The notes under the pieces are model-generated. The model saw only the letters and a program-made list of their open reading frames with translations, was not told the origin of the DNA and did not search any database. A stretch of DNA of 64,000 nucleotides from Streptomyces sp. ITFR-16. GTDB taxonomy: Bacteria; Actinomycetota; Actinomycetes; Streptomycetales; Streptomycetaceae. Within the stretch, counting starts at the first letter, position 1, and each line of letters begins with the position of its first letter. Location: positions 4,216,001 through 4,280,000 of the forward strand of contig NZ_CP134609.1 in the NCBI RefSeq assembly GCF_031844705.1, read 5' to 3'. The translations under genes and the position numbers were made by a program. This document shows positions 1-64,000 of this stretch, piece after piece.

Positions 1-158
1 CCGCCGATGCCGGCGACATCGGTGTCGAGGTCCGCGTCGAAGGAGTGGTGGTCGGCCGCGCCGACCAGGACGAGCAGCCAGAAGGCGATGACGACGACCA
101 GCGCCGCCGCGAAGAGTACGGCCGGGAAGGACAGTGTCGCGTCCAGGAATTCCCGCAT
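1..158 (-). CDS. Membrane protein, N-terminal part (cut by window edge)
   Basis: The minus strand opens at an ATG (156-158) and stays open to the window edge. It reads MREFLDATLSFPAVLF, then a strongly hydrophobic segment ending FWLLVLVGAAD, then an acidic stretch rich in Asp. This is a membrane anchor followed by a soluble part that lies outside the window. The style recalls the YqiJ/NfeD-like OB-fold membrane proteins that often accompany flotillins, but only about 52 residues are visible, so the family is a guess. It is divergent from the PucR-type regulator; about 300 bases without another gene lie between them. Confidence 0.65.
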   Translation of the reverse strand, partial: MREFLDATLSFPAVLFAAALVVVIAFWLLVLVGAADHHSFDADLDTDVAGIG

Positions 159-358
159 CGGTCCGCCCCCCTGCCGTTCTGCCGACAGCCCTGCCGGCGC
201 CTCGCGCGGCCCGGTTGATGACCCCGGTGCCACGGCATCGCCCAGGGCGGTGCCGTGGCAGCCGGGCCTTCCCCCGTCCCCCGTGCACCCCCGCGGTTCC
301 CCCGTGGTCCCCCGGTCGGTGCTGACAGGATCGTGTCATCCGGAGACGGAGCGTCGCA

Positions 359-375
359 TTGCCGGACTCCGGCAA
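359..375. promoter_or_regulatory. 17-bp palindrome TTGCCGG-ACT-CCGGCAA
   Basis: A perfect inverted repeat with 7-bp arms and a 3-base centre sits in the divergent region between the partial membrane gene (start 158) and the PucR-type regulator (GTG 462). It ends 86 bases before the GTG. Near-identical palindromes (CTGCCGG-GTT-CCGGCAG) occur at 1568 and 21231. The shape suits a dimeric regulator; the PucR-type protein encoded next door is the obvious candidate, by inference only. Nothing else was recognised between 159 and 461. Confidence 0.55.
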
Positions 376-461
376 CGTTTTTCGGCACACCATGCCGGGC
401 ACCGGCACCGGCCCCTGTGCGTTGTGCACATGACGAGGCGGATCAGGAGTGGAGGCGGCAC

Positions 462-1547
462 GTGGCGGAACCGGAGATTCCCGACAGCTTTCTGGAGGGG
501 TACGCCGACATCCTGCGTGACGCCGCCGGGACGGGCCGCCGGCTCACCCGGGAGGAACTGGACACCCGCCGCGCCTTCGGCCGGCAGGCGGCCGAGGCCG
601 GACACCAGCTGCGCGCCCTGGTCCGCATGCATCTGGCCGAGACCCGGGCCACCTGGCCGGCCGCCGCCCCCGGCGCCACGGCGGCCACCACCGCCGCGGC
701 GGCGGACAGCGTGCTGGCCGCCATGGAGCAGGCGGTCGACGCCTTCGCCGACGGCTTCGAGCGGGCGCAGCGCCTCACCGTCCGGCGCGAGGAGGCCGCC
801 CGCCGGGAGTTCATCGACGACCTGCTGTACGGGCGCAGCGATCTGGGCCGCCTCGCCGAGCGCGCCACCCGGTTCGGGCTGCGGCTCTCGCGCGCCCACG
901 CCGTCGCGGTGGCGGCGGGCCCGGAGGCGTACACGGAGACGGACGCGGTGCCGCGCCAGGTGGAGTCGGCGCTGCTGGCCCGGTTCAGCGGCCGCAAGAT
1001 CCTGCTCACCACGAAGGACGGCCGGCTGGTCTGCATCGCGCCCGGCAGCCAGCCCGACGTCCTGCGGTACTTCGCCAAGCAGGCGCACGCGGCGACGGAC
1101 GGCGGCCGGGTGGCGGTCGGCCGCGCCCACCGGGGCCCCGGCGGGGTGGTCCAGTCCTACGACGAGGCCCTGGACGCGCTGGACCTGGCGGACCGGATGG
1201 GGCTGGACGACCCCGTGCTGTACGCCTCCGACCTGCTGGTCTATCCCGTACTGACCCGGGACCGGCAGGCGATGGCCGATCTGGTGCGCAGCGAGCTCGG
1301 CCCGCTCCAGGAGGCCAGGGGCGGCGCGGAGCCGCTGCTCAAGACGCTCTCCGTCTACTTCGACGCGGGCTGTGTCGCCGCCGAGACGGCCCGCAGGCTG
1401 ACGCTGAGCGTGCGCGCCCTGACGTACCGCCTGGAGCGCATCCACCAGCTCACCGGATCCGACCCGACCGACCCGATGCACCGCTACACCCTCCAGACCG
1501 CGGTGATCGGGGCGAGGCTGCTGGACTGGCCCGCCAAGGAGATCTGA
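462..1547 (+). CDS. PucR/CdaR-type transcriptional regulator
   Basis: The 361-residue protein ends in the C-terminal helix-turn-helix typical of the PucR family (about residues 305-350, with TARRLTLSVRALTYRLERI), which binds DNA after a long N-terminal sensing region. Such regulators control purine, amine or amino-acid catabolism and are often autoregulated. The GTG at 462 was chosen because GGAGTGGAGG lies just upstream and the protein then starts VAEPEIPDSFLEGYADIL; the reading frame continues further upstream, but that part looks like random GC-rich sequence. It is co-directional with the exporter at 1700, with a palindrome in the gap. The ligand cannot be told from the sequence. Confidence 0.85.
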   Translation: MAEPEIPDSFLEGYADILRDAAGTGRRLTREELDTRRAFGRQAAEAGHQLRALVRMHLAETRATWPAAAPGATAATTAAAADSVLAAMEQAVDAFADGFERAQRLTVRREEAARREFIDDLLYGRSDLGRLAERATRFGLRLSRAHAVAVAAGPEAYTETDAVPRQVESALLARFSGRKILLTTKDGRLVCIAPGSQPDVLRYFAKQAHAATDGGRVAVGRAHRGPGGVVQSYDEALDALDLADRMGLDDPVLYASDLLVYPVLTRDRQAMADLVRSELGPLQEARGGAEPLLKTLSVYFDAGCVAAETARRLTLSVRALTYRLERIHQLTGSDPTDPMHRYTLQTAVIGARLLDWPAKEI

Positions 1548-1567
1548 CCGCCCGCCGTCTGCGCATG

Positions 1568-1584
1568 CTGCCGGGTTCCGGCAG
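1568..1584. promoter_or_regulatory. 17-bp palindrome CTGCCGG-GTT-CCGGCAG
   Basis: A perfect 7-3-7 inverted repeat in the 152-base gap between the PucR-type gene and the MFS exporter. It ends 115 bases before the exporter ATG. It has the same architecture as the palindrome at 359 and is identical to the one at 21231, which suggests a shared operator. A weak stem-loop terminator for the PucR-type gene is the alternative, but no T-run follows. Confidence 0.5.
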
Positions 1585-1699
1585 GATCACCCCCCTCCCG
1601 CCCATCCCCGACGCTCTCCGCATGCGGGGATGCCGACCTCCGCCTAGCGTGATCAACCGGGGGATTTCGGTGGTGTGCGCAGCGAGGGAGATCCGCACC

Positions 1700-3244
1700 A
1701 TGGCCCGTCATGCACGTCAGCCCGGGGAATCGGCCGAGGACGGACAACAGAGCGGTGGGGCCGTCGGGACGGCGTCCCGGAACCGGCCGGAACAGGAGCG
1801 CGGCCCGTCCCACCGGTGGTGGGTGCTCGGGGTGATCGGGCTGGCCCAGCTGATGGTGGTGCTCGACGCGACGATCGTGAACATCGCGCTGCCCTCCGCC
1901 CAGCAGGACCTCGGCTTCAGCGACGGCAACCGCCAGTGGATCGTGACGGCGTACGCCCTCGCCTTCGGCTCGCTGCTGCTGCTCGGCGGCCGTATCGCCG
2001 ACCTGGTCGGCCGGCGGGTGGTGTTTCTGATCGGCCTGGTCGGCTTCGCGGTCGCCTCCGCGATCGGCGGCGCCGCCCCGAGCTTCGAGATCCTGGTGCT
2101 GGCCCGCGCGCTCCAGGGCCTGTTCGGCGCGCTGCTGGCGCCGGCCGCGCTCTCCCTGCTCACCACGACGTTCACCGTCCCGAAGGAGCGGGCGGAGGCC
2201 TTCGGGATCTACGGGGCCATCGCCGGCGCGGGCGGCGCGGTGGGGCTGCTGCTGGGCGGGGTGCTCACGGAGTACCTGGACTGGCGCTGGTGCCTGTACG
2301 TGAACCTGCTGTTCGCGTTCGCCGCCTTCGTCGGCGGCTGGCGGCTGCTCACCGCAGGCGCGCCGGCCGACCGCCCGAAGCTCGACATCCCGGGGACCGT
2401 GCTGGTCTCGGCCGGGCTCTTCTGCATCGTGTTCGGGTTCTCCCGGGCCGAGACGCATCCGTGGAGTTCGGCCGACGTCTGGGGATTCCTGGCGGCCGGC
2501 GCGGTGCTCCTGGCGGCGTTCGCCTGGTGGCAGACCCGGGCGGCGCATCCGCTGCTGCCGATGCGGGTGGTCCTGGACCGGGACCGCGCGGCGTCGTTCC
2601 TGGCGATGTTCATCTCCGGCGGCGGGATGTTCGGCGTTTTCCTGTTTCTCACGTACTACCTGCAGAAGAGCCTGTTCTACTCGCCGGTCTCCACCGGGCT
2701 GGCCTTCCTGCCGATGGTCGCCGTCATGATCGTGACGTCCGTGACGACGACCAATGCGCTGGTGCCCCGGTTCGGCGCCAAACCGATCGTGCCGCTCGGC
2801 ATGGGCATCGCGGCCGCCGCCATGGCGTGGCTGACCACGCTGGACCTGAACAGCAGCTACCCGGCCCATGTGCTGCCACCGCTGCTCTGCCTGGGCCTCG
2901 GCCTCGGCATGGTCTTCGCCACCGCGATGAACCTGGCCACCGCCGGGGTGGGCGCACGGGACGCCGGGGTGGCATCGGCGATGGTCAACACCAGCCAGCA
3001 GGTCGGCGGCTCCATCGGTACGGCGCTGCTGAACACCCTGGCCACCAGCGCCGCCACCAGCTACCTGGTGGGCCGCAGGCCGACCCCGTCCGCCGTCGCC
3101 CAGGCCCAGCTGGAGAGCTACTCCACGGCGTACTGGTGGTCGGCGGGCTTCTTCGCCCTCGGACTGCTGGTCACGCTGCTCCTGTACCGGCGGGGCGCCC
3201 CCCACCCCCATCCGGTGGAGGAAGCGGAACCGGTGCGGGCCTAG
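1700..3244 (+). CDS. MFS drug exporter, DHA2 (14-TM) family
   Basis: The 514-residue inner-membrane protein belongs to the EmrB/QacA type of drug:proton antiporter. After a roughly 40-residue polar tail come the DHA2 signatures LDATIVNIALP in helix 1 and GGRIADLVGRR in the helix 2-3 loop. Length and hydrophobic spacing fit 14 helices, and the polar tail ends HPVEEAEPVRA. The ATG at 1700 follows GAGGGAGAT with good spacing. A MarR-type regulator gene starts 51 bases downstream in the same direction, a common arrangement for an inducible efflux pump. The substrate is unknown. Confidence 0.9.
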   Translation: MARHARQPGESAEDGQQSGGAVGTASRNRPEQERGPSHRWWVLGVIGLAQLMVVLDATIVNIALPSAQQDLGFSDGNRQWIVTAYALAFGSLLLLGGRIADLVGRRVVFLIGLVGFAVASAIGGAAPSFEILVLARALQGLFGALLAPAALSLLTTTFTVPKERAEAFGIYGAIAGAGGAVGLLLGGVLTEYLDWRWCLYVNLLFAFAAFVGGWRLLTAGAPADRPKLDIPGTVLVSAGLFCIVFGFSRAETHPWSSADVWGFLAAGAVLLAAFAWWQTRAAHPLLPMRVVLDRDRAASFLAMFISGGGMFGVFLFLTYYLQKSLFYSPVSTGLAFLPMVAVMIVTSVTTTNALVPRFGAKPIVPLGMGIAAAAMAWLTTLDLNSSYPAHVLPPLLCLGLGLGMVFATAMNLATAGVGARDAGVASAMVNTSQQVGGSIGTALLNTLATSAATSYLVGRRPTPSAVAQAQLESYSTAYWWSAGFFALGLLVTLLLYRRGAPHPHPVEEAEPVRA

Positions 3245-3295
3245 GCGGGTTCCCCTCCGATTCGAGTACGGCCCCGGGGCGCGGTACAAAGAGGC

Positions 3296-3811
3296 ATGAC
3301 CGCGCACGGACAAACAGCCGGGGAAGGCTCCGCCGCCCCGGACCGGGACGACGTCGAGGCGGTGACGCACGCGGTGCTGACCGCGTCGAAGCTGCTGGCG
3401 GCCGTCTCCGCCCGGTGCCTGGCGGCGGTCGAGGACCGGGTGACGCTGCCGCAGTTCCGGCTGCTCGCGGTGCTCGCCACGCACGGCGACGCCAAGCTGG
3501 TCACGCTCGCCGAGCGGCTCGGGGTGAACCCGTCGACCGCGATGCGGATGCTGGACCGGCTGATCGTGGCCGGTCTGGCCGAGCGCCAGGTCAACCCGGT
3601 CAACCGCCGGGAGACCTCGCTGCGGGTGACCCCGGCCGGGCTGCGGCTGGTCGAGGACGTCACGGCGGGCCGCCGCCGGGAGGTGGCCACCATCGTGGAA
3701 CGCCTCGCCCCGGAGCAGCGCACCGCGCTGATCGAGGCGCTGACGGCGTTCACCGCCGCGGCCGGGGGGCCGCCGGGCGGGCCCGGGGGCGGCGCGGACG
3801 CCACCCCCTGA
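3296..3811 (+). CDS. MarR-family transcriptional regulator
   Basis: The 171-residue protein carries the winged-helix of MarR repressors at about residues 50-110, with LAERLGVNPSTAMRMLDRLI as recognition region and NRRETSLRVTPAG as the wing. MarR proteins bind DNA as dimers and let go when a phenolic or drug ligand binds. The ATG at 3296 follows AAAGAGG. It lies directly behind the DHA2 exporter and probably controls it. The C-terminus is a Gly/Pro-rich tail. It converges on the antiporter gene that ends at 3853; a GC-rich inverted sequence around 3830-3850 may terminate both. Confidence 0.88.
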   Translation: MTAHGQTAGEGSAAPDRDDVEAVTHAVLTASKLLAAVSARCLAAVEDRVTLPQFRLLAVLATHGDAKLVTLAERLGVNPSTAMRMLDRLIVAGLAERQVNPVNRRETSLRVTPAGLRLVEDVTAGRRREVATIVERLAPEQRTALIEALTAFTAAAGGPPGGPGGGADATP

Positions 3812-3852
3812 GCCGCGTACGCCCGCCTGGGCCCCGGGCCCCGGGCTCCGGG

Positions 3853-5091
3853 TCAGTCCGAGGAGGAGGCCGCCTCCTGAGGCACCCGGGCGGCGGGGAT
3901 CGCCGCACCGTCCCCGGCGGCCGGGCCCTCGCCGCCGCCGCGCCACTTCTGGATCCGCGCCACGGCCGGCTGGGTCCAGCGCGCGGTGAGCGGGCCGACG
4001 ATGACCAGGATCAGGACGTACGCAGTGGCGATGGGGCCGATGCGGGGCTCGGTCGCCACGGCCAGTCCGGCGATGACGATGGAGAACTCGCCGCGGGCCA
4101 CGAGCGTGCCGCCCGCCCGCCAGCGCCCGCGCGGTCCGATACCGGCCCGCCGGGCCGCGTACCAGCCGGTGGCGATCTTGGTGAAGACGGTGACGACGGC
4201 CAGCAGCGCGGCCGGCAGCAGCACCGGCGGGATGTCCGCGGGGTTGGTGGAGAGCCCGAAGAACACGAAGAAGATCGCGGCGAAGAGGTCCCGCAGCGGG
4301 GTCAGCAGCTTGCGCGCGCCCTCCGCGACCTCGCCGGAGAGCGCGATGCCGACGAGGAACGCGCCGACGGCGGCCGACACCTGGAGCTGCTGGGCGACCC
4401 CGGCGACCAGGACGGTCAGCCCGAGCACGACGAGCAGCAGCAGTTCGGGGTTGTCGGAGGAGACGGCCCGGCTGATCAGCCGGCCGTGCCGCAGCGCGAG
4501 ATAGAGCACCAGGCCGACGGTGCCGAGGGCGACGAGCAGCGCGATGCTGCCTCCGGCGAGGCCGACGCCCGCGAGCATCGCGGTGAGCAGCGGCAGGTAG
4601 ACGGCCATCGAGAGGTCCTCGATGACCAGGACACCGAGGATGACGGGCGTCTCCCGGTTGCCGAGGCGGCCCAGGTCCGCGAGGACCTTGGCGATCACGC
4701 CGGACGACGAGATCCAGGTGACCCCGGCCAGCGCGACGGCCCCCACGGGCCCCCAGCCCAGCAGCAGGGCGGCGACGGCACCCGGGGTCGCGTTGAGGAC
4801 GAAGTCCACGGCGCCGGACGGGTACTGGGTCTTGAGACTGGTGACGAGTTCGGAGGCGCTGTACTCGAGCCCGAGCAGGAGCAGCAGCAGGATGACGCCG
4901 ATCTCGGCGCCGACGGCGGTGAACTCCTCACTGGCACCGAGCGGCAGCAGCCCGCCGTCGCCGAAGGCGAGCCCGGCCAGCAGATAGAGCGGGATCGACG
5001 AGAGGCCTATTCGGCCGGCGAACCGGCCGATGATGCCGAGTCCCAGAATGACGGAGCCGAACTCCACCAGCAGTGCGGTCGTGTCGTGCAC
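3853..5091 (-). CDS. Potassium/proton antiporter, CPA2 family (KhtU-like)
   Basis: The 412-residue integral membrane protein has about 12 hydrophobic helices and CPA2 features such as GLSSIPLYLLAGLAFGD near the start and AAVGAFLVGIALSG in the middle, as in KefB/KhtU. It would exchange K+ (or Na+) for protons and act in pH and osmotic homeostasis. The GTG at 5091 was chosen because the upstream gene stops at 5094, leaving a two-base gap, and because the first helix begins right after it. The upstream partner encodes a TrkA-C domain protein, so the two form a khtT-khtU type pair. It lacks the fused C-terminal RCK domain of long KefB proteins, consistent with a separate regulatory subunit. Confidence 0.88.
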   Translation of the reverse strand: MHDTTALLVEFGSVILGLGIIGRFAGRIGLSSIPLYLLAGLAFGDGGLLPLGASEEFTAVGAEIGVILLLLLLGLEYSASELVTSLKTQYPSGAVDFVLNATPGAVAALLLGWGPVGAVALAGVTWISSSGVIAKVLADLGRLGNRETPVILGVLVIEDLSMAVYLPLLTAMLAGVGLAGGSIALLVALGTVGLVLYLALRHGRLISRAVSSDNPELLLLVVLGLTVLVAGVAQQLQVSAAVGAFLVGIALSGEVAEGARKLLTPLRDLFAAIFFVFFGLSTNPADIPPVLLPAALLAVVTVFTKIATGWYAARRAGIGPRGRWRAGGTLVARGEFSIVIAGLAVATEPRIGPIATAYVLILVIVGPLTARWTQPAVARIQKWRGGGEGPAAGDGAAIPAARVPQEAASSSD

Positions 5092-5093
5092 GG

Positions 5094-5564
5094 TCAGCCC
5101 TCCGCAATGATCTCGGAGAGCGTGTCCACGCCCTCCCGCGTACCGACGGCGACGAGCGTGTCCCCGATGGCCAGCCGGAAGTCCGGCCCCGGCGACGGAT
5201 GCGCGCTGTGGGTCCGCAGCACGGCCACGATCGAGGCCCCCGTCCGCGTCCGCGCCTTCGTGTCCCCGAGCAGCCGCCCGCCGTACGGCGACCGGGCCCC
5301 CAGCGGTATGTGCTCGGTCACCAGATCGATCCCCTCGGTCCGCACCGCGTCGATGGGCGCCGCGTCGATGAGATGCGCGAGCCCGGTCGCCTCCTGTGGA
5401 GTCAGGGGTACGGACAACCGGCACGAATCGGGATCGTCCTGGTCGTAGAACCCGATGAACCGCCGGCCGTCGTGGTGCACGACGACGGAAATGTGCTGCC
5501 CCGACTCGGTCGTGTAGTCGTACTGCACGCCTACTCCGGGCAGCGTGGTGCGGTGGGTTCCCAT
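5094..5564 (-). CDS. TrkA-C domain regulatory subunit of K+/H+ antiporter (KhtT-like)
   Basis: The 156-residue cytosolic protein has a C-terminal RCK_C/TrkA-C fold at about residues 85-155, with the pattern TGASIVAVLRT, PGPDFRLAIGDTLVAVGTREG. In KhtT this domain binds a nucleotide (c-di-AMP in Bacillus) and gates the antiporter. The N-terminal half, with LPGVGVQYDYTTESGQHI, is the KhtT-type domain. The ATG at 5564 follows a GAGGACGTC box. It is the first gene of the two-gene operon with the antiporter. The region 5565-5929 upstream carries no recognisable gene. Confidence 0.85.
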   Translation of the reverse strand: MGTHRTTLPGVGVQYDYTTESGQHISVVVHHDGRRFIGFYDQDDPDSCRLSVPLTPQEATGLAHLIDAAPIDAVRTEGIDLVTEHIPLGARSPYGGRLLGDTKARTRTGASIVAVLRTHSAHPSPGPDFRLAIGDTLVAVGTREGVDTLSEIIAEG

Positions 5565-5929
5565 GACGTCCTCCCGAGGGCGCGGTGCGCGCGGACACGC
5601 TTGGTGATCTCTTTAGCTCCGCATTACCTTATCCGGACGCTCCGCCCGAACCCGGGGATACGACGGGTGGGCCTCCACACACGGCCCCCGCCGGAACCCG
5701 CGCCACTTTCCCGCCGCCCCCCCCGAACCCAACGATCCGCATCGGCGGCCTGGGCCCTGCGGTGACCTTTCGCGACTTGCAGCCGCCGACTCCGGCCCCT
5801 GGAGCTGACCGAGGCCCAGGCGTTGCGGCGCTGTCGGGCGTAGCTTGTGCTCGGGGGGCTGCCGGGGAGCGAGCCGGATGCTCCTGCGGAGGGTTCGGGG
5901 CGAGATGGTGGGGGCAGGTTTTGTGCGGT

Positions 5930-6004
5930 TTGCCGGATGTGTCGGATTCTATGAAGTTGCTCGAGAACTGCGAGACGGCTACATAAAACCCCAGGTCACG
6001 CAGT
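5930..6004 (+). other. CRISPR leader
   Basis: About 75 bases directly before the first repeat are locally AT-richer than the surroundings and contain TGAAGTTGCTCGA followed, 17 bases on, by ACATAAAACCCCAGGTC. The same two blocks occur with identical spacing in front of the broken repeat behind cas2 (19027), which supports a functional leader (promoter and integration site for new spacers). Repeats next to it are identical, while those at the far end are degenerate, as expected when new spacers enter at the leader side. The sequence from 5565 to 5929 shows no gene. Confidence 0.75.
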
Positions 6005-8357
6005 CTGCTCCCCGCGCGTGCGGGGGTGAACCCCCGCATTCCGTGGGGTGGCCTGAGCGGTGCAGCTGCTCCCCGCGCGTGCGGGGGTGAACCCTGTATT
6101 TCCTGTTGAATCTCGGGTGATGTTGACTGCTCCCCGCGCGTGCGGGGGTGAACCATTCCACCCCGCTCCCTGACGGTCCGTCAGGGACTGCTCCCCGCGC
6201 GTGCGGGGGTGAACCCCGCGCAGGCGCTCGCGGCCGGCATCGAGGGCGCTGCTCCCCGCGCGTGCGGGGGTGAACCCCGCTCAAGGTCATCACGACCGCG
6301 GCCAACGTCCTGCTCCCCGCGCGTGCGGGGGTGAACCGTACACAGATGCCTGCCGGATACGGCCGGTGATCTGCTCCCCGCGCGTGCGGGGGTGAACCGA
6401 TCCCGGCCAGTCTCGCTGACGTTCTCCAGGACTGCTCCCCGCGCGTGCGGGGGTGAACCCCTGCTGGTTGCCCTTGATGGGAACCTGTCCCGCTGCTCCC
6501 CGCGCGTGCGGGGGTGAACCCGAGAAGGCGCGACGGCACTTCGTCCCAGGCGTCTGCTCCCCGCGCGTGCGGGGGTGAACCCCAGGTGAAGCGGTACTGG
6601 CTCGCAGAGCAGGACTGCTCCCCGCGCGTGCGGGGGTGAACCCGTCTTGCACGTGCAATAGGGAAACGGCACGGGCTGCTCCCCGCGCGTGCGGGGGTGA
6701 ACCCCCGCAATTAGCTACAATTAGACCGTCAATTGACTGCTCCCCGCGCGTGCGGGGGTGAACCCACCGGCGAAAACACGCTGGTGGAGTACGGGTGCTG
6801 CTCCCCGCGCGTGCGGGGGTGAACCCAGCTGCTGCGTGTAGGCGGTGATCCGCTCCGTCTGCTCCCCGCGCGTGCGGGGGTGAACCCTGGATCAGGTGCG
6901 ACTGCTCGCGGATCGTCTCCTGCTCCCCGCGCGTGCGGGGGTGAACCCGGCGGCACGTCGACATCGCGCGTCGACCCGTCCTGCTCCCCGCGCGTGCGGG
7001 GGTGAACCTACGAGTGCCTGCGCTGCGAAACCACCCAGATCCTGCTCCCCGCGCGTGCGGGGGTGAACCCCGCCCGTCTCAACACCGGCGGTGAGACGGT
7101 TCCTGCTCCCCGCGCGTGCGGGGGTGAACCCCACGGCATCCGCGGCGGCGTGTTCCACGGTCACTGCTCCCCGCGCGTGCGGGGGTGAACCCCGAGCGAA
7201 GGTGAGCGGGGTGACCGGGGGTTCCTGCTCCCCGCGCGTGCGGGGGTGAACCCGCCGAGAAGTCCACGGCGATGTTCGCCAAGGGCGGCGCCCTGCTCCC
7301 CGCGCGTGCGGGGGTGAACCGAGAGCGTCGCCCTGAAGGACCCCCGAACCACGCTGCTCCCCGCGCGTGCGGGGGTGAACCCGTCGTCATCGGCACCGGG
7401 TCCGGGGAGGGCACCTGCTCCCCGCGCGTGCGGGGGTGAACCCGCAGCGTCGGCGAACGTGTTTGGTGGTCGTTGCTGCTCCCCGCGCGTGCGGGGGTGA
7501 ACCCGGCACCTTGGGGCGTTGCCGGCGCAGACGTACCTGCTCCCCGCGCGTGCGGGGGTGAACCCCCGGCACGTTCTCAAGGACGACGAGTCCGGGTCTG
7601 CTCCCCGCGCGTGCGGGGGTGAACCCGCCCGCAGGTACAGCCCGATCTCCGTGGGCTGCTGCTCCCCGCGCGTGCGGGGGTGAACCCGGCACTGCCTGGT
7701 GGTACTGGGACCAGGCCGACTGCTCCCCGCGCGTGCGGGGGTGAACCCGCGCCCTGGGCCTCGGGCAATTCGCGCGGGCCCTGCTCCCCGCGCGTGCGGG
7801 GGTGAACCCGGGGTGGCCATGTCGTCCTCCTGCTTGGTCTCCTGCTCCCCGCGCGTGCGGGGGTGAACCCCAATGACGCAACCGGGGCCGCCGGACGGAC
7901 AGCTGCTCCCCGCGCGTGCGGGGGTGAACCCGACTCGGGTCTCCCGCCCCTGAGCTGACCCACCTGCTCCCCGCGCGTGCGGGGGTGAACCCCGACCTGG
8001 CCCGCGCCATCGACCGCCACCGAGCTGCTCCCCGCGCGTGCGGGGGTGAACCCCATGTGGCGGTGAGGTCGACCTTCGTGGTGGTCTGCTCCCCGCGCGT
8101 GCGGGGGTGAACCCACCGTCGTGAGGTACGAAGTCGCCCCGTAGGCCTGCTTCCCGCGTGTGAGGGGGTGAACCTGTCGGCAACATGGAGGGCCGACAAC
8201 AGATAATCTGCTCCCCGCGCCCGCGACGGTGAGCCCCTGGCGTGGATAGTGATGCAGTATCTGTGCTCCTGCTCCCCGCGCGTGCGGGGATGATCCCTGC
8301 AGAGGTGCGTGGGACGTGCTTCATCGCTTCTGCTCCCCGCGCATGCGGGGATGAACC
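6005..8357 (+). CRISPR. Type I-E CRISPR array, 39 repeats and 38 spacers
   Basis: The 28-base repeat begins CTGCTCCCCGCGCG and ends TGCGGGGGTGAACC; its CCCCGC...GCGGGG core forms the hairpin cut by Cas6e. Repeat starts fall every 61 bases from 6005 (6005, 6066, 6127 and so on), so spacers are 33 bases (32 if the repeat is counted as 29). The one exception is the spacer at 7253-7292, which is 40 bases. Repeats 1-35 are essentially identical. The last four, at 8147, 8208, 8269 and 8330, carry substitutions; the final two have GGGGATGA instead of GGGGGTGA, as in repeats of other actinobacteria. The leader is on the left, so transcription runs in the plus direction. Spacer origins were not determined. 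Confidence 0.98.
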
Positions 8358-9628
8358 TGCATGACCCGTTGAGGGGTGCTGATAGTGCTGCCGTTTTCGG
8401 AGTCGGTGGAGCCACTGTTGCGGCACCTTGGATGCTCCGGAACCGGCGCAGGTCGTGCTTTGGGTCACGGGCTCGATGGGGCCGATCTTGAGGAGGAGCG
8501 ACCGGTTCTTCGGTCTCTCCTCCTCTTCGCGCGCCCCTTGTGAGAGCCCGGAGCGTCAGTGCGACGTACGGCGATTCCACAGTGCTCGTCCCATGGCGAC
8601 GAGCACGATGATGACGACCACGACGCGGATGCCTGCGTCCAGGTCCGATGCCGAGCCGGCGCCGGCGCAGACGGCTGTCATTAAGGTCGCGCCGCAGAAG
8701 CTTGAGTCGAGATCCAGCCGCTCATCGCTTGGAGCAAGGGTTATCGACATGAACAGATCCGTTCCGTTAGGGCCTGGTAGGCAGGCTGTTTGACGACGTG
8801 ACGCTCCTGGCGAGTGGATACGACTCAGGACGCCGCCAAGCCCCTTGTGGAGGAGGCCAGATGAGGCTCGCACATGAATCGCATCGATGAGTGGGCAAGG
8901 TGCTGCCTCCTTGTTGCTGTGAAAGATCGACTTACCAGGCACCGCTGCAGTTGATTCGAATGAGCAGGGCGCTCACCAGCGCCAATGTGAAGCGTCGGGT
9001 GAAAGCTGGAAGGCGCCGTGTTGGGAAGACTCGATGTGCTGTGTCCAGGCGCGACTACAGGCTCCGTCGTAGGCCGAACCGGTCCCTCGCGGGAGTGCCG
9101 GGTTCGCCGTTCGGGGTAACGCGCCCCGCGCCTGCCCGGATGTCGAGCACGGTGTAGTGGCAGCGCTCGGCCTTGCTGTGCCTGACCGGTAGACCGATAC
9201 GCTGCTACGAATATTCCTACGATGGACATGGGCTGGCCGGCATCCAGAGCCAGCACAGGGTGACCAAACGGGGCAAGATGCGCAAACTGGTGCTCTGGTG
9301 CGTCGATATCCGCTTCGTCGATCGACGGCCACACACGCTTGGTGCACAACGAAGTCCTGACCGGCTGACATCAGCGCGCCATAGGCTTCCTGCGGTGCGC
9401 CCAGGGATCTCTACCGACCACGTCGTAGCCGTTGACCGATGCTGACCGGCAAGACTGCCGCAGGGCTCGGTTGCGGGGCCCGCATGCGGTTACGGACATC
9501 CGGTGCAGGACCTGTAGTCCCTGATCCTTCACCCCTCCGGGCTTCGCCCCATACCCGAAATCCCCCCTACATGACATGAATTCAGGTGAGTCGACACACG
9601 GAAGAAGCCGCCTGGGTTCAATAGCTAC
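8358..9628. other. 1.27-kb region with no convincing gene between CRISPR array and cas3
   Basis: This stretch is less GC-biased than its neighbours and its frames lack the Streptomyces third-position GC pattern over any length. Short open frames exist on both strands, but none has a good start site and a recognisable product. A plus-strand fragment near 9205-9260 reads YEYSYDGHGLAGI, faintly like an RHS-type repeat. No terminal inverted repeats, transposase motif or further CRISPR repeat were seen. It may be a decayed insertion or an old trailer of the array plus the cas promoter region. Confidence 0.5.
8556..8750 (-). CDS. Possible small membrane protein (64 aa), doubtful
   Basis: From an ATG at 8750 the minus strand reads MSITLAPSDERLDLDSSF, then a 15-residue hydrophobic stretch IRVVVVIIVLVAMGR, ending ALWNRRTSH. 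It could be a single-pass membrane peptide with a basic cytosolic end. The ribosome-binding site is weak and the surrounding region looks decayed, so this may be a chance frame or the tail of a lost gene. I do not recognise it. Confidence 0.25.
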   Translation of the reverse strand: MSITLAPSDERLDLDSSFCGATLMTAVCAGAGSASDLDAGIRVVVVIIVLVAMGRALWNRRTSH

Positions 9629-12600
9629 ATGACCCATCCCCGCCGCTGCCCCCAACCGCTTCCTCACTCGAAGCTGACGGCGTCCGCTCTCGCGGTCTGG
9701 GCCAAGCACGACCGTGCGGCCGAGGGGTGGGTGCCGCTCTGGCAGCACATGTCCGACAGTGCGGCTGTTGCCGGGCTGCTCTGGGATCAGTGGGTTCCTC
9801 GCCTCATCCGGCAGCAGATCGCGGACGCGCTGCCCGGGCCGGACGACGCCCGTCGGCTTGTCGTCTGGCTCGCGGCGACTCATGACATCGGCAAGGCGAC
9901 CCCCGCATTCGCGTGCCAGGTGGACGGGCTTGCGCAGGGCATGCGTGAGGCCGGGCTCGACATGCCTCATCAGCATCAGTGGGGTGAGGACCGGCGCATG
10001 GCGCCGCACGGACTCGCGGGCCAACTCCTCATGGAGGAATGGCTCATGGAGCGTCACGGGTGGCCGAGGAGATCCGCCGGGCAGTTCGCCGTGGTCATCG
10101 GTGGGCACCATGGGGTGCCGCCCGGGTACACGCAGATCCACGACCTCGATCGTCACCCCGAGTTGCTCCGCACGCCGGGGGTCAGTGAGGAGCGCTGGCG
10201 CGGCGTGCAGACCGAACTGCTCGATGTCTGTGCCGAGACGTACGGCACGCGGAGCCGGCTTCACGACTGGAAGTCGGTGAAGCTGCCACAGACCGTGCAG
10301 GTCCTGCTGACGGCCCTCGTCATCACGGCCGACTGGATCGCGAGCAGCTCGGACCTCTTTCCGTACTTCCCCGAGGACATCCCCCGTACGCCCGACGAAC
10401 GGATCAGTGCCGCGTGGACGGCGCTCGACCTGCCGGGTCCGTGGGAGCCGGAGGAGCCGGACGGGACGGTGGACGATCTGTACCGGACACGGTTCGATCT
10501 GCCGGCCGGGGCAGCGGTGCGCCCCGTGCAGGAAGCAGCCGTGCGGCTGGCGCGGGCCTTGCCCGAGCCGGGGCTGATGGTGATCGAGGCGCCGATGGGT
10601 GAAGGCAAGACCGAAGCCGCCCTCGCGGTGGCGGAGATCTTCGCGGCCCGGAGCGGAGCCGGTGGATGCTTTGTCGCACTGCCCACGCGCGCGACGGGCA
10701 ATGCGATGTTCCCCCGGCTTCTGAAGTGGCTGGAACACCTGCCGGGCACGGGGCGCCATTCAGTCTTTCTCGCACATGCCAAGGCGGCACTGAACGACGA
10801 ATACGCAGGGCTGATACGTCCCGGCGGGGCAAGCGTCGTCCGGTCCGTGGATGTGGACGGTCCCGATGACGTGCGAAAGCCGTCGCAGGACGGAAGGCCG
10901 GGTTCCGCGGAGTACGTCGCCCACCAATGGCTCCGGGGCCGCAAGAAGGGCATGCTCTCCTCCTTCGCGGTGGGGACGATCGACCAACTGCTGTTCGCCG
11001 GGCTCAAGAGCCGGCACCTGGCGCTGCGCCACCTCGCCCTGGCGGGAAAAGTCGTCGTCATTGACGAAGTCCATGCCTACGACGCCTATATGAACGTCTA
11101 CCTCGAACGGGTGCTGAGCTGGTTGGGCAGCTACGGGGTGCCGGTGGTCATGCTCTCCGCCACCCTCCCGGCCGGCACCCGCAGGGAACTGATCCAGGCG
11201 TACGCGGGCACCTCGGCGGAGGAGAGCGCGGCGTCGGACCAGTTGACGGACTATCCACTTCTGACCGCGGTCTGCCCTGGACATGTCCCGGGCACCGAGG
11301 CACCCCCCGCCGCCGTCGACCGCGGTACGGACATCGACCTCGTACCGCTCGACGACGATGTGTCCCTGCTCGGCGACACGCTGGCCGACGCCCTGGCCGG
11401 CGGTGGCTGCGCCCTTGTCGTACGGAACACCGTCGACAGGGTGCTGGAGACGGCGGAACGACTGGGCGAGCGCTTCGGCAGGGAGAACGTCACTGTCGCG
11501 CACTCCCGGTTCATGGATCTCGACCGAGCCGCGCGGGACGCGGAGCTGCTGAGGCTCTTCGGGCCGGACGGCGACCGGCCGAGCGGCACGGTTCCGCACA
11601 TCGTCGTGGCGAGCCAGGTCGCCGAGCAGTCCCTGGACGTGGATTTCGATCTTCTGGTCACGGATCTCTGTCCCGTGGATCTGATGCTCCAGCGGCTGGG
11701 GCGCCTCCACCGCCACCAGCGGGGCCCGGGGCAGAGGAACAGACCGGCAGCGGTCCGTCGGGCACGGTGCCTGGTCACAGGCGTCGACTGGAAGGCCGTG
11801 CCGGTCCCTGAACCTGTCCGCGGGTCGGAACGGGTCTACGGCCTGCACAACCTGCTGCGGTCGCTCGCCGTGCTCCGCCCTTACCTGGACGGCTCAGGCC
11901 GCACGCTGGGTCTTCCGCAGGACATCCACGCACTTGTCCAGACGGCGTACGGGGACGAGCCGATCGGGCCCGAGAACTGGTCGGACGCGATGGCCGCCGC
12001 CGACCTGGCGCACCGGACGCACCGAGCGGAGCAACAGGCCGGAGCCGAGGTCCATCGCCTGGACCGGGTCCGCAAGCCCGGGCGCCCGGTGATCGGCTGG
12101 GTCGAGGCGGGCGTGGGTGACGCCGATGACTCCCGGGTGGGCCGCGCCCAGGTCAGGGACAGTGAGGAGAGCCTGGAGGTCCTCGTCGTACAGCGGCAGC
12201 CGGACGGTTCGCTGACGACCGTGCCATGGCTGGATCGTGGGCGCGGTGGGCTGGCCCTGCCCACCGACGCGATTCCTCCCTCCCGGGCGGCCAAGGCGCT
12301 TGCCGAAAGTTCGATGCGTCTGCCTTTCCATTTCTCGAAGCCGTGGGTCCTCGACCGTTCCATCGCGGAGCTTGAGGAATTGCTGATTCCCGCATGGCAG
12401 GTGAAGGAGTGCCCGTGGCTTGCGGGGGAGCTGATTCTTGCTCTCGACGAGCACTGTCAGACCCACCTGGCAGGCTATGAAATCGAGTACAGCAAGGCCG
12501 AGGGCCTCAGGGTGGGACGACCCGGTGCCCGTGATGTAAGGCTGGTGGAACACGTGCCGTCATTCGATCTCGTGTCCCGACCGTGGTTGCCGGTGCAGAG

Positions 12601-14233
12601 GACCGACGGTACGGCTGATGAGCTCTCGCTGCTGGATGTCTTCTCCCGGGCGACGACCGTCCGCCGTCTGGTCGGCGATGTACCGACACAGGAATTCGCC
12701 CTGCTCAGACTGTTGTTGGCGATCCTGCACGATGCGGTGGACGGGCCGGAGGACGTGGATGACTGGGCGGAGTTGTGGGAGAGCGAGGACGCGTTCGAGG
12801 CCGTACCGGCCTATCTGGAGCGGCATCGTGCGCGATTCGACCTCCTCCATCCGCAGACGCCCTTCTTCCAGGTCGCCGGATTGCACACGGAGAAGCAGGA
12901 GATCTCCTCGCTGAACCGCATCGTGGCCGACGTGCCCAATGGCGCTCCCTTCTTCAGCATGCGGGTGCCCGGCGCCGGCCGTCTCGGCTTCGCCGAGGCG
13001 GCCAGATGGCTCGTCCACACGCACGCATTCGACACGTCGGGCATCAAGTCCGGAATGGTGGGCGACGACCGGGTCAAGGGCGGCAGAGTATATCCCCAAG
13101 GAGTCGGCTGGGCAGGCAACTTGGGCGGCGTGGTGGCAGAGGGCGCGAATCTTCGCGAAACACTGCTGCTGAATCTTGTCGCACCCGACAACAACACGCT
13201 CAGGTTCAGGGACGGCGACACCCCGGCCTGGCGGCGCGAACCGCTCGGGCCGGGAGCGGACTCGGCCCTGAACCTCGCCGCACGGCCGACCGGACCCCGG
13301 GATCTCTACACCTGGCAGTCGCGGAGAGTGCTTCTCCACCACGACGACACGGGCGTGTACGGCGTCGCGCTGGGGTACGGAGACCCTCTGGTGCCCAGGA
13401 ACAAGCAGCCGGTGGAGCCCATGACGGGCTGGCGGCACAGCGAGGCGCAGGAGAAGAAGCACGGGTTGCCGCAGGTCTACATGCCGCGCGAGCACGACCC
13501 CACGCGTGGGGCCTGGCGCGGCCTTGCCAGTCTGCTGCAGGACGTGCCGGCGCGGGGCGGGGCACAGAGCGGGAAACCGGCGGCAACTCTCAGGCCGGGC
13601 CTGCTGTCCTGGATGGCGCGGTTGGTCTACGAGCAAGCCCTTCCCCGGGGCTTTCTCCTCAGGACGCGCATCGTCGGCGCACGATACGGAACCCAGCAGT
13701 CGGTGATCGACGAGCTGATCGACGACGGTGTCACGATGCCGGTCGTCCTTCTGCACGCCCAAGACGAGCGGTACGGCCGGGCGGCCATCGACGCGGTGGG
13801 GGACGCGGACCTCGCGGCAAGGGCCCTGGGCGACCTCGCGGGCGACCTCGCCCGCGCGGCCGGCTCCGATCCCGAGGCCCGTCGGCTCGACGCTCGCGAA
13901 CGGGCGTACGGCGAGCTGGACGGCCCGTACCGGCTCTGGCTCCGGCACCTGGGTGAGAGCGACGACCCCGCGCGCGAGCGATGGGCCTGGCAGGCGCAGG
14001 CGTACCGCGTCATCAGGGAGCTGGGCCGGGAACTCCTGGATTCCGTCACCACCACCGCGTGGGAGGGCCGGGTGATCGACCTGGGGCAGGGGCCGCAGTG
14101 GTTCGACGACACAAGCGCCGAGAAGTGGTTCCGGATTCGGCTGAGGAAGGCGCTGCCCCGGGCAGTCCCCTTGCCGGCTCCGCGCGACGGCGCATCGACG
14201 GACGAGAGGGATGTCGTGAAGGAGAAGGCATGA
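9629..14233 (+). CDS. cas3-cse1: Cas3-Cse1 fusion: HD nuclease/helicase joined to Cascade large subunit
   Basis: This 1534-residue protein joins two type I-E proteins. Residues 1 to about 950 are Cas3: HD nuclease (H40; WLAATHDIGK with H85-D86), Walker A APMGEGKT near 325, DEVH box IDEVHAYD near 478, SATL near 509 and motif VI LQRLGRLHRH near 687. From about 975 to the end it is Cse1/Cas8e, which begins VPSFDLVSRPWLPVQ with hardly any linker. Cas3 shreds foreign DNA; Cse1 recognises the PAM and recruits Cas3, so the fusion brings the nuclease into Cascade. Such fusions are known from several Streptomyces. No clear ribosome-binding site precedes the ATG at 9629. It is the first gene of the cas operon and overlaps cse2 by ATGA. 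Confidence 0.95.
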   Translation: MTHPRRCPQPLPHSKLTASALAVWAKHDRAAEGWVPLWQHMSDSAAVAGLLWDQWVPRLIRQQIADALPGPDDARRLVVWLAATHDIGKATPAFACQVDGLAQGMREAGLDMPHQHQWGEDRRMAPHGLAGQLLMEEWLMERHGWPRRSAGQFAVVIGGHHGVPPGYTQIHDLDRHPELLRTPGVSEERWRGVQTELLDVCAETYGTRSRLHDWKSVKLPQTVQVLLTALVITADWIASSSDLFPYFPEDIPRTPDERISAAWTALDLPGPWEPEEPDGTVDDLYRTRFDLPAGAAVRPVQEAAVRLARALPEPGLMVIEAPMGEGKTEAALAVAEIFAARSGAGGCFVALPTRATGNAMFPRLLKWLEHLPGTGRHSVFLAHAKAALNDEYAGLIRPGGASVVRSVDVDGPDDVRKPSQDGRPGSAEYVAHQWLRGRKKGMLSSFAVGTIDQLLFAGLKSRHLALRHLALAGKVVVIDEVHAYDAYMNVYLERVLSWLGSYGVPVVMLSATLPAGTRRELIQAYAGTSAEESAASDQLTDYPLLTAVCPGHVPGTEAPPAAVDRGTDIDLVPLDDDVSLLGDTLADALAGGGCALVVRNTVDRVLETAERLGERFGRENVTVAHSRFMDLDRAARDAELLRLFGPDGDRPSGTVPHIVVASQVAEQSLDVDFDLLVTDLCPVDLMLQRLGRLHRHQRGPGQRNRPAAVRRARCLVTGVDWKAVPVPEPVRGSERVYGLHNLLRSLAVLRPYLDGSGRTLGLPQDIHALVQTAYGDEPIGPENWSDAMAAADLAHRTHRAEQQAGAEVHRLDRVRKPGRPVIGWVEAGVGDADDSRVGRAQVRDSEESLEVLVVQRQPDGSLTTVPWLDRGRGGLALPTDAIPPSRAAKALAESSMRLPFHFSKPWVLDRSIAELEELLIPAWQVKECPWLAGELILALDEHCQTHLAGYEIEYSKAEGLRVGRPGARDVRLVEHVPSFDLVSRPWLPVQRTDGTADELSLLDVFSRATTVRRLVGDVPTQEFALLRLLLAILHDAVDGPEDVDDWAELWESEDAFEAVPAYLERHRARFDLLHPQTPFFQVAGLHTEKQEISSLNRIVADVPNGAPFFSMRVPGAGRLGFAEAARWLVHTHAFDTSGIKSGMVGDDRVKGGRVYPQGVGWAGNLGGVVAEGANLRETLLLNLVAPDNNTLRFRDGDTPAWRREPLGPGADSALNLAARPTGPRDLYTWQSRRVLLHHDDTGVYGVALGYGDPLVPRNKQPVEPMTGWRHSEAQEKKHGLPQVYMPREHDPTRGAWRGLASLLQDVPARGGAQSGKPAATLRPGLLSWMARLVYEQALPRGFLLRTRIVGARYGTQQSVIDELIDDGVTMPVVLLHAQDERYGRAAIDAVGDADLAARALGDLAGDLARAAGSDPEARRLDARERAYGELDGPYRLWLRHLGESDDPARERWAWQAQAYRVIRELGRELLDSVTTTAWEGRVIDLGQGPQWFDDTSAEKWFRIRLRKALPRAVPLPAPRDGASTDERDVVKEKA

Positions 14234-14880
14234 GCGTCGTGCGGCAAGGGGGCGGCTCGCCGGCATCGGCGCGCGACGCGGCAGCACCCCTGGCGGCCAT
14301 GGCACTGGTCAACCGATCAGTGGATTCCCGTATTTCGTACCTCCAGGCCGGCTATCGCGCCGACCGCTCCGAAGCCGTCTCCTCGGTGGCCCGCATCAGG
14401 CGAGGGGCGGGCAGGCCGGCCGGCGAGAACCCGGATCTCTGGGGACTCATCGGCGCCGAAGCACTGTACGAGCGAGGGTGGAATGAGGAGGAGGCCGGCC
14501 GCGCGGAGAACGCGGTCCACATGGCCGTCACGCTGTGGGCGTTGCACCAACAGGGGCATCACGCAGCGAACATGCACGTCAGAAACGGCCCCGGACTGGG
14601 CGCCGCGGTCCGGCGGCTGATGCCCGACGCCGCGATCGACGAACCCATCCGCAAACGCTTCGTCCGTGCGGGCATGGCGACCTCCGTCGACGCGCTCGGC
14701 ACCCGGCTGCGGGAGCTGGTGCTGCTGCTCCGTCGTGACGACATCGGCCTGGACTACGGGTTGCTCGCCTCCCAGCTTCACCAGTGGCAGCGCCCTGGGG
14801 GCCGGGCCGAGGTGCACCGCGCCTGGGGCCGCAGTTTCCACTCGTACGGGCCGGTCAAGTCCGACGAGGAGAAGGGGTAG
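14230..14880 (+). CDS. cse2: Cascade small subunit Cse2 (CasB)
   Basis: The 216-residue helical protein fits the type I-E small subunit: it follows cse1, overlaps it by ATGA, and carries the family pattern SRISYLQAGYRADRSEAV, the mid-protein VTLWALHQQGHH and the C-terminal LARQL-like helices with RRDDIGLDYGLLASQLHQW. Two Cse2 copies form the belly of Cascade and stabilise crRNA and the displaced DNA strand. The start is fixed by the overlap. A 67-base gap, the largest inside the operon, separates it from cas7. Confidence 0.92.
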   Translation: MSVVRQGGGSPASARDAAAPLAAMALVNRSVDSRISYLQAGYRADRSEAVSSVARIRRGAGRPAGENPDLWGLIGAEALYERGWNEEEAGRAENAVHMAVTLWALHQQGHHAANMHVRNGPGLGAAVRRLMPDAAIDEPIRKRFVRAGMATSVDALGTRLRELVLLLRRDDIGLDYGLLASQLHQWQRPGGRAEVHRAWGRSFHSYGPVKSDEEKG

Positions 14881-14947
14881 AAGTGCCCCTCGCGCCGTCC
14901 GAGTGCCTCAGAGCCGGGGCCTCCGCATCCACCGACAAGGACCTTTC

Positions 14948-16168
14948 GTGAGCCGGACCATCCTTGATGTGCACATCCTCCAGACCGTCCCGCCGAGCAA
15001 CTTGAACCGGGACGACACAGGATCACCGAAGACCGCCGTGTACGGGGGCGTACGGCGCTCGCGCGTCTCCAGCCAGGCGTGGAAACGGGCCACTCGGCAG
15101 GCCTTCCGGGAGCTCCTGGACCCCCAGGAGCTGGGAGTGCGGACACGGAAGGTCGCCGAGGCGCTGGCCGAGCGCATGGTCGCCGAGGACGGGACGCTCA
15201 AGGACCAGCGGGAGAACGTCCTCGCGTTCGCCGCGCAGGCCGTCTTCGCGGCGACGGGATCGAAGATCGAGGCGCCCAAGCGGAAGGAGACCGCAGCCAA
15301 GGACGCCGTCAGGAACGGGGAGGAGGCGCCCGCGCCCGCCCCGGAGTCCTCGTATCTCCTGTTCCTGAGTGCCCGCCAGATCGACAGCCTCGCCGCCCTG
15401 GCTCTGGAGGGACTGCGGTCGGGGGACGACGCCAAGGAGTACTTCAAGGCCAAGCCGAGGAAGGATCGGGCCCGGGCCCTGGCCAACAGTGCCCATTCCG
15501 TGGACATCGCGCTCTTCGGCAGGATGGTCGCGGACACCGCCGACATCAATGTGGATGCCGCCGCTCAGGTCGCCCACGCAATCGGCGTGCACGCGGTGGA
15601 GACCGAATCGGACTACTTCACCGCGGTGGACGACCGGAACGCCGCCGATGAGTCCGGGGCGGGGATGATCGGTGTCGTCGACTTCAACTCGAGCACGCTG
15701 TACCGCTACGCCGCGCTCGACGTGGACCATCTGCGAGACAACCTGGGCTCAGGGCTGGACGACGAGAAGCCCGGAACCACTCCGGTCAGGCGGGCGGTCG
15801 AGGCATTCCTGGAGGGATTCATCACCTCTCTGCCCACCGGAAAGATCAACACCTTCGGGAACCACACGCTTCCCGACGCGGTCGTGGTGAAGCTGCGTAC
15901 GTCCCGGCCGATCAGCTTCGTAGGAGCCTTCGAGACGCCCGTTGTCGCGACGGGTGCCGGCGGTCATGTGGAGGGGGCCTGCCGGGCGCTCGCCTCGTTC
16001 GTGCCCGGCGTGGAGGGGGCGTACGGCGCGGACAAGGACACGAGTACCTGGGTGGTACGTGTCGGCCCGGCCACCGACGCGTTGTCCGGCCTCGGTCTCG
16101 AGGTCACGCTCTCCCAACTGGTCGAGGCGGTCGGCGCTGCCGTCGGGGACCGTATGGGCGGCGTGTGA
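14948..16168 (+). CDS. cas7e: Cascade backbone subunit Cas7e (Cse4/CasC)
   Basis: The 406-residue protein begins MSRTILDVHILQTVPPSNLN and contains VYGGVRRSRVSSQAWKRATR, the signature of Cas7e, six copies of which coat the crRNA spacer. The later segments IGVVDFNSSTLYRYAALDV and GKINTFGNHTLPD are also characteristic. The GTG at 14948 was chosen because it gives this conserved N-terminus; the open frame extends upstream into the shadow of cse2. cas5 follows with no gap. Confidence 0.95.
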   Translation: MSRTILDVHILQTVPPSNLNRDDTGSPKTAVYGGVRRSRVSSQAWKRATRQAFRELLDPQELGVRTRKVAEALAERMVAEDGTLKDQRENVLAFAAQAVFAATGSKIEAPKRKETAAKDAVRNGEEAPAPAPESSYLLFLSARQIDSLAALALEGLRSGDDAKEYFKAKPRKDRARALANSAHSVDIALFGRMVADTADINVDAAAQVAHAIGVHAVETESDYFTAVDDRNAADESGAGMIGVVDFNSSTLYRYAALDVDHLRDNLGSGLDDEKPGTTPVRRAVEAFLEGFITSLPTGKINTFGNHTLPDAVVVKLRTSRPISFVGAFETPVVATGAGGHVEGACRALASFVPGVEGAYGADKDTSTWVVRVGPATDALSGLGLEVTLSQLVEAVGAAVGDRMGGV

Positions 16169-16921
16169 ATGAGCGTTCTGACTCTCCAGCTTGCCGGACC
16201 GCTTCAGGCCTGGGGGTCGGCGGCCCGGTTCGCCCGCCGTACGACGGAGCCGGCGCCCACCAAGAGCGGAGTGGTGGGTCTTGTGGCGGCAGCGCTCGGA
16301 CGGCGCCGGGACGAGGACGTTTCCGACCTGGCCGGGCTGCGCTTCGGCGTGCGCATCGACCAGCCAGGCACGCGGATCCGGGACTTTCAGACCGCCCACC
16401 ATGATGATTCGGGCAAATCGATGCCGGTTTCGGAGCGGTTCTATGTGGCGGATGCCGTATTCCTCGCTGGGCTGGAGGGGGACCGAGGCCTGCTCGCGCA
16501 GGTGCGCGACGCGGTCCGTGCCCCGGTGTTCCTGCCGTTTCTGGGAAGGAGGTCCTGCCCGCCCGGCCGTGACATCGACCCGATCCTCCACGAGGGAGCC
16601 GCTCTGGCGGAGACCCTGGAGGGCCAGGAGTGGCGGGCGTCCGACTGGTACCAGAACCGGCGGCGCAACGACCCGACAGTCGATCTGACGCTGCTTCTCG
16701 AAGCCGTGCCGGGCGACGACTCAGCGGGGGAGCCCGCGGACGCGCTGCGGGACCAGCCGCTCAGTTTCGACCCCCGGCACCGGAGGTACGGGCTGCGCGG
16801 AGTGGTGGCGCGGACGGTGACGCTGCCGAACCCGCTGGCCGCGCAGGCGGGGCGACGGACAGCCCTTCCGCCTCACGATGCGGTGCAACACCTCACCCGG
16901 CTGAACAGGGACGGTGCCTGA
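16169..16921 (+). CDS. cas5e: Cascade subunit Cas5e (CasD)
   Basis: The 250-residue protein begins MSVLTLQLAGPLQAWGSAAR, the Cas5e N-terminus, followed by TEPAPTKSGVVGLVAAALG, the glycine-rich RAMP signature. It caps the 5' handle of the crRNA and binds Cse1. The ATG at 16169 follows the cas7 stop directly, so translation is probably coupled. The C-terminus has the usual RRYGLRGVVARTVTLPNP region. Confidence 0.95.
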   Translation: MSVLTLQLAGPLQAWGSAARFARRTTEPAPTKSGVVGLVAAALGRRRDEDVSDLAGLRFGVRIDQPGTRIRDFQTAHHDDSGKSMPVSERFYVADAVFLAGLEGDRGLLAQVRDAVRAPVFLPFLGRRSCPPGRDIDPILHEGAALAETLEGQEWRASDWYQNRRRNDPTVDLTLLLEAVPGDDSAGEPADALRDQPLSFDPRHRRYGLRGVVARTVTLPNPLAAQAGRRTALPPHDAVQHLTRLNRDGA

Positions 16922-16922
16922 C

Positions 16923-17633
16923 ATGTATCTCACGCGCTTTCGTCTCAACGCAGCGAGGACCGGCGCCCGACGGCTGCTGGCCTCGCCGCAGCGGCTCCAC
17001 GCGGCGGTGATGTCGTCATTCCCCGAAACGCCGCCCAGCCCCGATGGCGGCCCGCGTGTCCTGTGGCGGCTCGACCGGGACTCCTCCGCCGAGGTGGTGC
17101 TGTACGTCGCCGGCCCCGCCAGGCCGGACCTGACGCACCTGGTGGAACAGGCGGGCTGGCCGACGTCGGAAGTCCAGGGCTGGTCGACGTACGACTACGG
17201 CAGCTTTCTGGCCGGCCTCACCGCCGACAGCACCTGGGCATTCCGGTTGACGGCCAATCCTGTGCACAGCATTCGACGCAAGGAAGGGGAGCCGACGAAG
17301 CGGACGGCGCATGTGACGCCCCGCCACCAGATCGAATGGCTGCTCAAGCAGCAGGAGTCCGGCGGATTCGCTGTCGTGGAGAAGGCTGTGGAGAAGCGAC
17401 GGCTGGAGCGAGGCGACGAGCTCGAGCTGATCGTGGGCGGGGCCCGGAGCCTGTCGTTCAACAAGGGCCGCGCTCTGTCGGAGAGCAGGAACGCCGTGCG
17501 CATCACGGCGGTGACGTACCAGGGCCGACTCCGGGTGACTGACCCCGACGTCTTCCGTCGGAAGCTGGTGTCCGGGCTGGGCAAGGCGAAGGCGTACGGG
17601 TGTGGGCTGATGACGCTTGCTCCCGGGAGGTGA
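16923..17633 (+). CDS. cas6e: crRNA endoribonuclease Cas6e (Cse3/CasE)
   Basis: The 236-residue RAMP protein starts MYLTRFRLNAARTGARRLL, as Cas6e proteins do, and ends GLGKAKAYGCGLMTLAPGR, the glycine-rich loop of the family. H26 in SPQRLHAAV corresponds to the catalytic histidine of Thermus Cas6e; the partner tyrosine 23 is Gln here, which is not rare. It cuts the repeat hairpin to make crRNAs and stays bound in Cascade. The ATG at 16923 was preferred over an in-frame GTG at 16914 inside cas5, since it gives the conserved start with AGGGACGG at suitable distance. Confidence 0.95.
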   Translation: MYLTRFRLNAARTGARRLLASPQRLHAAVMSSFPETPPSPDGGPRVLWRLDRDSSAEVVLYVAGPARPDLTHLVEQAGWPTSEVQGWSTYDYGSFLAGLTADSTWAFRLTANPVHSIRRKEGEPTKRTAHVTPRHQIEWLLKQQESGGFAVVEKAVEKRRLERGDELELIVGGARSLSFNKGRALSESRNAVRITAVTYQGRLRVTDPDVFRRKLVSGLGKAKAYGCGLMTLAPGR

Positions 17634-17642
17634 GTGCGGGCC

Positions 17643-18602
17643 ATGACTTCTCCGTCGATCGGAGCGCGCAGGCTTTCCAGCCCCCGTGAGCTCAGCAGGG
17701 TCGGGGACCGGCTGTCCTTCGTCTATCTGGAACGGTGTGTGGTGCACCGGGACGCACATGCAATCACCGCCGAGGACGCGGAGGGTACGCGGCACATCCC
17801 GTCGGCCACCATCGGGACCCTCCTTCTCGGTCCTGGCACGCGTATCACGCATCAGGCGATGAGTGTTCTCGGTGAATGCGGTGCGGGTGTGGTCTGGGTG
17901 GGCGAACATGGCGTGCGCTTCTACGCGGGCGGGCGCGCGTTGACCCGCTCCTCCGCACTGGTCGAGGCCCAGGCCACGGCCTGGGCGAACCAACGGACCC
18001 GTCTCGCGGTGGCTCGGGACATGTACCGGCTCCGGTTCCCGGACGAGGACCCGGCAGGGCTGACCCGCCATGAACTGCTCGGACGCGAGGGCACGCGTGT
18101 CAAGGCTTGTTATCGCAAGGAGGCGGCCCGTACGGGTGTCCCGTGGCACGGGCGGCACTACACACCGGGCGACTTCGCGTCCGGCGACGCACCGAATCAG
18201 GCGATCACGGCGGCAGCCCAATGCATGTACGGCATCGCTCACGCGGTCGTGGCCGCCCTCGGCTGCGCGCCGGGCCTCGGCTTCGTCCACTCCGGCCACG
18301 AGCTGTCGTTCGTGCTGGACATCGCGGACCTCTACAAGACCGAGATCGGGATCCCGGTCGCCTTCGACGCGGCGGCCGGGGGCCCTGAGGACATCGGCTC
18401 CCGCACCCGCCGGGCGCTGCGGGACGCGGTCAACCGGCTCGGGCTGTTGGACCGTGTGGTGAGCGACATCAAGGAGCTGCTCAAGGCGGGCGGCGGGATC
18501 GGTGGCGCCGACGAGGACTCTCGCGACCGGGTGATGGTGCAGTCGGATCGCGGCGCGGAGCTGGGCGCCGGGCGGAATTACGACGAGGGAATCATCTGGT
18601 GA
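17643..18602 (+). CDS. cas1e: Spacer-integration endonuclease Cas1 (type I-E)
   Basis: The 319-residue protein shows the Cas1 active-site elements in order: GREGTRVKACYRKEA with the first metal-binding Glu, GFVHSGHELSFVLDIADLYK with the His and Asp. Cas1 forms the integrase with Cas2 that inserts new spacers next to the leader. ATG 17643 and GTG 17634 are both possible starts; the GGGAGG at 17625 is a little far from the first and too near the second. The C-terminal tail after GGGIGG is long and charged. It overlaps cas2 by GTGA. Confidence 0.94.
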   Translation: MTSPSIGARRLSSPRELSRVGDRLSFVYLERCVVHRDAHAITAEDAEGTRHIPSATIGTLLLGPGTRITHQAMSVLGECGAGVVWVGEHGVRFYAGGRALTRSSALVEAQATAWANQRTRLAVARDMYRLRFPDEDPAGLTRHELLGREGTRVKACYRKEAARTGVPWHGRHYTPGDFASGDAPNQAITAAAQCMYGIAHAVVAALGCAPGLGFVHSGHELSFVLDIADLYKTEIGIPVAFDAAAGGPEDIGSRTRRALRDAVNRLGLLDRVVSDIKELLKAGGGIGGADEDSRDRVMVQSDRGAELGAGRNYDEGIIW

Positions 18603-18946
18603 CGGTCATCGTCCTCACCAACTGTCCGGTGGCCTTGCGCGGATTTCTCACCCGGTGGCTTCTGGAGATCTCTCCGGGTGTCTTCATCGGCGGCCCGTCC
18701 GCACGGGTGCGCCAGGCGCTGTGGACGGAGGTCCGCCAGTACGCCGGTCAGGGCCGGGCCCTCTTGGCGTACAGCGACAACAGCGAGCAGGGCTACGCGT
18801 TCGAGACGCACGACCACAAGTGGCACCCGGTGGACCACGAAGGCCTCACGTTGATCTTCCGCCCGAATGCCCGAGCGGCAGTAGGCGGACCACCGGCAAA
18901 AGGCTGGAGCAAGGCCGCGAAGCGGCGGCGGTTCGGTGGGCGGTGA
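18599..18946 (+). CDS. cas2e: Cas2 (type I-E)
   Basis: The 115-residue protein begins VTVIVLTNCPVALRGFLTRW and continues with LLEISPGVFIG, the E. coli-type Cas2e pattern. It dimerises and bridges two Cas1 dimers during spacer acquisition. The start codon overlaps the cas1 stop (GTGA), so the two are translationally coupled. The C-terminus is basic (KAAKRRRFGGR). It is the last gene of the operon and is followed at once by a leader-like sequence. Confidence 0.94.
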   Translation: MTVIVLTNCPVALRGFLTRWLLEISPGVFIGGPSARVRQALWTEVRQYAGQGRALLAYSDNSEQGYAFETHDHKWHPVDHEGLTLIFRPNARAAVGGPPAKGWSKAAKRRRFGGR

Positions 18947-18949
18947 GGG

Positions 18950-19054
18950 CATGCGGTGAGTTGCCCGACTCGCTGAAGCTGCTCGAATGCCGCCGGCTCA
19001 CTGCATGAAGCCGCAGGTCGTGCGGCCTGCTCCCCGTGCACGCGGGACCCCCCA
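18950..19054 (+). repeat. Vestigial CRISPR leader with one degenerate repeat
   Basis: Behind cas2 the sequence TGAAGCTGCTCGA, then 17 bases on GCATGAAGCCGCAGGTC, matches the functional leader block by block and with the same spacing to the repeat. It is followed at 19027 by CTGCTCCCCGTGCACGCGGG, the first 20 bases of the repeat with compensatory-looking changes in the stem (CCCCGTGC/GCACGCGGG). The 3' part GGTGAACC is lost. No second repeat follows. This looks like the remains of a cas2-proximal array. Confidence 0.7.
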
Positions 19055-19061
19055 GGAACAC

Positions 19062-19097
19062 GTGTGCCCGGCCGGTTGTGGAGCCGGCCGGGCACAC
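19062..19097. terminator. Hairpin terminator between cas operon and flotillin operon
   Basis: A perfect 14-bp stem, GTGTGCCCGGCCGG pairing with its complement at 19084-19097 around the loop TTGTGGAG, lies between the convergent cas2 and flotillin genes. There is no T-run, as is usual in Streptomyces, and the symmetry would serve both directions. Confidence 0.8.
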
Positions 19098-19117
19098 GGT
19101 GGTCGTACGGAGGGGTG

Positions 19118-20557
19118 TCAGTCCGTGATTTCGATCTTGCCGTTCGGCGGGGTGGTCGTGTCCGGGGACGGGGCAGGCTCCGGCTTCGGGGATGTGGACT
19201 TCAGGTTCTTCAGGAGGGCGGCGAGGTCGACGCCCGTGGTGGAGCTGAGGAGTTCCATGCCCTGGGCGACGTTGTCCGTGACCGTGCGCGACAGCTGGCT
19301 CGCGCCGTCCGTCGAGATGACCGTCATCTTGTCGATCGCGCTCAGCGGCTCGGCCGCCTTGGCGACGACCTGCGGCAGGACCTCGACGAGCATCTGGAGG
19401 ACGGCCGCGTCACCGTACTGCTTGAACGCGTCGGCCTTCTTCTGCATGGCCTCGGCCTCGGCCGCACCCCGGGCCGCGATGGCGGCGGCCTCGGACTCGC
19501 CCTCGATGCGCACGGCGTCGGCGAGCGCCGAGCGGTGCAGCTTCTCGCCCTGACCGGTCAGCCGGGACCGCTCGGCGTCCGCCTCGGCCTCCTTGACCTG
19601 GGCGATGCGGCGGGCCTCGGCCTCCTGCTCGGCCTGGTAGCGGGCGGCGTCGGCGGGCTTGCGGACCTTGGTGTCGAGCTCGCGGTCGGTCAGCGCGGCC
19701 TGGCGCTCGGCGACCTTCTCCTGCTCCTGGAGGACTTCCTGCTGGCGGGCGGCCTCGGCGAGCGGGCCGGCGGCGTTGGCCTTGGCGGCGGCCGCTTCCG
19801 TCTCGGCCTTGATCTCGGCCTGCTTGAGGTAGAAGGTCCGCTCGGCGATGGCGATTTCCTCGGCGGCCTTCAGCCGGGCCTGCTCCGAGGCGCGGCGGGC
19901 GATCGCCTCGGCGATGTCCGCCTCCTGCTTGGCGCGGGCGGCCTCGGGGCGGCCGAGGTCCTCCAGATAGGAGCCCTCGGTGGTGATGTCCTGGATCTGG
20001 AAGGCGTCCAGGATCAGGCCCTGGCCGGACAGGCTCGCCTCGGCCTCCTCCGCCACCTGGCCGGCGAACGCGGCCCGGTCGCGGATGATGTCCTCGACCG
20101 ACATCCGGCCGACGATGGCGCGCAGCGCGCCGGAGAGCACTTCCTGGGTGAAGCCGACGATGCCGTCCTGCTGCTGGAGGAAGCGCTGGGCGGCGGCCCG
20201 GATCGCGTCCTCGCTGCCGCCGACCTTGACGATCGCGACGCCTTCGAGGTTGGACTTGACCCCGCGCAGGGTGACGGCACCGCGCACCGCGACCGGGATG
20301 TGCCGGCTGGAGAGGTCGAGGGTGAACTTCTGCTGGACGAAGGGGACGACGAAGACGCCGCCGCCGACGACGACCTTCTGGCCGCTGTTGTCGATGCTGG
20401 CCCGGCCGGTCACCGGATCGACGGACTTCTTGCCGCGGCGGCCCGTGATGATGAACGCCTGGCTGGGGCCCGCGACCTTGTAGCGGGTGATGACCGCGAG
20501 GGCGAGCAGGACGAGGAGTACGACGACTCCGACGATGGCGATGACTACTGGACTCAT
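19118..20557 (-). CDS. Flotillin-like SPFH-domain membrane protein
   Basis: The 479-residue protein starts with one hydrophobic anchor (VVIAIVGVVVLLVLLALAVI), then an SPFH/band-7 domain (about 25-190), then a long Ala/Glu-rich coiled coil (about 200-410) with many AEAEA repeats, and a Pro-rich tail. This is the flotillin/YqiK layout; flotillins scaffold functional membrane microdomains. ATG 20557 follows GGGGGACACCC. An NfeD-like partner gene lies 78 bases upstream in the same direction, the usual flotillin operon. Confidence 0.92.
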   Translation of the reverse strand: MSPVVIAIVGVVVLLVLLALAVITRYKVAGPSQAFIITGRRGKKSVDPVTGRASIDNSGQKVVVGGGVFVVPFVQQKFTLDLSSRHIPVAVRGAVTLRGVKSNLEGVAIVKVGGSEDAIRAAAQRFLQQQDGIVGFTQEVLSGALRAIVGRMSVEDIIRDRAAFAGQVAEEAEASLSGQGLILDAFQIQDITTEGSYLEDLGRPEAARAKQEADIAEAIARRASEQARLKAAEEIAIAERTFYLKQAEIKAETEAAAAKANAAGPLAEAARQQEVLQEQEKVAERQAALTDRELDTKVRKPADAARYQAEQEAEARRIAQVKEAEADAERSRLTGQGEKLHRSALADAVRIEGESEAAAIAARGAAEAEAMQKKADAFKQYGDAAVLQMLVEVLPQVVAKAAEPLSAIDKMTVISTDGASQLSRTVTDNVAQGMELLSSTTGVDLAALLKNLKSTSPKPEPAPSPDTTTPPNGKIEITD

Positions 20558-20635
20558 AAGGGTGTCCCCCTCTGCCTCCCGACGGGGACGGCAGTTCTGT
20601 GGCGAGCGGTGATGGAACGGCGTGCGTCTACCGGG

Positions 20636-21145
20636 TCAGCGTTCGACGGGACGGACCGAGACCGAGGTGCTGGAGAGCGTGGCCTCGACCCAGATCTCGG
20701 TGCCGCGTGCCACCGGCACCCCGCTGCGCGCCGACAGCTTCACGAGCTGCCCGCCGAGCCGCAGCAGCACCTCCCCGTAGCCGCCGGCCGGAATGGCCGT
20801 GACCACGGATCCCGAGGTGCCGACGAGATCCTCGTCGCGCGGGGTGGCGTCGGTCTGGTCCCGCATCAGGGCCCGGCTGAGCTTCCAGGTCAGTACGGCG
20901 GCCACCAGCCCGGCGAGCGCGCCCACCCCGGTGGCGGCGATCGTGCCGACACCCGTCGTGCCGAGCACGATGGCGCCGCCGAAACCGAGCATCGAAATGA
21001 AGCCGGCGATCACGGGAAGGGAGAGCAGGCCGTCGAAGAGGCCGTCCAGCACACCCCCGAAGAGTCCTTCGAGGATGCCGTCGAAGACCAGGGACAGCGC
21101 GAGCAGCACGACCCCCGCAATTCCGAGACCGAGAAACAAGGTCAC
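20636..21145 (-). CDS. NfeD-like membrane protein
   Basis: The 169-residue protein has four or so hydrophobic segments (from LFLGLGIAGVVLLALSLVFD to GALAGLVAAVLTWKL) followed by an OB-fold-like C-terminal domain with LVGTSGSVVTAIPAGGYGEV. This is the short NfeD type that accompanies flotillins and is thought to help organise membrane microdomains. The GTG at 21145 was chosen over in-frame codons further upstream because GGGAGGGGTG lies six bases before it. The palindrome at 21231 lies 85 bases upstream. Confidence 0.85.
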   Translation of the reverse strand: MTLFLGLGIAGVVLLALSLVFDGILEGLFGGVLDGLFDGLLSLPVIAGFISMLGFGGAIVLGTTGVGTIAATGVGALAGLVAAVLTWKLSRALMRDQTDATPRDEDLVGTSGSVVTAIPAGGYGEVLLRLGGQLVKLSARSGVPVARGTEIWVEATLSSTSVSVRPVER

Positions 21146-21230
21146 GTGATCACCCCTCCCGGTCTGCGGAATCCCCCGAACATTTCCGTCGAACTGGCTG
21201 GATGATCCCATACCTGCCGGACCGGCGACA

Positions 21231-21247
21231 CTGCCGGGTTCCGGCAG
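21231..21247. promoter_or_regulatory. 17-bp palindrome CTGCCGG-GTT-CCGGCAG
   Basis: Identical to the palindrome at 1568 and closely related to that at 359. It lies between the peroxiredoxin gene (stop at 21252) and the NfeD gene (start 21145), both on the minus strand. On the plus strand it is followed by TCTTTT, so a terminator role on the other strand cannot be excluded, but no plus-strand gene ends here. An operator for the NfeD-flotillin operon is the better reading. Confidence 0.5.
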
Positions 21248-21251
21248 TCTT

Positions 21252-21737
21252 TTACTTGTTCTTGATGCCGGTGAGGTGATCCGCCAGGGTGTCCAGGGAC
21301 TGGAACGTGGCGCCGAGCAGCGCCACGTGCTTCCACCGCAGTACCCCTTCGGCGTCGATCAGGAAGACCGCACGCCGTACGCCGATGCCGGGCGCCGCGA
21401 TCCCGAAGGCCCGGGCGGTCTCCCGGCCGGGGTCGGCCAGCAGCGGCATGCGCAGCCCGTGGGTGCGGGCGAACGACTCGTGGCTGTCCACATCCTGGGG
21501 ACTGATGCCCCAGACCTCCGCGTCCAGCTCCTCGAACCGCTCCATGCCGGAGGAGTACGAGCACAGCTGCTTGGTGCACACGGCGGTGTTGTCGCCCGGG
21601 TAGAAGGCGAGGACGAGGGCCCGTCCGCGCGCGGCGGACAGCGTGTAGTCGCGGCGTTCGAAGGCGTCCCCCTCGAGCGCGCCTCCCGCGAGGGTGAAGT
21701 CCTGGACCTTGCTGCCGAGCTGCGGTGACGATCCCAT
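21252..21737 (-). CDS. Bcp/PrxQ-type peroxiredoxin
   Basis: The 161-residue thioredoxin-fold protein carries the peroxidatic cysteine C54 in FYPGDNTAVCTKQLCSY with C59 five residues on, the layout of atypical 2-Cys Bcp peroxiredoxins. It would reduce hydrogen peroxide and organic hydroperoxides in the cytosol. The ATG at 21737 follows GAAGGACACG; the frame extends upstream without support. The usual Thr-Pro of the DxTPxC motif is Thr-Ala here. It sits upstream of the NfeD-flotillin pair, but a palindrome separates them. Confidence 0.9.
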   Translation of the reverse strand: MGSSPQLGSKVQDFTLAGGALEGDAFERRDYTLSAARGRALVLAFYPGDNTAVCTKQLCSYSSGMERFEELDAEVWGISPQDVDSHESFARTHGLRMPLLADPGRETARAFGIAAPGIGVRRAVFLIDAEGVLRWKHVALLGATFQSLDTLADHLTGIKNK

Positions 21738-21816
21738 GGCGTGTCCTTCGGGGTCCGGCGCTGTGGCGGTGGTGCTGCCCGTGTTTCCGTACAGCATGCT
21801 CCGGCCGCCGGGGCGC

Positions 21817-22150
21817 TCATGCACCGGGTCGCGGACCGGGCTCCGTCAGGAACAGGCCGAGAAGCAGGGCGAGTACGGGGATCGCGCACAGGATCGTGAA
21901 CACGCCCTGCGGGCCGTACGCCTGGGCCGCCGCGCCGAGCGCCGGGGCGATCAGGCCGCCGACGGAGACGGCCGGTCCGAGCGTGACGCCGGCCGCGGTG
22001 CCGGGGCGGCCCGGCAGACAGTCCTGGCCGAGCTTGACCAGCACCGCGAAGGGGATGTTCAGCGCGAGGCCCGCCAGCACCGCGCACACAGCAGCGGCAG
22101 GAAGGTGCCCGGGGTCAGCCGCGGCGCGACCAGGGCCGGGTACGGCGACG
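21817..22150 (-). pseudogene. Remnant of an MFS transporter (fosmidomycin-resistance type), C-terminal part
   Basis: The minus strand encodes about 90 residues ending LGLFLTEPGPRPGA, with NIPFAVLVKLGQDCLPGRPG and AAGVTLGPAVSVGGLIAPALG, which match the last three helices of Fsr-type MFS exporters. Upstream, another frame reads APRLTPGTFLPLLCA, which should connect to AVLAGLALN in the main frame, so a frameshift lies near 22090. The rest of the roughly 400-residue protein is missing; the TetR gene begins its 3' end only 20 bases further. A degraded gene is the simplest explanation. Confidence 0.75.
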
Positions 22151-22171
22151 AGGCCGCCGAACTGGACCGTC

Positions 22172-22819
22172 CTACGCGGCGGCCGGACCGGGCGGCGCGT
22201 AGTAGCCCAGGAACATGTCCACGCCGTGGGTGATCAGCCGCTCGGTGGCGTCGTCGTCGATCGTCGTGCCGTACGAGCCGAGGACCAGGTGCGGGAAGAC
22301 CAGCAGCGCGTACAGCTGGACGATCGCCGTGTCCAGGTCGGTGATGACCAGCCGGCCCCGGTCCGCGAGCGCGCGCAGGGCGTCGGCCACGGCGGGGTGG
22401 TGGCCCTCGGGGCCGCTGCCGTGCCAGCCGTGCGCGAGTTCCGGGAAGCGGTGCAGTTCGGCGGCGACGAGGGTGCGCAGGGCGATCACCTCGGCGTTGC
22501 CCCGGACGGCGGCCACCCAGCCCCGGGCCGCGTCGACGAAGGCGGTCCGCAGGTCGGGGGCGTCGGCGAGCCCGGCGAGCGCCGTCGCGGACGCGCCGCC
22601 GAGCGGTTCGTCCAGCGCGCCCGCGATGACGGCGGTGAACAGCGCTTCCTTGCTGCCGAAGTGGTTGTAGACCGTCACCTTCGAGACGCCCGCCCCGGCG
22701 GCGATGGCGTCCATGCCGACCCCGAACCCGTCCCGGAGAAACGCCTCGCGGGCGGCCTTCACGATGGCCTGCCGCTTGGCCTCGGCGCGGGGTCCGGCGG
22801 GGCGGGGCTTGGTGTCCAT
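22172..22819 (-). CDS. TetR-family transcriptional regulator
   Basis: The 215-residue protein has the TetR N-terminal helix-turn-helix (about 14-60), with AIAAGAGVSKVTVYNHFGSK. The C-terminal part is the TetR_C ligand domain with VDAARGWVAAVRG. It is divergent from the MFS exporter at 22889, and the 69-base gap is filled with inverted repeats, so it very likely represses both genes and responds to a transported compound. It is followed by the MFS remnant, which may once have been a second target. Confidence 0.92.
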   Translation of the reverse strand: MDTKPRPAGPRAEAKRQAIVKAAREAFLRDGFGVGMDAIAAGAGVSKVTVYNHFGSKEALFTAVIAGALDEPLGGASATALAGLADAPDLRTAFVDAARGWVAAVRGNAEVIALRTLVAAELHRFPELAHGWHGSGPEGHHPAVADALRALADRGRLVITDLDTAIVQLYALLVFPHLVLGSYGTTIDDDATERLITHGVDMFLGYYAPPGPAAA

Positions 22820-22840
22820 GCGCCGATGCTAACAGCGACC

Positions 22841-22888
22841 TGAACTGAACAGTTGAGTTCAACTGAACTGGGCCGTACAGTTCAGTTC
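22841..22888. promoter_or_regulatory. TetR operator region with repeated GTTCAGTT/AACTGAAC units
   Basis: The gap between the divergent tetR and MFS genes contains CAGTTGA-GT-TCAACTG (22850-22865), a perfect 7-2-7 inverted repeat. It is flanked by further AACTGAAC and GTTCAGTT units on both sides, the last one touching the exporter start. Several overlapping half-sites in this pattern fit cooperative binding of a TetR dimer pair that blocks both promoters. Confidence 0.75.
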
Positions 22889-24325
22889 ATGACCCATGAC
22901 ACCGCCTCTCCGCATCCGTCCGTTCCGCACACGGCCGCCCGGAACGCCTCCGGAGTGCTGCTCGCGCTCCTGTGCGCGGCCCAGTTCATGCTGGTGCTCG
23001 ACGTCACCGTGGTGAACGTCGCGCTGCCCGGCATGGCCGCCGACCTGCACCTCGACCGCACCGCGCTGACCTGGGTGGTCACCGCGTACGCCCTCTGCTT
23101 CGGAGGGCTGATGCTGCTCGGCGGGCGCCTCGCCGACGCCCTCGGCGCCCGGCGCGTCCTGCTCGCCGGGCTGGCCGTCTTCACCGCCGCCTCGCTGGCC
23201 TCCGGTCTCGCGGGCAGCGCCGCGGTGCTGATCGGCGGCCGGGTCGCCCAGGGCGTGGGTGCCGCGCTGCTGTCACCGGCCGCCCTGGCGCTCGTCACCA
23301 CGTCCTTCCACGGCCCGGCCCGCAACCGGGCCCTGGGCGTGTGGGCCGCGATCGGCGGCACGGGCTCCGCGCTCGGCGTGCTGGTGGGCGGAGCGCTGGC
23401 AGGCGGGCCCGGCTGGAGCTGGGTCTTCCACGTCAACGTGCCCGTCGGCCTCGCCCTGCTGGCCGTCCTCCCCCGCTACGTCCCCGCGCGGGCGCCGAGG
23501 CCCTCGGCCCGGCTCGACGTCCCCGGGGCGGTCCTCGTCACCGGGGGCACCGGCGCGCTGATCTACGGACTGGTGCGGGCCGGGGACGGCGGATGGGGCG
23601 CGCCCGGCACGCTGCTTCCGCTGCTGGCCGCCGCGGTGCTGTACGCCGGGTTCGCGGCGGTCGAACGGGTGGCCCGGGAGCCGCTGATGGACCTGCGGAT
23701 GTTCACCCGCAGGCCGGTGGTGGCCGGGGCGTTCCTGATGCTGATCGCCACCGGACTGCTGATCGCGTTCTTCTTCCTCGGCTCGGTCTACCTCCAGCAC
23801 GGACGCGGCTACGGGGCGCTGCGCACCGGCCTCGTCTTCCTGCCGGTCGCGGTCGCCGTCGGTGCCGGCGCCCACCTGGGCTCGCGGCTCGTCTCCACGG
23901 CGGGCAGCCGGGCCACCGCCGTCGGCGGGATGGTGGTCGCCACCGCCGGCTGCGTCCCGCTGACCCGGCTCGGCGTGGACAGCGGGGTGTACGGGGTGCT
24001 GCTGCCGGGCCTCGCCGCGGCCGCGTTCGGGCTGGGGGCGGTGTTCGTCACCGCGACCACCACGGCGCTGGGCATGGTCGCGCACGAGGAGGCGGGGCTC
24101 GCGTCCGGCGTGGTCAACACCTTCCACGAGGTGGGCGGGGCGATCGGCGTCGCCGTGGTCTCCGCGGTGGCCGCCGCGGGCATCGGCGGCGCCCCGGGCT
24201 CGGTGGCCGGCTTCGCGGACGCGTTCCTGGTGTGCGCGGTGGCCGCGGGCGGCTGCGCGGCGGTGTCCGCGGTGCTGGTGCCCCGGGGGAGGCCGGAGAC
24301 CGGGGGCGCGATGCCGGTCCACTGA
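22889..24325 (+). CDS. MFS drug exporter, DHA2 family
   Basis: The 478-residue inner-membrane protein carries the DHA2 motifs LDVTVVNVALPGMA in helix 1, GGRLADALGARR in the 2-3 loop and the helix-5 motif GGTGSALGVLVGGALAGGPG. The spacing of hydrophobic stretches fits 14 helices. ATG 22889 sits right after the operator region; translation may begin at or very near the transcript start. The substrate is unknown but is probably the inducer of the divergent TetR protein. Confidence 0.9.
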   Translation: MTHDTASPHPSVPHTAARNASGVLLALLCAAQFMLVLDVTVVNVALPGMAADLHLDRTALTWVVTAYALCFGGLMLLGGRLADALGARRVLLAGLAVFTAASLASGLAGSAAVLIGGRVAQGVGAALLSPAALALVTTSFHGPARNRALGVWAAIGGTGSALGVLVGGALAGGPGWSWVFHVNVPVGLALLAVLPRYVPARAPRPSARLDVPGAVLVTGGTGALIYGLVRAGDGGWGAPGTLLPLLAAAVLYAGFAAVERVAREPLMDLRMFTRRPVVAGAFLMLIATGLLIAFFFLGSVYLQHGRGYGALRTGLVFLPVAVAVGAGAHLGSRLVSTAGSRATAVGGMVVATAGCVPLTRLGVDSGVYGVLLPGLAAAAFGLGAVFVTATTTALGMVAHEEAGLASGVVNTFHEVGGAIGVAVVSAVAAAGIGGAPGSVAGFADAFLVCAVAAGGCAAVSAVLVPRGRPETGGAMPVH

Positions 24326-24427
24326 GCGACGCGGTCGGCGGTGCTGGGGATGCGGGAGCGGGCCGGGCGGCCGAGGATGAAGGACCGGGCAGTCGGGCGG
24401 CCCGCGCCCTGCCCCAGGAGGTTCGCC

Positions 24428-26131
24428 TTGCCGGTCCACGCCGACCATCCGAGGTCGATCGACGAGACGGCGCTCGCCGCCGCGCTCGACGGCACGACTG
24501 CGGGCGTGGCCGTGTTCGACACCGACCTGCGCTACATCTACGTGAACCCGGCACTGGTGCGCCACAACGGCCTCCCGCCCGACGCACATCTGGGCCGCCG
24601 CCCCAGCGAGGTCATGCCCGACATCGACGCCCGCGAGGACCTCATGCGCGCCGTCCTCACCGACGGCCGGGCGCGCGAGATCACCTCCAGCGGCCGGCTG
24701 CCCGCCGAGTCCGGCACCGCCCGCTGCTACTGGCACGGGGCCTACCACCGGCTGGAGGTGGGCGGCCGGATCGTCGGCGTCGTCGGGATCGTGCTGGAGG
24801 TCATGGCGTCCGACGACGAACAGCACCGGCTCGCCCAGGCCCAGCGCCACCTGAGCCTCCTGGACAGCGCGAACACCCGCATCGGCACCACGCTCGACAT
24901 GGACACCACCTGCGCCGAGCTGACCGACCTCGTCGTCCCCGGCCTCGCCGACGTCGCCACCGTCGAGGTCTTCCCGCCCGACGTCGCCCCGCCGGTGCGC
25001 CCCGCACCGCCCGACGTCGTCCGGATGCGGCGTGCGGCGATCTCGTCGGTGCGCGGGCTGAGCCGGGGGATCGAGCAGTTCGGGGTGGCCGGCGACTACA
25101 TCGACTACCAGGAGGACGCGGCCGTGCCGCGCTGCCTGGTCTCCAACCAGCCGGTCGTGGAGAACCTCACCGGCGACGAGCTGCTGAGCCGGGCCGCGCC
25201 CAACCCGGAGCGGGTCGCCGCCTACCGGGAGCTCGGCCTGCACTCGGCGATCGCCGTGCCCATCGCCGTACGAGGGGCCCCGATCGGCGTGCTCGGCCTG
25301 CTCAGGGCCGGCGGCTCGCCCGTCTTCACGGACGACGACGTGGTGGTCGCCCGCGAGCTGGCCGTACGGGCGGCCGTCCACCTCGACCACGCGCGCCGCT
25401 TCACCCATGAGCACACCATCGCCCTGGAGCTCCAGCGCTCGCTGCTCTCCGAGCCGCGTCCGCCGCACCCGCACATCGAGGTCGCCACCCGCTATCTGCC
25501 GGCCGACCGCAGCGTGCTGGTGGGCGGCGACTGGTTCGACGTCATCCCGCTGCCCGACGGCCGCCACCTCAAGGCGATGGGCGATGTCATGGGCCACGGG
25601 GTGGAGGCCGCCGTCGCGATGAGCCACTACCGCTCGCTGCTGCGGCTGCTGGCCGACGAGGAGCTGCCGCCGCACCGCATCCTGGAGCAGCTGGACCGGA
25701 TGGTGGAGCGCTCCGGGCTCGACCGGGCGGCGACCTGTCTGCTCGCCGTGGTCGACCGCTCGGGCGCGGTGTGCGAGGTGGCGAGCGCGGGCCATCTGCC
25801 GCCGGTGTTCATCGACCCCGCGGCCGGCACCCGGCTCGCCGCCGTGTCGGCGGGCCCGCCGCTCGGCACCGGGTACGGCGGCTACCGGACCACGGTGGTG
25901 GAGTGCGGTCCCGGCACCGTGCTGTTCATGTACACCGACGGTCTGGTGGAGCGGCGCGGCGAGGACATCGACGTGTCCGTCGCCCGGCTGGCGGGCCTGA
26001 CCCTGCCGGAGAGCGGCGATCTGGAGGAGCTGCTGGACGCGGTCCTCGACCGCTTCGGACCGGGTGCCGAGGACGACATCGCGGTGATGGCCTCCCGCAC
26101 CCGGACGGAACCGGACGGCGCGACGCCCTGA
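24428..26131 (+). CDS. PAS-GAF-PP2C (SpoIIE-type) protein phosphatase
   Basis: The 567-residue protein has a PAS domain (about 15-130, with AGVAVFDTDLRYIYVNPAL), a GAF domain (about 155-320) and a SpoIIE/PP2C phosphatase domain (about 340-565) with GGDWFDVIPLPDGR, GDVMGHGVEAA, ASAGHLPPV and the terminal GAEDDIAVMASR metal-site motifs. Such RsbU-like proteins dephosphorylate anti-sigma-factor antagonists in response to signals. A TTG start at 24428 was chosen because AGGAGG lies exactly seven bases before it; upstream ATG codons in frame have no such site. There is no kinase domain and no antagonist gene nearby. It nearly abuts the convergent GNAT gene (four-base gap). Confidence 0.88.
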   Translation: MPVHADHPRSIDETALAAALDGTTAGVAVFDTDLRYIYVNPALVRHNGLPPDAHLGRRPSEVMPDIDAREDLMRAVLTDGRAREITSSGRLPAESGTARCYWHGAYHRLEVGGRIVGVVGIVLEVMASDDEQHRLAQAQRHLSLLDSANTRIGTTLDMDTTCAELTDLVVPGLADVATVEVFPPDVAPPVRPAPPDVVRMRRAAISSVRGLSRGIEQFGVAGDYIDYQEDAAVPRCLVSNQPVVENLTGDELLSRAAPNPERVAAYRELGLHSAIAVPIAVRGAPIGVLGLLRAGGSPVFTDDDVVVARELAVRAAVHLDHARRFTHEHTIALELQRSLLSEPRPPHPHIEVATRYLPADRSVLVGGDWFDVIPLPDGRHLKAMGDVMGHGVEAAVAMSHYRSLLRLLADEELPPHRILEQLDRMVERSGLDRAATCLLAVVDRSGAVCEVASAGHLPPVFIDPAAGTRLAAVSAGPPLGTGYGGYRTTVVECGPGTVLFMYTDGLVERRGEDIDVSVARLAGLTLPESGDLEELLDAVLDRFGPGAEDDIAVMASRTRTEPDGATP

Positions 26132-26135
26132 CGGA

Positions 26136-26984
26136 TCAGCCCAGTTCGAGGCTGGTGATGCCGTAGAGCCCGCCGAGGTCCGTCTCCGGCACCGGGCCGG
26201 CGTACATCCGGGCGGTCTCGAAGGTCGGGGTGAGCCCCAGCTTCTCGGCCAGCCGCACCGCCGCCGGGTTGGCGTCGGGCACGTCCACGGCGACGGGCGT
26301 GGCGGGTTCGGTGGCCGCGAGCGCGCTCACCAGGGACGCGGCGATCTCCGGCGTGGCCGCGTACAGCGGGCCGATGCGCGAGGACGTACGGCAGGCCCGC
26401 AGCACCCCGAGCCCCCGCACCTCGCCCTCCCGCAGCGCGGCGTACGCGGTACGGCCGGGCGTGGTGGTCCAGGCCGCCAGGAAGCTGTCGCGCTCCTCCG
26501 GGAAGAACCGCCGGTCGTACGCGGTCACCTGACCGAAGGGCAGCGTCCGCACGTCGACCAGGGTGACCCCCTCCGGCGGCGTCACGTCCACCGGGGCGAG
26601 CCCCTCGTACCGCATGTTCGTCCAGGCCGGAATGAAGCCGGACCTGCGGTAGTTGGGCTGCTGCTCGACCACGCCGTCGAGGCCGGTGGTGCGTCCGGCC
26701 AGCCGTGCCGTCCCGGCCGCCCAGAGCCGGGTCCCGTAGCCCTGGCCGCGCAGCTCGGGGCGGGTCAGGTAGAAGCCGAGGAAGCCGAAGCGGGAGCCGT
26801 AACGGACCACGGAGACACAGGAGACGGGCGTTCCGTCGAGCCGGCCGATCAGGAAACCGCACGGATCGGCGGCGAAGAACGCCTGACCGTCGGTCAGACC
26901 CGGGTTCCAGCCCTCGGCATGGGCCCAGTCCGCCATCATCCTGATGTCGTCCGCGCTTGCTGTGGTGATCTCGAATGTCTGCAC
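26136..26984 (-). CDS. GNAT-family N-acetyltransferase
   Basis: The 282-residue protein has an N-terminal GNAT fold with the acetyl-CoA loop RPELRGQGYGTRLW (about residue 90-105) and a second C-terminal half ending in ETDLGGLYGITSLELG that resembles the GNAT-like domain of tandem acetyltransferases (YitH type). The GTG at 26984, after GGTGGGTCC, gives a start VQTFEITTASADDIRMMADW. The substrate is unknown. It is convergent with the phosphatase gene. Confidence 0.85.
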   Translation of the reverse strand: MQTFEITTASADDIRMMADWAHAEGWNPGLTDGQAFFAADPCGFLIGRLDGTPVSCVSVVRYGSRFGFLGFYLTRPELRGQGYGTRLWAAGTARLAGRTTGLDGVVEQQPNYRRSGFIPAWTNMRYEGLAPVDVTPPEGVTLVDVRTLPFGQVTAYDRRFFPEERDSFLAAWTTTPGRTAYAALREGEVRGLGVLRACRTSSRIGPLYAATPEIAASLVSALAATEPATPVAVDVPDANPAAVRLAEKLGLTPTFETARMYAGPVPETDLGGLYGITSLELG

Positions 26985-27036
26985 GGACCCACCATGGACC
27001 TCCGGGCCCGGTCCGTTCAACGACACCCCGCACGGC

Positions 27037-27648
27037 TCACACGAACAGGAACGCGCCCGCCGTCGCCGCGCCGAGCGCCGTCCCCGCCGTGACCTGGCCG
27101 ACCGTGTGGTAGCCGAGCGCCACCCGTGACCAGCAGACGGCGGCCGTCATCGCGTACGCGAGCAGCCACCACGGCGAGTGGACCGAGGCGAGCAGCGCGA
27201 CCACGGCCGAGGCGACCGAGGCGTCCACCGAGATCTTCCAGAACGTGTTGACGGCCAGCAGGACGACGGTCATCGCCCAGAGCGCGAGCATCGCGGCCAG
27301 GATGCCGGTGGGGGCGCCGCCGAGCACCATGACAGCCGAACCGGTGCCGATGGAACCGAGGATGACGAAGAAGATCGGCGCCCGCTTGGTCCGGTCGACG
27401 ACATGGCGGTCGCCCCAGGTGCCGCGCCCGCGCTCCCACTCGATGTACCCGGCGGGCACGATCCCGGCGCACAGGGCGCCCAGCAGCCCCCACAGCAGCC
27501 CGGTCCAGTGGCCGGACGCCGCGAGACCGATGCCGAGCATCCCGGCCAGCAGGAGGTTGCGCGGCTGGAAGACATCGGTCACCCGGCGCGCGGCGGCGTT
27601 GTCGGGACCGGCGTCCGCCGAGGGTCCCGTGGTGTCGGTGGTGCTCAT
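27037..27648 (-). CDS. Divergent PAP2-like membrane protein
   Basis: The 203-residue protein has about five or six hydrophobic helices. Near the C-terminus CWSRVALGYHTVGQVTAG resembles the PAP2 motif SRxxxxxHxxxD, with the final Asp replaced by Gln. The middle motif PSGH is absent and KISVDASVAS stands where it is expected. PAP2 proteins dephosphorylate lipid phosphates at the membrane, but the changed residues make activity uncertain. It overlaps the MAB_1171c gene by ATGA and has AAGGAGC as ribosome-binding site, so it is the last gene of the four-gene cassette 27037-30000. Confidence 0.75.
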   Translation of the reverse strand: MSTTDTTGPSADAGPDNAAARRVTDVFQPRNLLLAGMLGIGLAASGHWTGLLWGLLGALCAGIVPAGYIEWERGRGTWGDRHVVDRTKRAPIFFVILGSIGTGSAVMVLGGAPTGILAAMLALWAMTVVLLAVNTFWKISVDASVASAVVALLASVHSPWWLLAYAMTAAVCWSRVALGYHTVGQVTAGTALGAATAGAFLFV

Positions 27649-28904
27649 GCCGGCTGCTCCTTGCCCGCCGCGGCGGATCGCAGTATCTGTCGGGCCCGTT
27701 CTGGGGTGACCGTGCGGTACGCGGCGGCCACCTTGACCAGCCGGGCGACCTCGCCGTCCTGGTCGGTCGCGTGCTGGGTGCCGACGGCCGCCGCGTCCCC
27801 GGCGGCCGCGCCCGCGCCGTGGGCCAGCAGGGCGGCCTTGATCCAGTACGCGTCGGCGAGCGGCCCGGTCCGCTCTTCGCCGGGGGCGTCCTCGGCGGCG
27901 GCGGTCCGCGCCGCCGGGAGCAGGGTGTCGGGCACGTAGTGGCGCAGCTTCTCCACCGCGTCGGCGATGTCCGCCGCCCAGCGGTCGATCCGCAGGTCGG
28001 CGGGGGTGTCGAAGCGGGTCAGCTCGCGCAGCAGCGGAGCCGGGCGCTCGAAGGGCTGGTCGGGGAAGGCCGTCATCAGCTCGTACCAGAGGGCGTGCAG
28101 CTTCGCCTGGGCCCGCCAGAGCGTGCTGCGGCGGCGGACGTTGGCCAGGGCGGGGATGGAGGCGCCGACCGCGAAGAAGGCGAACAGGACGACCTGGGCG
28201 GCCTCGGTGACCTCGTCGAAGCCCAGCGCGAAGGACTCGCTGGGGTGGTCGACGACGCTGGCCCAGAGGAACAGCGTCCGGCTGACCGTGTAGCCGACCC
28301 CGATGAACATCGCGAACGTCATCATCCCCAGCCCCACCCGCAGATGGCGCATCCCGGCGCTCGCGGTGGCCAGGGCCCACTGGTACGCGCAGACGGCGGA
28401 GGCCGCGCCGAGGTAGAGGTAGAACACGCTCATGTACAGCGTCGCGCCCCACTGCCCGGCGTGGTCGGCGACGAACCGGTCCGAGGGGACCGACCGGTCG
28501 ACGACGGTGAAGAACAGCACGGTCAGCAGGACCAGCGTGGCGACGGACGCCTTGGCCGCCACCTGCTGGATCAGCCGGGCGAACCGGACGTGCCGGGGGA
28601 TGTCACCGGTGTCGGCGTACTGGCCGTAGATCGCCACGATGTAGCTGAGAATGGCCAGAATCGCGACGGTCGCCGTGTAGTGCTTGATCAGTACCGAAAG
28701 GTCGGTGACCGGGCTGTCGTTGAGCCCGACGCGCACGACCCGGGTCTTGGTCCACAGGGCGAGGGCGAATCCCGCGTAACAGCCCCACAGCGCCCGGCGC
28801 CGCCGGTCCTCCTCGTCGCCCCACAGGGCGGCCGGCATGCGCCACAGGGCGACGGCTGTCATCAGGCCGGCTATCAGATAGCCGGCGAGGTCGAGGGGGG
28901 TCAC
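27645..28904 (-). CDS. MAB_1171c-family membrane protein
   Basis: The 419-residue protein has about seven transmembrane helices in its first 240 residues, from VTPLDLAGYLIAGLMTAVAL onward, then a cytosolic helical domain of about 180 residues with YELMTAFPDQPF and LRHYVPDTLLP. This matches the actinobacterial MAB_1171c family, whose role is unknown although it is sometimes labelled a transporter. Its genes typically sit beside an XRE regulator and an IrrE-like protein, as here. The GTG at 28904 gives the first helix at the N-terminus. It overlaps the PAP2-like gene by ATGA, so the two are translationally coupled. Confidence 0.82.
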   Translation of the reverse strand: MTPLDLAGYLIAGLMTAVALWRMPAALWGDEEDRRRRALWGCYAGFALALWTKTRVVRVGLNDSPVTDLSVLIKHYTATVAILAILSYIVAIYGQYADTGDIPRHVRFARLIQQVAAKASVATLVLLTVLFFTVVDRSVPSDRFVADHAGQWGATLYMSVFYLYLGAASAVCAYQWALATASAGMRHLRVGLGMMTFAMFIGVGYTVSRTLFLWASVVDHPSESFALGFDEVTEAAQVVLFAFFAVGASIPALANVRRRSTLWRAQAKLHALWYELMTAFPDQPFERPAPLLRELTRFDTPADLRIDRWAADIADAVEKLRHYVPDTLLPAARTAAAEDAPGEERTGPLADAYWIKAALLAHGAGAAAGDAAAVGTQHATDQDGEVARLVKVAAAYRTVTPERARQILRSAAAGKEQPA

Positions 28905-28986
28905 GGCAGCAGGTCCTCGGGGTGGGGGAATCGGGGTGGGGGGGGCGGGCGGAACACGGTCGGGCGGTACGGACGGCGGTCCGGTG

Positions 28987-29547
28987 CTACGTACGGCGGA
29001 ACAGGCCCCGCCGGCGGTGCGCGACCGGGCGGGAGAGCGAGTTGGCGAGCCGCCCCACCATGTCATCGCTCGTCACGTCGCGGGCCATCCGGGGGATGAG
29101 CGAGGCACCGAATTCGGCCATGCGTTCGTCGTGGGTGTCGTACTGCGCCCGCGCCTGCACGGCGTCCGGGCTCACCAGCGGGTCGGCGCCGACGACCCGG
29201 GCGATCAGGGAGGTGTCGAAGACGGGCAGCAGCCGCTGGAGCTGCTCCGCGTCCAGCGAGGTCCCGTGGTCGAACCATTCGTGGCACAGCTCGTGCAGGA
29301 TGACGTGCTGGGTCTGGTACGCGGTGGGGCGGCGCCGGTAGAGCACGAAGCTGGTGTCCCCGGCCTTCAGCCGCAGCCCGCACGCGGTGTTGACGCGGGC
29401 GATCCGGTCGGGCATCTCGTGCAGCACGATGGTCCGGCCCCGCGCCGCCTCCATGTTCGCCACCAGACCGGCGACCGAGAACGGGGCGGGCAGCGGAAGC
29501 CCGGCGAGCCCGTCCTCGCACTCCCTGCGCAGCGCACGCATCGACAT
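28987..29547 (-). CDS. IrrE/ImmA-like zinc metalloprotease
   Basis: The 186-residue protein contains the zinc motif HVILHELCHEWF (H85, E86, H89), the HExxH signature of the ImmA/IrrE family, preceded by a beta-strand core (TSFVLYRRR). Family members cleave XRE-type repressors in response to a signal. An XRE-type gene starts four bases upstream of it in the same operon, exactly the expected partner. The C-terminus is basic (RPVAHRRRGLFRRT). Downstream are the MAB_1171c and PAP2-like genes. Confidence 0.85.
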   Translation of the reverse strand: MSMRALRRECEDGLAGLPLPAPFSVAGLVANMEAARGRTIVLHEMPDRIARVNTACGLRLKAGDTSFVLYRRRPTAYQTQHVILHELCHEWFDHGTSLDAEQLQRLLPVFDTSLIARVVGADPLVSPDAVQARAQYDTHDERMAEFGASLIPRMARDVTSDDMVGRLANSLSRPVAHRRRGLFRRT

Positions 29548-29550
29548 CCG

Positions 29551-30000
29551 CTAACCCCGCTGCTCGCCCTCGGCCGGCGGCTGCCGGTCCTGCGCGTCCC
29601 GGAGCAGGGCCAGCGCGAACTGCAGCAGCTCGGGCGGCAGTCCGTCCTCCGCGAGCCCCCGTCCGGCCATTCCGCTGATCTCACCGGTCCGCCGCTTGGC
29701 CAGGAACTGCAGCCCCGCCACGACGTCGTCGACGACCTCGGACTCCTCCTTGAAGAAGCGCCAGTCCACGCCGAAGCCGAGTCCGAGCGCCTTCAGGATC
29801 TCCTCGGACGGCTGGGTGACCTTGCCGGCCAGGATGTTGGAGAAGTAGCTGTGGGAGAGGGAGCCGCCGCGCTCCTTGACCAGCTCCGCGAAGAACCGTC
29901 CCGAGATCCTGCGGCCGGGGAAGGTCTTCTCGACCATGTACTCGACCTTCTGCCGCAACGTCCGCAGCTCCGGCGCGCGCTCATCGCCGTTGTCGTCCAT
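29551..30000 (-). CDS. XRE-type DNA-binding regulator (EspR-like)
   Basis: The 149-residue protein has an N-terminal helix-turn-helix (about 12-85) with LRQKVEYMVEKTFPGRRIS, then SLSHSYFSNILAGKVTQPSEEIL as recognition region and LGFGVDWRFFKEE. This extended layout resembles mycobacterial EspR and other actinobacterial XRE proteins. The C-terminal 50 residues are a helical dimerisation-like tail. It is the first gene of the cassette with the IrrE-like protease and two membrane proteins and is the likely target of that protease. ATG 30000 has only a weak ribosome-binding site. Confidence 0.82.
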   Translation of the reverse strand: MDDNGDERAPELRTLRQKVEYMVEKTFPGRRISGRFFAELVKERGGSLSHSYFSNILAGKVTQPSEEILKALGLGFGVDWRFFKEESEVVDDVVAGLQFLAKRRTGEISGMAGRGLAEDGLPPELLQFALALLRDAQDRQPPAEGEQRG

Positions 30001-30209
30001 CCGGCCCCCCCGTCCACGTCCACCGCCCGGGCCCCTGTCCGGTGCCGTACGGTGCTCGACTCGGTCAACGGGCTCGTACTGTAACCAACGCGGCGGCGCC
30101 GGCCGGGCGCGGGAGCCGCGGCGGAACACCGTACCGGGACGAAGCGGAACATCCGTGTCCGGGTGCCCGGAGCGGGCTTGCGCAAACACTCTACGTCACT
30201 GTTAACTCG

Positions 30210-30337
30210 AAAAAACACGGGCAGGGGACCACGAGGGGAGTCCCTTGCCCGTGAGGTCTTTCCCGGGCGCGGACGCGTCCTTCCGGGTGCGCACAGGGGT
30301 GTAGCCCTTCACGACGGGGGATGCGTGAAGGGCTACC
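30210..30337 (-). ncRNA. Small RNA, 6C-type (two C-loop hairpins)
   Basis: On the minus strand a transcript starting near 30337 would fold into a perfect 13-bp hairpin (GTAGCCCTTCACG with its complement, 30301-30336) with the loop CATCCCCCGT. After about 50 bases a second hairpin follows (CACGGGC.../...GCCCGTG, 30216-30253) whose inner part includes CTCCCC, and then TTTTTT (30215-30210), a textbook intrinsic terminator. Two hairpins with C-rich loops, the second acting as terminator, are the hallmark of the actinobacterial 6C RNA family. A matching promoter lies just upstream. Length is about 128 bases. No reading frame with a start site was seen. The loops have five and four consecutive C, not six. 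Confidence 0.72.
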
Positions 30338-30342
30338 CGTGC

Positions 30343-30372
30343 ATTATGGCCCCCTGGCCAGGCCGCCATCAA
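30343..30372 (-). promoter_or_regulatory. Promoter of the 6C-type small RNA
   Basis: Read on the minus strand, TTGATG (30372-30367) is followed after 18 bases by CATAAT (30348-30343), a good match to the vegetative consensus and unusually strong for this genome. The predicted transcript start, about seven bases on, falls at the first base of the 13-bp hairpin. Confidence 0.65.
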
Positions 30373-30407
30373 CTGACCGGCGGGTCAGTGTGCTTGCCCT
30401 TCCGGGC

Positions 30408-30436
30408 CCCCGGCTGCCGGGACCCGGCAGCCGGGG
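30408..30436. repeat. Long GC-rich palindrome CCGGCTGCCGG-GAC-CCGGCAGCCGG
   Basis: Its core CTGCCGG-GAC-CCGGCAG (30414-30430) has the same 7-3-7 design as the palindromes at 359, 1568 and 21231, but the arms extend to about 12 bp. It lies between the small RNA promoter and the MerR-like gene. It could be an operator or simply a stable hairpin; there is no T-run. Confidence 0.4.
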
Positions 30437-30534
30437 GGAACCGCACCGAGGGGCTGCCGGGGCGGCGGACCGGCCGGAATCAGATTATTTCCCCCCTCCG
30501 GCCAGGGAAATCTGTCGCGGCTATGCTAGAGACG

Positions 30535-30933
30535 ATGGCTCGCACAATGAGAGATTCTCGTTCGGTCAACGAAGTCAGCGACACGCGGCAGGTGCACATG
30601 CCCCCCGATACCCCTCCGCAGGCCACTGACCGTCTCGACGACGACGACTACCCCGCCTACACCATGGGCCGCGCCGCGGAGATGATCGGCGCCACGCCCG
30701 GATTCCTCCGTGCGATCGGCGAGGCCCGCCTGATCACACCGCTGCGCTCGGAGGGCGGCCACCGCCGCTACTCCCGCTACCAGCTGCGCATCGCCGCCCG
30801 CGCCCGAGAACTGGTCGACGGCGGCACCCCGATCGAGGCCGCCTGCCGGATCGTGATCCTGGAGGACCAGCTCGAAGAGGCGCTCCGGCTGAACGAGGAA
30901 CTGCGCCGCCCCACCCCCGGCCGCGACGCCTAG
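30535..30933 (+). CDS. MerR-like helix-turn-helix regulator
   Basis: The 132-residue protein has the MerR N-terminal winged helix (about 40-110): YTMGRAAEMIGATPGFLRAI, ITPLRSEGGHRRYSRYQL, then ARELVDGGTPIEAACRIV and a short helix LEDQLEEALRLNEELRR. There is no ligand domain. The ATG at 30535 lies seven bases behind TATGCT (30522-30527), which looks like a -10 box and would give a leaderless message; an internal ATG at 30598 is the alternative. Its stop codon overlaps the stop of the convergent lacI-type gene within CTAG. Confidence 0.8.
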   Translation: MARTMRDSRSVNEVSDTRQVHMPPDTPPQATDRLDDDDYPAYTMGRAAEMIGATPGFLRAIGEARLITPLRSEGGHRRYSRYQLRIAARARELVDGGTPIEAACRIVILEDQLEEALRLNEELRRPTPGRDA

Positions 30934-32021
30934 GGTCCGTCGCTCGCCCGCCCCGTGCTGCCCCGTTCGATCAGCCGGGGCAGCGGTACCTGGACCGTGT
31001 GCGCCGTGCCGCCGTCGAGCAGCGCGGTCAGCTCCCGGGCGGCGAGCCGGCCGAAGGCGACCGTGTCCCGGGACAGCGCGGTGAGCCACGGGGCGGTCAG
31101 CCGGCACAGCGCGGAGTCCTCCCACGACACCACCGACACGTCTTCCGGGACCCGCAGTCCGAGCCCGGCCGTGACCGCCACCCCGGCCGCCGCCATCACG
31201 TCGTTGTCGTAGACGAGCGCGGTCGGCGGATCCTTCTGCTCCAGCACCCGGCGGGTCACCGCCGCGCCCTCGGTGTCGGAGTAGTCCGTGGTCACCGAGC
31301 GGGCCCCGGTCAGCCCGTGCCGGTCGGCCTCGATGCGCAGGGACCGGATGCGCCGGTCGGTGTGCGCGAGCGAGGGCAGCCCGGCGATGTGCACGATGCG
31401 GCGGTGGCCCAGCTCGTGTAGCCGTCCGACGACCGCGGCCATGGCGCCCGCGTCGTCCGCGCGGACCTGGGAGAGGCCCGGGTGGGGGGCCGTGTCGCTG
31501 CCGGGGAGGGCGCCGATGACGACGCCGGGCAGGCCCAGTTCGTCCAGCAGGGCGACGCGCGGGTCGTCGGTGCGGGGGTCGACGACGAGCACCCCGTCCA
31601 CCCGCCGCTCGGCCCACCAGCGCCGGTAGACCGCGCACTCCGCCGCCACGTCCTCCACCACCTGGAAGAGCAGCCCGAGCCGGCGCTCCGCCAGCACCTC
31701 CTGGATGCCGGAGATCAGCTGGAGGAAGAACGAGTCCACGCCCAGATTCGCCGCCGGGCGGGCGACGACGAGCCCCACCGTGGCCGCCCCCTCGCCCGAC
31801 AGCGCGCGGGCCGCGGTGCTCGGATGCCAGCCCAGCTGTTCGGCGACGCGCCGGACGCGGTCACGGGTGATCTCCGAGACGCCCGGGCGGTTGTTGAGCG
31901 CGAAGGAGACGGCGCTCTCGGACACCCCGGCCCGCTGGGCGATGTCCTTCATGGTCGGCCGTCGCGCCGGCGTGCGCCGAGCCGTCGAAGTCTCCCCGGC
32001 CGGCGGCCTCTTCGGTGTCAC
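30930..32021 (-). CDS. LacI-family regulator of the N-glycan locus
   Basis: The 363-residue protein has a LacI helix-turn-helix (about 23-75) with MKDIAQRAGVSESAVSFALN and the hinge HPSTAARALSGEGAATVG, followed by a periplasmic-binding-protein-like sugar domain. The GTG at 32021 has GAGG eight bases before it. It is divergent from the sugar ABC transporter and glycosidase operon starting at 32361; a perfect inverted repeat in the gap is the probable operator. Its effector is likely a mannose-containing oligosaccharide, by inference from the operon. Confidence 0.9.
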   Translation of the reverse strand: MTPKRPPAGETSTARRTPARRPTMKDIAQRAGVSESAVSFALNNRPGVSEITRDRVRRVAEQLGWHPSTAARALSGEGAATVGLVVARPAANLGVDSFFLQLISGIQEVLAERRLGLLFQVVEDVAAECAVYRRWWAERRVDGVLVVDPRTDDPRVALLDELGLPGVVIGALPGSDTAPHPGLSQVRADDAGAMAAVVGRLHELGHRRIVHIAGLPSLAHTDRRIRSLRIEADRHGLTGARSVTTDYSDTEGAAVTRRVLEQKDPPTALVYDNDVMAAAGVAVTAGLGLRVPEDVSVVSWEDSALCRLTAPWLTALSRDTVAFGRLAARELTALLDGGTAHTVQVPLPRLIERGSTGRASDGP

Positions 32022-32132
32022 CGGTGCCTCTTTCCGTGCGTTCCCTGTGGCGCCGACCGGTCGTCGGGTCCGCTCGCCCCCGTGGGCATCGTAGAGCGTC
32101 CCGGTCCATTGGTCGAGCGATGCGCGGCGCGA

Positions 32133-32172
32133 ACTAATGCGCTTGAGTCATGTGCACCTAAAGCGCATTAGT
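32133..32172. promoter_or_regulatory. Probable LacI-type operator, 12-bp inverted repeat
   Basis: ACTAATGCGCTT (32133-32144) and its exact complement AAGCGCATTAGT (32161-32172) are separated by 16 bases. The pair lies midway between the lacI-type gene (start 32021) and the binding-protein gene (start 32361). Perfect 12-bp symmetry in such a gap is unlikely by chance. Spacing of about 28 bases centre to centre would suit two half-sites or two operators. Confidence 0.7.
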
Positions 32173-32250
32173 CATTGATCAACAATGGGCCGGCGCACGC
32201 CTCTGAGCTGCACTTATGTCAACGGTTCGGGCTTGGTTTCGGGGAATGTA

Positions 32251-32279
32251 TTGACTTTCGGCCAGGTGCATTGCAGGGT
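32251..32279 (+). promoter_or_regulatory. Candidate promoter of the N-glycan operon
   Basis: TTGACT (32251-32256) is followed after 17 bases by CAGGGT (32274-32279). This gives a leader of about 75 bases before the GTG at 32361. The -10 is a weak match but of the type common in Streptomyces. The inverted-repeat operator lies about 80 bases upstream. Confidence 0.45.
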
Positions 32280-32360
32280 CTGCTGGGCGAACGCAGCCGA
32301 CGGGTCCACAGCCCCGGTTCGCCGTCCGCACGCCTGGTCCGAGCAAAGGAGCCGTTCACC

Positions 32361-33647
32361 GTGCGCATCTCCCGCAGGGCAGTCGCCACTGCCGCCGTCC
32401 TCGCCACTGTCCTGCCGTTGAGTGCCTGCGGCGGAGGGTCGGACGCGAGCTCGTCCGACGCCTCCGGCAAGGTCGAAGGCAAGATCACCTTCCAGACCTG
32501 GAACCTTCAGGCGAACTTCAAGGACTACTTCAACGGCGTGATCGCGGACTTCGAGAAGAAGTACCCCGGCACCGAGGTCAAGTGGGTCGACCGGCCCGGC
32601 GAGGGCTACGCGGACAAGATCAGCGCGGACGCGGCCGGCGGCACGCTCCCGGACGTCGTCAACGTCTCGCCCGACCTGGTGGCCCCGCTCGCCAAGGCGG
32701 GTCTCGCGCTCGACCTCGACAAGGCGGCCCCGCAGTACCGCAAGGAGTATCTGGACGGCGCCTGGAAGAGCCATCAGATACCGGGCACCGAGGGCACGTT
32801 CGCCTTCCCCTGGTACCTCAACACCGGGCCGATGTTCTACAACAAGCGCCTGTTCAAGGACGCCGGACTCGACCCGGAGAAGCCGCCGACCACCTACGAC
32901 CAGGTCTTCGCGGACGGTCTGAGGCTGGCCGGGAAGAGCAACGGCAAGGTCGCCACCCTGGCCAACGTGCCCACCATCGAGGACTTCGGCCGCTACGGCG
33001 GACAGCTGATGAACAAGGAGGGCACGGGCTTCGCCTTCAACGACGCCAAGGGCGTCGAACTCCTCACGCACTACAAGGAGTTGTACGACGCCAAGGCGCT
33101 CGACGCACAGGCACTGACCGCGACCCCGGAGTCCTCCGGCCACAAGTTCCTCACCGAGTCCGTGGCGATGAACCCGGGCAGCGCGCTGGACCTGGCCAAC
33201 TTCAAGAAGCAGGCCCCGACCCTCTACAAGAACATCGGGATCACCGACCAGGTCAGCAGCACCGGCAAGGCCAACATGTACGTCATGGGCGTCATGGTCA
33301 ACGCGCAGACCAAGCGGAAGCCCGCCGCCGTGGCCTTCGCGCACTACGTCACCGACGCGACCCGGCAGATGGAGTTCGCCAAGCAGGTCGCCATCTTCCC
33401 GAGCACCGCCGGCTCGCTCGACGACCCGTACTTCACCAAGGAGGACGGCACGGACGAGACCCGGGTCCGGGTCGCCGCCGCCAAGTCCCTGAAGACGGCG
33501 GTCAATTACACGCCGGTGCTGTTCAGCGAGCAGATGAAGACCGAGCTGCGGAACCAGATCGCCAAGGCGCTGCAAGGAAAGCAGAGCCCCAAGGAAGCTC
33601 TTGACAACGCTGTCAAGGCGTGCGACCGGCTCCTCCAGCAGAGCTGA
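32361..33647 (+). CDS. Sugar-binding lipoprotein of an ABC transporter
   Basis: The 428-residue protein begins with a lipoprotein signal (VRISRRAVATAAVLATVLP) and the lipobox LSAC with C23, then a Ser/Asp-rich linker. The mature part is a family-1 solute-binding protein: ITFQTWNLQANFKDYFN, PDVVNVSPDLVAPLAKAG, AFPWYLNTGPMFYNKRLF. It captures an oligosaccharide outside the membrane and hands it to the two permeases that follow. GTG 32361 is preceded by AAAGGAG. No ATPase gene is present; Streptomyces usually supply a shared MsiK-type ATPase from elsewhere. Confidence 0.92.
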   Translation: MRISRRAVATAAVLATVLPLSACGGGSDASSSDASGKVEGKITFQTWNLQANFKDYFNGVIADFEKKYPGTEVKWVDRPGEGYADKISADAAGGTLPDVVNVSPDLVAPLAKAGLALDLDKAAPQYRKEYLDGAWKSHQIPGTEGTFAFPWYLNTGPMFYNKRLFKDAGLDPEKPPTTYDQVFADGLRLAGKSNGKVATLANVPTIEDFGRYGGQLMNKEGTGFAFNDAKGVELLTHYKELYDAKALDAQALTATPESSGHKFLTESVAMNPGSALDLANFKKQAPTLYKNIGITDQVSSTGKANMYVMGVMVNAQTKRKPAAVAFAHYVTDATRQMEFAKQVAIFPSTAGSLDDPYFTKEDGTDETRVRVAAAKSLKTAVNYTPVLFSEQMKTELRNQIAKALQGKQSPKEALDNAVKACDRLLQQS

Positions 33648-33655
33648 GCCCCCTC

Positions 33656-34570
33656 GTGACCACCTCAGCCCCCGCCCGCACCACCGGACCCGGCCGCCGG
33701 ATCAGCCGCCATCTGCCGCTCAGCCCCTGGCTGTTCGCGGCGCCGGGGCTGCTGGTGGTCGGTGCCTTCAGCCTCTACCCGTTCTTCAGCACGCTGGTCA
33801 ACGCCTTCACCGACCGGCGGACCCTGCAGCCGGGGAAGTTCGTCGGCCTCGCGAACTTCCGGGAGCTGCTGCACGACGAGATGTTCTGGACCGGGCTGCG
33901 CAACAGCGCGCTGTACGTCCTCGGCGTCGTCCCGGCCCTCGTCATCCTGCCGCTGCTGCTTGCGATGCTGGTCCAGCGGCACATCCCCGGCATCGCCTTC
34001 TTCCGCTCGGCCTTCTACACCCCGGTCGTCGCCTCCATCGTCGTCGTCGGACTCATCTGGGTCTGGATGCTCGACGACCGGGGACTGGTCAACGCGGTGC
34101 TGGAGGCGGTGGGGATCGGCAAGGTCGGCTTCCTCAGCGACCAGTGGCTGCTGCTGGGCAGCGCGATGACGGTCACGGTCTGGAAGGGCCTCGGCTACTA
34201 CATGATCATCTACCTGGCCGCGCTGGCGAACGTACCGAAGGAACTGCACGAGGCGGCCGCCGTGGACGGGGCCGGAGCGATACGCCGCTTCTTCACCGTC
34301 ACCGTCCCCGCCATCCGCTCCACCATGGTGCTGGTCGCCGCGCTCTCCTCGGTCTCCGCCTTCAAGGTCTTCTCCGAGGTCTATCTGATGGCCGGGCCCT
34401 CCGGCGGCCCGGCCGGCGAGGACACCACCCTGGTGATGCTCGTCCAGCGGGTCGGCACCGGACTGACCGGACGGGTCGGCTACGCCTCCGCCATCTCGGT
34501 CGTCATCTTCGTGGTCACCGTCGGCCTGATGCTGCTGGTGCTCCGCGCCGACCGCAAGGAGGACGCGTGA
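33656..34570 (+). CDS. Sugar ABC transporter permease (MalF-like)
   Basis: The 304-residue protein has six hydrophobic helices and the cytoplasmic EAA loop at about 199-218 (EAAAVDGAGAIRRFFTVTVP), which docks on the ATPase. The start WLFAAPGLLVVGAFSLYP is typical of MalF-type carbohydrate permeases. The GTG at 33656 follows the binding-protein stop by eight bases and overlapping frames upstream are not supported. It overlaps the second permease gene by GTGA. Confidence 0.92.
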   Translation: MTTSAPARTTGPGRRISRHLPLSPWLFAAPGLLVVGAFSLYPFFSTLVNAFTDRRTLQPGKFVGLANFRELLHDEMFWTGLRNSALYVLGVVPALVILPLLLAMLVQRHIPGIAFFRSAFYTPVVASIVVVGLIWVWMLDDRGLVNAVLEAVGIGKVGFLSDQWLLLGSAMTVTVWKGLGYYMIIYLAALANVPKELHEAAAVDGAGAIRRFFTVTVPAIRSTMVLVAALSSVSAFKVFSEVYLMAGPSGGPAGEDTTLVMLVQRVGTGLTGRVGYASAISVVIFVVTVGLMLLVLRADRKEDA

Positions 34571-35427
34571 GCTTCCTGAAGACCACCGACGCCGAGGGCC
34601 GCCGCATCCCGCTCTGGCAGCTCGTCCTGCGCTACGTCCTGCTGCTCGCCGTCCTGGCGCTGACCGTCGGGCCGTTCCTGTGGCAGCTCTCGACCTCGCT
34701 GAAGGGCCCCAACGAGGACATCTTCAGCTCACCGCCGAAGTTCTTCCCCAGCGACCCGACCCTGGACAACTACAGCAGGGTCGCCGACACCATCCCGGTG
34801 TGGGACTACGCGCTGAATTCCCTCAAGGTCGCCTCCGCCAACGTGGTCACCAACTGCGTCGGCTCCGCGCTGGCGGGCTACGCGCTCGCCCGGCTCCGCT
34901 ACCGGGGGCGCAGGGCCGCCACGCTGGCGTTCATCCTCGCCATGCTCGTCCCCGTCGAGGGCATCATCATCGCCCAGTTCACCACCATGCGTGACCTGGG
35001 CCTGAACAACACCCTGCTCGGGGTGCTGCTGCCCGGCTCGATCGGCGCGATGAACGTCCTGCTGATGCGCAACGCCTTCCTGAACCTCCCGCAGGAAGTG
35101 GAGGAAGCGGCGTTCGTGGACGGGGCCAACGTCTGGCAGCGGTTCCTGCGGATCGCGCTGCCCTCGGTCAAGGGCACCCTCGCCGTCGTCGCGATCTTCG
35201 CCTTCATGGGCTCGTGGGACGACTTCCTGTGGCCGCTCATCGTCCTCAGCGACCCGGAGAACTTCACTCTCACCATCGGCCTGAACTATCTGCACGGCAC
35301 CTTCGCCAACGACGAACGGCTCGTCGCGGCGGGCACGATCATCGCCGTGCTCCCGCTGATCGCGCTCTTCGCCGGTCTGCAGCGCTTCTTCTTCCGGGGT
35401 GTCGGCGAAGGCGCCGTCAAGGGCTGA
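34567..35427 (+). CDS. Sugar ABC transporter permease (MalG-like)
   Basis: The 286-residue protein has six hydrophobic helices and an EAA loop at about 180-200 (EEAAFVDGANVWQRFLRIAL). Its N-terminus LTVGPFLWQLSTSLKGPNED is MalG-like. GTG 34567 overlaps the stop of the first permease, so both subunits are made in step. Downstream, 54 bases on, starts the GH5 gene. Confidence 0.92.
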   Translation: MSFLKTTDAEGRRIPLWQLVLRYVLLLAVLALTVGPFLWQLSTSLKGPNEDIFSSPPKFFPSDPTLDNYSRVADTIPVWDYALNSLKVASANVVTNCVGSALAGYALARLRYRGRRAATLAFILAMLVPVEGIIIAQFTTMRDLGLNNTLLGVLLPGSIGAMNVLLMRNAFLNLPQEVEEAAFVDGANVWQRFLRIALPSVKGTLAVVAIFAFMGSWDDFLWPLIVLSDPENFTLTIGLNYLHGTFANDERLVAAGTIIAVLPLIALFAGLQRFFFRGVGEGAVKG

Positions 35428-35481
35428 CCGACCACCGACCGCACGCCGCCCCGCACCACAGAACCAGGACCCCTGTTCCGT

Positions 35482-36735
35482 ATGAGCCACTCCCCGCTGC
35501 GCTTCGGCGCCAACTACACCCCCAGCCAGGGCTGGTTCCACCACTGGCTGGACTTCGACCTCGACGCCGTGCGCGCCGACCTGGACTCCATCGCCGGCCT
35601 CGGCCTCGACCACATCCGGGTCTTCCCGCTCTGGCCGCTCTTCCAGCCCAACCGCACCCTGATCCGCCCGCGCGCCGTCGAGCAGCTCGTCCAGCTCGCC
35701 GACGCCGCCGCCGAACGCGGCCTCGACGTCAGCGTGGACGGGCTCCAGGGCCATCTGTCGAGCTTCGACTTCCTGCCCGCCTGGACCGGCACCTGGCACC
35801 GGCGCAACCTCTTCACCGACCCCGATGTGCTCGCCGGGCAGGCCGCCTACCTGCGCACCCTGGCCGCCGCCCTCGCCGACCGGCCGCACTTCATCGGGAT
35901 GACCCTCGGCAACGAGATCAACCAGTTCTCCGGCGACCCGCACCCCGACCCGGACCGCATCACCCCCGAGCAGGCGGACAGCTGGCTGACCCGGATGCTC
36001 GCCGCCTGCGAGGAGGGGGCGCCCGGGAAGCTCCACCTGCACGCGGAGTACGACGCCGCCTGGTACCAGGACGACCACGCCTTCACCCCCGCGCAGGCGG
36101 CCCGCACCGGCGCCGTCACCGCCGTGCACTCCTGGGTCTTCAACGGCACCGCCCAGCGCCACGGCCGCACCGGCACGGCCACCGAGCACCACGCCGCCTA
36201 TCTCATCGAGCTCTCCAAGGCCTGGGCCCTCGATCCGCACCGGCCGGTGTGGCTCCAGGAGGTCGGCGCGCCGGCCCCGCTGATCCCCGCCGAGCACGCC
36301 GCCGCGTTCACCGAGGCGACCGTGGCGAACGCGCTGGACTGCGAGGACGTCTGGGGCGTCACCTGGTGGTGCTCCCACGACGTGTCCCGCTCGCTGGCCG
36401 ACTTCCCCGAACTCGAATACAGCCTCGGCCTGTTGACCAACGACCGGCAGGTCAAGCCGGCCGGCCGGGCCATCGCCCGCATCGTCGAGGAACAGCGCGG
36501 CAGGACCTGCCGCCCGGCCCCCCGCACCACGGCCGTCGTCGTGGACGCCGGGGACGAGCTGACCGCCCCGCGCCGCTCGGTCTGCGCGCCCGGCGGAGCC
36601 GTCTTCGAGGCGTTCGCCCGGCTCACCGCCGACGGGGTCCGCCCCACCGCCGTCCTCGCGAGCAGGGCCGGCGACCGGGAGCACCTGGCCGCGCGCGGCA
36701 TCACCGAGGTCGTCGCACCCGACCAGGTCCGATGA
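35482..36735 (+). CDS. Cytosolic GH5 glycosidase, probably GH5_18 beta-mannosidase
   Basis: The 417-residue protein has no signal peptide. It is a TIM-barrel of clan A: the acid/base glutamate is E145 in MTLGNEINQF and the nucleophile E260 in WLQEVGAP, with ITWWCSHD-like VTWWCSHD near the end of the barrel. In Bifidobacterium and some Streptomyces, GH5_18 enzymes hydrolyse Man-beta-1,4-GlcNAc, the core left after N-glycan trimming. The context with GH85, GH38 and a sugar importer supports that role; a different GH5 activity remains possible. The last 80 residues form a small alpha/beta tail. Confidence 0.78.
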   Translation: MSHSPLRFGANYTPSQGWFHHWLDFDLDAVRADLDSIAGLGLDHIRVFPLWPLFQPNRTLIRPRAVEQLVQLADAAAERGLDVSVDGLQGHLSSFDFLPAWTGTWHRRNLFTDPDVLAGQAAYLRTLAAALADRPHFIGMTLGNEINQFSGDPHPDPDRITPEQADSWLTRMLAACEEGAPGKLHLHAEYDAAWYQDDHAFTPAQAARTGAVTAVHSWVFNGTAQRHGRTGTATEHHAAYLIELSKAWALDPHRPVWLQEVGAPAPLIPAEHAAAFTEATVANALDCEDVWGVTWWCSHDVSRSLADFPELEYSLGLLTNDRQVKPAGRAIARIVEEQRGRTCRPAPRTTAVVVDAGDELTAPRRSVCAPGGAVFEAFARLTADGVRPTAVLASRAGDREHLAARGITEVVAPDQVR

Positions 36736-36805
36736 CCACGCGCCCGTCCGCCCGAACCACCCCGCACCGCACCGGAATCGCACCTCGCACGATACGGAGC
36801 ACACC

Positions 36806-38878
36806 ATGAACGAGCCCCGGCACCGCCCGGCAGCCCCCACCCGTCGCACCGTGGTCCTCGCGGGCGCCGGCACCGCCGCCGCCCTCCTGGCCCCGGTCTC
36901 CGCCGCGACCGCCCAGGCCGCCCCCGCCGCCCCGTCCGCACCGGCCGGCCTCCAGCCGTACGCCTCCTACTGGTTCCCCGACTCGCTGCCGTCCGGCACC
37001 CCCGGTGACGGCATCACCTGGCGCAGCCTGAAGTCCTGGCGCCCCGAGGACGACCCCGACCTGGCGTTCAACACCGCGTCCGTGCCGCTCGCCGGCCGCT
37101 TCACCCCGGTCCCGGTGAACACCACGGCCCGCACCGGCCAGGCACGCATCTCCTCCCTGGTGGCGTTCGGGAACACCGCGGGCAACCCCTCCCAGGGCTC
37201 CGCGACCGCCGACTACTACGCCCTGAACCACTGGGCCTACATCGACGAACTCGTCTTCTGGGGCGGCTCGGCGGGCGAGGGCCTGATCCTCGCGCCCAAC
37301 GCCCCGGTCGTGGACGCGGCCCACCGCAACGGCGTGCCCGTCCTCGGCACGGTGTTCCTGCCGCCCGTCCACCACGGCGGCGATCTGCGGTGGACGCGCG
37401 ACCTCGTGCAGCGCGACGCGGCCGGGCGCTTCCCGCTCGCCGCGAAGCTCGTGGAGGCGGCCGTCGCGCACGGCTTCGACGGCTGGTTCCTCAACGCCGA
37501 GACCGAGGGCGGGGACGCCGCGCTCGGCGCCGAGATGCTCGCCTTCGTCACGGACCTGCGCAGGCGCGGCAAGGCCGCCGGCCTGCGCGTCACCTGGTAC
37601 GACGCGATGACCGTGCGCGGACAGGTCGGCTGGCAGGGCGCCCTGAACGCCGAGAACACGGCGCTGTTCGAGGAGGCGGACTCGATGTTCGTCGACTTCC
37701 GCTGGACCCCGGAGACCCTCGCCGCCTCCGGGAACAGCGCCGAGGCCGTCGGCCGCAGCCGCTACGACCTGTGGGCGGGCGTCGACGTCGAGTCCACCGG
37801 CTGGAACCGGGCCGTCGACTGGGACGCGATCATCCCCGCCGACCGCCCGCACACCGTCAGCTACGGCTTCTACCGGCCGGAGTGGACCCGCGGCCACCTA
37901 CCCGAGGACCGCACCCCGGCCCAGTTCCACGCCGCCGACCAGCGGTTCTGGACCGGCCAGTCCCTGGACCCGGCCCGCCCGGACCGGAACGACGGCTGGC
38001 GTGCCCCCGCCACCGCGGTGGCCGACCGCTCGACCGTGGACCGGCTGCCGTTCGCCACCACCTTCAACACCGGCCACGGCCTGCGCTGGTACGAGGAGGG
38101 CCGGGTCACCTCGGACACCGAGTGGAACCACCTCGGCCTCCAGGACCGGCTGCCGGGCCGCCGCTGGGTCGTCCGTACCGAGGGCCGTGTCCCGTCCGTC
38201 GCCTTCGACTTCGCCGACGCCTGGCGCGGCGGCAGCAGCCTGCTGGTCGACGGGGAACTCGACGCCCCGGCCACCGTCGAGCTGTACGGCACCCGGCTGC
38301 CGCTGTCCCGGCGCACGGTCGTCGAGCTGACCCACCGCACCGACCCCGGATCGGGCCCGGTCACCGTCGAACTCGCCGTCGCGCTGCGCGAGCCGGACCG
38401 GCCGGGCGACCCGGTCGCGTACACGTATCTCCCGGCGGGCGAGCTGCGGTCCGGCGGTACCGGCTGGACCACCTCGGTCGTGCGGCCGCGCGCCCTGTCC
38501 GGGACCGTCCGCGCGCTGGGGGTACGGCTCACGGCGGCCGGGCCCGTGCGCTGGCGGCTCGGCGCGCTCGCCGTGCGCGACGGGGCCGAGACCCCCGCCG
38601 CACCGTCCGGGCTGCGCGTCACCGGCGCGGCCACCGGGCCCGACGGCACCGGGCTGCGTTTCTCCTGGCGGCGAGCGGCGGGCCGGCCGCGCCACTACGA
38701 GCTGCACCGGATCCTCCCCGACGGCACCCGCCGCTTCCTCGGCGGCACCGCGTCCACGGCCTTCCATGTGCCGGGCCTGCGCGGGGAACCGGGCGAGAAA
38801 GCGGCTCGTTTCCAGGTCAGGGCCGTCGGAGAGCTCTATACGACATCGGGCGCCGCCTCCACCGCGCACCGCTGGTAA
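36806..38878 (+). CDS. Secreted GH85 endo-beta-N-acetylglucosaminidase
   Basis: The 690-residue protein starts with a Tat-type signal (PTRRTVVLAGAGTAAALLAP, cleavage likely near AAPAAP). The GH85 barrel begins YASYWFPDSLPSGTPGDGI and carries FDGWFLNAETEGG, where N230 and E232 are the substrate-assisted catalytic pair of the family. Beta-rich modules follow and the C-terminal 90 residues look like a fibronectin-type domain (APSGLRVTG...). It releases N-glycans from glycoproteins by cutting the chitobiose core outside the cell. ATG 36806 follows CGGAG. It is the only clearly exported enzyme of the operon. Confidence 0.93.
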   Translation: MNEPRHRPAAPTRRTVVLAGAGTAAALLAPVSAATAQAAPAAPSAPAGLQPYASYWFPDSLPSGTPGDGITWRSLKSWRPEDDPDLAFNTASVPLAGRFTPVPVNTTARTGQARISSLVAFGNTAGNPSQGSATADYYALNHWAYIDELVFWGGSAGEGLILAPNAPVVDAAHRNGVPVLGTVFLPPVHHGGDLRWTRDLVQRDAAGRFPLAAKLVEAAVAHGFDGWFLNAETEGGDAALGAEMLAFVTDLRRRGKAAGLRVTWYDAMTVRGQVGWQGALNAENTALFEEADSMFVDFRWTPETLAASGNSAEAVGRSRYDLWAGVDVESTGWNRAVDWDAIIPADRPHTVSYGFYRPEWTRGHLPEDRTPAQFHAADQRFWTGQSLDPARPDRNDGWRAPATAVADRSTVDRLPFATTFNTGHGLRWYEEGRVTSDTEWNHLGLQDRLPGRRWVVRTEGRVPSVAFDFADAWRGGSSLLVDGELDAPATVELYGTRLPLSRRTVVELTHRTDPGSGPVTVELAVALREPDRPGDPVAYTYLPAGELRSGGTGWTTSVVRPRALSGTVRALGVRLTAAGPVRWRLGALAVRDGAETPAAPSGLRVTGAATGPDGTGLRFSWRRAAGRPRHYELHRILPDGTRRFLGGTASTAFHVPGLRGEPGEKAARFQVRAVGELYTTSGAASTAHRW

Positions 38879-38919
38879 CCACCCCCACCCGCACCCCCTC
38901 TCACAACGGAGCCACCCTC

Positions 38920-41900
38920 ATGCACGACGACCGCAGCCTGGTCGAAGCCCGCCTCAAGCGCGTCCTCGACGAGCGCATCCGGCCCGCCGTATACCCGGAG
39001 TCCGTCCCGCTGGACGTCGCCGTCTGGAACGCGCCGGGCGAGCCCGTCCCGGTAGCCGAGGGGCTGGCCGGCGCCACCGAGCCGATCGCGGTCGGCGACC
39101 GGTGGGGCGCTCCGTGGGGCACCTGCTGGTTCCGGGTCTCCGGTACGGTCCCGGAGGCCTGGGCGGGCCGGACCGTCGAAGCGCTCCTGGACCTGGGCTT
39201 CGACGAGAACATGCCGGGCTTCCAGTGCGAGGGCCTGGTCTACCGCCCGGACGGCACCCCGGTGAAGGGGCTCAACCCGCGCAACCAGTGGGTGCGGGTG
39301 GCCGCCCCCGCCGCCGGCGGCGAGGAGGTGCTGCTGCACATCGAGGCTGCGTCCAACCCGGTGATCCTCGACTACCACCCCTTCCTGCCGACCCGGCTGG
39401 GTGACAAGGAGACGGCGGGCAGCGAGCCGCAGTACGTCCTGGCCCGGATGGACCTCGCGGTCTTCGACGAGAACGTGTGGAACCTCGTCCAGGACCTGGA
39501 GGTGCTGGGCGAGCTGATGCAGGAGCTGCCCGTCGAGGGGGCCAGGCGCTGGGACATCCTGCGGGCGGTCGGCCGCGCGCTGGACGCGGTGGACCTCCAG
39601 GACGTGGGCGGCACCGCTGCCGCCGCCCGGGAGCAGCTGGCCGAGGTCCTCGCGACTCCGGCGCAGCCCTCCGCGCACCGCATCAGCGCGGTGGGCCACG
39701 CGCACATCGACTCGGCCTGGCTGTGGCCGCTGCGCGAGACGGTCCGCAAGGTCGCCCGTACGACGTCCAACATGACCGCCCTCCTGGAGGACGAGCCGGA
39801 CTTCGTCTTCGCGATGTCGCAGGCCCAGCAGTTCGCCTGGATCAAGGAGCACCGCCCCGAGGTCTACGCGAAGGTCAAGAAGGCCGTGGCGGAGGGACGG
39901 TTCGTGCCGTCCGGCGGGATGTGGGTCGAGTCCGACACGAACATGCCGGGCTCCGAGGCGATGGCCCGTCAGTTCGTGCACGGCAAGCGCTTCTTCCTCG
40001 ACGAGTTCGGCATCGAGAACGACGAGGCGTGGCTGCCCGACACCTTCGGCTTCGCCGCCGGTCTGCCGCAGATCATCAAGGCGGCGGGCTCCAAGTGGCT
40101 GCTCACGCAGAAGATCTCGTGGAGCCAGACCAACAAGTTCCCGCACCACACCTTCCAGTGGGAGGGCATCGACGGCACCCGGATCTTCACGCACTTCCCG
40201 CCCGTCGACACCTACAACTGCTCGATGAAGGGCAGCGAGATCGCCCACGCGGCGAAGAACTTCAAGGACAAGGGCGTCGCCCAGCACTCCCTGGCACCGA
40301 CCGGCTGGGGCGACGGGGGCGGCGGCACCACCCGCGAGATGATCGCCAAGGCCGCCAGGATGCGCAGCCTCGAAGGCTCCGCGACGGTCATCTGGGAGAC
40401 CCCCACCGACTTCTTCACCAAGGCGGAGGCGGAGTACCCCAACGCCCCGGTCTGGGTCGGCGAGCTCTACCTGGAGCTGCACCGCGCGACGCTCACCAGC
40501 CAGGCGAAGACCAAGCAGGGCAACCGCCGCAGCGAGCACCTGCTGCGCGAGGCCGAGCTGTGGGCCGCCACCGCCGCCGTACGGACCGGCTTCATCTACC
40601 CGTACGAGCAGCTGGACCGGATCTGGAAGACGGTGCTGCTGCACCAGTTCCACGACATCCTGCCCGGCTCCTCGATCGCCTGGGTGCACCGCGAGGCCGA
40701 GAAGACGTACGCGGCCGTCGCCGAGGAGCTGAACGGCATCGTCGACGCCGCGCAGCGCGCCCTGGCCGGTGACCCCGGCGCCGGACGCGTCCTCGCCTTC
40801 AACTCCGCCCCGCACGCCCGGGCCGGCGTCGGCGCGGGCGCGGCGGCGGCCGTCACCGTCCTCGGCGGCGAGAGCCCGGCCCCGCGCGAGGGCGGCGGCT
40901 ATGTGCTGGACAACGGGCTGCTCCGGGTGGAGATCGACGGCCGGGGGCTGGTCGTCTCCGCGTACGACATCGGCGCCGAGCGCGAGACGGTGGCCCCGGG
41001 GCAGGCCGCCAACCTGCTCCAGATCCACCCCGACTTCCCGAACATGTGGGACGCCTGGGACGTCGACGCGTTCTACCGCAACACCGTCACCGACCTGACG
41101 GACCTCGACGAGCTGACCGCCGTCGAGGGCGAGGGCGCCGCCACCGTGCGGATCGTCCGCAGCTTCGGCGACTCGAAGGTCACCCAGCTGCTGACCCTCG
41201 CCCCCGGGGCCAAGCGGCTCGACATCGACACCGAGGTCGACTGGCACGAGACGGAGAAGTTCCTCAAGGCGGCGTTCCCGCTGGACGTGCACGCCGAGCG
41301 GTACGCCTCCGAGACGCAGTTCGGGCACTTCTACCGGGCCACCCACACCAACACCAGCTGGGAGGCCGCCAAGTTCGAGGCCTGCAACCACCGCTTCGTC
41401 CACCTGGAGGAGCCGGGCTGGGGCGTGGCGCTGGTCAACGACTCGACGTACGGGCACGACGTGACCCGCACCGTCCGGGACTCCGACGCGGGCACGACCA
41501 CCACCGTGCGGGTCTCCCTGCTGCGCGCCCCGCGCTTCCCCGACCCGGAGACCGACCAGGGTGTGCACCGCTTCCGGCACGCGCTCGTGCCCGGGGCGGC
41601 GATCGGCGACGCGGTCCGCGAGGGCTTCCGCGTCAACCTGCCGGAGCGCCGGGTGACCGGCGAGCGCGAGGTGGCCCCGCTGGTGTCCCTCGACAACGAC
41701 GCGGTCGTGGTGAGCGCGGTCAAGCTGGCGGACGACGCGAGCGGCGACCTGGTGGTGCGCCTCTACGAGTCCACGGGCGGCCGGGCGAGGGTCCTGCTGT
41801 CCACCGGCTTCCCGGCCGGTGCGGTGGTGGCGTGCGACCTGCTGGAGCGGCCGCTGGCCGACGCGCCGGCGCCCGAGCGGGACGGCGAGGGCGTGCGGCT

Positions 41901-41949
41901 GGCGCTGCGTCCCTTCGAGCTGGTGACCCTGCGGATCGCCCGCGCCTGA
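38920..41949 (+). CDS. Cytosolic GH38 alpha-mannosidase
   Basis: The 1009-residue protein has no signal peptide. GH38 hallmarks: zinc site GHAHIDSAWLW (H260, H262, D264), nucleophile D374 in WLPDTFGF, LTQKISWSQTNKFPHHTFQW, and HQFHDILPGSS. It removes alpha-linked mannose from imported high-mannose glycans, leaving Man-GlcNAc for the GH5 enzyme. ATG 38920 starts MHDDRSLVEARLKRVLDERI, the usual N-terminal beginning of this bacterial subgroup, 41 bases after the GH85 stop. A strong hairpin ends the operon. Confidence 0.94.
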   Translation: MHDDRSLVEARLKRVLDERIRPAVYPESVPLDVAVWNAPGEPVPVAEGLAGATEPIAVGDRWGAPWGTCWFRVSGTVPEAWAGRTVEALLDLGFDENMPGFQCEGLVYRPDGTPVKGLNPRNQWVRVAAPAAGGEEVLLHIEAASNPVILDYHPFLPTRLGDKETAGSEPQYVLARMDLAVFDENVWNLVQDLEVLGELMQELPVEGARRWDILRAVGRALDAVDLQDVGGTAAAAREQLAEVLATPAQPSAHRISAVGHAHIDSAWLWPLRETVRKVARTTSNMTALLEDEPDFVFAMSQAQQFAWIKEHRPEVYAKVKKAVAEGRFVPSGGMWVESDTNMPGSEAMARQFVHGKRFFLDEFGIENDEAWLPDTFGFAAGLPQIIKAAGSKWLLTQKISWSQTNKFPHHTFQWEGIDGTRIFTHFPPVDTYNCSMKGSEIAHAAKNFKDKGVAQHSLAPTGWGDGGGGTTREMIAKAARMRSLEGSATVIWETPTDFFTKAEAEYPNAPVWVGELYLELHRATLTSQAKTKQGNRRSEHLLREAELWAATAAVRTGFIYPYEQLDRIWKTVLLHQFHDILPGSSIAWVHREAEKTYAAVAEELNGIVDAAQRALAGDPGAGRVLAFNSAPHARAGVGAGAAAAVTVLGGESPAPREGGGYVLDNGLLRVEIDGRGLVVSAYDIGAERETVAPGQAANLLQIHPDFPNMWDAWDVDAFYRNTVTDLTDLDELTAVEGEGAATVRIVRSFGDSKVTQLLTLAPGAKRLDIDTEVDWHETEKFLKAAFPLDVHAERYASETQFGHFYRATHTNTSWEAAKFEACNHRFVHLEEPGWGVALVNDSTYGHDVTRTVRDSDAGTTTTVRVSLLRAPRFPDPETDQGVHRFRHALVPGAAIGDAVREGFRVNLPERRVTGEREVAPLVSLDNDAVVVSAVKLADDASGDLVVRLYESTGGRARVLLSTGFPAGAVVACDLLERPLADAPAPERDGEGVRLALRPFELVTLRIARA

Positions 41950-41965
41950 CGGGGCCCGCGCCCTT

Positions 41966-42001
41966 GTCCCCTCCCGGTCCGGCCCAGGACCGGGAGGGGA
42001 C
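41966..42001 (+). terminator. Terminator of the N-glycan operon
   Basis: A perfect 15-bp stem (GTCCCCTCCCGGTCC with its complement at 41987-42001) with the six-base loop GGCCCA starts 17 bases behind the GH38 stop codon. No T-run follows, as usual in this genus. Confidence 0.85.
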
Positions 42002-42111
42002 GGGGGTGAATATCTATTGCGGCAAGCACAGAATTTTATGCAATGTGCGGTGAGGGTTTATGGCACGCCGGGCGGAGTGTAATTACTTGCCGCGCCCACT
42101 CGCATTCATTG

Positions 42112-42294
42112 TGCTACTGTAGATCTCAGTTGCAGTTGTGGTTCCCAAAGACTCCAAGTGCTCTCCTCGGCTAAATGGGCCGGTGGGTGCGCTTTTGTAT
42201 TTTCCGGTTCATTATCCGGATGGGGTAATCATCGCGGCGACGCGGGACTGGCACAGTGCGAGTCCCCGGGCTCTGCCCCAGAAGGAGATAAAAC
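42112..42294 (+). promoter_or_regulatory. Cold-shock gene promoter and long 5' leader
   Basis: The 293 bases between the terminator and the cold-shock ATG are clearly AT-richer than the surroundings and hold no gene. TGCTACTGT (42112-42120) looks like an extended -10 box, giving a leader of about 165 bases. The leader ends with AGAAGGAGAT, a very strong ribosome-binding site. Long structured leaders are a known feature of cspA-type mRNAs and can sense temperature; whether this one does is untested. Confidence 0.5.
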
Positions 42295-42498
42295 ATGGCT
42301 ACTGGCACCGTCAAGTGGTTCAACGCGGAAAAGGGCTTCGGCTTCATCGAGCAGGACGGCGGCGGCGCTGACGTCTTCGCCCACTACTCGAACATCGCCG
42401 CCAGCGGCTTCCGTGAGCTGCAGGAGGGCCAGAAGGTGAACTTCGACGTCACGCAGGGCCAGAAGGGCCCGCAGGCGGAGAACATCACCCCCGCGTGA
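42295..42498 (+). CDS. Cold-shock protein, CspA family
   Basis: The 67-residue OB-fold protein carries both RNA-binding motifs, KGFGFIEQD (RNP1) and VFAHYSNI (RNP2), after the standard start [17 protein letters not shown]. It binds single-stranded RNA and DNA and acts as an RNA chaperone. A DEAD-box helicase gene follows after a terminator, a frequent functional pairing for melting RNA structure in the cold. Confidence 0.97.
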
Positions 42499-42540
42499 AC
42501 CTGATCACTCCGGCGCGCAAGCGCTAGACGTGCATCGACA

Positions 42541-42573
42541 GCTGGGGCCCGCACCTTGGGTGCGGGCCCCAGC
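42541..42573 (+). terminator. Terminator of the cold-shock gene
   Basis: GCTGGGGCCCGCACC and its exact complement (42559-42573) form a 15-bp stem around TTG, followed by TCGTTGCTTTT, so it has both the stem and a modest T-rich tail. The remaining 340 bases to the helicase gene show no gene. Confidence 0.88.
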
Positions 42574-42919
42574 TCGTTGCTTTTCCCGGGTCCGCCCCCG
42601 TGCCCGCCGTGCCGGTACCATCGCCACGAGCCGCCGGGGAAGCGCACAGGACCCACGCTCTTCATCGTGCGGCGGACGATCCGCCATGGCTCCCGGACCA
42701 CCGGTCCGCCGGAGCCCCGTGACGTGAGCAGCAGGCCCGTTCTCCGAGGCCGGCCCGTTCCGTCATTGCGAAGCACCGGACCCGGTTCGCCGGGCCCGTA
42801 TCGGCTCAAGAACGCCGCCGGGCTTCGTTCCTGTATGCCAACGGCCCGTTCTTGCGATTCTTGCGCTGTTCGTCGCGCAATGAATTCCTCGATACGCGCC
42901 ATATCGAGGAAGGTTCTGA

Positions 42920-44491
42920 ATGAACCGCGATCGCACAGCCCGTTCCAACGACCGTTATTCCCGTACCCGCAGCGGCGGTGCCCCTTCCGGTGGCTCCCGT
43001 TCGGGTGGCGGCTTCCGCTCCGGAGCCCCCCGCCAGGGCGGCCAGGGCCGTTTCGGCGCCCCGGCCCAGCGCTCCGGTGGCGGATACGGCCGCCGGCCCG
43101 CCGCGAAGCAGGGCGAATTCGCGCTGCCGAAGACCATCACCCCCGCGCTGCCGCCCGTCGAGGCCTTCGCCGACCTCGACATGCCCGCGCCGCTGCTGTC
43201 GGCGCTCGCCAACGAGGGCGTCACCGTGCCGTTCCCGATCCAGGCGGCCACCCTGCCCAACTCGCTGGCCGGCCGCGATGTGCTCGGCCGGGGCCGTACC
43301 GGCTCGGGCAAGACGCTCGCCTTCGGGCTGGCGCTGCTGGCCCGCACCGCCGGACGCCGCGCCGACTCCCGGCGCCCGCTGGCCCTGGTCCTCGTCCCCA
43401 CCCGGGAGCTGGCCCAGCAGGTCACCGACGCGCTCACCCCGTACGCCCGCTCGCTGAAGCTGCGGCTGGCCACGGTCGTCGGCGGTATGTCGATCGGCCG
43501 TCAGGCGGCCGCCCTGCGCGGCGGCTCCGAGGTCGTCGTCGCCACGCCGGGCCGGCTCAAGGACCTCATCGAGCGCGGCGACTGCACCCTGGACCGGGTG
43601 TCGATCACCGTCCTCGACGAGGCCGACCAGATGGCCGACATGGGCTTCATGCCGCAGGTCACCGAGCTGCTCGACCAGGTGCAGGCGGAGGGCCAGCGGA
43701 TGCTGTTCTCGGCCACCCTGGACCGCAACGTCGACCTGCTCGTCCGCCGCTACCTGCACGACCCGGTCGTCCACTCGGTCGACCCGGCCGCCGGTGCGGT
43801 GACGACGATGGAGCACCACGTGCTCTACGTCCGGGGCGCCGACAAGTACGCCACCACGACGGAGATCGCCGCCCGCGACGGCCGCGTGATCATGTTCCTG
43901 GACACCAAGCACGCCGTGGACAAGCTCACCGACCACCTGCTCAGCAGCGGGGTCCGGGCGGCCGCGCTGCACGGCGGCAAGTCCCAGCCGCAGCGCACCC
44001 GCACCCTGACCCGGTTCAAGACCGGGCACGTCACGGTGCTGGTCGCCACCAACGTCGCGGCGCGCGGCATCCACGTCGACAACCTCGACCTGGTCGTCAA
44101 CGTCGACCCGCCGAGCGACCACAAGGACTACCTGCACCGCGGCGGCCGCACCGCCCGGGCCGGTGAGTCCGGCAGCGTCGTCACGCTGGTGCTGCCCAAC
44201 CAGCGCCGCGAGATGACGCGGCTGATGGCCGACGCGGGCATCACCCCGCAGATCGCCGAGGTCCGCTCAGGCGAGGCCGAGCTCAGCCGGATCACCGGTG
44301 CGCAGGCGCCCTCGGGCGTGCCCGTCACCATCACCTCGCCGCCGTCCGAGCGGGCCAAGAGCGGCTCGTCCTCGCGCGGCCGGCGCAGCCGTCCGGCGCA
44401 GGCGCGGCGCTCGTCGTCCGCGACGGGCTCGTCGTCCTCGGGCTCGCGGGGCGGCGGCGAACGCCGTCCGGCCGCCGGCCGCGCCGCCTGA
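42920..44491 (+). CDS. DEAD-box RNA helicase
   Basis: The 523-residue protein has an Arg/Gly/Ser-rich N-terminal tail (1-65), then Q motif PFPIQAATLP, motif I GRTGSGKT, motif Ia PTRELAQQ, motif II LDEADQM, motif III FSATL, and in the second domain MFLDTKHAV, LHGGKSQPQR and motif VI HRGGRTARAG. The C-terminal tail is again Ser/Arg/Gly-rich. It unwinds structured RNA, probably with the neighbouring cold-shock protein. ATG 42920 follows GAGGAAGG. A small conserved-looking gene follows 51 bases on. Confidence 0.95.
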   Translation: MNRDRTARSNDRYSRTRSGGAPSGGSRSGGGFRSGAPRQGGQGRFGAPAQRSGGGYGRRPAAKQGEFALPKTITPALPPVEAFADLDMPAPLLSALANEGVTVPFPIQAATLPNSLAGRDVLGRGRTGSGKTLAFGLALLARTAGRRADSRRPLALVLVPTRELAQQVTDALTPYARSLKLRLATVVGGMSIGRQAAALRGGSEVVVATPGRLKDLIERGDCTLDRVSITVLDEADQMADMGFMPQVTELLDQVQAEGQRMLFSATLDRNVDLLVRRYLHDPVVHSVDPAAGAVTTMEHHVLYVRGADKYATTTEIAARDGRVIMFLDTKHAVDKLTDHLLSSGVRAAALHGGKSQPQRTRTLTRFKTGHVTVLVATNVAARGIHVDNLDLVVNVDPPSDHKDYLHRGGRTARAGESGSVVTLVLPNQRREMTRLMADAGITPQIAEVRSGEAELSRITGAQAPSGVPVTITSPPSERAKSGSSSRGRRSRPAQARRSSSATGSSSSGSRGGGERRPAAGRAA

Positions 44492-44542
44492 CCGACCTCC
44501 GCGTTCCCGCCCGGTTCCGTCCCCCGACCCCGTTGAGGCACT

Positions 44543-44854
44543 ATGCGCTGCGTCATCGCCCGTTTCCCGTTCGACCTGTTCAAGCACGAGGTCGAGGAAT
44601 CGATGAAGGGCATCAAGCCCGAACCCGTCACCGGGGACTCGGTGATCATCAGCCGCCGTGTCTACCCGGTCAAGCAGGTGGGTGAGGTCATCACCCGGCA
44701 GGACCGCCGTGACTTCTCGGCCGGTGAGGTGACCCGGGCGCTCTCGCGCCTCGGCTTCACCTGCCGGTCGGTCCCGGCGCCCGCCGCGCCCGTGGTGCTC
44801 AGCCCCCTGGAGGCGGCCTCGGCCGCGCTGGGGACGCCGGGCCAGGACGCCTGA
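44543..44854 (+). CDS. Conserved hypothetical protein (103 aa)
   Basis: The protein reads MRCVIARFPFDLFKHEVEES, then VIISRRVYPVKQVGEVITRQ and FSAGEVTRALSRLGFTCRS, and ends in a Pro/Ala-rich tail. It is soluble and has no motif I can name. Its position directly behind the DEAD-box helicase with the same orientation suggests a role in the same RNA-related or cold-stress unit. Codon bias is normal for the genome, and a hairpin follows, so it is likely a real gene. Confidence 0.75.
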   Translation: MRCVIARFPFDLFKHEVEESMKGIKPEPVTGDSVIISRRVYPVKQVGEVITRQDRRDFSAGEVTRALSRLGFTCRSVPAPAAPVVLSPLEAASAALGTPGQDA

Positions 44855-44868
44855 GCCGACGGCACACC

Positions 44869-44904
44869 GGAGCCCGGCCTTCCCGAGAGGGGAGGCCGGG
44901 CTCC
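44869..44904. terminator. Terminator between convergent helicase and crcB operons
   Basis: A 16-bp stem with one G-T pair (GGAGCCCGGCCTTCCC with GGGGAGGCCGGGCTCC) and the tetraloop GAGA lies between the small gene ending at 44854 and the crcB gene ending at 44930. It can serve both strands. Confidence 0.85.
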
Positions 44905-44929
44905 TTCGTGTGCGGGCGCCGACCGGGAC

Positions 44930-45304
44930 TCAGGCCCAGAGCGCCTCGGCGAGCGTCACCCCGACGAACACCGAGCCGAGCCCCGCGACCACGCTCGCCA
45001 CCACATTGGCCGCCGCGTAGAACCGCGCCCCGTCCTCGGCCAGCCGCAGCGTCTCGTAGCTGAACGTCGAATACGTGGTCAGCGCCCCGCACAGCCCCGT
45101 GCCGATCAGCAGCTGGACGGGGGAGGACGCGGCGCCGGCCGCGACCGCGCCGGTCAGCAGGCCCAGCACCAGGCAGCCGCTCACGTTCACCGCGAACGTG
45201 CCCCAGGGGAAGACGGTGTCGTGGCGGGCCTGCACGGCCCGGTCGGTCAGATAGCGCAGCGGGGCGCCCGCCGCCGCACCGGCGATCACCAGCAGCCAGT
45301 TCAC
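44930..45304 (-). CDS. crcB: Fluoride channel CrcB/Fluc, second copy
   Basis: The 124-residue protein has four hydrophobic helices and the CrcB signatures [23 protein letters not shown] and [14 protein letters not shown]; the TTYSTF stretch lines the fluoride path. Fluc proteins form dual-topology dimers that let F- leave the cell. It overlaps the DUF190 gene by four bases and is the last of three genes. Since two crcB genes are present, a heterodimer is possible. Confidence 0.93.
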
Positions 45305-45666
45305 CGCCGCTCCCCGTCTATGTCCGGGTCCGCGTCCGCCCGGCGGGCGATCTCGCAGACGTCCAGGGTGACGGTGCCGTCGCCGGCCGGCTCCATGACC
45401 TGCGGCAGGAAGGCGCGGACCCGGGCCTCGGTGTCCACGATCACGACGACCACCGGCAGCTCCTCGCTCAGCGACAGCAGCCGCTGGGTGTGGATCATCG
45501 AGGAGGCGCCGAAGCCCTCGATGCCCCGGAAGACGCTGGCGCCCGCCAGTCCCGCCGCGTGCGCCCGGTGCACGATCTCGGTGTACGCCGGCCGGTGGTG
45601 CCAGGTGTCGGACTCGCCGACCAGCACGGTGAGCCGCAGGCCGGGTTCGGTCAGGGGTGTCGTCAT
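45301..45666 (-). CDS. DUF190 family protein
   Basis: The 121-residue protein has the PII-like ferredoxin fold of DUF190: [39 protein letters not shown] and [23 protein letters not shown]190 genes are regularly found between two crcB genes and may regulate fluoride export; the ligand is unknown. The start at 45666 overlaps the first crcB (ATGA) and the stop overlaps the second, so all three are coupled. Confidence 0.9.
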
Positions 45667-46079
45667 GCCTGCCTCCACGCCAGTGCGCGGCGGGTCAGCC
45701 ACACCGCGCTCCACACCGCCGCGAGGGCCGCGAGCAGTGTCAGTCCCAGATACGCGAGGCCGGTGCGGGCCCGGCCCCCGTCCACGAGGCGTTCGATGTC
45801 CACGGCGTAGGTGGAGAAGGTGGTGAACCCGCCCAGCACGCCCGTACCGAAGAACGGCCGCACCAGCCGGTGGGCGGCCCAGACGTCGCTGATCACCACC
45901 ATGAAGACGCCGATGACCGCGCAGCCGATCACATTGACCGTGAGGGTCGTCCACGGGAACGCGCCGGCCGGGGTGGGCCACAGCAGTCCTGCTCCGTAGC
46001 GGGCGGACGACCCGATGGCGCCGCCGAGCGCCACCACCGCGACGACGGCGGCCTGCGGGTGAAGTCTCTTCGTGGACAC
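45663..46079 (-). CDS. crcB: Fluoride channel CrcB/Fluc, first copy
   Basis: The 138-residue protein has four helices and the family patterns [26 protein letters not shown] and [15 protein letters not shown]. It is first in the crcB-DUF190-crcB operon. The GTG at 46079 follows TAGGAGAC closely. The 295 bases upstream, shared with the divergent amidase gene, contain no gene; I looked for a fluoride riboswitch pattern there and did not see one. Confidence 0.93.
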
Positions 46080-46374
46080 ACGTCTCCTACCTGCCGGGCG
46101 CCCGCCGGACGCGGGCGCGCATCTGCGCAAGTAGGGACCGTTGGCGGCACATCGGCCGCGGTTCGGGTACGGCGGGCCCCACCGCCGCGCGAGGACCGTC
46201 TCCGGTCTCCGCTGCCCCCAGGATATCGCGGAGGCCGGGCCCGGCCGTCCCGGGTCGGCACCCGCTCTCCCGCACGCCGCTGCCCGCGCGGAATAACCGC
46301 AGGTGAGAGGGGTGCGGTTCACTCGAATGGCCACCCCTTCTGCGGGCCGGGCGGTGAGGCCGCAGGGTGGTCCC

Positions 46375-47151
46375 ATGTGGCTCCGACGCATATGTCTGGG
46401 TGCCGCGGCCCTCCCGCTCGTACTCCTGATTCCGCGGGACGCCCCGGTGCCCTTCGTGCGGCCCGCGCCGCCCGCCGCCCCGGTCCATGAGGCGGCCCGC
46501 GCGGTGCCGAGGCCGGTGGTCGTCACCCGCGCGCAGTGGCACGCGGACGAGAAGATCGTCCGGGAGCGGGCCGTCTACACGGGCCCGGCGCGGGCGGTCT
46601 TCATCCATCACACGGGGGAGACGAACGACTACGACTGCGCCGAGGTGCCCGCGCTGCTGCGGGCGGTCGAGGAGGCCCACATCAAGGGCAACGGCTGGGA
46701 CGACATCGGCTACAACTTCCTCGTCGACCGGTGCGGAACGATCTACGAGGGCCGGGCGGGCGGCATCGACCGGTCGGTGCGCGGGGCGCACACGACGGGC
46801 TTCAACGCCGACAGCGTGGGCATCGCCGTACTGGGCGACTACGGGCGCGGCGAGGAGGTGCCCGCGGCCGTGCTGCGGGCGCTCGCGGAGGTGGCCGCCT
46901 GGAAGCTGCGGCCCGGTGTCGATCCGCGCGGCACGGTACGGCTGGTCTCGACGAACGACGCGAGCCGCTACCCCAAGGGCACCAGCGCCGAGCTGAACGT
47001 CATCTCGGGCCACCGCGACACCTACCAGACCAGCTGCCCCGGCGAGGCGCTGTACTCCGCGCTCCCCTCGATCCGGTCCGCGGCGGCCGCCCTGCGCACG
47101 GGCCGTACGGACACGGAGGACGCCGGCACCCCGCACGACTCTTTGCGCTAG
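46375..47151 (+). CDS. PGRP-type N-acetylmuramoyl-L-alanine amidase
   Basis: The 258-residue protein begins with an N-terminal hydrophobic segment after two arginines ([20 protein letters not shown]), a signal peptide or anchor. The amidase_2/PGRP domain covers about 55-235: FIHHTGE with the first zinc His, [12 protein letters not shown], and [12 protein letters not shown] with the second His and the zinc Cys. It would cleave the peptide stem from peptidoglycan outside the cell. An in-frame ATG at 46327 is the alternative start but lacks a signal-like beginning. Confidence 0.9.
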
Positions 47152-47197
47152 ATCAAAGATGTGTTATGCCTAGTTCGAAATGGGCTAGGGTGCCGCC

Positions 47198-47791
47198 ATG
47201 TCTGCGACGACCCCGCTCCCCGTGACCCTGACCGGCACCCATGTCCGCCTCGAACCCCTGGACCCCGGCCATCTCGACGGCCTCTTCGCGGCCGGCGGCA
47301 ACGACGAGGAGGTCTGGCGCTGGCAGGGCGGCCCGGCCCCGCGCACCCGGGAGGAGCTCGGCCACAAGCTCACGGCCGTCCTCGACAGCGCCCGGCAGGG
47401 GGCCTGTGTCCCGTTCGCCGTCGTCCACCGGGCGAGCGGACAGGCGATCGGCTGGAGCACGTACATGGACATCGACGTGGACAACGAACGCCTGGAGATC
47501 GGCTCCACGTGGTACGGCCGCGCCCACTGGCGTACGGCGGTCAACTCCGAGACGAAGCTCCTCCTGCTCACCCACGCCTTCGAGGAACTGGGCATGGGGC
47601 GCGTCCAGTTGAAGACCGACCATCTGAACGTACGCTCCCGGGAGGCGATCGCCCGTCTCGGCGCCCGCCACGAGGGAGTGCTGCGCCGCCACCGCCGCCG
47701 CCCCGACGGGACCTGGCGCGACACGGTCTATTTCTCACTGCTCGCCGAGGAGTGGCCGCAGGCCAAGGCCCGCCTGTCGCAACGGCTCTGA
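47198..47791 (+). CDS. GNAT acetyltransferase, RimJ/RimL type
   Basis: The 197-residue protein shows the RimJ/L pattern: VRLEPLDPGHLDGLF at the start, IGWSTYMDIDVDNERLEIGS, then a shortened acetyl-CoA site and LNVRSREAIARLGARHEGVL near the end. Such enzymes acetylate protein N-termini or small amines. TAGGGT (47187-47192) lies six bases before the ATG, so the message is probably leaderless. The target is unknown. Confidence 0.88.
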   Translation: MSATTPLPVTLTGTHVRLEPLDPGHLDGLFAAGGNDEEVWRWQGGPAPRTREELGHKLTAVLDSARQGACVPFAVVHRASGQAIGWSTYMDIDVDNERLEIGSTWYGRAHWRTAVNSETKLLLLTHAFEELGMGRVQLKTDHLNVRSREAIARLGARHEGVLRRHRRRPDGTWRDTVYFSLLAEEWPQAKARLSQRL

Positions 47792-47810
47792 CGGACCGTC
47801 GTGCGAGCCC

Positions 47811-47970
47811 GTGTCCACCGACCGGTGGACATCGAACGTGGAGATCGGCCGCCGGCTGTTCATCGGCGAGGCCACCGTGAAGACCCATCTGCTGCGGATC
47901 TTCGCCAAGCTCGACGCCAGCGACCGCACCCGCGCGGTGGTGGTCGCGATGAACGGCGGTCTGCTGCAAC
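47811..47970 (+). pseudogene. Remnant of a LuxR-type response regulator (DNA-binding end)
   Basis: About 45 residues, NVEIGRRLFIGEATVKTHLL and RIFAKLDASDRTRAVVVAMN, are a clear GerE/LuxR helix-turn-helix. Everything N-terminal (receiver domain) is missing, the first part of the HTH is gone, and the frame runs on without its own stop into the antisense of glnK. It is a leftover of a deleted two-component regulator. Confidence 0.8.
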
Positions 47971-47993
47971 GCCGTCAGGGCCGGGTCCGGGTC

Positions 47994-49681
<1,688 letters not shown>

Positions 49682-49742
49682 GGGGGGAGTCCCTCCTCGG
49701 GGCGGCGTGCGGTGGGGGCGACTGCGAGCGTGACCGTCCCGC

Positions 49743-49780
49743 GTTTCGGCAAGGGGACCCCGGTGTTTCCGCCGTATTTC
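49743..49780 (-). promoter_or_regulatory. GlnR box of amtB-glnK
   Basis: Read on the minus strand the order is GAAAT-n6-GAAAC-n6-GTCCC-n6-GAAAC, with exact 6-base spacing throughout. This fits the Streptomyces GlnR consensus gTnAC-n6-GaAAC repeated twice; three of the four boxes are good. GlnR is the global nitrogen regulator and activates amtB under nitrogen limitation. The box ends 62 bases before the GTG of amtB, the usual place for activation. Confidence 0.8.
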
Positions 49781-49893
49781 ATTGCCCGGGCATTGCCGAA
49801 ATCTCACGGGGGCGGGAGGCGGGCGGCGTGCGTGCTTTCACCAGCGGCCGGAGCAGGGGCCGGGTCGGCAGCGGGCGGGTCGGAGCGGCCGGG

Positions 49894-51573
49894 TCAGCAG
49901 CCGCCGGTGAAGCGGGCGAGCCCGTACGCGGAGTGCAGCCGGTACGTCCCGCCCTTCCGCACGGTCAGCTCGGTCCACTCGCCGTTCTGCCGCAGGCACG
50001 CCCCGCCGCTCCCACCGCCGTCGCCGACGGCCTGCACACGCAGCCAGGGCGAGTAGGCCACGCGTACGGTCACCGAGCCCGCATGGGGCATCCGTACCAC
50101 CAGCTCGGCGTCGTCCCCGCCGACGACGGACGCGGGCGCCGGCACCAGCGGCGTCGCCTCCCGCACCCGGTAGACCGTCCAGCCGTCGTCCTGCCACACG
50201 CGCTCCAGCCAGGGCCGGCCCGCGCGCACCAGGGCCGCCTCGGACTCGGCCGGTCCGTCGGGCCGGCCGTGGGGCAGGACCACGAAGCCCACGGCCCAGT
50301 GGTCCAGCCAGGCCCGGTAGTCGGCCGGCGAGAGCGCCCCGCCGTCCCCGTGCGCGTAGAAGAGCCGCCCGCGTTCGACGTCGAGCTGACGGTTCCAGCC
50401 CCGGGCCAGCGAGACGTACGGGGAGAGGACGGCCGCCTCCCGGTGGTTGCGGGCCGGGACGACCTCGACCCGGGTGCGCTCGGCGCCGAGGCGGCGCAGT
50501 TCACCGACGACGCCCTCGGTGCCGGACGCCCAGGACGGCACCTCGGTGGAGACCCGCAGGTCGTCGACCGTCTTGTCGACGAGCCACTGGGCGGACAGCG
50601 CGAGGGCGGCGGCCAGCACGACCGTACGGACCCACGCCTTCTCCCGTACGACGTCCATGACGGCCACGAACAGCACGGGCAGGGCGACGAGACCGAGCAG
50701 CCGCTCGACGTTCGTCCCGATCGGTGAGGCCACGAGGAACGTCAGCACGACGCCGACCGCGTACACCACGGCCCCGTGACGCGGCACCCGCCACTCCCGC
50801 CCCCGCGGCGCCGCGGCCGCCAGCGCGGCGCAGACGACGAGCGGCATCCACAACCGGTTCGCGTGCATGGGCTGTTCGCCCTGGAAGGGGAAGAGCACGG
50901 TGGTGGCACCCACGACGGCGAAGAACGGCGCCATCAGCACGGCGCCCCTTCGCCACTGCCGGTCGAGAAGGCGGGCCGCCCCCACCACGACGAGGAACAG
51001 CCCCGCCACCGGACTGGCCATCGTCGCCAGCGCCCCGGCGACGACGGCGGTCACGGCGCGGTGCGCGTACACGCAGGCGACGAGGGCGATGGCGACACCG
51101 AGAGCGAAGGTCGTACGTCCCGACGCGACGTTGCACCACAGCGCGAACGCGGCCAGCAGCGAGGCGACGAGCGCATGGCGCGTGCCCGTACGGACGAGGA
51201 GGCGGGCCATCAGCCAGGTGGCCGCGATCCCGGCGACGACGGACACCGTCCGGACCCCGAGGAGGGCCATCAGGTACGAGGAGAAGACGCTGTAGTTGGC
51301 GGTGTGCATCCCGCCGTACCAGGAGAGGTTGTACGCCGAGCCCGGGTGGCGCGCGGTGAAGCCCGACCAGGCCTGCTGGGCGGCGAGATCGCCCCCGCCG
51401 GTGGCCAGGAGGGCGGCCCACACGGCGTACAGCGGGACCACGGCCGCGACGGCGACGAGCGGCACGCGGTGGCGGTGCCACCAGGGCCGAAGGCCGTCCG
51501 GCTCCTGCGGCCGGTGGTCCCGCCGCTGGTCCCTGTCGCCCGCATCCGCCCGCACCGCTCCGCTCACACCCAC
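49894..51573 (-). CDS. Polytopic membrane protein, GT-C-like
   Basis: The 559-residue protein starts with a basic, Asp/Arg-rich cytosolic part, then has about 10 or 11 hydrophobic helices (residues 40-330). A roughly 200-residue extracytoplasmic domain follows with ARNHREAAVLSPYVSLARGWNRQ-like sequence and a C-terminal beta-rich end that contains a Cys pair. The layout, with an acidic loop between the first helices (TARHPGSAYNLSWYGGMH), is like membrane glycosyltransferases of the GT-C fold, but no sequence motif proves it. GTG 51573 is the most upstream start. Neighbours give no hint of function. Confidence 0.72.
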   Translation of the reverse strand: MGVSGAVRADAGDRDQRRDHRPQEPDGLRPWWHRHRVPLVAVAAVVPLYAVWAALLATGGGDLAAQQAWSGFTARHPGSAYNLSWYGGMHTANYSVFSSYLMALLGVRTVSVVAGIAATWLMARLLVRTGTRHALVASLLAAFALWCNVASGRTTFALGVAIALVACVYAHRAVTAVVAGALATMASPVAGLFLVVVGAARLLDRQWRRGAVLMAPFFAVVGATTVLFPFQGEQPMHANRLWMPLVVCAALAAAAPRGREWRVPRHGAVVYAVGVVLTFLVASPIGTNVERLLGLVALPVLFVAVMDVVREKAWVRTVVLAAALALSAQWLVDKTVDDLRVSTEVPSWASGTEGVVGELRRLGAERTRVEVVPARNHREAAVLSPYVSLARGWNRQLDVERGRLFYAHGDGGALSPADYRAWLDHWAVGFVVLPHGRPDGPAESEAALVRAGRPWLERVWQDDGWTVYRVREATPLVPAPASVVGGDDAELVVRMPHAGSVTVRVAYSPWLRVQAVGDGGGSGGACLRQNGEWTELTVRKGGTYRLHSAYGLARFTGGC

Positions 51574-51709
51574 CCGGCAACCCTACGGCCCGGCGGGGCT
51601 CCGCCCGGCGGACGGATTTCGCGGCCTGCGGGCGCGTCCGTGATCTCATCTCTCCCACCGAACCGCGTGCCGGCGGGCATGCGGGGTGTACCCGAAGGGA
51701 TGGAGAGGC

Positions 51710-52687
51710 ATGACCAGCGAGAACGCGGGACTGTACGAACTTCTCGACGACCGGTTCCGCACGGGGCGGTGCATGAACGGCGACGACGGCCTGGAGGTCC
51801 TGTACACCGGCTGCCGGTGGGCCGAGGGCCCGGTCTATCTGCCCGCCTGGCGGCAGGTGATCTGGAGCGACATCCCCAACGACCGGATGCTGCGCTGGGA
51901 CGAGGAGACGGGCGCGGTCAGCGTCTTCCGCCGCTCGGCGGGACACACCAACGGCAACACCCTCGACCGCGAGGGGCGCCTCATCACCTGCGAACAGGGC
52001 AACCGCCGCGTCACCCGCACCGAGCACGACGGCACGGTCACCGTGCTGGCCGACCGCTGGCAGGGCAAGCGGCTGAACAGCCCGAACGACGCGGCGGTCA
52101 AGTCCGACGGCTCGATCTGGTTCTCCGACCCGGACTTCGGGATCACCAGCGACTACGAGGGCTACCGCGCGGAGAGCGAGATCGGCGCCAACAACGTCTA
52201 CCGCATCGATCCGGCCACCGGGGAGGTACGGCTCGTCGCGGACGGCTTCGGCGCCCCGAACGGCCTGGTCTTCTCGGCCGACGAGCAGCGGCTGTACGTC
52301 TCCGACACCCGCGCCGGATGCATCCGCGTCTTCGGCGTACGGGAGGACGGCACGCTCTCGCACGGCGAGGTCTTCGCGGAGGCGGGCGCCCGCAAGGAGG
52401 CCCGCTTCGACAACCTCCGCTTCGACGACGGCGGCCGGCTCTGGGCCGCCGCGATGAACGACGGCGTGCACTGCTACGACCCGGACGGCACGCTCATCGG
52501 ACGCCTCAACGTCCCGGAGGCGGTCGCCAACATCTCCTGGGGCGGCGCGAAGCGCAACCGCCTCTTCATCACCGCGGAGACGAGTCTCTACTCGGTGGTG
52601 ATGGGCGTGACGGGAACCCACCCGACGGGCCCGGGCCGCCGCCCGTGGCTCGGCCAGGGCGCGTTCAAACGGTGCTCCCTGGCGTGA
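51710..52687 (+). CDS. SMP-30/gluconolactonase-family lactonase
   Basis: The 325-residue protein is a six-bladed propeller of the SMP-30 family. Metal ligands are visible: E39 in CRWAEGPVYLP, Asn in LNSPNDAAVKSDG, and the Asn/Asp of GAPNGLVFSADEQRLYVSD. It would hydrolyse a sugar lactone to the acid in the cytosol. ATG 51710 is preceded by GGAGAGG. Its gene is followed by the xylanase gene and may share a role in plant-sugar use, which is an inference from position. Confidence 0.88.
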   Translation: MTSENAGLYELLDDRFRTGRCMNGDDGLEVLYTGCRWAEGPVYLPAWRQVIWSDIPNDRMLRWDEETGAVSVFRRSAGHTNGNTLDREGRLITCEQGNRRVTRTEHDGTVTVLADRWQGKRLNSPNDAAVKSDGSIWFSDPDFGITSDYEGYRAESEIGANNVYRIDPATGEVRLVADGFGAPNGLVFSADEQRLYVSDTRAGCIRVFGVREDGTLSHGEVFAEAGARKEARFDNLRFDDGGRLWAAAMNDGVHCYDPDGTLIGRLNVPEAVANISWGGAKRNRLFITAETSLYSVVMGVTGTHPTGPGRRPWLGQGAFKRCSLA

Positions 52688-52688
52688 C

Positions 52689-52855
52689 CGAAACTTTCGA
52701 AAGCGGTCGAGGGTGAGTCGCGGGGTTCCGCACGGAACCCCGCAACTCCCTTGTTTGCAACCTGACATCAAGGCGTGTTGATCTGCAAAAATGCTCAACC
52801 CCCTCTCCTTTCAAGGCAGTCGATAGTTTCGAAATAATTGCCGAAAGCATTGACA
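52689..52855 (+). promoter_or_regulatory. Xylanase promoter region with CGAAA/TTTCG palindromes
   Basis: The 248-base gap before the xylanase gene contains CGAAA-C-TTTCG (52689-52699), a perfect inverted repeat overlapping CTTTCGAAAG, and a second site GTTTCGAAAT (52826-52835) followed by CCGAAAGC. TTGACA (52850-52855) is a consensus -35; the -10 17 bases on, AACACT, is weak. Palindromes of this CGAAACTTTCG type are known, as I recall, from xylanase promoters of S. lividans, where they mediate repression. Confidence 0.6.
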
Positions 52856-52935
52856 GCCCCTGGGGCCGGTCCAACACTGATCGCCGTCGATAGGCCTCAA
52901 CTTCCAACGGCCTTACGAGGACGAGGAGGAGCCCC

Positions 52936-53982
52936 ATGTACGACGCACCCGCACGCCCGGCAAGCCGCTCCCGCAGCAGCTCCGGATCGCTGCACCGCAC
53001 CGGAACGCCGCACCGTCTCAGGCTGTTCATCCGCAGTGCCTTCGCCCTGGCGATGGCCGCCGTCGCCGCGATCGCCCTGCCCGCGACCGCCAGCGCCGAC
53101 ACGACGGTCACCTCGAACCGGACCGGGACCGACAACGGCTACTACTACTCGTTCTGGACCGACAGCCCCGGCACGGTGTCGATGAACCTGGGCTCCGGCG
53201 GCACCTACGGCACGTCGTGGAGCAACACCGGCAACTTCGTCGCCGGCAAGGGCTGGAGCACCGGCGGCCGCCGGAGCGTGAGCTACTCGGGCACCTTCAA
53301 CCCCTCCGGCAACGCCTACCTGGCCCTCTACGGCTGGTCGACCAACCCCCTCGTCGAGTACTACATCGTCGACAACTGGGGCACCTACCGCCCCACCGGA
53401 ACCTTCAAGGGCACCGTCACCAGCGACGGCGGCACGTACGACATCTACGAGACGACCCGGACCAAAGCCCCCTCCATCGAGGGCACCCGGACCTTCAACC
53501 AGTACTGGAGCGTCCGCCAGTCCAAGCGGACCGGCGGCACCATCACCACCGGCAACCACTTCGACGCCTGGGCCCAGCACGGCATGAACCTCGGCACCTT
53601 CAACTACATGATCATGGCCACCGAGGGCTACCAGAGCAGCGGCAGCTCCACCATCACCCTGGGCAGCACGTCCGGAGGCGGCGGCGACAACGGCAGTGGC
53701 GGAGGCGGTGGCAACGGCGGCTGCACCGCCACTCTGTCCGCCGGCGAGAAGTGGAGCGACCGCTACAACCTCAACGTGGCGGTCAGCGGGTCCAGCAACT
53801 GGACCGTGAGCGTGAACGTCCCGTCCCCCGAGAAGATCCTCTCCACCTGGAACATCAGCGCAAGCTACCCGAGCGCCCAGGTCCTCACCGCCAAACCCAA
53901 CGGCAGCGGCAACAACTTCGGCCTCACCCTCCAGGCCAACGGCAACTGGACCTGGCCCACGGTCTCCTGCAACGCAAGCTGA
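52936..53982 (+). CDS. Secreted GH11 endo-1,4-beta-xylanase with binding module
   Basis: The 348-residue protein has a long signal peptide (about 1-54, ending PATASAD), a GH11 jelly roll (about 55-240) with nucleophile E141 in [14 protein letters not shown] and acid/base E230 in [10 protein letters not shown], a Gly/Ser/Asn linker, and a C-terminal 82-residue module with a terminal Cys pair and exposed Trp residues (NWTVSV, TWNISA, GNWTWP), resembling a carbohydrate-binding module of family 2. It degrades xylan outside the cell. The signal may be Tat-type, but only RS and RT pairs are seen, so Sec is as likely. Confidence 0.94.
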
Positions 53983-54063
53983 GCCCCTGCGCCCCGGCCC
54001 TGCCCCTCTGACCCCGACCCCCTAACCCCGACCCCCTGATCCCCTCAGCGCACCTCCCCCCCC

Positions 54064-54098
54064 GGTGGGGCGGCGGCCCCCGAGCCCGCCGCCCCACC
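54064..54098. terminator. Terminator between xylanase and GT2 genes
   Basis: A perfect 13-bp stem (GGTGGGGCGGCGG with its complement at 54086-54098) with the loop CCCCCGAGC lies between the convergent genes. Just before it (54005-54045) are imperfect direct repeats of CCCCGACCCCCT. Confidence 0.82.
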
Positions 54099-54113
54099 CG
54101 CCGGCGGACCGGC

Positions 54114-54989
54114 TCAGAGAACCGGCGGCCGCCCCAGCCGCGTCATCCGCCACACCGTGCGCCAGCTCATCGGCGCACGCGTCCCGCACGACGTCCGCAC
54201 CCCTTCGGCGAAGCCGCCCCACCATGCCTTCAGCCCCGTCAGGGACCGCATCCGCAGCATGGCGAGGGTGATCCAGACTCCGAGGTACACCGGAATCAGA
54301 GGCACCGGGAGCCGCCGCCGCGCCAGCCACACCCGATTGCGCGCGGTGAACCGGTAGTACACCGCGTGCCTGGCCGGTGACGTCCTCGGATGCTGGAGCA
54401 CCAGCTCGGGCACGTAGCGGATCTCCCACCCCGCGTCGAGCGCCCGCCACGCGAGGTCGGACTCCTCGTGCCCGAAGAAGAACTCCGCCGGCCACAGCCC
54501 GGTCTGCCGGAGCATCGGCATCGAGAAGGCATGGCCGCCACCGAGGAACGCGGTCACCGGACCGCCCCGCATCGGATCGTCCGCCCGCAGCCTGGGCACC
54601 CAGCGCCGCTCGGTGCAGCCGTCCTCGTCGGCGACCCGGAACCCGACGATCCCGAGCTTCGGGTCCTCCGCGAAGAGCCGCTGCACCCTGCGGAACACGT
54701 CGTCGGCGATGAGCAGCCCGTCGTCGTCCAGCTCGACGACGACATCGACATCGCCCGAGTCCCGCAGCAGCTCCAGGCCGACGTTGCGGCCACCGGGGCA
54801 GCCGAGGTTCTCGTCGAGCGGGATCCTGGTCGCGTCGGTCGCCACATCGTCGAGGGAGGTCGCATTGCCCACCAGCACGACCCGCGCCGCGGGAACGTCC
54901 TGCTTGTCCACCGAGGCGAGGAGGTCCTCCAGCTCCCGAGGGCGCGTGCCCATGGTCACGATGACGACCCCGATACGCGGCAATGACAT
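54114..54989 (-). CDS. Family 2 glycosyltransferase
   Basis: The 291-residue protein begins with the GT-A nucleotide-binding fold (IGVVIVTMGTRPRELEDLLA), has the acidic metal motif VVELDDDGLL (about residues 84-93), a GGGHAFSM acceptor loop and a typical FFFGHEESDLAWR motif near 170. The C-terminal 60 residues hold one amphipathic or membrane-associated segment (VYLGVWITLAMLRM). It likely transfers a sugar, such as a rhamnose- or galactofuranose-type residue, to a surface glycan; acceptor and donor are unknown. ATG 54989 follows GAGGGAG. Confidence 0.88.
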   Translation of the reverse strand: MSLPRIGVVIVTMGTRPRELEDLLASVDKQDVPAARVVLVGNATSLDDVATDATRIPLDENLGCPGGRNVGLELLRDSGDVDVVVELDDDGLLIADDVFRRVQRLFAEDPKLGIVGFRVADEDGCTERRWVPRLRADDPMRGGPVTAFLGGGHAFSMPMLRQTGLWPAEFFFGHEESDLAWRALDAGWEIRYVPELVLQHPRTSPARHAVYYRFTARNRVWLARRRLPVPLIPVYLGVWITLAMLRMRSLTGLKAWWGGFAEGVRTSCGTRAPMSWRTVWRMTRLGRPPVL

Positions 54990-55062
54990 GGCGGCAAACT
55001 CCCTCGGTCGACTGGCTGCCGATGCTAGGGGCTGCGCACCCCGCCCTCACGCCACCGCCGTC

Positions 55063-55821
55063 TCACGCCGATGACCCGCTGTCGACGACCAGGTCCGTCC
55101 CGACCACCGAACCGGCTGCGGGCGAGGCGAGGTACAGCACCGCCGCCGCCACCTCCTCGGCCTCCGCGACCCGGCCCAGGGGGTTCTGCGACTTCACCCG
55201 CTCGGCCCGGTCGGCCTCCGTCTCTCCCGGGTGCAGCGACATGGGGGCGTCGGACGCGCCCGGGCTGACCGCGTTGATCCGGATGCCCTGGTGGATGTGG
55301 TCGAGGGCAGCCGCCCGGGTCAGCGCGGAGACCGCCGCCTTCGAGGTGATGTACGCGGCGGCGTTCGGTATGCGCAGGTGGGCGCCCAGGTTGGAGGCGA
55401 TGTTGACGATGGCCCCGCCCCCGTTCTCCCTCATGTGCGCGATCTCGTGCTTCATGGCCAGCCAGACGCCGGTGACGTTCGTCCGCAGCACCGCGTCCCA
55501 GTCCTCCTCGCTCACCTCCGCGACGGGACCCGAGCCACGCAGGATCCCCGCGTTGTTGACCGCGATGTCGAGACCGCCGAAGCGGCTGACGCTCTCGCGC
55601 ACGAGGTCCCGGACCTGGCCCGAGTCGGTGACATCGGCGGTCACGGCGGCGGCGCTGCCTCCGTCTGCCTCGATGAGCCGCACCGTCTCGTCCAACGAGG
55701 CGGCGGTGCGCCCGGCGGCGACCACGGAGGCCCCCTCTGCGGCGAAGGCGAGCGCGATGGCCCGGCCGAGCCCGGATCCGGCTCCGGTGACGAGCACGGT
55801 CTTGCCGGTGAAGCGATTCAT
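55063..55821 (-). CDS. Short-chain dehydrogenase/reductase
   Basis: The 252-residue classical SDR has the cofactor motif VTGAGSGLGRAIAL, NNAGIL, NIASNLG and the catalytic YITSK (Tyr and Lys); the R after AAG in VVAAGRTA suggests NADP(H). The substrate is unknown. The ATG at 55821 follows CAGGAG. A TetR-family gene lies upstream in the same direction, with a TetR-type palindrome in front of each gene, so the SDR is probably its target. Confidence 0.92.
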   Translation of the reverse strand: MNRFTGKTVLVTGAGSGLGRAIALAFAAEGASVVAAGRTAASLDETVRLIEADGGSAAAVTADVTDSGQVRDLVRESVSRFGGLDIAVNNAGILRGSGPVAEVSEEDWDAVLRTNVTGVWLAMKHEIAHMRENGGGAIVNIASNLGAHLRIPNAAAYITSKAAVSALTRAAALDHIHQGIRINAVSPGASDAPMSLHPGETEADRAERVKSQNPLGRVAEAEEVAAAVLYLASPAAGSVVGTDLVVDSGSSA

Positions 55822-55848
55822 GGCGACAACTCCTGGGTCTGTCTGTTC

Positions 55849-55872
55849 ATATTGGATCGATCGGTCCAATAT
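55849..55872. promoter_or_regulatory. TetR-type operator before the SDR gene
   Basis: ATATTGGA-TCGATCGG-TCCAATAT is an inverted repeat with perfect 8-bp outer arms, 28 bases before the SDR start. The core GGA-N-CGATCGGTCC resembles a second site at 56566 in front of the tetR gene, so the regulator probably binds both. Confidence 0.7.
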
Positions 55873-55960
55873 TTGGGCATGGCTGAGCCGGGGAGGGCGT
55901 GGCGAGGTGGGAGCGGTGCGGGCGGAGAGGGCGGGAAGGGCGGGAAGGGCGTGGTCTCGG

Positions 55961-56545
55961 TCAGTCCAGCAAGGACAGTGCCTGCTCGGCCGCGTCCCGG
56001 ACGCGCGCGGGGTCGCTGGATGCCTTGCCCACGACCCGTACGCCCTGGAGGAGCACGAGCAGCATGCGGGCCAGGGCTCGCGGGTCACGGTCCTCGGGCA
56101 GCTCGCCCTGGGCCTGGGCCCGTATGAGCGCGGAGTGCAGCGGGGTCTCGATGTGCTCCCAGCTGATCTCGACCCGGCGGGCGGCCTCGGGGTCGTGCGG
56201 GGCCAGCTCCGTCGCGGTGTTGGTGATGAGGCAGCCCTGCAGCCGGGCCTCCGCCGAGCCGGCCTCCGAGGCGAAGCGGCGCACCACGGCCCGCACCGCC
56301 GGCAGGGCGGGCCCCGGCTGGGACAGCTCGGCGAGGAGGACCGGGTCGTGCCCCTCCGTGTACCGGTCCATGGCTTTGAGGTACAGCTCGTGCTTGTTGC
56401 CGAACGTGGCGTAGATGCTGGCCCGGCCGACGCCGAGGCGCTCGACGAGGTCGGCCATCGACGTCGCTTCGTACCCGCGCTGCCAGAACAGCTCAAGGGC
56501 CGACTGGAGCGCGGCCTCCGGATCGAATTCCTTGGTCCTGGCCAT
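55961..56545 (-). CDS. TetR-family transcriptional regulator
   Basis: The 194-residue protein has the TetR DNA-binding domain at about 8-55 (ALELFWQRGYEATSMADLVE, then GVGRASIYATFGNKHELY) and a C-terminal TetR_C domain of the kind with QGCLITNTATELA, common in regulators that respond to electrophiles. It is co-directional with the SDR gene 139 bases downstream and likely represses it and itself. Confidence 0.92.
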   Translation of the reverse strand: MARTKEFDPEAALQSALELFWQRGYEATSMADLVERLGVGRASIYATFGNKHELYLKAMDRYTEGHDPVLLAELSQPGPALPAVRAVVRRFASEAGSAEARLQGCLITNTATELAPHDPEAARRVEISWEHIETPLHSALIRAQAQGELPEDRDPRALARMLLVLLQGVRVVGKASSDPARVRDAAEQALSLLD

Positions 56546-56565
56546 ACGGAAACCCTAGACTCAAC

Positions 56566-56581
56566 TGGAACGATCGGTCAA
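56566..56581. promoter_or_regulatory. TetR-type operator before the tetR gene
   Basis: TGGAACGATCGGTCAA, 20 bases before the start of the TetR gene, shares the CGATCGGTC core and flanking TGGA/TCAA with the larger site at 55849. It is a less perfect palindrome, consistent with weaker autoregulation. Confidence 0.6.
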
Positions 56582-56660
56582 TAAAGATCACCCGTACGAG
56601 TCGGCAGCTCCGGCGCCCGCCCGACGGCATCCGTACGGGTGCCGTACGGATGCCGTCGGG

Positions 56661-58019
56661 CTACGCCTTCAACGTCGCGACCTGGCGGGCGCGTTCGTCC
56701 AGTTCCCGCACCGCACGGACCTTGCGGTAGGGGGCGATCCGCTTGCGCATCGTTTCGAAGTGCTCGTCGCCACGGGCGGTCGACAGGCCCACGTAGTCGT
56801 CCAGAAACGTGTTCCAGGTGCCGCACGCCTCCTCGATGTGGCCCAGCTCGTACTGCCGTTGGGCCATCACGCCGTTGGCGTGGAGCCGGCCCTGCCGTTC
56901 CTGCTTGGGCTGCACCCGGACCGAGGTCTTCAGCGCGGCGATGGAACCGGCCAGGTCCCGTGTCTCGTACAGCACATGGGCCACATGGAACTGATAGGCG
57001 GCCTGGTCGTAGCCGCCCACGGCGTCCCGCCGGGAATCCGCCCTGGACAGCGCCTCTTCCGCCTCGCGCAGCCGGGTGAACGCCTGACCGCGGTCGCCGA
57101 CCATGGCCGCCGCGTGCGCCTGCTGCCCCCGCAGGAACGCCACCAGCCGGGGCCCGGCCTTCGGCGCCGCCTCGGCGGCCGAGTCCGCGAGCTTCAACGC
57201 CGTCTGTCCATGGCGCAGATTCGACGCCTGGAGGCTCATCCCGCGCAGCGTGCGGCAGTAGGTGACGTGGTCGTCGGCGGCCTTGGCGAGCTTCAGGGCC
57301 TTCAGGTAGTACTGCTGCCCCAGCCCGTGCTCGCGCTCGTACATCGCCATCCACCCGGTCAGGTACGTCAGGTCGGAGGCGGCGGAGAGCATGTCGTTGC
57401 GGACCGGCTCGCTCGCCTCGGCCCGCAGGTACGGCGCGACGGTGTTGACGAGGAAGGCCGCCGCCATCGGGCGGGAATGGCCGCCGCCCAGTTCGTCGAG
57501 GATGTCCGCGATCCGTTCGGTCATGGTCCGTACGGTCGCGACCTCGCCCGGCCCGATGCGGCCCGTGGGCCGCGTCGCCCGTTCCCGCTCCTCCGCGTGC
57601 GCCTCACCCGCGAAGAGGGGAACGGCGAGCGTCGCCGAGTACAAACCTGCGGCGAGCACGCCGCGTCGTGAAGGATCCATGTCAGCCCTGCCCAGGTCCA
57701 GAAGGGACTCGACAGTGTCTCCGCTGTCCGAGCCCGCTCCGTCCTTTCCGCCCTTCGGCGGCCGCAGACCCGCTTCGGCGAAGGTGACCGGCCGGCCGAT
57801 CCTGCGGGCGAGCACCTCGACGACGACCCGCCTGACCTGCTCCCTCGGCTGCGTGCCGCTCAGCCAGTGCGAAACCGCGGAGTGGTCGTACTTCAGCGCC
57901 ATGCCGATCTGACCACCGGTCCGATTCACGGCGTTGGCAAGCTGCGTACGCGACCATTGCGCCTGGGCGAGGAGGGTTTCGAGGCCCGTATTGCGGTCGT
58001 CCTGGGGTGCCTTGGCCAT
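56661..58019 (-). CDS. XRE-family regulator with TPR-like C-terminal region
   Basis: The 452-residue protein has an N-terminal helix-turn-helix (about 10-70) with ANAVNRTGGQIGMALKYDHS and AVSHWLSGTQPREQV, a short hydrophobic stretch near 125-140 (GVLAAGLYSATLAVPLFAG), and a long helical region with TPR-like repeats (AFLRGQQAHAAAMVGDRGQA and following). This type is very common in Streptomyces, usually beside small genes of the DUF397/DUF6415 kind, and some members control development. ATG 58019 follows GGGAG. It is divergent from the DUF6415-type gene. Confidence 0.85.
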   Translation of the reverse strand: MAKAPQDDRNTGLETLLAQAQWSRTQLANAVNRTGGQIGMALKYDHSAVSHWLSGTQPREQVRRVVVEVLARRIGRPVTFAEAGLRPPKGGKDGAGSDSGDTVESLLDLGRADMDPSRRGVLAAGLYSATLAVPLFAGEAHAEERERATRPTGRIGPGEVATVRTMTERIADILDELGGGHSRPMAAAFLVNTVAPYLRAEASEPVRNDMLSAASDLTYLTGWMAMYEREHGLGQQYYLKALKLAKAADDHVTYCRTLRGMSLQASNLRHGQTALKLADSAAEAAPKAGPRLVAFLRGQQAHAAAMVGDRGQAFTRLREAEEALSRADSRRDAVGGYDQAAYQFHVAHVLYETRDLAGSIAALKTSVRVQPKQERQGRLHANGVMAQRQYELGHIEEACGTWNTFLDDYVGLSTARGDEHFETMRKRIAPYRKVRAVRELDERARQVATLKA

Positions 58020-58144
58020 TGCCAACTCCCGTAGGTTTCACGGCTTTCACGGTCACGCCTGCCTCTTACGGTACCCGGATGGGCCCCTCCCGCAGTTAGC
58101 TCGTCCTGCGCCGCGATCAAAAGCGGACACGAGAGGAGCGCGTG

Positions 58145-58555
58145 ATGACCACCGTGAAAGACCAAGACCGATCGAACGACGTCGGCTCCGCAGGTTCCGA
58201 GGCATCGGCGATCGATACGGAGGCCGTCGACGACCTCGTGACGCACGCCCTGGCCATCACGCTCGCCATGCCCGAACGCAGCGAGATCGACCGGACCACC
58301 CGGCAGTTGTGCCGCGCGCTCAACCAGCTCGTGGCCGGAGACCCGGAGCTCGCTCCCGACCCGGCCACCCGGCAGATGTACCGGCAGGCCCACCGCCTGC
58401 TGGAGCTGAACGCCCGCCCCACGGCCGAGACCCCGCAGTTCACCGCGTACACGTACATGCGTGACCTCAGCGATCTGACGCGACGGTTCCTCGTCCTTCA
58501 CAGCCGCCACAGCCTCCCCGCCGAGCGGCACCCGGAGGGCGGGAGCGATGCGTAG
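58145..58555 (+). CDS. DUF6415-type small protein
   Basis: The 136-residue soluble helical protein has VDDLVTHALAITLAMPERSE and TRRFLVLHSRHSLPAERH, a pattern I associate with DUF6415 proteins of Streptomyces. These sit beside XRE regulators, as here, but their function is unknown. The start is an ATG at 58145 (a GTG directly precedes it) after GAGGAG. It overlaps the next small gene by eight bases. Confidence 0.72.
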   Translation: MTTVKDQDRSNDVGSAGSEASAIDTEAVDDLVTHALAITLAMPERSEIDRTTRQLCRALNQLVAGDPELAPDPATRQMYRQAHRLLELNARPTAETPQFTAYTYMRDLSDLTRRFLVLHSRHSLPAERHPEGGSDA

Positions 58556-58805
58556 CCATGACAGGACGCGCTATCGGTACGCGAGCGAGGCGCCGTACCC
58601 CCGGTTCACCGGCGAGGCAGGCCCGGCCGACGGGAACGGCTCGTGCGCGCCGGCCGTGCGCCGCGGCCCGCACGGCGACCTGAGGGTGAGGAGCAGGCGC
58701 CGGCTGTACGACTGGAGGGAATGGGCGGAAGCCCTGGTTCCCCTGGTCGTCACGGCCCCGGTGGGTCTCCTCCTCTGGTACTTCGGCGGCTCCCGGGGCT
58801 CCTGA
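58548..58805 (+). CDS. Small hypothetical protein with one membrane segment (85 aa)
   Basis: The protein is basic and polar until a single hydrophobic C-terminal segment (ALVPLVVTAPVGLLLWYFGG), so it would be a tail-anchored membrane protein. It overlaps the DUF6415-type gene and shares its direction, which supports a real gene. I do not recognise a family. Confidence 0.5.
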   Translation: MRSHDRTRYRYASEAPYPRFTGEAGPADGNGSCAPAVRRGPHGDLRVRSRRRLYDWREWAEALVPLVVTAPVGLLLWYFGGSRGS

Positions 58806-58975
58806 CCGACTTCCGCCCCCGGCCGGGCCCGGCCCCGTACGCGGGATGCCGGACGGCTCGGAGGCGGGCACACACTCCAACCGGCCGTTCCTGTGACGGA
58901 GACCGGCCGGGCGGATGGACGAGGCATACGGGGAGCCGCCCCGTACGCGACCGGACACAGAAGGGAGGAACCGCG

Positions 58976-59146
58976 ATGGACCCTCGGCACGAGCGCGATG
59001 CCGACCAGGTGATCGCCTTCATGGAGGCGTTCACGATGGACAGCGGACTGCTCGTGGACCGACCGCAGGTGGAGCCGGCGCGGGAGCGTGTGCGCGCTCC
59101 TTCCGCCGACGAACCCTGTGGTCGTCCCGTCGGACTCGACACCTGA
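58976..59146 (+). CDS. Small hypothetical protein (56 aa)
   Basis: From an ATG with a strong ribosome-binding site (AAGGGAGG, seven bases before it) the frame reads MDPRHERDADQVIAFMEAFT and ends PSADEPCGRPVGLDT. It is acidic, soluble and has no known motif. The good start and the company of other small genes next to an XRE regulator argue for a real gene. Confidence 0.5.
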   Translation: MDPRHERDADQVIAFMEAFTMDSGLLVDRPQVEPARERVRAPSADEPCGRPVGLDT

Positions 59147-59249
59147 CGGGACTGCAGCGAACACTCGACCGCCGATCCCCGTCGAGCGGTCACCGCTCTC
59201 GCCTCGCGCCGTCTTCCCCCGCCGAGGCGGGAGCGGCCGCAGCTCGCGC

Positions 59250-60002
59250 CTACGCAGGCGGGTTGAGCTTGCGGAAGTACGTCCAGCTGGTCTCGTTCGG
59301 CTCGCTCCACTTCTCCGGGGCGTGGGCGAACTCCGGGTGGTGGTCGGCGATGTAGGCACGGGTGCGCCCGGGAACCTCCTCGTACGAGGCGAGTTTGCGG
59401 CCCCGGCAGTGGAAGGTGAGCCCACCGGGCGCCTGCCCCCGGGCCATCCACGGAAGCCACGGCGACATCCGGGACCACGACATGGTGGCCGGCACACTGG
59501 GCGCGGTCCCCGCCAGGTCCGCCCGGTCGGCGAAGAACTGGAAGAGCTCCAGGGCCTTGTAGGTGTCCCCGGCCGAGTGCACGGGATACTCCGCCACGGG
59601 AAGCGGCGAGGGATAGGCCAGCGGAATCTCCAGGCTGAAGCAGACCTGCCCGCCCAGCTCGGTCGTGGGGACAGGGAAGGGCCGCCACTTCTGGTTGGCC
59701 GGGTCGTTCCAGACGTGCACCACCGGCAGCCCCTGCCAGGTCTCCAGGATCTCGCGGCTCGCGGGATCCAGATAGAAGGCGGCTTCCCGGGTGAGGAGTT
59801 GGTACGCGTCGGCCCCGGCGTCCCCGTCCTGCACCAGGCGCGCCACGTTGACCCCTTCGAACCCGAACACCCGCTGGTAGGGCTCGTCGGGACCCCAGGA
59901 GTACACGTCCCCGGACCACCAGTACGTCACCTCATCCCCGTCGAGCGAGGCACGGGTACGCGCGAGGGAGCGGAGCAGCTCTGCGGGAGGTGTAGTCGTC
60001 AT
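59250..60002 (-). CDS. DUF1838 family protein
   Basis: The 250-residue protein shows the DUF1838 pattern: DGDEVTYWWSGDVYSWGPDE, VFGFEGVNVARLV, REILETWQGLPVVHVWNDPA and a C-terminal SEPNETSWTYFRKLNPPA. DUF1838 proteins are of unknown function and are sometimes exported; no signal peptide is seen here. ATG 60002 was chosen because it follows the last upstream frame-breaking context and gives MTTTPPAELLRSLARTRASL. It is followed on the same strand by no gene; the plus-strand small genes converge on it. Confidence 0.8.
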   Translation of the reverse strand: MTTTPPAELLRSLARTRASLDGDEVTYWWSGDVYSWGPDEPYQRVFGFEGVNVARLVQDGDAGADAYQLLTREAAFYLDPASREILETWQGLPVVHVWNDPANQKWRPFPVPTTELGGQVCFSLEIPLAYPSPLPVAEYPVHSAGDTYKALELFQFFADRADLAGTAPSVPATMSWSRMSPWLPWMARGQAPGGLTFHCRGRKLASYEEVPGRTRAYIADHHPEFAHAPEKWSEPNETSWTYFRKLNPPA

Positions 60003-60116
60003 ACGGACCACTGTGCGCGCCGGGGGCGGTGGTGGGGCAGAGAACATTCCGGGGAGCGGTGAACGGGGCCGAAAATGACGGTTCTTGGGCCGTGGCACGG
60101 TGGGGGAATCGTGGTG

Positions 60117-60159
60117 ATGCCCTCGACGGAAGCGACTGGGTCGATGGCGTCGAGGGCAT
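60117..60159. terminator. Hairpin between DUF1838 gene and SARP operon
   Basis: ATGCCCTCGACG and its exact complement (60148-60159) form a 12-bp stem with a 19-base loop. It lies downstream (minus strand) of the SARP gene and the possible peptide gene, and upstream of the DUF1838 gene, and would end that transcript. Confidence 0.65.
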
Positions 60160-60305
60160 GTGGTGACCGCCGGCTCACCGCCCTGAATGGCGCGCGGTGG
60201 CATGAAGCCACCGGAGGTCGTGGAGGGCGGGTCTGCCGCTGATCTGTCCGTATGCGGTGGGAGCGTCCGGCCGCTACGTCATCCCCCGAACGGACAGTTG
60301 GGGCT

Positions 60306-60428
60306 TCATATCATGATGCAGCCGTTCCGCGAGACGGATTGCGGGGACGCTGCTGCGACACCTGTTGTCGCTCCTACCACCAGGGCGGTCAGGCAAACGA
60401 GGGTGGCGACCGCCAGGACTTTCCGCAC
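60306..60428 (-). CDS. Possible small secreted peptide (40 aa)
   Basis: From a GTG at 60428 with GGAAGGG eight bases before it, the minus strand encodes VRKVLAVATLVCLTALVVG, then ATTGVAAASPQSVSRNGCIM, ending after one more residue. The N-terminus is a textbook signal peptide with an AXA cleavage site (VAAA), leaving about 14 residues with one Cys. An ATG at 60455 is an alternative start without a ribosome-binding site. It lies 95 bases downstream of the SARP gene, in the same direction. Rest of 60003-60523: one hairpin, nothing else recognised. Confidence 0.45.
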   Translation of the reverse strand: MRKVLAVATLVCLTALVVGATTGVAAASPQSVSRNGCIMI

Positions 60429-60523
60429 GTGCGAGATCCCTTCCGTGTTGATCATGGGGTGCGGAGATTAGCAGACCATCCAATAAGCGGCATACCTGGC
60501 ATATGCCAACTCAATATTCCTGC

Positions 60524-63500
60524 TTATTCTTCATGCGCCGCGGAATGAGTGCCGGGTCCGCGACCATATGCACGTTCGATTTCTACCAGACGGCGGCCGA
60601 TTCTACGCGCATCAACCTGGTCTCGATGTCTCACTAATTCGAATGCCTGATGCAATGTCATGCGCGCATCATCGGCATCTCCGGCCGCGAGCCGGACCTC
60701 CGCCAGGAGGGTGCGCGCGGCGGTCTCCTCCTTGATGTCATACGTGCGGGCGGCGACGGCCGCAGCGGCGCGGAGCCGGTCCGTCGCGACGGTCAGGCGG
60801 CCGCCGGCGAAGTCCGCGCGCCCGAGACGGCGCAGGGCCTGGACCTCGTGGTGGGCCGCCCCTATGTCCTGTGCGATCTTCAGGGCATCGAGGAGATGCC
60901 GGCCGGACTCCTCGACGCTTCCCAGCCGCCAGTACGCGTCGCCGATTCCGACCAGGGTTTCGGCCTGGCTCTTGCGGTCCCCGAGGGCCCGGAATTCCGC
61001 GAGCGCTTCCCTGAACATGACAAGCGCTGTCGCCGGCTCGCCCGATTCCGTGAGGGCTTCGGCCAGGTTTCTCCGGACAGTCGCACGGTCGTAGCGGCTT
61101 CCGTCGACTTCCAGGAATGCCAGAGATTCCTCGAACGAATGACGGGCCGAGGAAAACTCGCCCGCCTGGACCTGTAATTCCCCCATATTGTTCAGCGTCT
61201 GGGCTGCCGCCGTTCCGTCGGCCGCCTCCCGAAACCCTTCGAGGGCCCCGCGAAAATGTGTGAGAGCCCGCTCGCGTTCGCCGAGGAACAACATGGTCAC
61301 CGCGATGTTGTTGCGGCTGCGGGCCTTGTCCCAGATATCACCGGAAAGCGACTTTATGGCGAAGCTTTTCTGGAGCAGGGTGAGGGCCCTGCGGTTTTCG
61401 CCGAGATGCCAGTTCAGCGTGCCGAGAACGCGCAGTGCCTCCGCCTCGGCCGGTCCGTCGCCCAGCGCACGGGCGAGTTCGAGAGACCGCTCTCCCGCGG
61501 CCGCTGCCTCCGCGTAGTCCCCGAGGCTCGCGTGCGCCGCGCAGAGGTCGATCAGGGCCAGGCAGAGCGCCGACGCGTTGTCGTTCGTTCGGTCCCAGTG
61601 CGCGACGGCGTGCAGCAGGAGCGTCTTCGCGTCCTGCCAGTAGCACTCGGAATGGAGGAAACCGGCCAGAGAGCAGGCGAGTTGGGCGGCCGGCCCCGGT
61701 GAGCCGTTGCAGCGCGCGTGGTCCTCGACGGCCAGCAGGTTGCCGCGTTCAGCCGCCAGCCACGACCGCGCGGCGGCGGGATCCGGGAAGGGCGGTGCGG
61801 GCGACGCGAGGAGCGGAGCCGGCGCCTCCAGCCGTACGCGCCGGGGGTAGGCCGCCCGGTCCGCGAGGTCGGCCGTCGTGACGTAGAAGTCCGTGAGGCG
61901 GGCCATGGCCTGGCGGTGTTCCCGCTCGTCGTCCTCCGACGTGGACAGGCCATAGGCGTATTCGCGCAGCAGATCGTGGTAGCGGTAGCGGTCCGGTACG
62001 GGCTCGCTGAGCAGGTGGCACGCCAGCAGCCCTTCGAGTAATCGCTCCGTCGTGTCCTGCGGCAGCCCCAGCAGGGCAGCCGCCGCGTCGGCGGTGAATT
62101 CGGGCCCGGGGTGCAGGCCGAGGCGCCGGAAGGCGGTCCGTTGCTGCGCGCTCAGTGTCCGATAGGAGAGCGCGAACGCCCGCGCCATCTCCTGTTCCTG
62201 ATCGGCGCTGCGAATTTCCGTCAGCCGTCGGGGACTTCGGGCGAGACGGTCGGCGAGGACGGTCAGTGTCCAGGACGGACGTGCCCGGAACCGATGCGCC
62301 ACCAATTCGATCGCAAGAGGCAGATAGCCGCACAGACCGACGATCCGGGCGGTCTCCGCGATGTCGCGCGTGCGCTCCTCCCCCGCGAAGCCGCGGAAGA
62401 GCGAGACGGCGTCCTCCTCCGGCATGGCGTCGAGGGGGACCGACAGCGCCTGCGGGATACCGGTCAGATGCCGGCGGCTGGCGATGATCGTCAGGGACGG
62501 TGATCCGCTCGGCAGCAGCGGGCCGACCTGTTCGGGGCCGGTCGCGTCGTCCAGGACGATGACCACGCGCCGCTCGGCCAGCATGGTCCGCCACAGGGCC
62601 GTACGCGCCTCCAGCTCCGCCGGAATGGAGAAGGCCGGCGCACCGAGCAGCCTCAGCAGCGTCGCGAGCGCCGCCCTCGCGCTGAGCGGTTCCTGGGTGG
62701 GCGAATGGCCGCGCAGATCAATGTAGAGCTGGCCGTCCGGGTACCTCTCGGACAGAAGGTGGGCGGTGGCGATGACCAGGGCCGTCTTGCCGACCCCCGC
62801 CATTCCGCTGACCGCTTCCACCGTGAAGACCGATGCGCCGTGCGCGCCCTTCTCGGCGATCATCGAGGTCAGGGCCTGTAACTCCGAGCGGCGCCCGACG
62901 AGCGACGGCTGCTGGGGAAGATTCCGCGGCGGGACCTCGGCCGGGGGCCGGCGCGGCTCGGGGGGCTCGGACGGCGGTACGGGGGGCGCGGCGGCACCGG
63001 CCACCAGGGGCGCGGCTGCTCGTTCCGCACCACCCCCGTGCGCCAGTTCGCGCGCCGGTACGCGGGCCAGCACGCCCTGGTGGATCAGGTTCAGCTCGAC
63101 GCCGGGCAGGGCTCCGTACTCCGCCATGAGCGACTGCCGGGCGCGCTGATGGACCCGGAGCGCATCCGCGTACCGTCCACTGCCGTAGTACGCGAGCATC
63201 AGCTGCCCGAGCAGGGTCTCGTCACCGGGATACCGCTCGACCAGCGCGGACAGCTCGCCGACCTGCTCGGCGAAGCGGCCCAGTCGCAGTCCGGCCGCGA
63301 TGCGTGAGGTGCCGACGCTCAGTCGCGCCTCCGCGAGTGTCCGCCGTACCGTCGCCGCCCACAGCCCCGGCAGACCCGCCAGCGCCTCGCCCTGCCACAG
63401 CTCCTCGGCCTGGGACAGCAGTTCCGCCGCCCGGGCGTCGCTGCCACTGGCGAACGCCGCGTCGACCAGGTGCTGGAAGCGCTGGCGGTCCACGGAGTCC

Positions 63501-63793
63501 CGCCGGGTGCGCAGGGTGTAGGTGTGCGCCCGCCCCACGATGGTGGGCGCGTCCGGCGTCACCCCGGCCGCCCGCAGCCGTCGGCGGATGCGCGAGACAT
63601 AGGTGTGGGCGTTCTCGCGGGCCCGTGCGGGCGGGTCGCCGTCCCAGAGCCGTTCGATCAGCTCGCTGATCGCGACAGGGCGGCCGGCGTCAAGAGCGAG
63701 CGCGGCCAGCAACACCCGTTCCTTGTCCGATCCGAGCGTCAGCCAGTGCCCGTTCAGCCGCAGCCCCACCGGTCCGAGAATCTGGAATTCCAC
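60524..63793 (-). CDS. AfsR-like SARP regulator with NB-ARC and TPR domains
   Basis: The 1089-residue protein has an OmpR-like winged helix (about 1-95; VEFQILGPVGLRLNGHWLTL), a BTAD domain (about 100-250), a Pro-rich linker, an NB-ARC ATPase (about 300-620) with Walker A GMAGVGKTALV near 330 and VVIVLDDATG as Walker B, and many TPRs to the C-terminus. This is the AfsR layout of large SARP activators that switch on antibiotic or morphogenesis genes. The GTG at 63793 gives the conserved SARP start; in-frame codons further upstream are unsupported. No biosynthetic cluster lies in this window. Confidence 0.93.
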   Translation of the reverse strand: MEFQILGPVGLRLNGHWLTLGSDKERVLLAALALDAGRPVAISELIERLWDGDPPARARENAHTYVSRIRRRLRAAGVTPDAPTIVGRAHTYTLRTRRDSVDRQRFQHLVDAAFASGSDARAAELLSQAEELWQGEALAGLPGLWAATVRRTLAEARLSVGTSRIAAGLRLGRFAEQVGELSALVERYPGDETLLGQLMLAYYGSGRYADALRVHQRARQSLMAEYGALPGVELNLIHQGVLARVPARELAHGGGAERAAAPLVAGAAAPPVPPSEPPEPRRPPAEVPPRNLPQQPSLVGRRSELQALTSMIAEKGAHGASVFTVEAVSGMAGVGKTALVIATAHLLSERYPDGQLYIDLRGHSPTQEPLSARAALATLLRLLGAPAFSIPAELEARTALWRTMLAERRVVIVLDDATGPEQVGPLLPSGSPSLTIIASRRHLTGIPQALSVPLDAMPEEDAVSLFRGFAGEERTRDIAETARIVGLCGYLPLAIELVAHRFRARPSWTLTVLADRLARSPRRLTEIRSADQEQEMARAFALSYRTLSAQQRTAFRRLGLHPGPEFTADAAAALLGLPQDTTERLLEGLLACHLLSEPVPDRYRYHDLLREYAYGLSTSEDDEREHRQAMARLTDFYVTTADLADRAAYPRRVRLEAPAPLLASPAPPFPDPAAARSWLAAERGNLLAVEDHARCNGSPGPAAQLACSLAGFLHSECYWQDAKTLLLHAVAHWDRTNDNASALCLALIDLCAAHASLGDYAEAAAAGERSLELARALGDGPAEAEALRVLGTLNWHLGENRRALTLLQKSFAIKSLSGDIWDKARSRNNIAVTMLFLGERERALTHFRGALEGFREAADGTAAAQTLNNMGELQVQAGEFSSARHSFEESLAFLEVDGSRYDRATVRRNLAEALTESGEPATALVMFREALAEFRALGDRKSQAETLVGIGDAYWRLGSVEESGRHLLDALKIAQDIGAAHHEVQALRRLGRADFAGGRLTVATDRLRAAAAVAARTYDIKEETAARTLLAEVRLAAGDADDARMTLHQAFELVRHRDQVDARRIGRRLVEIERAYGRGPGTHSAAHEE

Positions 63794-63972
63794 CAGCGCC
63801 CCCGCTGGTCCGTCGGATAGTGCACGAGCATGACACCGCGCGGGGAATTCCGCCATACACCACCGGCGTACCTGGCGCGATCCGTCTCATTCCTGACGGT
63901 CATTCCAAGTCGCACCTGGGTAGAAAGCGAAAGAGTTCGGGCAATTGGCAATCGATCTCCGGGGGCGGATGG

Positions 63973-64000
63973 ATGAGTGATTCGAGCACGGCTTCGCAAG
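63973..64000 (+). CDS. Possible start of a plus-strand gene (cut by window edge)
   Basis: An ATG at 63973 preceded by GGGGGCGG opens a frame MSDSSTASQ that runs off the window. Only nine codons are visible. The 180 bases between it and the SARP start hold no other feature, which suits a divergent promoter region. Confidence 0.3.

Follow-up and report, generated by a model that had tools for sequence, protein, structure and literature searches.

A C-loop hairpin at a small-RNA-like locus of Streptomyces sp. ITFR-16 belongs to an apparently undescribed hairpin family of actinobacteria

In front of a small gene cassette of Streptomyces sp. ITFR-16, the minus strand carries a promoter and two hairpins with C-containing loops, and the initial annotation of this locus had read the arrangement as a 6C-type small RNA. 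This raises the question of which part of the arrangement is conserved, to which RNA family it belongs and what it may do. The window, to which all coordinates refer, is the whole stretch of 64,000 nt that was analysed (NZ_CP134609.1 of assembly GCF_031844705.1, positions 4,216,001-4,280,000), and the element lies on its minus strand at 30388-30210. The annotated coordinates and features stand, the length of one loop excepted. The observation was thus confirmed, and its interpretation was partly supported.

The element ahead of the cassette

The upstream edge of the promoter is marked by the palindrome CTGACCCGCCGGTCAG (CTGACC-N4-GGTCAG, 30388-30373), a possible repressor operator. The pattern CTGACCNNCYGGTCAG has one site genome-wide, which is this palindrome, and its reversed control pattern likewise has one; under a strict pattern, a similar palindrome is found 24-25 nt ahead of the -10 hexamer in 33 of 48 examined loci of the window type (defined below). 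Next follows the sigma-70-type promoter TTGATG-18-CATAAT (30372-30343, with the -35 hexamer at 30372-30367 and the -10 hexamer at 30348-30343), which had been annotated at this place as near-consensus and which was the sole site in a sigma-70 consensus scan of 28000-32000 (shuffles, mean 0.1). Hairpin H1 (30336-30301), GTAGCCCTTCACG-[CATCCCCCGT]-CGTGAAGGGCTAC, would form the 5' end of the predicted RNA. Its perfect stem of 13 bp at the predicted transcript start is as annotated, whereas the supposed CCCCC loop is in fact a loop of ten bases, CATCCCCCGT (30323-30314), which is five bases more and includes the five consecutive C. The loop and its closing pair make up the motif G-CATCCCCCGT-C (30324-30313), a 12-mer pattern that characterizes the family described below.

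A linker of 47 nt (30300-30254) with a weak predicted hairpin, the length of which is not conserved, leads to H2 (30253-30210), a terminator-like hairpin with the C-containing loop CUCCCCUCGUGG and a U6 tail. The hairpin itself (30253-30216) has 8 + 6 pairs in the fold and CCCC in its loop, and T6 follows at 30215-30210, which agrees with the second hairpin with TTTTTT of the annotation. H2 was among 2 sites of a terminator scan of 28000-32000, for which shuffles gave a mean of 0.8, so that this listing is no evidence by itself. Promoter, 5' hairpin and C-loop terminator-like hairpin form a small-RNA-like unit of the size that had been predicted (about 130 nt), with a putative transcript from approximately 30337 to 30210, i.e., about 128 nt. 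This transcript folds at -70.5 kcal/mol compared to -49.9 kcal/mol (sd 4.2) for 200 shuffles (z -4.9; 0/200 as low). That the element is beyond chance is concluded from its conservation in relatives, rather than from the fold alone. In a collection with one genome per species, 58 stretches contain the exact 36-mer of H1; their titles all name Streptomyces apart from one, "[Kitasatospora] papulosa".

Directly after the T run of H2 lies a block of 34 nt, TCGAGTTAACAGTGACGTAGAGTGTTTGCGCAAG (30209-30176, minus strand), which is near-identical in four aligned genomes, recurs in further relatives and contains TTAAC and TTGCGCAA motifs; it is probably the promoter/operator of the following gene. The annotation had described a terminator that insulates the XRE promoter, and what stands of this is a terminator-like hairpin upstream of a strongly conserved block ahead of the XRE gene. 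The cassette is encoded on the minus strand and consists of an ORF labelled "XRE" (30000-29551), an unconfirmed label of the initial annotation, and an ORF labelled "IrrE" (29547-28987) with the HEXXH-type motif HELCH read from the sequence, presumably a member of the IrrE family; neither protein matched a Pfam or NCBIfam family at E<=0.001. Further minus-strand genes encode a MAB_1171c-family membrane protein (29066-27645, start uncertain; NF042915, 131.4 bits, cut-off 100) and a PAP2-like protein (27648-27037; PF01569, 21.2 bits, under the cut-off of 27.2). On the plus strand, a MerR-type regulator gene is divergently oriented (30535-30933; PF13411, 33.0 bits, cut-off 21.6).

The conserved unit and its family

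A DNA search gave matches in 7 of 61 genomes including the own one; two of these matches are incomplete, as the one in G053 spans 29 nt and the one in G010 covers H2 alone. With model R1, for which five copies were used, 138 of 392 genomes of Streptomyces had a match at E<=0.01, and 49 genomes had one above 60 bits. These 49 loci, the window and 48 others, are referred to as window-type loci. The H1 36-mer is identical in 38 of them, seven distinct sequences occur overall, and the distance from the -10 hexamer to H1 is kept among relatives. The genes next to H1 differ: an XRE gene is present at 35 of the 49 loci, a PAP2-like gene follows directly at 7, where the cassette genes 1-3 were not found, and neither gene lies within about 6 kb at the remaining 7. 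H2 was found in 37 of the 392 genomes, 35 times with H1 and twice without (G010, G411). The 35 H2 loci among the 49 are the same as the XRE loci, and the other 14 keep the identical H1 36-mer. Because 14 of 49 loci retain an identical H1 without H2, the unit that is conserved is promoter plus H1, and not the two-hairpin layout on which the 6C reading had been built. In G010, the locus L020 has the XRE cassette and H2 without a strong H1 match, and its upstream hairpin lacks a C run; G411 likewise has H2 without a strong H1 match.

Across the seven distinct H1 sequences, all 91 of 91 cells are paired and double changes occur at two pairs (8 and 11), a pair number reached by 34 of 500 shuffles and a covariation score reached by 1 of 500. 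For H2, 16 distinct sequences gave double changes at 4 of 14 pairs (reached by 9 of 500 shuffles), the pair types are not more numerous than in shuffles, and 9 of the 16 distinct rows lack pair 14-27; this alignment omits 4 of 36 H2 rows (L020, L079, L086, L091), which are shifted by small insertions. From the start of H1 to the T run, the distance is 90-209 nt across the 35 loci.

H1 has relatives beyond its orthologues and is, on the sequence evidence, part of an apparently undescribed actinobacterial hairpin family. The features by which we define this family are the loop G[CAUCCCCCGU]C, carried by a stem of about 7 bp or more, and a -10 hexamer whose end lies approximately 13-23 nt ahead of the motif's G. 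The window H1 has the exact loop on its 13-bp perfect stem, and CATAAT ends 18 nt ahead of GCATC. It scores 56.8 bits (E 4.7e-9) against model R3, among whose 32 building rows it is itself included. In the tail of weaker R1 matches, 36 loci were examined. The loop motif is exact in 35 of them, where the stems are mostly unrelated, and L123 has CACCCCCCGT instead. The 12-mer GCATCCCCCGTC has 5 sites in the own genome (reversed-pattern control, 0): three are hairpins behind a -10-like hexamer, namely the window copy, L131 (C1:3979587) and L133 (C1:6367023), and two form no hairpin. In 37 Streptomyces genomes, which are less selected as evidence, it gave 153 matches compared to 25 for the reversed control (summed). 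At least 7 of 8 inner pairs are present in 94 of 112 distinct contexts, which is not a rate since the set is enriched by R1; the rest comprises three L133-type contexts with 6 pairs and fifteen with 4 or fewer. The hairpins tend to come with a promoter: among the loci of the pattern scan, a [TC]ANNNT hexamer lies 13-23 nt upstream in 12 of 13 hairpin sites versus 3 of 17 non-hairpin sites, counts from which sites with exactly 7/9 pairs, sites close to the end of a contig and repeated contexts were left out.

Covariation was assessed in a gapless alignment of 32 diverse copies, chosen for an exact 12-mer and good inner pairing. In this alignment 96.4% of the cells pair (shuffles 64.6%), 125 cells are changed on both sides (shuffles 35.9), double changes occur at 12 of 13 pairs, and on none of the five measures does any of 500 shuffles come as high; when the partner is slid by 1-3 columns, the pairing falls to 29-58%. 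Row selection inflates the values for columns 5-12, on which the filter relied, and for column 13, a part of the motif. Columns 1-4, which are outside the filter, are paired in 26, 27, 31, and 31 of the 32 rows, most of which come from R1, a model that includes the pairs of columns 1-4, and 9 of which come from the pattern scan. Since the rows were picked for the exact 12-mer, the loop seems more invariant in the alignment than it is in fact. Window-type loci show the variants TATCCCCCGT and CGTCCCCCGT, further model matches show CACCCCCCGT, CTCCCCCGT, CAACCCCCGT and loops that contain TGTCCCCCCGT, and the steadiest stretch is CCCCCGTC (CCCCCGU plus the closing C). In another actinobacterial family of the same phylum, hairpins with TGTCCCCCCGT loops, a kindred type of loop beyond Streptomyces, stand behind TATCGT-type sites (L182, L183).

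With regard to the promoter, the 35 copies with a CANACT hexamer, both viral and chromosomal, show an extended form with TGC before CANACT, each base at 94% or more. TGTCR-N11-TANNNT, which we take to be a DNA-damage promoter motif, was rejected as a family rule, as only 4 of these 35 copies have it, at N9-12. Scans of eleven copies (the window and ten loci) against Rfam 15 gave no match at gathering cut-offs, and L131 yielded chance-level rows only.

Core copies and copies in phage and predicted viral DNA

Model R3 matched 149 of 150 Streptomyces genomes at E<=1e-4, with one to five matches each, and the sole miss was a genome of 82% completeness. In a sample of the phylum, 18 of 396 genomes matched, 12 of them in Streptomyces. 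As just 16 candidates were scored per genome, 18 of 396 is a lower bound and does not imply absence outside Streptomyces. All 12 Streptomyces matches of the sample carry a copy of the L131 type with the same upstream sequence CTCTTGTTACCGTTC. Among the pattern-scan loci of other genera (L136-L152), 9 of 17 are hairpins, one of which (L142) is short-stemmed. L131 is located between a gene for a SEC-C-type protein (labelled by eye) and a convergent gene on the opposite strand, in what we tentatively take to be the SCO3972 region. This placement follows from the neighbours and from SCO3972 being listed as a Prim-Pol protein (PMC6767563). L131, after which the convergent gene follows, and L139 of another genus, which ends in T5, look like stand-alone units.

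Copies were also found in predicted viral DNA. Exact 14-mers from the family matched at least 120 stretches and 66 stretches in IMG/VR, the contigs of which are predictions and possibly include other mobile DNA. Among the matches listed, 48 of 189 sites have at least 7 of 9 pairs, with a main mode at 4 and a second mode at 9/9. A -10-like hexamer precedes 27 of 39 hairpin sites versus 21 of 120 non-hairpin sites among the viral matches listed, and in a control window further upstream the numbers are 3 of 39 and 34 of 120; the omissions named above for the pattern-scan counts apply here too. From the difference between 27 of 39 and 21 of 120 it follows that DNA of such contigs bears the unit, with stems of its own and an unchanged loop. 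Three viral "hairpin" sites (L354, L442, L453) resemble repeated coding sequence. In several of 20 inspected viral contigs, integrase-like or other mobile-element-like genes lie nearby (labelled by eye). In two (L346, L407), the hairpin lies near a gene that by eye resembles Ku, and the small genes beside it recur next to hairpins of other contigs. One copy is present in the isolated Streptomyces phage Gilgamesh, near position 3125 on the minus strand between genes 3 and 4; the phage-type query matched two records of this one phage over 56% of its length. Another phage-type copy had no match among annotated phages, and neither the core copy nor the window element had a match in a plasmid collection.

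On a bolder and rather improbable reading, promoter and C5-loop hairpin would be a portable module that is near-universal in Streptomyces, with a vertically inherited core copy and copies in phages and integrative elements, and with the loop as a "word" for a single cellular partner. This partner would be a conserved class of mRNA sites, an RNA-binding protein or RNA polymerase. If this is true, mobile elements would tap or jam a host-wide post-transcriptional circuit with their own copy. Given the copies in phage and mobile DNA, one may ask if phages employ this signal as well.

Possible mode of action and relation to known RNAs

As to function, we lean towards the C-loop hairpins being an undescribed family of small RNAs that act in trans, by pairing of the loop with G-rich sites in mRNAs. 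The housekeeping-type promoter would start the RNA, and the 5' hairpin would at once display 5'-CAUCCCCCGU-3'. At the window copy, transcription would run on to the H2 terminator and yield the RNA of about 128 nt, two loops of which contain C. The very stable stem would keep the loop open, and CCCCCGU would pair with ACGGGGG sites in mRNAs, chiefly near ribosome-binding sites, which is also the reported mode of the C loops in 6C. A small RNA acting via its loop is favoured because the hairpin is promoter-proximal, the loop is nearly fixed on a free stem, some copies look stand-alone and phages carry the unit. With a fixed loop on a free stem, loop swaps offer a direct test of how the RNA acts. 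Post-transcriptional control is little understood in Streptomyces, and few small RNAs of the genus would be as widely conserved as such a hairpin RNA.

Target searches over the genome and at the XRE loci gave no firm target. The full loop complement ACGGGGGATG has 22 sites in the genome, three of which are the elements themselves, compared to 4 for the reversed control, and these sites show no clear link to start codons. ACGGGGGAG-N3-9-ATG has 15 sites versus 2 for the reversed control, whereby G-rich words ahead of ATG are expected in any such genome. The ribosome-binding site of the XRE gene was rejected as a conserved target of H1: its 8-nt complement GACGGGGG is present in the window only, i.e., at 1 of 36 XRE loci, in a comparison in which some starts were aligned with a shift.

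For the window copy, the main rival is a cis-acting leader or attenuator, since this copy and its orthologues are placed before the PAP2-like gene or before H2 and the cassette. H1 would then be a 5' leader hairpin and H2 a terminator at which read-through sets the expression of the XRE-PAP2 genes. The exact coincidence of the XRE loci with the H2 loci (35 of 49), the position of H1 directly ahead of the PAP2-like gene in 7 of 49, the joint occurrence of H2 with H1 in 35 of 37 genomes and the presence of XRE and H2 without a strong H1 in L020 would all fit. On the other hand, H1 is still identical at the 7 of 49 loci without XRE or PAP2 within about 6 kb, and paralogous H1 hairpins precede unrelated genes or a convergent gene, which makes a leader function rather unlikely.

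It is also unlikely, although conceivable given that the loop hardly varies while the stems vary freely and that the hairpin lies at the putative start of the transcript, that the loop is a site for an RNA-binding protein or for RNA polymerase, with the RNA acting as a sponge or as a modifier of elongation in cis. The put RNAs of phage HK022 act on RNA polymerase itself, and unrelated downstream genes as well as the copies in predicted viral contigs would suit such a hairpin. However, some copies seem to be complete RNAs that end at the hairpin (T5 in L139), which is ill-suited to an antiterminator, and the T fraction after the stem is 0.42 versus 0.13 in the control for the pattern-scan relatives. 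In the viral contigs listed, it is barely above the control (0.23 versus 0.20), which speaks against the trans-acting reading as well. Very improbable is an element at the DNA level, with a regulator or recombinase binding the inverted repeat as duplex or as extruded DNA. Compensatory changes preserve a DNA palindrome too, and some copies lie near mobile-element-like genes (labels by eye), but the near-fixed spacing to the -10 hexamer on the strand of the C-rich loop and the conserved 10-nt spacer fit an RNA hairpin better.

That the window element is a strict, divergent orthologue of 6C is barely credible: two C-loop hairpins, the 5' position and a similar size would agree with it, as would L133, which bears the H1 loop and aligns to both 6C hairpins, but the covariance-model test gave no match, better candidates exist in the own genome, the loops have C5 and C4, and H1 persists without H2. 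The 6C membership proposed in the initial annotation did not hold in the searches, as RF01066 had 0 matches in the whole window at its gathering cut-off of 47 bits, and a scan of 30100-30450 with its covariance model returned no 6C row at E<=10. The window element was also absent from the 7 weak matches of a genome-wide 6C search, the best of which reached 43.9 and 38.8 bits, below the cut-off of 47, and both lie elsewhere; this search weighs little because 150 of 6347 candidates were scored and L133 was missed. 6C has been defined by a pair of hairpins whose loops each contain at least six C (PMC8388888); the C runs of the window element are fewer than six. A joint conservation of both hairpins was likewise rejected, with both in 35, a strong H1 alone in 14 and H2 alone in 2 of 392 genomes.

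Other known RNAs gave no better identity. Scr3920 (RF02828; 28.6 bits, E 0.0011, gathering 88), on the plus strand opposite to the element, and BjrC80 (RF02354; 27.6 bits, E 0.0016 over the element, gathering 80) are far under their cut-offs and were read as generic hairpin agreement. A description of the family was not found in the titles and abstract beginnings of literature on Streptomyces small RNAs, 6C, scr3972-3974, transcript-end maps and phage small RNAs, and the 11-mer loop string, in three spellings, had no relevant actinobacterial context by title. Nor was one found in the consulted passages of PMC2422843, PMC4681348, PMC8388888, PMC9569102, PMC6767563, PMC10771440, PMC8914203, PMC11678152, and PMC8079986.

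Single members have perhaps already been seen as transcripts, the comparison being by description only. In Moody 2013 (PMC3765725), scr5583/sar2652/svr5279 and scr1434/sar6912/svr1031 are reported as expressed and conserved in three Streptomyces; like H1, they have C-rich loops and stable stems by their description, and these small RNAs could be among the members of the C-loop family. As described there, svr5535 of S. venezuelae resembles a lone H1 unit, with 41 nt and one predicted stem-loop, and unlike the C-loop family it is described as species-specific (PMC3765725).

The closest likeness is to 6C RNA itself (RF01066; B11 of mycobacteria), which, like the C-loop family, is actinobacterial and short, with stable hairpins and C-run loops. 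By the title of a work of Mai from 2019, 6C reportedly acts through C-rich loops. In L133 (C1:6367023, minus strand), the H1 loop sits on a short hairpin and the next hairpin has a C6 loop; both hairpins were aligned to 6C at 29.6 bits (E 0.031, cut-off 47). The same arrangement, with CAUCCCCCGU as first loop, is seen in L127, L158, and L165; L133 precedes a small conserved gene beside moaA-like and tyrosyl-tRNA-synthetase-like genes (by eye). L133 is thus an intermediate, with the H1 loop on the first hairpin of a pair that resembles 6C. For this reason, a relation in kind between the C-loop family and 6C is plausible, and perhaps the two are related by descent. In contrast to 6C, the window element lacks a covariance-model match and has C5 and C4 loops on hairpins 47 nt apart, and the unit of the C-loop family is one hairpin, which gives one to five model matches per Streptomyces genome, on unrelated stems, and also occurs in predicted viral contigs.
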